This document shows positions 1-12,909 of a stretch of DNA of 12,909 nucleotides, one piece after another. Source of the DNA: Oscillospiraceae bacterium (GTDB taxonomy: Bacteria > Bacillota_A > Clostridia > Oscillospirales > Oscillospiraceae); the NCBI GenBank assembly GCA_017396725.1, contig JAFQLA010000145.1, forward strand, positions 1 to 12,909, written 5' to 3'. Position numbers and translations under genes: made by a program. Each line of letters starts with the position of its first letter. Position 1 is the first letter of the stretch. The notes under the pieces are model-generated. The model had not been told where the DNA came from. It made no database searches and saw only the letters and a list, made by a program, of their open reading frames with translations.

Positions 1-913
1 CGCCGCGGGCGTTGCCGAAAGAGGTGCCGCCGGTATTTTCTTCCACGATGAAATCCCGCACCATTTCCTCCACGCCATCGGCGAGGGTGTAGCAGCCTTT
101 TTTGCACTGCATTTTGAAAATGGCCAGCATTTCCTCGGTGGTGTAATCATCGAAGTGGAGATAGCGGTTGAAGCGGGATTCAAGGCCGGGATTGGAGTGG
201 ATGAAATCATCCATGAGTCCGTCGTAACCGGCCACGATCACCACCAGATCGTCGCGGTGGTCTTCCATGGCTTTGAGGATGGTTTCGATAGCTTCAAGGC
301 CGAAGTCGTTTTCAGATTTTCCGTTAAGGGCATAAGCCTCATCAATAAAGAGCACGCCGCCCAGTGCGGAGTCGATGACTTTGCGGGTCTTGATGGCGGT
401 TTGGCCCACATAACCTGCAACCAGTCCGCTGCGGTCCACTTCCACCAGCTGGCCTTTGGAAAGGATGCCCAGAGAGTGGTAGATACGGCCCATAATGCGG
501 GCAACGGTGGTCTTGCCGGTGCCCGGGTTGCCGGAGAAGACCATGTGAAGGGACATGTCGGTGGTGGGAAGGCCGTTTTCTTCACGCATTTTATAAACCG
601 TCACCATATTGATGAGGTTTTCTACCTCGCGCTTGATATCGTCAAGACCGATGTAGCTGTGAAGCTCTTCTTTCAGGTCTTCGATCTTTTCGGGAGCGGG
701 AGCTTCTTCCTCGGCGGGGGGTGTTTCACCGTTCCCGGTAGAAGAGGCGGTTTTGGGTTCTTCGGGCTTTTCTTCCGCCTTTTGCGCGCCGCTGCCTGCG
801 GGAGAACCCCAGAAATCCGTGCTCATGCGCCGCATATTATTTTCCGACATAGTGCGGATCACATCCAGCTGCTGCAGGATGATCCGGTCTTTTTTGCTGA
901 TGTTAGGATCCAT
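1..913 (-). CDS. SpoVK/CbbX-like AAA+ ATPase, 3' part outside window
   Basis: The first 304 codons of this gene are open to the left edge, so its C-terminus lies outside the window. Residues 1-35 are probably helical, residues 36-78 are a Glu/Pro/Ala-rich linker, and an AAA+ module follows. Its Walker A is GNPGTGKTT (128-136), Walker B is VLFIDEAY (187-194), sensor 1 lies around VVIVAGY (224-230), an arginine-finger motif NPGLESRF spans 241-248, and the pore-loop-like GYVGQTA is at 168-174. This pattern matches the SpoVK/CbbX family of hexameric protein remodellers. The ATG at 911-913 follows AGGGGG (922-927) at good spacing and lies 12 bp after the stop of the preceding gene, so it is the last visible gene of the ApbE operon. 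The target protein is unknown; a role in sporulation or in handling the neighbouring membrane proteins are both possible. Confidence 0.9.
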   Translation of the reverse strand, partial: MDPNISKKDRIILQQLDVIRTMSENNMRRMSTDFWGSPAGSGAQKAEEKPEEPKTASSTGNGETPPAEEEAPAPEKIEDLKEELHSYIGLDDIKREVENLINMVTVYKMREENGLPTTDMSLHMVFSGNPGTGKTTVARIMGRIYHSLGILSKGQLVEVDRSGLVAGYVGQTAIKTRKVIDSALGGVLFIDEAYALNGKSENDFGLEAIETILKAMEDHRDDLVVIVAGYDGLMDDFIHSNPGLESRFNRYLHFDDYTTEEMLAIFKMQCKKGCYTLADGVEEMVRDFIVEENTGGTSFGNARG

Positions 914-925
914 GGACGGTGCCCC

Positions 926-1420
926 CTAAAAATAACGGTAAGTTGCGCGGTAAACGGATGCGGCACAAAAGGCGCACAGCGCGCCGGTGAAAAGTGAAAG
1001 GATCAGCAGAATGGGAAGATACCCCACAGGAGCTGCCGACTGCAAGACCGCAAGAGCGGCCAGCACCTGCCCTATATTATGTGCGGCAGCGCCGCAGAGA
1101 GAAACGCCGTAAATACTCAGGCGGGTCTTGCGAAGAATAGCCATGACGGCAAGAGCCAGAAGACCGCCGCCAAGGGAAAAAAGCAAAGAGGAAATGCTGC
1201 CGGCAAAAAAAGCGCCGAGAGTGCAGCGCACCAGCAATATGGAAAGCGCCGCAGGAAAGCCCATAGTATAAAGGGCGTACAGGGTCACGATGTTGGCAAG
1301 GCCCAGCTTCATGCCGGGAACGGGGAGGGGAAGGAGCAGAAAACTCTCTGCCCAGGAAAGCGCCAGTGCCAGCGCGGAAAGCAGGGCGCAAAGCGCCAGT
1401 TTTTTAGTGGAGATCTTCAT
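926..1420 (-). CDS. Gx transporter / Hpre_diP_synt_I family membrane protein (EetB-like)
   Basis: This 164-residue protein is almost entirely hydrophobic, with about five membrane segments. It has the family signature PVPGMKLGLANIVTLYAL near residues 33-50, RCTLGAFFAG near 65-74 and a later HNIGQ motif (about 114-118). Such proteins are annotated as heptaprenyl diphosphate synthase component I or as Gx transporter; the fold resembles small-molecule S components more than a soluble synthase. In flavin-based electron transfer loci a member of this family (EetB) sits beside a NusG-domain-II protein (EetA), as it does here. The start ATG has AGGAGG (1425-1430) four bases upstream, and that site overlaps the stop of the preceding gene, which implies translational coupling. 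The precise function is unproven. Confidence 0.85.
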   Translation of the reverse strand: MKISTKKLALCALLSALALALSWAESFLLLPLPVPGMKLGLANIVTLYALYTMGFPAALSILLVRCTLGAFFAGSISSLLFSLGGGLLALAVMAILRKTRLSIYGVSLCGAAAHNIGQVLAALAVLQSAAPVGYLPILLILSLFTGALCAFCAASVYRATYRYF

Positions 1421-1429
1421 GGCGCCTCC

Positions 1430-1840
1430 TTAACCGATGATAGCGTCTACACCGCTGCTTTCACCGTGAAGCAGCGTGATGACGGTGCGGGCAGGAAGGC
1501 ACACGATGCTCTCTCCGCTGCGGGTGACAGTGCCGGTGCGGACACAGTCTTCGTTGGGACAGTCCGATTCCTTTACCGCAACACCGGTTTCGCCATCAGG
1601 ATTTAAGACGAGAGTCATGGTCACGCCGTTATGGGAGAAAAGAAACGTCTCATTTTCTCCCGCATCGCGCAGGGGGATCTCGCGCACGGTTTCCCCGTCA
1701 GCGCGGATGGCAACCACGGGACTTTCTGTTTTCTGCAATCCGCCCCAGAAAAGAACGGCGCAGACAGCGGCCAATGACACAACGGCTGCGGCGGAGAGGA
1801 GGTCCCAAAGATTCGGTTTTAATTTATCGGACGGTTTCAT
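1430..1840 (-). CDS. NusG domain II-containing membrane-anchored protein (EetA-like)
   Basis: A short N-terminus is followed by one membrane segment (LLSAAAVVSLAAVCAVLFW) and an extracytoplasmic domain carrying the NusG-II/DUF1312 signature: DCPNEDCVRTG, then SGESIVCLPARTVI. The family has no known enzymatic activity; relatives occur beside ApbE and Gx proteins in electron-transfer loci, including EetA of Gram-positive extracellular electron transfer. I prefer the ATG at 1840 (136 residues), which overlaps the ApbE stop by 17 bp and has a weak AAGG upstream. An in-frame ATG at 1876 would add 12 residues, but it overlaps ApbE by 53 bp and has no ribosome site. Two conserved cysteines in the DCPxxxCV motif are present and could form a disulfide or bind a cofactor. 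The family call is firm, the role is not. Confidence 0.8.
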   Translation of the reverse strand: MKPSDKLKPNLWDLLSAAAVVSLAAVCAVLFWGGLQKTESPVVAIRADGETVREIPLRDAGENETFLFSHNGVTMTLVLNPDGETGVAVKESDCPNEDCVRTGTVTRSGESIVCLPARTVITLLHGESSGVDAIIG

Positions 1841-2828
1841 AGCGGTATGCACTGCCTTCAGTTTGTTCAAAAGCATCTGCCAAAGGTTCGGTGATCAGCA
1901 CCCGGCCATCCTCTGTCACAAGGATCAGCTCAAAGGCACCGCCGGCTTCGCGCCATAGCTGCAGCGCCTGCTCTTCTCCAAGAACAAAAAGCGCGGTGGA
2001 ATACGCGTCGCACAGCGTGCCGCTTTCGTGGGAGACCACCGTGACGGAAAGAAGACCGCTGTTAGCAGGGTAGCCGGTGGCGGGATCGATGATATGGTGA
2101 TAAGTCACGCCGTTTTCGGTGAAACAGCGTTCGTAACCGCCGGAGGTTACGGCAAAGGCGTCGTTCAGCGAGAGGACGCCGATGGCGCCTGCGGTGTTAA
2201 GGGGATCGCGGACGGCGATGCGCCAAAGGCTGCCGTCTTCCTTGTAGCCGCGGACATAGACATTGCCGCCTAAAGCAGCGCAGCCGCTTTCTACATTCAT
2301 CTCATCCCAGAGAGCCGCGATGCGGTCGGAAGCATATCCCTTGGCGATGCCGCCAAGATCGATGGAAAACCCTTCGGGAAGGGTCACAGCGGAAGAACTG
2401 AGATCCAGATATTCACTTCCTGTGTGCGGAAGAAGATCTGCAAGCTCTTGCGCGGAAGGAACGCGGCAGGCATCTTCGGTAAATCCCCAGGCGGAGACCA
2501 CAGGGGCGACGGTAATATCAAAAGCGCCGCTTGTGGCAGCAGCATATTCAGCCGACCGGTGTAAAAGCGCGGTGAGCTCTTCGCTTTCCACAGTTTCGCC
2601 GCGGTTCAGAGCGGAAACGGCGCTGGCCTCATCTGTGCGGGAGAAAAGCGCTTCCAGACGGAGGATCTCCGCTTCGGATGCGGACAGTACCCGGTTTGCC
2701 TGCGGGGCGGTAAGGGTCAGAGCCATAGAGGTATCCATGGCGAAAAACTGCGTTTCCGCCTTGCTGCCGCAGCCCGTCAAAAGAAAGGCCAACAAAAGGG
2801 AAAGTGGGATCAAAAGTTTGGTTTTCAT
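1824..2828 (-). CDS. apbE: FAD:protein FMN transferase, lipoprotein (ApbE family)
   Basis: ApbE transfers FMN from FAD to a threonine of partner proteins outside the membrane, using Mg2+. The 334-residue protein begins with a lipoprotein signal ending in LLTGC (lipidated Cys20), so it is anchored on the outer face. Family motifs appear in order: FFAMDTSM (28-35), GAFDITVAPVVSAWGF (101-116), DLGGIAKGYASDR (157-169), GGNVYVRG (187-194), TSGGYERCF (228-236), HHIIDPATGYPA (244-255), and the metal-binding CDAYSTAL (273-280, with Asp274 and Thr278). AAGGAG at 2837-2842 supports the start. It is the first gene of the minus-strand operon. No obvious flavinylation acceptor (FMN-binding domain with a DGxSGAT-like site) is encoded in the window, so its substrate must be elsewhere, perhaps an Rnf subunit or a PplA-like protein. 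Confidence 0.93.
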   Translation of the reverse strand: MKTKLLIPLSLLLAFLLTGCGSKAETQFFAMDTSMALTLTAPQANRVLSASEAEILRLEALFSRTDEASAVSALNRGETVESEELTALLHRSAEYAAATSGAFDITVAPVVSAWGFTEDACRVPSAQELADLLPHTGSEYLDLSSSAVTLPEGFSIDLGGIAKGYASDRIAALWDEMNVESGCAALGGNVYVRGYKEDGSLWRIAVRDPLNTAGAIGVLSLNDAFAVTSGGYERCFTENGVTYHHIIDPATGYPANSGLLSVTVVSHESGTLCDAYSTALFVLGEEQALQLWREAGGAFELILVTEDGRVLITEPLADAFEQTEGSAYRYETVR

Positions 2829-2880
2829 GCAGCTTTCTCCTTAAAAGGCCTTGAAATAGCCAATGGGCGTACCTAACTAA

Positions 2881-2909
2881 AGTATAGCACACATATAAAA
2901 CGCAAACAA
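2881..2909 (-). promoter_or_regulatory. Promoter of the apbE operon
   Basis: Read on the minus strand, TTGTTT (2904-2909) and TATACT (2881-2886) are separated by 17 bp. The -10 is preceded by TGC, giving an extended -10 element. It lies about 50 bp upstream of the apbE start, back to back with the promoter for the gene at 3091. Confidence 0.55.
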
Positions 2910-2997
2910 CTAAAAAAGAGAAATATCTCATGAAAATTAAAATTTGTCCGCAAAAAGGAAAGTATAGGGACTTTCTTCGAATTCATAGGATAAAAAC

Positions 2998-3026
2998 TTG
3001 CAAAATGTGAAGCTATCTGTTAAAAT
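2998..3026 (+). promoter_or_regulatory. Promoter of the membrane protein gene at 3091
   Basis: TTGCAA (2998-3003), a 17-bp spacer and TAAAAT (3021-3026), with TG one base before the -10. The predicted leader is about 55 nt and ends in GGAGG at 3076-3080. Confidence 0.6.
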
Positions 3027-3090
3027 AACAAAAGCGCAAAAATTTTGTGCTGTTTTCTCATGCCAAAATCCATTTGGAGGAATACGATAG

Positions 3091-3861
3091 ATGTCCAAAC
3101 AGAACAACAAAAAGGCTAAGATGGCAAAGTCCAATCAGTCTGTGAATAATACACTTAAGATGCTGATTGTGGGCTGCCTTGCGGAGTGCTATCTGCTTTT
3201 GGCCTATAACTTCTTTGCTCACGGCACTGTGCAGTGGATCGTGACCCTTTCCAAGGTGTTCGGTGTGCTGCGCTATGTGGGCCTGGCTGCAGCTGTGGTC
3301 TGCGCGGTGCTGGCCTTCTGCTGGAAGAGCGAAAAGAAAAAGAAGTCCTATGCCCTGTGGGGCGTTGGGGTGAGCCTTTTCCTTGCCGTTACCTCTTTTT
3401 TGATGATCGCTTACTATCCCGCGGCTACGGATATTCTCTGCGTGGTCGTGCCGCTTCTGATGCTCTTCGGCGTGGTGTGCCTGCTCTATCCCCGTGATTT
3501 CACGGTGAGTGTTGCTGCCCTCGCAATTGCGCTGGCAGATCTTTGGCTCCTTCGCCGCAGCTACATGATGCATCCCACTATCCTCACCGTGCTGACGGTT
3601 GGCGCTATCGTGGTCGTTGCCGCAGCTTTCGTGCTGGTGATGCTGGTAAAGAAGAACGGCGGCCTTTGGATCTGCAAAAAGAACAAGGTCCGTGTGTTCT
3701 CTAAAAATTGCAATTACGGTATCATGCTTGCCGCTATCGTGGTCTCCGCGGCAGCTATGGCCGTGTCTCTTGCCGTGTTTTCCGCCGCATTTTATGTGAT
3801 GTGGGCGCTGGGCGTAGTTCTCTTCGCTCTGGCTGTTTACTACACGGTCAAGCAGGTTTAA
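3091..3861 (+). CDS. Polytopic membrane protein of unknown function
   Basis: I do not recognise this 256-residue protein. The N-terminus is strongly basic and polar (MSKQNNKKAKMAKSNQ), followed by about eight hydrophobic segments at roughly 22-42, 58-78, 88-108, 112-133, 136-155, 163-186, 208-231 and 233-253. Basic loops such as KSEKKKKS (79-86) and KKNKVRVFSK (196-205) suggest cytoplasmic faces. No transporter signature or catalytic motif is visible. GGAGG at 3076-3080 lies ten bases before the ATG, and the gene has its own promoter and terminator, so it is a single-gene unit divergent from the apbE operon. Similar anonymous multi-span proteins are common in Oscillospirales genomes, though I cannot confirm homology here. 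Confidence 0.8.
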   Translation: MSKQNNKKAKMAKSNQSVNNTLKMLIVGCLAECYLLLAYNFFAHGTVQWIVTLSKVFGVLRYVGLAAAVVCAVLAFCWKSEKKKKSYALWGVGVSLFLAVTSFLMIAYYPAATDILCVVVPLLMLFGVVCLLYPRDFTVSVAALAIALADLWLLRRSYMMHPTILTVLTVGAIVVVAAAFVLVMLVKKNGGLWICKKNKVRVFSKNCNYGIMLAAIVVSAAAMAVSLAVFSAAFYVMWALGVVLFALAVYYTVKQV

Positions 3862-3865
3862 GCAG

Positions 3866-3896
3866 AAAACAGGCCGGTAAAACCGGCCTGTTTTTT
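3866..3896 (+). terminator. Intrinsic terminator after the membrane protein gene
   Basis: A 13-bp perfect stem (3866-3878 with 3882-3894) and a three-base AAA loop are followed by a T run at 3891-3896. It starts five bases after the stop codon. Confidence 0.85.
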
Positions 3897-3939
3897 ATTT
3901 GCGGTTTATTTCCCGTGAAGGTATTTGGTTGAAAAAAGC

Positions 3940-3968
3940 TTGCATGCCAAAGAAAAATGGTATAAAAT
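3940..3968 (+). promoter_or_regulatory. Promoter of the SDR-E1 operon
   Basis: TTGCAT (3940-3945), a 17-bp spacer and TAAAAT (3963-3968). An overlapping TATAAA at 3961 would have a 15-bp spacer. The leader is about 60 nt. A TGCCAAA (3945-3951) in the spacer also occurs at the promoter of the Mch-E2 operon (8760-8766), at a different distance from the -10. Confidence 0.5.
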
Positions 3969-4035
3969 ATAACGATCAAAATGGTTATTTTGCATCCCGC
4001 TGCGGCGGGACGGGAAGAGGAGGAATATCAGCAAA

Positions 4036-4746
4036 ATGAAGTTATCCGAATCTGTTGTCATGATCACCGGCGCAGGTCAGGGCATTGGCGCTCAGGCTGC
4101 CCGTCAGTTTGCTGCGCAGGGCGCAAAGGTCGGCCTTCTGGCCCGCACGGAATCCAAGGTGCAGGCGATCTGCGACGAGATCCGCGCTGCCGGCGGCGAT
4201 GCGATTGCTATCCGCTGCGATGTGGCCAACGAAGAAGATGTAAAGAACGCGGTTGCCAAGATGGAAGAAGTCTATGGCCGCGTAGATGTAGTGGTCAACA
4301 ATGCCGCGTCTTTCCGCGGCGGTCTTGCTGAAGAAATGAGCCTTGAGGATTGGCAGTTTGTCACCCGCATCATCCTTGACGGTACATTCCTTTGCTGCAA
4401 GTACACTATCCCCGGCATGAAGAAGCGTGGCTATGGCCGCATTATCAATATTTCTTCCGCTGCCATCAGCCATCCTTTCAAGACCTATAGCTGCTATGCC
4501 GCAGCCAAGGCGGGTCTTCTGGCCTACACCAAGACCGTGCAGGAAGAAGTCCGTGAATACGGCATCAATATCAACTGCCTGATCCTTGGCCTCATCAACA
4601 CCGATGAGATCAAGAAGAGAAACGATTTCGACTGGACCAAGCTGCTGCAGCCCGAAGATGTGGCCAACAGCATTTTGTTCCTTGCGTCCGATGCGGGACG
4701 CGGTTATAAGGGGGCCGCGCTGGAATTATTCGGCGATTACCAATAA
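4036..4746 (+). CDS. Short-chain dehydrogenase/reductase (SDR, FabG-like)
   Basis: A 236-residue classical SDR expected to oxidise an alcohol or reduce a ketone with NAD(P)(H) in the cytoplasm. The nucleotide-binding TGAGQGIG is at 11-18, NNAA at 88-91, the catalytic serine in NISSAA (Ser140/141), and YAAAK gives Tyr154 and Lys158. Arg37 after the second strand (LLAR) is typical of NADP-preferring enzymes. The C-terminus is short and lacks the usual GxxxxxDGG ending. GGAGG (4019-4023) lies 12 bases before the ATG. It is the first gene of an operon, 35 bp ahead of E1-alpha, so it probably makes or consumes the substrate of the dehydrogenase complex, for example a diol/ketol pair. An acetoin or butanediol dehydrogenase role is possible but not shown by the sequence. 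Confidence 0.9.
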   Translation: MKLSESVVMITGAGQGIGAQAARQFAAQGAKVGLLARTESKVQAICDEIRAAGGDAIAIRCDVANEEDVKNAVAKMEEVYGRVDVVVNNAASFRGGLAEEMSLEDWQFVTRIILDGTFLCCKYTIPGMKKRGYGRIINISSAAISHPFKTYSCYAAAKAGLLAYTKTVQEEVREYGININCLILGLINTDEIKKRNDFDWTKLLQPEDVANSILFLASDAGRGYKGAALELFGDYQ

Positions 4747-4781
4747 ATTAAATATAAAATATATAGTGAGGAGATGTTTAA

Positions 4782-5756
4782 GTGCTTAGTGTTGAAACTT
4801 TGAAGCAGATGTACGCTGACATGGTCGAGATCCGCCGTTTCGAAGAGCGTATCGACGAGTATTCAAAGAAGGGTGAGATCCCCGGCTTTGTGCATCTGGG
4901 TGTAGGACAGGAAGCTGTGCAGGTAGGTACTGTTCGCGCACTGAAAGTGACTGACTATAAGTATCCTGACCATCGCTGCCACGGTGCTATCAGCCTTTTC
5001 GGTAGTGATAAGAAGGCCGTTATGGCAAAAATTTTTGGTAAGGCTACCGGTATCAACGGCGGTCGCGGCGGTTCTATGCACATTACCGACCTGAAGGTCC
5101 GCAATATGGGCAACAACGGTATCCAGGGTTCCAATGTGGTATCCGTTCTTGGCCCTGCGTTCTATTCTCAGCTGAAGAAGACGGATGATGTATCCGTAGT
5201 CTGGATGGGCGACGGTACTCTGGGCGAAGGTGCCTGCCATGAGAGCATCAACATGGCTGCTACCTGGAAGCTGCCCGTAGTATATGTTCTGGCCAACAAC
5301 CATTACGCTATCGCCACCCACTATACCGAAGCTTACAATGTGTCCCAGCTGGCACAGTGGGCTGACGGTTATGCCGTTCCCAACGAAGTGGTAGACGGCA
5401 ACGATGTTGTAGCTGTTTACGAAGCTATGACCCGTGCCGTTGAGCGCGCTCGCCGCGGTGAAGGCCCCACTCTGCTGGAGCTGATGACCTACCGTTGGCA
5501 GGGCCACTTCGCAGGTGACCCCGCAGCTTACCGTCCCGATGACGAAGTTGCTTACTGGAAGGATCGCTGCCCCATCAAGAAGACCAGAAACGACCTGCTG
5601 GCTCAGGGCGTGAGCGAAGAAGAGCTGACCGCTCTGGAAGAAAAGGCCTATGCTGAGATCGAAGAACTCATCGATTACGCACGCAAGAGCCCGCTTCCCA
5701 AGGCTGAAGATGCGATGAAGCATGTTTATGCAGATCGCGAAGTGGAGGTGCACTAA
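4782..5756 (+). CDS. Thiamine diphosphate-dependent dehydrogenase E1 alpha subunit (AcoA/PdhA type)
   Basis: The alpha subunit of the E1 decarboxylase/dehydrogenase, which binds thiamine diphosphate and works as an alpha2-beta2 tetramer. The 324-residue length fits AcoA. The cofactor motif starts at GDGTLGEG (143-150) and ends at ANN (171-173), and VRNMGNNGIQGSN (106-118) matches the conserved glycine-rich loop. YRWQGHFAGDP (237-247) is the phosphorylation-loop region, and its GHF-x-GD form favours the acetoin branch over pyruvate dehydrogenase. The position normally read as HRGHG is DHRCHG (63-68). The start is GTG at 4782 with GAGGAG (768-773 of the 4000s) eight bases upstream; the ATG at 4809 lacks a ribosome site and would remove conserved sequence. 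The gene overlaps the next by one base. The substrate could be acetoin, a branched 2-oxoacid or another diketone/ketol. Confidence 0.92.
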   Translation: MLSVETLKQMYADMVEIRRFEERIDEYSKKGEIPGFVHLGVGQEAVQVGTVRALKVTDYKYPDHRCHGAISLFGSDKKAVMAKIFGKATGINGGRGGSMHITDLKVRNMGNNGIQGSNVVSVLGPAFYSQLKKTDDVSVVWMGDGTLGEGACHESINMAATWKLPVVYVLANNHYAIATHYTEAYNVSQLAQWADGYAVPNEVVDGNDVVAVYEAMTRAVERARRGEGPTLLELMTYRWQGHFAGDPAAYRPDDEVAYWKDRCPIKKTRNDLLAQGVSEEELTALEEKAYAEIEELIDYARKSPLPKAEDAMKHVYADREVEVH

Positions 5757-6739
5757 TGGCTAGAAATCCTAAGATTGCGTTCAGCAAGGCTCTGAACGAG
5801 GCGCTCATCCAGTCCATGGAGCGCGATGAAAATGTGTTCATCATCGGTGAAGACGTTGCCAAGATGGGCGGCGACTTCGGTATCACTCAGGGCATCTGGC
5901 ACCGCTGGCCCGAACGCGCCAAGGATACTGCTCTTTCCGAGCAGGCTATCATCGGCCTTTGCACCAGCGCTTCCGTCTGCGGTCTGCGCCCCGTAGCTGA
6001 GATCATGTTCGCAGACTTCGTCGGCGTTTGCTTCGACCAGATCGTTAACAACGCTGCCAAGGCTCGCTTCATGTACAATGGCGAAGCCGGCGCACAGCTG
6101 GTTATCCGCGCCTCCACCGGCGGCGGCATCCGCTGCGCATATCATCACTCCCAGTGCATTGAGCCCTGGCTCATGAATGTTCCCGGCCTCGTGATCGTGG
6201 CTCCCTCCACTCCTTACGAAGCCAAGGGTCTGCTGGCTGCCTCCATCAAGGACAATAACCCCGTTATCTTCCTTGAACACAAGGCTCTCTACAACATGAA
6301 GGGCGAAGTTCCCGAAGAATACTACGAACTGCCCCTCTACAAGGCAGAAGTCAAGCGTGAAGGTGCTGACGTTACCGTATTTGCTACCATGATGATGACC
6401 GGCATGGCTCTTCAGGCTGCTGAAGAACTGGCTAAGGAAGGCATCAGTGTTGAGGTCGTTGACCCCCGCACCCTCTTCCCCCTGGATAAGGAAACCATCA
6501 TCAACTCCGTTGCAAAGACCGGCCGTCTCGTGATCGCTCAGGAAGGCCCCAAGTTTATGGGCGCCGGCGCAGAAATCTCCGCAATGATCAGCGAAGATCT
6601 CTTCGAGTACCTGAAGGCTCCTGTCAAGCGTGTTACCTCCGAAGATGTTCCCACCGCATACGCTCCCTGCATGGAAGACTTCGTTATGCCCAATGTGGAA
6701 AAGATCAAGGCAGGCATCCGCGCTGTTATGGCTGAATAA
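5756..6739 (+). CDS. Thiamine diphosphate-dependent dehydrogenase E1 beta subunit (AcoB/PdhB type)
   Basis: The beta subunit of the same E1 (327 residues). It shows GEDVA (31-35), the cofactor-activating glutamate in SEQAIIG (Glu62), AEIMFADF (81-88), the active-site histidines in YHHSQ (129-133), EHKALYNMKGEVPE (174-187), and the C-terminal transketolase domain with VEVVDPRTLFPLD (232-244) and KTGRLVIAQEG (254-264). Its ATG shares one base with the E1-alpha stop (TAATG), and its GGAGG (5744-5748) lies inside E1-alpha, so the two subunits are translationally coupled and made in equal amounts. It is the last gene of this transcript; the E2 partner is encoded separately at 9898. Codon use is strongly biased (CCC, AAG, GAA, GCT), which suggests high expression. 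Confidence 0.93.
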   Translation: MARNPKIAFSKALNEALIQSMERDENVFIIGEDVAKMGGDFGITQGIWHRWPERAKDTALSEQAIIGLCTSASVCGLRPVAEIMFADFVGVCFDQIVNNAAKARFMYNGEAGAQLVIRASTGGGIRCAYHHSQCIEPWLMNVPGLVIVAPSTPYEAKGLLAASIKDNNPVIFLEHKALYNMKGEVPEEYYELPLYKAEVKREGADVTVFATMMMTGMALQAAEELAKEGISVEVVDPRTLFPLDKETIINSVAKTGRLVIAQEGPKFMGAGAEISAMISEDLFEYLKAPVKRVTSEDVPTAYAPCMEDFVMPNVEKIKAGIRAVMAE

Positions 6740-6760
6740 TAATCTGACCTGTTACCCTCA

Positions 6761-6794
6761 AAAAGGAGCTGTGCCTGCAGGCACAGCTCCTTTT
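6761..6794 (+). terminator. Intrinsic terminator of the SDR-E1 operon
   Basis: A perfect 15-bp stem (6761-6775 with 6780-6794) closes a TGCA loop and ends in TTTT. It lies 21 bp after the E1-beta stop and separates E1 from the convergent Mch-like genes. Confidence 0.88.
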
Positions 6795-6800
6795 CTCATG

Positions 6801-6832
6801 AAAAAAGAGGATCGCCGTCAGGCGATCCTCTT
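6801..6832 (-). terminator. Intrinsic terminator of the minus-strand Mch-like operon
   Basis: A 12-bp stem (6805-6816 with 6821-6832) closes a four-base loop. Read on the minus strand it is followed by a U run (complement of A 6801-6806). It lies ten bases after the stop of the short Mch-like gene and faces the E1 operon terminator. Confidence 0.8.
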
Positions 6833-6842
6833 GGCGTTATGA

Positions 6843-7562
6843 TCAGCAGTTCACTGCCTTGGCGGGGCCTTCCACCATAATGGTGCGGGCGGTGACCAGA
6901 TTATGCAGGCGCAGCGTGCCGTGAGCAAACTGACCTACGATCTTGGCCAAAGCCTCGTCATCACCGCGCAGCCAGATGCTGACGACCCGCTTATCCTTAG
7001 CGGCAGCCATGTTGGCGGCGAGGACCTCTTCATCAAGGGAGAGGGTGCCGATGGGGGAGAAGCTCCATGCCCACTGAATGTCCTCGGCTTTGATGCCGTT
7101 ATCCAGAAGCAGCTTTACGGCATCGGGCACAGCGCGGGCGGAATCCAGCGCGGCATAAGCAAGGCTGGTCTTGCCCACGATAGCCACATTGCCTTTGCCG
7201 GCTTTGGCAGCGCAATTGGGGCACATCCCGTCGGACACGCCGAAAGCGTAAGCGTCGCCATCTTTGATGCCGCAGGCGCCTTCGCCGGCAAATGCCATCT
7301 CATAAGCGCCTACGGGGTCATCGTACATCAGCTCCACAGCGGGGAACTGGTGCATGCCGCGGAATTCGCGGGAGATATTTACAAGGCCGCGGCCGCCGAT
7401 GAGGGCATCCAGCATCAGCTTGATGCTGGACCAGCCGCCGGCGCATTTCGCGCCCATATCCAGCGCTACGGTTTCGCCCTTTTCCGTTACGCAGCAGCAG
7501 TTGGCGGGGGCGGCAGCGCAGATCTCTTCAAACTTTTTCTTAGCGTATACAGAATATTCCAT
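6843..7562 (-). CDS. Short, divergent Mch-family paralogue (methenyl-H4MPT cyclohydrolase-like)
   Basis: This 239-residue protein shares the Mch N-terminal core ALDMGAKCAGGW (33-44), matching DMG-x-K-x-x-G-x-W in both full-length paralogues here, plus GLVNI (59-63) and the C-terminal-half segment VVSIWLRGDDEALAKIV (193-209). It is about 80 residues shorter than Mch. In the segment SFSPIGTLSLDEEVLAA (167-183), which I align with the family active-site helix, the Arg and Glu become Glu179 and Ala182. The following region of about 30 residues (the RGNAPIAPI part of the partner) is absent. It is cysteine-rich: CCC at 22-24, Cys40, Cys97, and CPNC at 114-117. The ATG at 7562 follows AAAGGA, 26 bp after the stop of the upstream paralogue. 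A catalytic Mch activity is unlikely; a binding, scaffolding or different hydrolase role is possible. The family assignment is my own alignment by eye. Confidence 0.65.
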   Translation of the reverse strand: MEYSVYAKKKFEEICAAAPANCCCVTEKGETVALDMGAKCAGGWSSIKLMLDALIGGRGLVNISREFRGMHQFPAVELMYDDPVGAYEMAFAGEGACGIKDGDAYAFGVSDGMCPNCAAKAGKGNVAIVGKTSLAYAALDSARAVPDAVKLLLDNGIKAEDIQWAWSFSPIGTLSLDEEVLAANMAAAKDKRVVSIWLRGDDEALAKIVGQFAHGTLRLHNLVTARTIMVEGPAKAVNC

Positions 7563-7588
7563 GCTGTTTATCCTTTCTGATCCTAAGC

Positions 7589-8554
7589 TCAATAACCCAT
7601 GAAGTCCCGCTCCAGCACACCGTAATGGATCATGCCGATGGGGAAGAAGTGGTTGGTGCGAATATTGACGAAGTTGATCTTGCAGGGAGCGTCCCAGTCG
7701 CGGGGAACCTTGGCCCAGTCGCAGCCGGACTCGCGGAACATCTCCTCAAAGGGAACGCCGAAAACGGTATCGTTCTTGCACATGGGGAGCCTGTCGGCAA
7801 GACGGAGGATAGCGTCATCCTCGCAGTCGATGAAAACGGTGCTTTCCTGACCGTAGATCAAACCGTCATTGACGCGGCCCATGGCGACGATCTCATCGTC
7901 TTCAATGGAGACAACAGGGGCAAAGCCCATAGCCTGCACAATGGAATTGATGGGGAAGTCGGCATGGTCACCCAAAGTGGCGAAGGTTTGCTCCAGATTG
8001 CGGGCTACGATCTGCACAGAGCCGACTACGGTAGAGGTGGCGCTGGCGATGAGATAGAGATCCTTGGGGTCCATATTGATGCGGGAGCAGATGATCTCGC
8101 TGAGCTCTTCGTCGGGCATGGTGGTGATCTGCAGATGACCTACAGCCTTTTTGGCTTCGGTATCGCGGTAGGTGACCCGTTCTGCCCAGTGGTCGGTGCC
8201 GGTGATGGCACGCAGGGGACCGGAAACGGACTGATAGTGCCCGTGGTAAGGGACATAGAGACCTGCGATATGAGCGCCCAGCTGTGTCACATCGGGTCGG
8301 TCGATCTGGATAACGGCGGTGGGAACGATGTGGTTGCCGATGTACATGGACTGATAGACCAGTTCGCCCATGCCGCCCATGCAGGTGTCGGTAAAGAGTT
8401 TGGCTGCCTTCCAGCCCCCCTTGGCCTTGACGCCCATGTCGATGACGGTAGTGCCGTTTTTCAGCTTGATGACATCAACATTCAAAGCCTCGGCGTTGGG
8501 GATGATCTCTTCTTCCACGATCTTCGCCGCCATATTGTTGAGGGAATAGCTCAT
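7589..8554 (-). CDS. Methenyltetrahydromethanopterin cyclohydrolase (Mch) family protein, copy A
   Basis: A 321-residue protein close to the usual Mch length of about 315-325. Archaeal Mch hydrolyses methenyl- to formyl-tetrahydromethanopterin. The recognisable blocks in order are TTVIDMGVKAKGGWKAAKLF (35-54), SGPLRA (111-116), MPDEELSEII (146-155), DPKDLYLIASATSTVVGSVQ (162-181), ARNLEQT (184-190), AMGRVNDGLIYG (224-235) and GVPFEEMFRESGCD (266-279). The Arg/Glu pair that I recall as catalytic in archaeal Mch is kept as Arg185 and Glu188. AGGAGG at 8564-8569 sets the start at 8554; an upstream in-frame extension has no ribosome site. It is first in a two-gene operon divergent from copy B. 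The bacterium shows no other methanopterin gene here, so the true substrate is open. Confidence 0.82.
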   Translation of the reverse strand: MSYSLNNMAAKIVEEEIIPNAEALNVDVIKLKNGTTVIDMGVKAKGGWKAAKLFTDTCMGGMGELVYQSMYIGNHIVPTAVIQIDRPDVTQLGAHIAGLYVPYHGHYQSVSGPLRAITGTDHWAERVTYRDTEAKKAVGHLQITTMPDEELSEIICSRINMDPKDLYLIASATSTVVGSVQIVARNLEQTFATLGDHADFPINSIVQAMGFAPVVSIEDDEIVAMGRVNDGLIYGQESTVFIDCEDDAILRLADRLPMCKNDTVFGVPFEEMFRESGCDWAKVPRDWDAPCKINFVNIRTNHFFPIGMIHYGVLERDFMGY

Positions 8555-8578
8555 GGATGAATACCTCCTGTTAATCGA

Positions 8579-8621
8579 GTTTGTTGCGGTACAACGCAGG
8601 GATCGCTGCAAATCAACAAAC
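8579..8621 (-). promoter_or_regulatory. Leader hairpin of the minus-strand Mch operon
   Basis: GTTTGTTG (8579-8586) and CAACAAAC (8614-8621) form a perfect 8-bp outer stem. Inside it, GCAG (8596-8599) pairs with CTGC (8606-8609). The structure falls in the predicted 5' leader and ends about ten bases before AGGAGG. A role in translation control is an inference. Confidence 0.35.
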
Positions 8622-8659
8622 AGGTGTGGTGATTGCGGTTTTTTCCCGCTGACAAGCTT

Positions 8660-8689
8660 ATTTTACATGATATATACAATGGTTGGCAA
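8660..8689 (-). promoter_or_regulatory. Promoter of the minus-strand Mch-like operon
   Basis: On the minus strand TTGCCA (8684-8689), an 18-bp spacer and TAAAAT (8660-8665), with TG directly before the -10. The predicted leader is about 100 nt. Confidence 0.5.
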
Positions 8690-8765
8690 GGAAAATTTGC
8701 TTGCAAAACACCTCTCTTGTAGGACAAAGTGCAAGGATGTGCAAAAACGAAAAAAACCTTGCCAA
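8683..8765. repeat. 9-bp inverted repeat over both divergent -35 boxes
   Basis: TTGGCAAGG (8683-8691) and CCTTGCCAA (8757-8765) are perfect inverted copies separated by 65 bp. Each contains the TTGCCA -35 box of one of the two divergent promoters. Confidence 0.6.
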
Positions 8766-8786
8766 ATCGGGCAAAACGGCTATAAT
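8759..8786 (+). promoter_or_regulatory. Promoter of the Mch copy B-E2 operon
   Basis: TTGCCA (8759-8764), a 16-bp spacer and a consensus TATAAT (8781-8786). Transcription would start near 8793, leaving a leader of about 105 nt before the ATG at 8898. Confidence 0.7.
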
Positions 8787-8897
8787 GAAAATATATGTAT
8801 GCTGGGGATAGGGGGTATTATACTCTTCTCTGCGTATAGGTGCGGTCTTGTGAAAGACGAATTCACCCAAAAATTATTTTTTTAATTGGAGGGATTT

Positions 8898-9863
8898 ATG
8901 TTTAGTCTGACAGAAAACACGATGGGCGTCGTCAAAGAGATTCTGGCCAATCCCGAAGCCATCGGCTGCGAGGCAAAGAAGCTGGAATGCGGCGCTACTG
9001 TCGTGGACATGGGCATCAACTGCAAGGGCAGTTGGAAAGCAGCTGTGCTTTTTACCCGTGCTACTATGGGCGACCTTGGTATGGTGAGCCTGGGCGAATT
9101 CAAGCTCAATGAGGAATTCACTTTCTCCTCTGTTGAAATGTTTATCGATCAGCCTATGATCGCCTGTGTCGGCGCCGAAATGGCCGACTGGAGATTGGGT
9201 GACGGTGAATATGCCACCATTGCTTCCGGTCCCGCCCGCGCGCAGGCCGTGGTGGATACCGACCATTACATCCATTGCACTCCCTACCGTGACGGCTGCC
9301 GTGATGCTGCCGTTGTTTGCCTGCAGGATGTCCGTTATCCCTCTGAAGAGCTGGCAATGGAAATTGCCAATGCCTGCCATGTAGCGCCTGAGAATACTTA
9401 CATCCTTGTGAGTAACTCCACCTGTATCGCAGCTTCCATGCAGGTTTCCGCCCGCATCATCGAGCAGACCTGCAATAAGCTTTTCCGCGGCGGCATCATG
9501 AGCCCCGAACAGATCGTGATGGCCCGCGGCAACGCGCCAATCGCGCCCATCGTTGCCGATGAAAACAAGACCATGGGCCGCATCAATGACGCTCTGATTT
9601 ACGGCAGCACCGTGGAACTTTGGGTAGACTCCGACGATGAGACCATCGAAAAGGTTGCCCCCACTCTGGTAGCCAAGTACTCTTCTCCTCTTTACGGTAT
9701 TCCCTTCGAGAAGATTTTTGTGGACGCCGGCTGCAATTTCTTCAACATCCCTCTGGATGTTCACTCTATCGGCCGCGTCATGATCCACAATGTCAACACC
9801 GGTAAGGCAATCAGCTGCGGTGAGATTAACTACGAAGTTCTGGAAAAGAGCTTCCTTAACTAA
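8898..9863 (+). CDS. Methenyltetrahydromethanopterin cyclohydrolase (Mch) family protein, copy B
   Basis: A second full-length Mch homologue, also exactly 321 residues but clearly diverged from copy A. It keeps ATVVDMGINCKGSWKAAVLF (33-52), IASGPARAQA (108-117; archaeal form GSGPARAL), PENTYILVSNST (164-175), ARIIEQT (185-191) with the presumed catalytic Arg186 and Glu189, MARGNAPIAPIV (208-219), TMGRINDALIYGS (225-237) and YGIPFEKIFVDAGCNFFNI (266-284). It looks closer to archaeal Mch than copy A, especially in the SGPAR and GRIND segments. The ATG at 8898 lies five bases after GGAGG (8888-8892); the in-frame TTG at 8886 overlaps that site and is rejected. The E2 gene follows after 34 bp with no terminator between them, so the two are probably one transcript. 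The literal methanopterin reaction is doubtful in this organism. Confidence 0.85.
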   Translation: MFSLTENTMGVVKEILANPEAIGCEAKKLECGATVVDMGINCKGSWKAAVLFTRATMGDLGMVSLGEFKLNEEFTFSSVEMFIDQPMIACVGAEMADWRLGDGEYATIASGPARAQAVVDTDHYIHCTPYRDGCRDAAVVCLQDVRYPSEELAMEIANACHVAPENTYILVSNSTCIAASMQVSARIIEQTCNKLFRGGIMSPEQIVMARGNAPIAPIVADENKTMGRINDALIYGSTVELWVDSDDETIEKVAPTLVAKYSSPLYGIPFEKIFVDAGCNFFNIPLDVHSIGRVMIHNVNTGKAISCGEINYEVLEKSFLN

Positions 9864-9897
9864 CAACTGTTCTATCGAATTCAAGGAGGATATATAA

Positions 9898-11487
9898 ATG
9901 GCTTATAACATTCCCATGCCCAAGTTCGGCCTTTCTATGGAAGAAGGCACCATCGCTTCCTGGCTGGTAAAGGAAGGCGACACCGTCGTTAAGGGTCAGG
10001 CTATCGCTGAAGTTAACTCTGAAAAGCTCACCAACAACGCCGAAAGTGAATTTGACGGCGTAGTTCTCAAGATCCTGCTTCAGGAAGATGAAACCGCAGA
10101 ATGCGGCACTCCCATCGCCCTCATCGGCCCTGCCGGCGCAGATGTCAGCGGTTTTGGCGGCGCAGCAGCACCTGCCGCAGCTCCCGCTCCCGCAGCAGCA
10201 CCCGCAGCACCCGCTGCAGCTCCTGCAGGCACCAACATGATCCCCATGCCCAAGTTCGGCCTCTCCATGGAAGAAGGCACCATCGCAGCTTGGCTGGTAA
10301 AGGAAGGCGACACCGTCGTTAAGGGTCAGGCTGTTGCTGAAGTCAACTCCGAAAAGCTGACCAATAACGCTGAGAGCGAATTTGACGGCGTGATCCTCAA
10401 GATCCTGCTTCAGGAAGATGAAACCGCAGAATGCGGCACTCCCATTGCTATCGTTGGCCCCGCAGGCACGGATGTCAGCGGTGTGACCGTAGGTGCAGCT
10501 CCCGCTGCAGCACCCGCAGCCGCTCCCGCCGCAGCTCCTGCTGCCGCTCCCGTTGCAGTTGCCGCTCCCGCAGATGTGAAGATCACTCCCCGCGCCAAGA
10601 AGTATGCTGAAGAAAAGGGCCTCGCTTACGATCATATCGTAGGTACCGGCATCGGCGGCGCCATCACCATTGATGACGTGAAGAAGAATGGCAAGCCCGC
10701 AGCTGCTGTTGCCGCAGCTCCTGCTGCCGCTTCCACCGCTGCTCCTGCTCCTGCCGCTGCTCCCGCTGCCAAGGCAGCTCCCGTTTACGCAACCGTAAAC
10801 GAAGGCGACGAAGTCCGCAAGATGACCTCCATGGAACAGGCCGTCTGCAAGGGTATGTACAACAGCCTCCAGGGTACCGCTCAGACCACTCTGGGTACCG
10901 AAGTCAACGTGGAAAACCTCACCAAGGTTTACAAGTCCCTCAAGGGCAAGTACACCGCTGCCGGCGTGAAGCTCAGCTACACCGCTCTGCTGGTGAAGGC
11001 CGTTGCTATGGCTATCGAAAACCACGAAGTGATCCGCACCCAGTATGTGGATGAAAAGCACATCAAGATCGTCAGCAAGATCGATATCGGTATCGCTGTT
11101 GACGTTCCCGGCGGTCTCATCGTTCCTGTGATCCGCGATGCTAACCTGAAGGATCTGCGCACTATCTGCATGGATCTGGCTGATATCTCTGAACGCGCCA
11201 AGGCCGGCAAGCTCACCGGTAACGATCTGGGCGGCGCCTGCACCACCATCACCAACCTCGGTATGTTCGATATCACCTACTTCACTCCCGTTCTCAATGC
11301 TCCCGAAACCACGATCCTGGGCGTTGGCTCCATCATTGAAAAGCCCGTGATCCGCGACGGCGGTATCTTCATCGAGCATGTGATGAACATGAGCCTGACT
11401 CACGACCACCGTGTAGCCAACGGCGCTCCCTGCGCCCGCTTCCTCCAGGAAGTCAATAAGAACCTGCAGGACTTCAAGTGGTGCTAA
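9898..11487 (+). CDS. Dihydrolipoamide acyltransferase E2 with two lipoyl domains
   Basis: The E2 core of a 2-oxoacid/acetoin-type dehydrogenase complex (529 residues); it takes the acyl group from E1 and passes it to CoA. In order: lipoyl domain 1 (about 1-80, lipoyl-lysine Lys43 in NSEKLTN), an Ala/Pro linker (89-111), lipoyl domain 2 (about 113-190, Lys153), a second linker (199-225), a peripheral-subunit-binding domain (227-262, TPRAKKYAEEKGL and GTGIGGAITIDDV), a third linker (267-296), and the catalytic domain (300-529). TITNLGMFDITYFTPVLNAPE (450-470) is typical. The active-site motif reads DHRVANG (503-509), with Asn508 where Asp is usual. AGGAGG (9884-9889) supports the start. Acetoin E2 proteins usually carry one lipoyl domain. 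The matching E1 subunits are at 4782-6739; no E3 is present in the window. Confidence 0.93.
   Translation: MAYNIPMPKFGLSMEEGTIASWLVKEGDTVVKGQAIAEVNSEKLTNNAESEFDGVVLKILLQEDETAECGTPIALIGPAGADVSGFGGAAAPAAAPAPAAAPAAPAAAPAGTNMIPMPKFGLSMEEGTIAAWLVKEGDTVVKGQAVAEVNSEKLTNNAESEFDGVILKILLQEDETAECGTPIAIVGPAGTDVSGVTVGAAPAAAPAAAPAAAPAAAPVAVAAPADVKITPRAKKYAEEKGLAYDHIVGTGIGGAITIDDVKKNGKPAAAVAAAPAAASTAAPAPAAAPAAKAAPVYATVNEGDEVRKMTSMEQAVCKGMYNSLQGTAQTTLGTEVNVENLTKVYKSLKGKYTAAGVKLSYTALLVKAVAMAIENHEVIRTQYVDEKHIKIVSKIDIGIAVDVPGGLIVPVIRDANLKDLRTICMDLADISERAKAGKLTGNDLGGACTTITNLGMFDITYFTPVLNAPETTILGVGSIIEKPVIRDGGIFIEHVMNMSLTHDHRVANGAPCARFLQEVNKNLQDFKWC
9913..10152 (+). repeat. Lipoyl-domain tandem repeat, copy 1
   Basis: Encodes E2 residues 6-85. 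It is highly similar in DNA to 10243-10482 with a period of exactly 330 bp, including identical stretches of more than 40 bases. Confidence 0.85.
10243..10482 (+). repeat. Lipoyl-domain tandem repeat, copy 2
   Basis: Encodes E2 residues 116-195. The differences from copy 1 are mostly silent third-position changes, which suggests a recent duplication or gene conversion within the gene. Confidence 0.85.
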
Positions 11488-11495
11488 AATGAAAC

Positions 11496-11531
11496 AAAAA
11501 AAGAAGAGTCCGAAAGGACTCTTCTTTTTTT
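11496..11531 (+). terminator. Intrinsic terminator of the Mch copy B-E2 operon
   Basis: A 16-bp stem (11496-11511 with 11516-11531), GAAA tetraloop and seven terminal T. It starts eight bases after the E2 stop; the A run opposite makes it potentially bidirectional. Confidence 0.88.
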
Positions 11532-11567
11532 GTAATGGCTGAAAGTATTGAAACTACAGGGCTTTTC

Positions 11568-11596
11568 TTGCAAAATGCGTCGAATTGCGGTATATT
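11568..11596 (+). promoter_or_regulatory. Promoter of the flavodoxin-rubredoxin gene
   Basis: TTGCAA (11568-11573), a 17-bp spacer and TATATT (11591-11596). The leader is about 50 nt and contains a 14-bp palindrome. Confidence 0.6.
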
Positions 11597-11616
11597 AAAA
11601 GGGGAAAATACAGCGG

Positions 11617-11630
11617 CGCTTTGCAAAGCG
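11617..11630. promoter_or_regulatory. Palindrome in the leader, candidate operator
   Basis: CGCTTTGCAAAGCG is a perfect 14-bp palindrome just downstream of the predicted start of transcription and 15 bp ahead of the ribosome site. It could bind a dimeric repressor or fold weakly in RNA. Confidence 0.35.
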
Positions 11631-11655
11631 GGCGGCAGATAAAAGGAGGAAAACA

Positions 11656-12312
11656 ATGAATAATGTGATCGTAACTTATGAAACTTTTCACGGCAGCGCA
11701 AAAAAAGTTGCACAGGTCATTTCTGAAAGATTGAACTGCAAATGCATTAATGTTGACACTCCCTTTGAGGCAGAAGATCTCAGAGAGTTGGATACTGTGA
11801 TTCTGGTGTTCAATTTCAGAGGCCCGTATACTGCTCAGTTGACCAAGCTGTATCTGAGCCGTGTGAAGGATCAGTTGAAGACCAAGAATATGATCCTTGT
11901 GGGGGAAGGTCTCTTTTCTGAAAAGGAATTTCCCGTTGTGGCAAATGAGATATTTGAAAGCACGCCCTCTAAAACCTTCAACAAATTCTTTGTCAATGGT
12001 CAGCTGCGCGTGGCAACCCTTTTCCCGGAAGAAAAGGCATTGCTGGCTAAATTCAGTGAGCTGACGGGCATGGAAATTAAGGATATGGGCGAGCTGGATC
12101 TTGCCAAGGCGGAAGAAGTGGCAAAAGAGATCGAAAAGCTGCTGGATTCCGAAGAATTCAAAGCTGCAGCAACAGAAGAAACGGCAGCTGCGACCGAGGG
12201 CCAGACCAAATGGGTCTGCCCCCTTTGTGGGTACATTCATTACGGGGAAAATCCCCCTGAAAAATGTCCCCTTTGCAGCGTGCCGGGCAGCACTTTTATC
12301 AAACAGGAATAA
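11656..12312 (+). CDS. Flavodoxin-like protein with C-terminal rubredoxin domain
   Basis: A 218-residue fusion of two electron carriers. The N-terminal flavodoxin-like domain (about 1-165) starts with the FMN phosphate loop TYETFHGSAKKVA (7-19) and has VFNFRGPYTAQLTKL (51-65) in the position of a flavin-contact loop. An acidic Ala/Glu/Thr linker (166-184) joins it to a rubredoxin-like knuckle pair, CPLCGY (188-193) and CPLCSVPGSTF (204-214), expected to hold one Fe(Cys)4 site as in rubrerythrin tails. GGAGG (11645-11649) lies six bases before the ATG. It has its own promoter and terminator. The likely role is low-potential electron transfer or oxygen/peroxide defence through intramolecular FMN-to-iron transfer; the partner is unknown. 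Codon use is more A/T-rich than in the E1/E2 genes. Confidence 0.87.
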   Translation: MNNVIVTYETFHGSAKKVAQVISERLNCKCINVDTPFEAEDLRELDTVILVFNFRGPYTAQLTKLYLSRVKDQLKTKNMILVGEGLFSEKEFPVVANEIFESTPSKTFNKFFVNGQLRVATLFPEEKALLAKFSELTGMEIKDMGELDLAKAEEVAKEIEKLLDSEEFKAAATEETAAATEGQTKWVCPLCGYIHYGENPPEKCPLCSVPGSTFIKQE

Positions 12313-12315
12313 GAA

Positions 12316-12349
12316 AAAAGGCTTGGAAACTTGAGTTTCCAAGCCTTTT
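12316..12349. terminator. Bidirectional terminator between convergent genes
   Basis: A perfect 15-bp stem (12316-12330 with 12335-12349) and a TTGA loop, flanked by A on the left and T on the right. It serves the flavodoxin-rubredoxin gene on plus and the iron-sulfur flavoprotein on minus. Confidence 0.85.
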
Positions 12350-12354
12350 ATTTT

Positions 12355-12909
12355 TTAGTTCTTCTCGACCTTGCTCAGTTCAAAGACCTTGATGGGAGGA
12401 GTATCGAAAACATGGGTGTCCTTCAGCGCCTTGGCAAGGCGGGCTACCTTCTGGCCCAGGCGGCGGCAGCGGATCATGCCTTCTTCATCGGCAGCGGCGC
12501 CTTCAGCGCCCTTATCCTGGCTCCATACGCTGGCGCCTGCGTACATGCACAGACCGCCGTTGGCAGGAGTGTAACCGTTGGTGTGGAACCAGCCCATGAG
12601 GCTGTTGATCACATGTTCCTGACCGCCGTTGCGGGTGCCGCCGACAGCGATGCAGCCGCCTACCTGCTTGGCGTGTGCGTCAGGATTCTTGCTGAGAACC
12701 ACCCAGCCGCCGCGGAAGCGGGAAAGGAAAGCGCTCATCTGGGGAGTGGGGCACATTTCGTATACGGGGGAGGCAAAGATCAGACCGTCTGCATCCAGGA
12801 CCTTCTGCAGATCATCAGTGATATCATCTTTCCACACGGTGCAGATGGGGCTGTTATCACGCACGCATTTGTTGCAGGCCATGCAGGGATTGATTTTCTT
12901 ACCCTGAAG
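12355..12909 (-). CDS. Iron-sulfur flavoprotein / NAD(P)H-dependent flavin oxidoreductase, 5' end outside window
   Basis: The C-terminal 184 residues are visible and the frame is open through the right edge. The visible part begins LQGKKINPC, so the internal ATG at 12882 is not the start. The cysteine cluster INPCMACNKC plus a later Cys (spacing C-x2-C-x2-C-x7-C) fits the [4Fe-4S] site of iron-sulfur flavoproteins. FASPVYEMCPTPQMSAFLSR and VGGTRNGGQE are the flavin-binding loops of the flavodoxin-like reductase fold. These proteins shuttle electrons between ferredoxin or NAD(P)H and acceptors in anaerobes. The gene is convergent with the flavodoxin-rubredoxin gene and shares its terminator. 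The physiological partner is not evident. Confidence 0.87.
   Translation of the reverse strand, partial: LQGKKINPCMACNKCVRDNSPICTVWKDDITDDLQKVLDADGLIFASPVYEMCPTPQMSAFLSRFRGGWVVLSKNPDAHAKQVGGCIAVGGTRNGGQEHVINSLMGWFHTNGYTPANGGLCMYAGASVWSQDKGAEGAAADEEGMIRCRRLGQKVARLAKALKDTHVFDTPPIKVFELSKVEKN

Follow-up and report, generated by a model that had tools for sequence, protein, structure and literature searches.

A separate branch of methenyltetrahydromethanopterin cyclohydrolase homologues encoded with 2-oxoacid dehydrogenase genes

Methenyltetrahydromethanopterin cyclohydrolase (Mch; PF02289, TIGR03120) is represented by PDB entries 1qlm, 4fio and 4gvq/4gvr, and a mutant study of the A. fulgidus enzyme reportedly established a catalytic role for Arg183 and Glu186. 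In methylotroph-type methanopterin/Fhc clusters, mch is accompanied by a RimK-like gene near seven of nine ordinary (class I) loci, and the cluster on Azospirillum plasmid p2 holds fae, RFAP synthase, methylene-H4MPT dehydrogenase and RimK. The pyruvate, acetoin and branched-chain dehydrogenase complexes consist of E1 alpha, E1 beta and a lipoylated E2. We analyzed a 12,909-nt stretch of DNA from an Oscillospiraceae bacterium (the window), in which homologues of both systems lie together:

4036..4746, + strand: SDR oxidoreductase, first gene of the module (PF00106, 181 bits)
4782..5756, + strand: E1 alpha of a thiamine-dependent 2-oxoacid (or acyloin) dehydrogenase (PF00676, 262 bits)
5756..6739, + strand: E1 beta (PF02779/PF02780; PRK09212, 330.8 bits)
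6843..7562, - strand: A, short Mch paralogue (PF02289, 28.7 bits; Glu186 replaced by Pro)
7589..8554, - strand: B, gamma-type class II Mch (PF02289, 246 bits; TIGR03120, 233 bits; tree; residue code)
8898..9863, + strand: C, alpha-type class II Mch (PF02289, 287 bits; TIGR03120, 259.9 bits; tree; residue code)
9898..11487, + strand: E2 acyltransferase carrying two lipoyl domains plus an E3-binding domain (PF00198; PF00364, matched over two stretches; PF02817)
11656..12312, + strand: flavodoxin-domain protein with a C-terminal rubredoxin-like domain (PF12724, PF21349)
12355..12909, - strand: NAD(P)H-quinone/FMN-reductase-like flavoprotein, cut by the window edge (weak NCBIfam matches)

The first-pass annotation had described two full-length and one short Mch-family gene adjoining one another between E1 and E2 genes, and both the open reading frames and Pfam agree with this layout. 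The likely true starts of A, B and C lie inside the listed ORFs, giving 240 codons including the stop for A and 322 each for B and C; because the gene caller takes the longest ORF, start positions, and a few of the genes listed for the neighbourhoods, are approximations. By Pfam, E1 alpha, E1 beta and a lipoylated E2 are all present, as expected of a 2-oxoacid dehydrogenase complex. The E1 beta score exceeds the PRK09212 cut-off of 321. E1 alpha reaches 319.7 bits against TIGR03182, below the cut-off of 393.85, and among solved structures it scored best against those of pyruvate dehydrogenase E1 alpha; for E2, none of the 25 NCBIfam models listed, of 37, scored over its cut-off. Judging from its domains, the flavodoxin/rubredoxin-like protein is a possible electron carrier. 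The truncated flavoprotein has a counterpart in another genome (G001:C65, 20489-21160), where by eye it adjoins a CodA-like gene, an alpha Mch and an E2.

All three Mch-family proteins exceed the PF02289 gathering score of 25, as the first-pass annotation had predicted, with the match of A confined to residues 31-96. B and C also pass the TIGR03120 equivalog cut-off of 228.8, whereas A (14.7) does not; the predicted model of A nevertheless has the Mch fold. The DMG-x(4)-G-x-W block noted in the first pass is common to A, B and C by eye. A scripted search found it in 28 of 38 alpha, beta, gamma and delta class II rows and in five of seven short paralogues, but in none of the 14 Mch rows with a known methanopterin context and neither of two class I-like rows.

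A family tree separated the 39 class II rows from the 14 methanopterin-context rows (three sequences of archaeal PDB entries, a single haloarchaeal gene, two genes from proteobacteria and eight fhc-linked genes from the genomes searched) by a single split with 100/99 support, recovered in 100% of 200 bootstraps. Nesting of class II within one archaeal or fhc-linked clade is contradicted by this split. The first tree, from which the alpha to delta groups were taken, held 48 of the 50 full-length Mch genes from the searched genomes, and window C was placed in both trees. The two genes outside it (G1225 and G1090:C10, masked by longer antisense ORFs) have the codes QEREF and QQREH. Short paralogues were left out of both trees, and G449_18156, which has a very long branch, was left out of the second; with it included, support for the class II side in the first tree was 91/99. 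Fragments in G965, G1184 (C15 and C51) and G1114 (C9 and C145) were not counted. The haloarchaeal context row had no methanopterin gene within its 1.5 kb flanks.

The branch has its own residue code. In A. fulgidus numbering, Arg183 and Glu186 are present in 39/39 class II rows, B and C included. Position 140 is Glu in 14/14 context rows and Gln in 38/39 class II rows, and position 280 is Phe in 14/14 context rows and His (31), Asp (7) or Tyr (1) in class II, such that these two residues tell class II from methanopterin-context Mch in all rows but one; such counts overstate independence, since many rows come from related genomes or a common operon. At positions 93/140/183/186/280, B reads H-Q-R-E-D and C reads E-Q-R-E-H. 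The 120 listed of 149 database matches to B show three kinds of five-position code without mixture (103, 11 and 5), with one fragment. In P0050, a ferredoxin domain is fused with a gamma Mch, and the culturable Pseudoflavonifractor gallinarum is named among the bearers of a gamma Mch.

Paralogue A retains Arg183, and the Glu186 it lacks is missing from all seven short paralogues. The short gene follows a gamma Mch in 7/7 loci. The first pass had foreseen neither the loss of Glu186 nor this constant pairing. From these sequences, A is probably a non-catalytic partner of B, and the two probably form a hetero-oligomer in which an active Mch subunit is paired with an inactive one.

We surveyed the neighbourhoods of class II genes, labelling gene families by blastp cluster and checking 29 of the relatives' proteins by Pfam (two without a match) and 10 by NCBIfam. 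Recurrence of Mch homologues with E1/E2 genes, on which the first-pass proposal depended, was borne out: Mch and E1 occur together in 16 of 23 genomes with an intact class II Mch, 15 of which also have E2, the window not being counted. As it is found again in other genomes, the window arrangement is not due to chance. E1 alpha, E1 beta and E2 lie near 23/25 alpha/beta rows, and an SDR gene is near 16/18 alpha and 7/7 beta rows. E1/E2 genes were absent near the four FolB-bearing gamma loci and near five of six delta rows, which counts against the catabolic reading proposed below; the E1 genes of G449 are about 10 kb from Mch. E3 is present in the G001 and G815 islands, and some of the operons with Mch and SDR genes also carry one for lipoate ligase.

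Class II genes are sporadic, with two bearers each among 250 genomes of the G001 family, 295 of its order and 391 of its class (G001 counted in each). Viral contigs gave no pattern match for Mch homologues. Mch was found in 36 plasmid records, the 20 listed having 27.9-31.6% identity; three plasmids served as named controls, two with the methylotroph gene set and one haloarchaeal. Such a sporadic distribution is what would be seen if an ordinary Mch acted on methanopterin scavenged from nearby methanogens, or if mch had been transferred horizontally without a new role. We regard this as highly improbable, given that class II is a branch of its own with its own residue code, that an inactive partner gene is conserved after gamma, and that different genomes have similar operons.

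The first-pass annotation had also expected no methanopterin pathway in the genome. This held in the relatives for the sole methanopterin marker searched, RFAP synthase (TIGR00144), which was found in 0/22 relatives with class II and without ordinary Mch; the result covers this one gene in the relatives, with G001 represented by a MAG of 1.7 Mb. RFAP synthase was present in 9/9 genomes with an fhc-linked ordinary Mch. FTHFS was found in 32/34 genomes, and therefore the folate route is mostly present. One report (PMC7325909) describes an actinobacterium that has an fwd/ftr operon and lacks methanopterin synthesis genes.

These results bear on whether class II Mch might still serve C1 metabolism, hydrolysing a methenyl-tetrahydropterin, based on THF or on an unusual carrier whose synthesis does not involve RFAP synthase, to its formyl derivative, from which formate would then be released. 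The invariant Arg183/Glu186 pair and the TIGR03120 scores of B and C are in line with such a role, as is a Pterin_bind methyltransferase-like gene adjoining the G1037 delta Mch. In addition, two class II genomes have FhcD- and FhcA-like genes near SsnA, DadA or BMP genes, which suits a formyl/C1 route instead of pterin catabolism: G449 has FhcA/C/D-like genes on the Mch contig (FhcB by eye only), and in G980 FhcD/FhcA-like genes adjoin SsnA and DadA. However, Ftr (PF01913) was found in only 6/22 class II genomes without ordinary Mch, in four as a distant copy alone, RFAP synthase was not found in these relatives, a folate C1 gene (FTHFS) is already present in most genomes, and a C1 step needs neither multiple paralogues per operon nor E1/E2. 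On balance we consider the C1 role rather unlikely.

Beyond what the first pass foresaw, the genes found more widely around class II Mch point to a substrate of the pterin, purine or flavin type. In varying sets, class II genes are accompanied by E1/E2, SDR, SsnA-type deaminases, xanthine-dehydrogenase-like hydroxylases, dihydroneopterin aldolase, RibD_C reductases and nucleobase/nucleoside/vitamin-type transporters, and Pterin_bind, a PF07155 ECF-S component, Bmp and Xan_ur_permease were likewise detected. One BMP substrate-binding protein is encoded at G001:C65, 6776-7849. At the two loci tested, FolB scored 122 and 107 against an equivalog cut-off of 72. A FolT match of the ECF-S protein was below cut-off, and another ECF-S-like protein had no Pfam match. 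Of the 41 solved sequences that the SsnA-type enzyme hit, none carries the name pterin deaminase; an MTA/SAH deaminase and atrazine chlorohydrolase came out best. FolB also lies beside ordinary mch in Aquabacterium and near 2/9 fhc-linked loci; in G001, 17 kb separate FolB from the closest Mch gene. FolB can serve pterin biosynthesis too, which counts against a catabolic reading, and BMP and NCS2 carriers fit purines as much as pterins, which counts against a pterin.

A purine could be the substrate if class II Mch opened the imidazole ring (the N7-C8-N9 amidine) of a purine already deaminated or hydroxylated, as part of an anaerobic purine fermentation. The Xan_ur_permease and Bmp carriers and the xanthine-dehydrogenase-like and SsnA/guanine-deaminase-like enzymes would suit this, as would dihydropyrimidinase-like and M20 peptidase-like genes seen by eye in G449. 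We think it improbable: we know of no purine-degrading role for FolB, RibD_C or Pterin_bind, and purine breakdown is not known to supply a lipoylated 2-oxoacid dehydrogenase with any evident substrate.

That the Mch family has been repurposed for an undescribed pathway, the central proposal of the first pass, is well supported, because PF02289 is matched, RFAP synthase was not found in the relatives and the E1/E2 neighbourhood recurs. The hydrolytic ring opening that the first pass raised as a possibility is a hypothesis, although B and C retain the catalytic Arg/Glu pair. With a little less than even confidence, we propose that class II Mch left methanopterin C1 metabolism and that these sporadic islands import and dismantle a pterin-like N-heterocycle, which we infer to be a pterin, folate or related cofactor. 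The substrate would be taken up by BMP-type ABC, NCS2 or ECF transporters. An SsnA-type amidohydrolase would deaminate it and a FolB-type aldolase cleave its side chain, and a ring carbon would be hydroxylated or oxidised by xanthine-dehydrogenase-like, FAD amine-dehydrogenase-like or SDR enzymes. Class II Mch would then hydrolyse the resulting C=N at pterin N5, with Arg183/Glu186 as a putative water-activating pair; the bond could be a methenyl bridge, as in the native chemistry, or the pyrazine N5=C6 bond, and with prior oxidation at C7 ring opening would yield a 2-oxo acid. The lipoylated E1/E2/E3 complex would turn this fragment into an acyl-CoA. A fuller version, which we put forward tentatively and hold to be doubtful, is the anaerobic dismantling of pterin cofactors by Mch-fold and, in some genomes, Ftr-fold enzymes turned degradative hydrolases or transferases, one of them joined in a hetero-oligomer to an inactive paralogue, whose products would go to a dedicated lipoyl-dependent 2-oxoacid dehydrogenase. 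The cofactors may include folates, biopterin/neopterin and even the methanopterin of dead neighbours.

In the literature searched on pterin/folate catabolism, pterin deaminases and Mch with E1 (most subscription papers lay outside its scope), we found no description of such a system. If the catabolic reading is true, Clostridia-type bacteria, with bearers that include gut genera such as Pseudoflavonifractor, own a route for pterin-cofactor breakdown that we did not find described there, which would bear on folate/pterin turnover and provide a case of methanogenesis enzymes made degradative. Ordinary annotation would name B and C "Mch", since both pass the curated equivalog cut-off, and an automatic methanogenesis or methylotrophy label on such genes is probably misleading in the relatives searched.

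Compared with known Mch, the likeness lies in the whole-length matches of B and C, the Arg/Glu pair and the modelled fold of A. The differences are the separate class II branch, the changes from Glu140 to Gln and from Phe280 to His or Asp, the inactive short partner, the E1/E2/SDR neighbours and RFAP synthase not being found in the relatives. Methylotroph-type methanopterin/Fhc clusters share mch with the class II loci, but the fhc-linked class I genomes combine RFAP synthase with fhc genes and, unlike class II, have E1/E2 near 0/9 loci. With the pyruvate, acetoin and branched-chain dehydrogenase complexes the locus shares E1 alpha, E1 beta and a lipoylated E2, together with E3 in two islands. 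It differs from them in that the window E1 alpha and E2 fall under every NCBIfam equivalog cut-off among the models listed, and in that the operons carry Mch, SDR and, in some, lipoate ligase genes.

Homologues of methenyltetrahydromethanopterin cyclohydrolase (Mch, PF02289) are rare and patchily distributed. Around G001 (counted at every rank), the family was found in 2/250 genomes of the family, 2/295 of the order, 2/391 of the class and 26/398 of the phylum; around G815, in 6/8 genomes of the genus and 6/71 of the family. Mch neighbourhoods were of two kinds. In class I loci (G1205, G1015, the first locus of G1137, G985, G1042, G1225, G1166, G1051 and G1125), mch adjoins fhc-like genes, with a RimK-like gene nearby in 7/9. 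Class II companions, in varying sets, encode E1/E2 dehydrogenase components, SDR, GntR, lipoate ligase, SsnA, BMP/NCS2/ECF carriers, FMN reductase, FolB, RibD_C and xanthine-dehydrogenase-like (XDH) proteins. An island in pieces (Mch, SDR, GntR, SsnA and RibD_C; mostly identified by eye) at G965:C1 1191300-1211299 (L086) is probably a decayed copy.

The first-pass annotation had proposed that the three Mch paralogues of the window, A (short), B and C, belong to a repurposed family. We built a tree with Azospirillum and Aquabacterium mch (from methylotroph gene sets) and Natronorubrum archaeal mch as controls, and a single branch (100/99; 100% of 200 bootstraps) parted 39 class II sequences from 14 sequences of known methanopterin context, bearing out a separate class with its own residues at positions 140 and 280 (A. 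fulgidus numbering). Glu140 and Phe280 were present in 14/14 context sequences, and likewise in G1028 and G1058. Class II position 140 is Gln in 38/39, the exception being the long and uncertain G061 (Glu140), and position 280 is His in 31, Asp in 7 and Tyr in G061. Arg183 and Glu186, for which a catalytic role was reportedly found in A. fulgidus, are retained in 55/55 sequences; the two A. fulgidus chains compared differ at residue 186 (Glu versus Gln). Among the best 120 of 149 B homologues, the five-position code was [HYF-]-QRED in 103, QEREF in 11 and QQREH in 5, with one fragment.

RFAP synthase is required for methanopterin. It was found in 9/9 class I genomes and in 0/22 genomes that carry intact class II Mch but none of class I, a set including G449, where a further, very divergent Mch fits neither class. 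The two class I-like genomes (G1028, G1058), where Mch lies apart from fhc genes, gave no RFAP synthase match, and neither did G965, which has Mch fragments only. In G1137, which has both classes, RFAP synthase lies ~10 kb from class I mch. The folate-route enzyme FTHFS was found in 32 of the 34 genomes searched (in G985 as small pieces only) and not in G001 or G1042. There is good support for class II having been repurposed away from methanopterin, and we consider this very likely. This branch of the Mch family is real and recurs across genomes, in a new genomic role; no account of the branch was found in the literature searched.

As to this role, the Ftr/Fhc-like genes that adjoin SsnA, DadA or BMP genes in G449 and G980 would fit a C1/formate route and count against the pterin reading given below. 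An Ftr homologue occurs in 6/22 class II genomes without ordinary Mch, in four as a distant copy only. This distant Ftr (formyltransferase) family, with 82-96 bits to PF01913 at five loci in genomes without RFAP synthase, is perhaps a second repurposed methanogenesis fold:

L102:9377-10252, distant Ftr gene
L103:9807-10733, distant Ftr gene
L105:9140-10072, distant Ftr gene
L104:3362-4228, distant Ftr gene
L101:10732-11616, distant Ftr gene

The neighbours are SsnA-type amidohydrolases and Zn-alcohol dehydrogenases, sharing stretches with distant Ftr in G952, G1037, G1184 (with further genes) and G1056 (a short contig); FGGY-kinase-like genes and ECF parts lie near 4/5. In G449, a genome in which RFAP synthase was not found, two sets of XDH genes and a pair of Mch genes lie beside RimK-, FhcC-, FhcA- and FhcD-like genes (C21 36796-41353; L016/L024). 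The divergent Mch of this genome (C21 18156-19136; full-length, 100 bits, branch length >5) adjoins a dihydroorotate dehydrogenase look-alike.

Purines are a possible substrate. The best of several readings, which we hold tentatively, is a pterin-catabolic mechanism. FolB scored above the dihydroneopterin aldolase equivalog cut-off in both loci tested, and RibD_C, Pterin_bind and a PF07155-type ECF-S component occur in class II neighbourhoods. The database protein P0050 (465 aa) is a ferredoxin domain (PF12838) fused to gamma-type Mch, and by eye this domain resembles the ferredoxin of the G449 and G980 amine-dehydrogenase sets; fusion and likeness together suggest C-N bond oxidation followed by hydrolysis. 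Xanthine dehydrogenase hydroxylates C7 of pterin. We infer a chain in which the XDH-like enzyme would hydroxylate pterin C7 and the ring would then open at N8-C7 and N5=C6 to yield a 2-oxo acid, which would account for the lipoylated E1/E2. Counting against pterin catabolism, B and C score above the Mch equivalog cut-off, pterin deaminase is not among the names of 41 solved SsnA relatives, and FolB, also found beside ordinary mch, may be biosynthetic here as there.

The association with dehydrogenase genes, noted at first in the window, recurs: Mch lies with E1 genes in 16/23 intact-class-II genomes (window not counted), and with E2 too in 15, G449 having a lipoyl protein in place of E2. E1a, E1b and E2 all lie near 23/25 alpha/beta sequences, in contrast to 0/9 class I loci. 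Seven of these operons contribute two sequences, one alpha and one beta, and six loci come from a single genus, and independent cases are therefore far fewer. Alpha/beta operons most often read GntR - SDR - Mch - E1a - E1b - E2 - Mch (the commonest operon of the list below).

Class II gene sets by genome
G1003, G1066, G920: commonest operon plus lipoate ligase, BMP transporter and SsnA
G1037, G1090, G1114: commonest operon, without these three in the stretch seen
G980: commonest operon plus gamma and short Mch (four Mch genes)
G815: NCS2 - XDH - SDR - Mch - E1a - E1b - E2 - SsnA - RibD_C - E3
G906 (same genus as G815): XDH and SDR absent at that place
G1137, G1265, G952: second set, order varying (gamma Mch, short Mch, FMN reductase, FolB, BMP transporter, SsnA)
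G1016: second set, no SsnA in range
G1037, G980, G1090: third set (delta Mch, DadA-type FAD enzyme, Amidohydro_2 proteins, SsnA, ECF parts); G1037 also has a Pterin_bind gene, as does G1090 judging by blastp cluster

A small protein near E3 forms a blastp cluster in islands of six genomes (L018:8387-8734, L008:5057-5398), its TIGR03792 match having been checked in one.

Direct search returned a sole genome locus, 77% identical to B, on contig C65 of G001 (MAG SUG1684); in the tree comparison, the G001 counterparts are 78% identical to B and 85% to C. This 58-kb contig is a catabolic island; chosen genes were checked by Pfam/NCBIfam and the remaining names are our reading:

Mch: three full genes and one short
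Dehydrogenase: two E1 pairs, two E2 genes, SDRs
Transport and hydroxylation: two BMP transporters, two XDH-like sets
Other enzymes: SsnA-type and cytosine-deaminase-like amidohydrolases, double FolB, FAD amine-dehydrogenase-like and TrxR-like proteins

Within the island, an HpaB-family protein (PF11794/PF03241; L007:5875-7356) adjoins a FabA-like protein. Elsewhere in the window lie:

926-2828, minus strand, genes we take to be Gx-transporter-like, NusG-II-like and ApbE-like
3091-3861, 256-aa protein, membrane-like by eye, no Pfam/NCBIfam match

B belongs to the gamma branch, and a short Mch directly follows gamma Mch in 7/7 gamma loci. Glu186 is retained in 0/7 short paralogues and Arg183 in 2/7; A itself retains Arg183. 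Protein search with A returned only 7 homologues (50-95% identity; 53 invariant columns in the alignment with A), a search of limited reach: only PF02289 or gene tables brought up the short paralogues in G1016, G1137, G1265, G952 and G980. Mch is a homotrimer; B and A may form a hetero-oligomer, with A probably its inactive subunit. The gamma and short Mch genes are added to the G980 operon as B and A are in the window.
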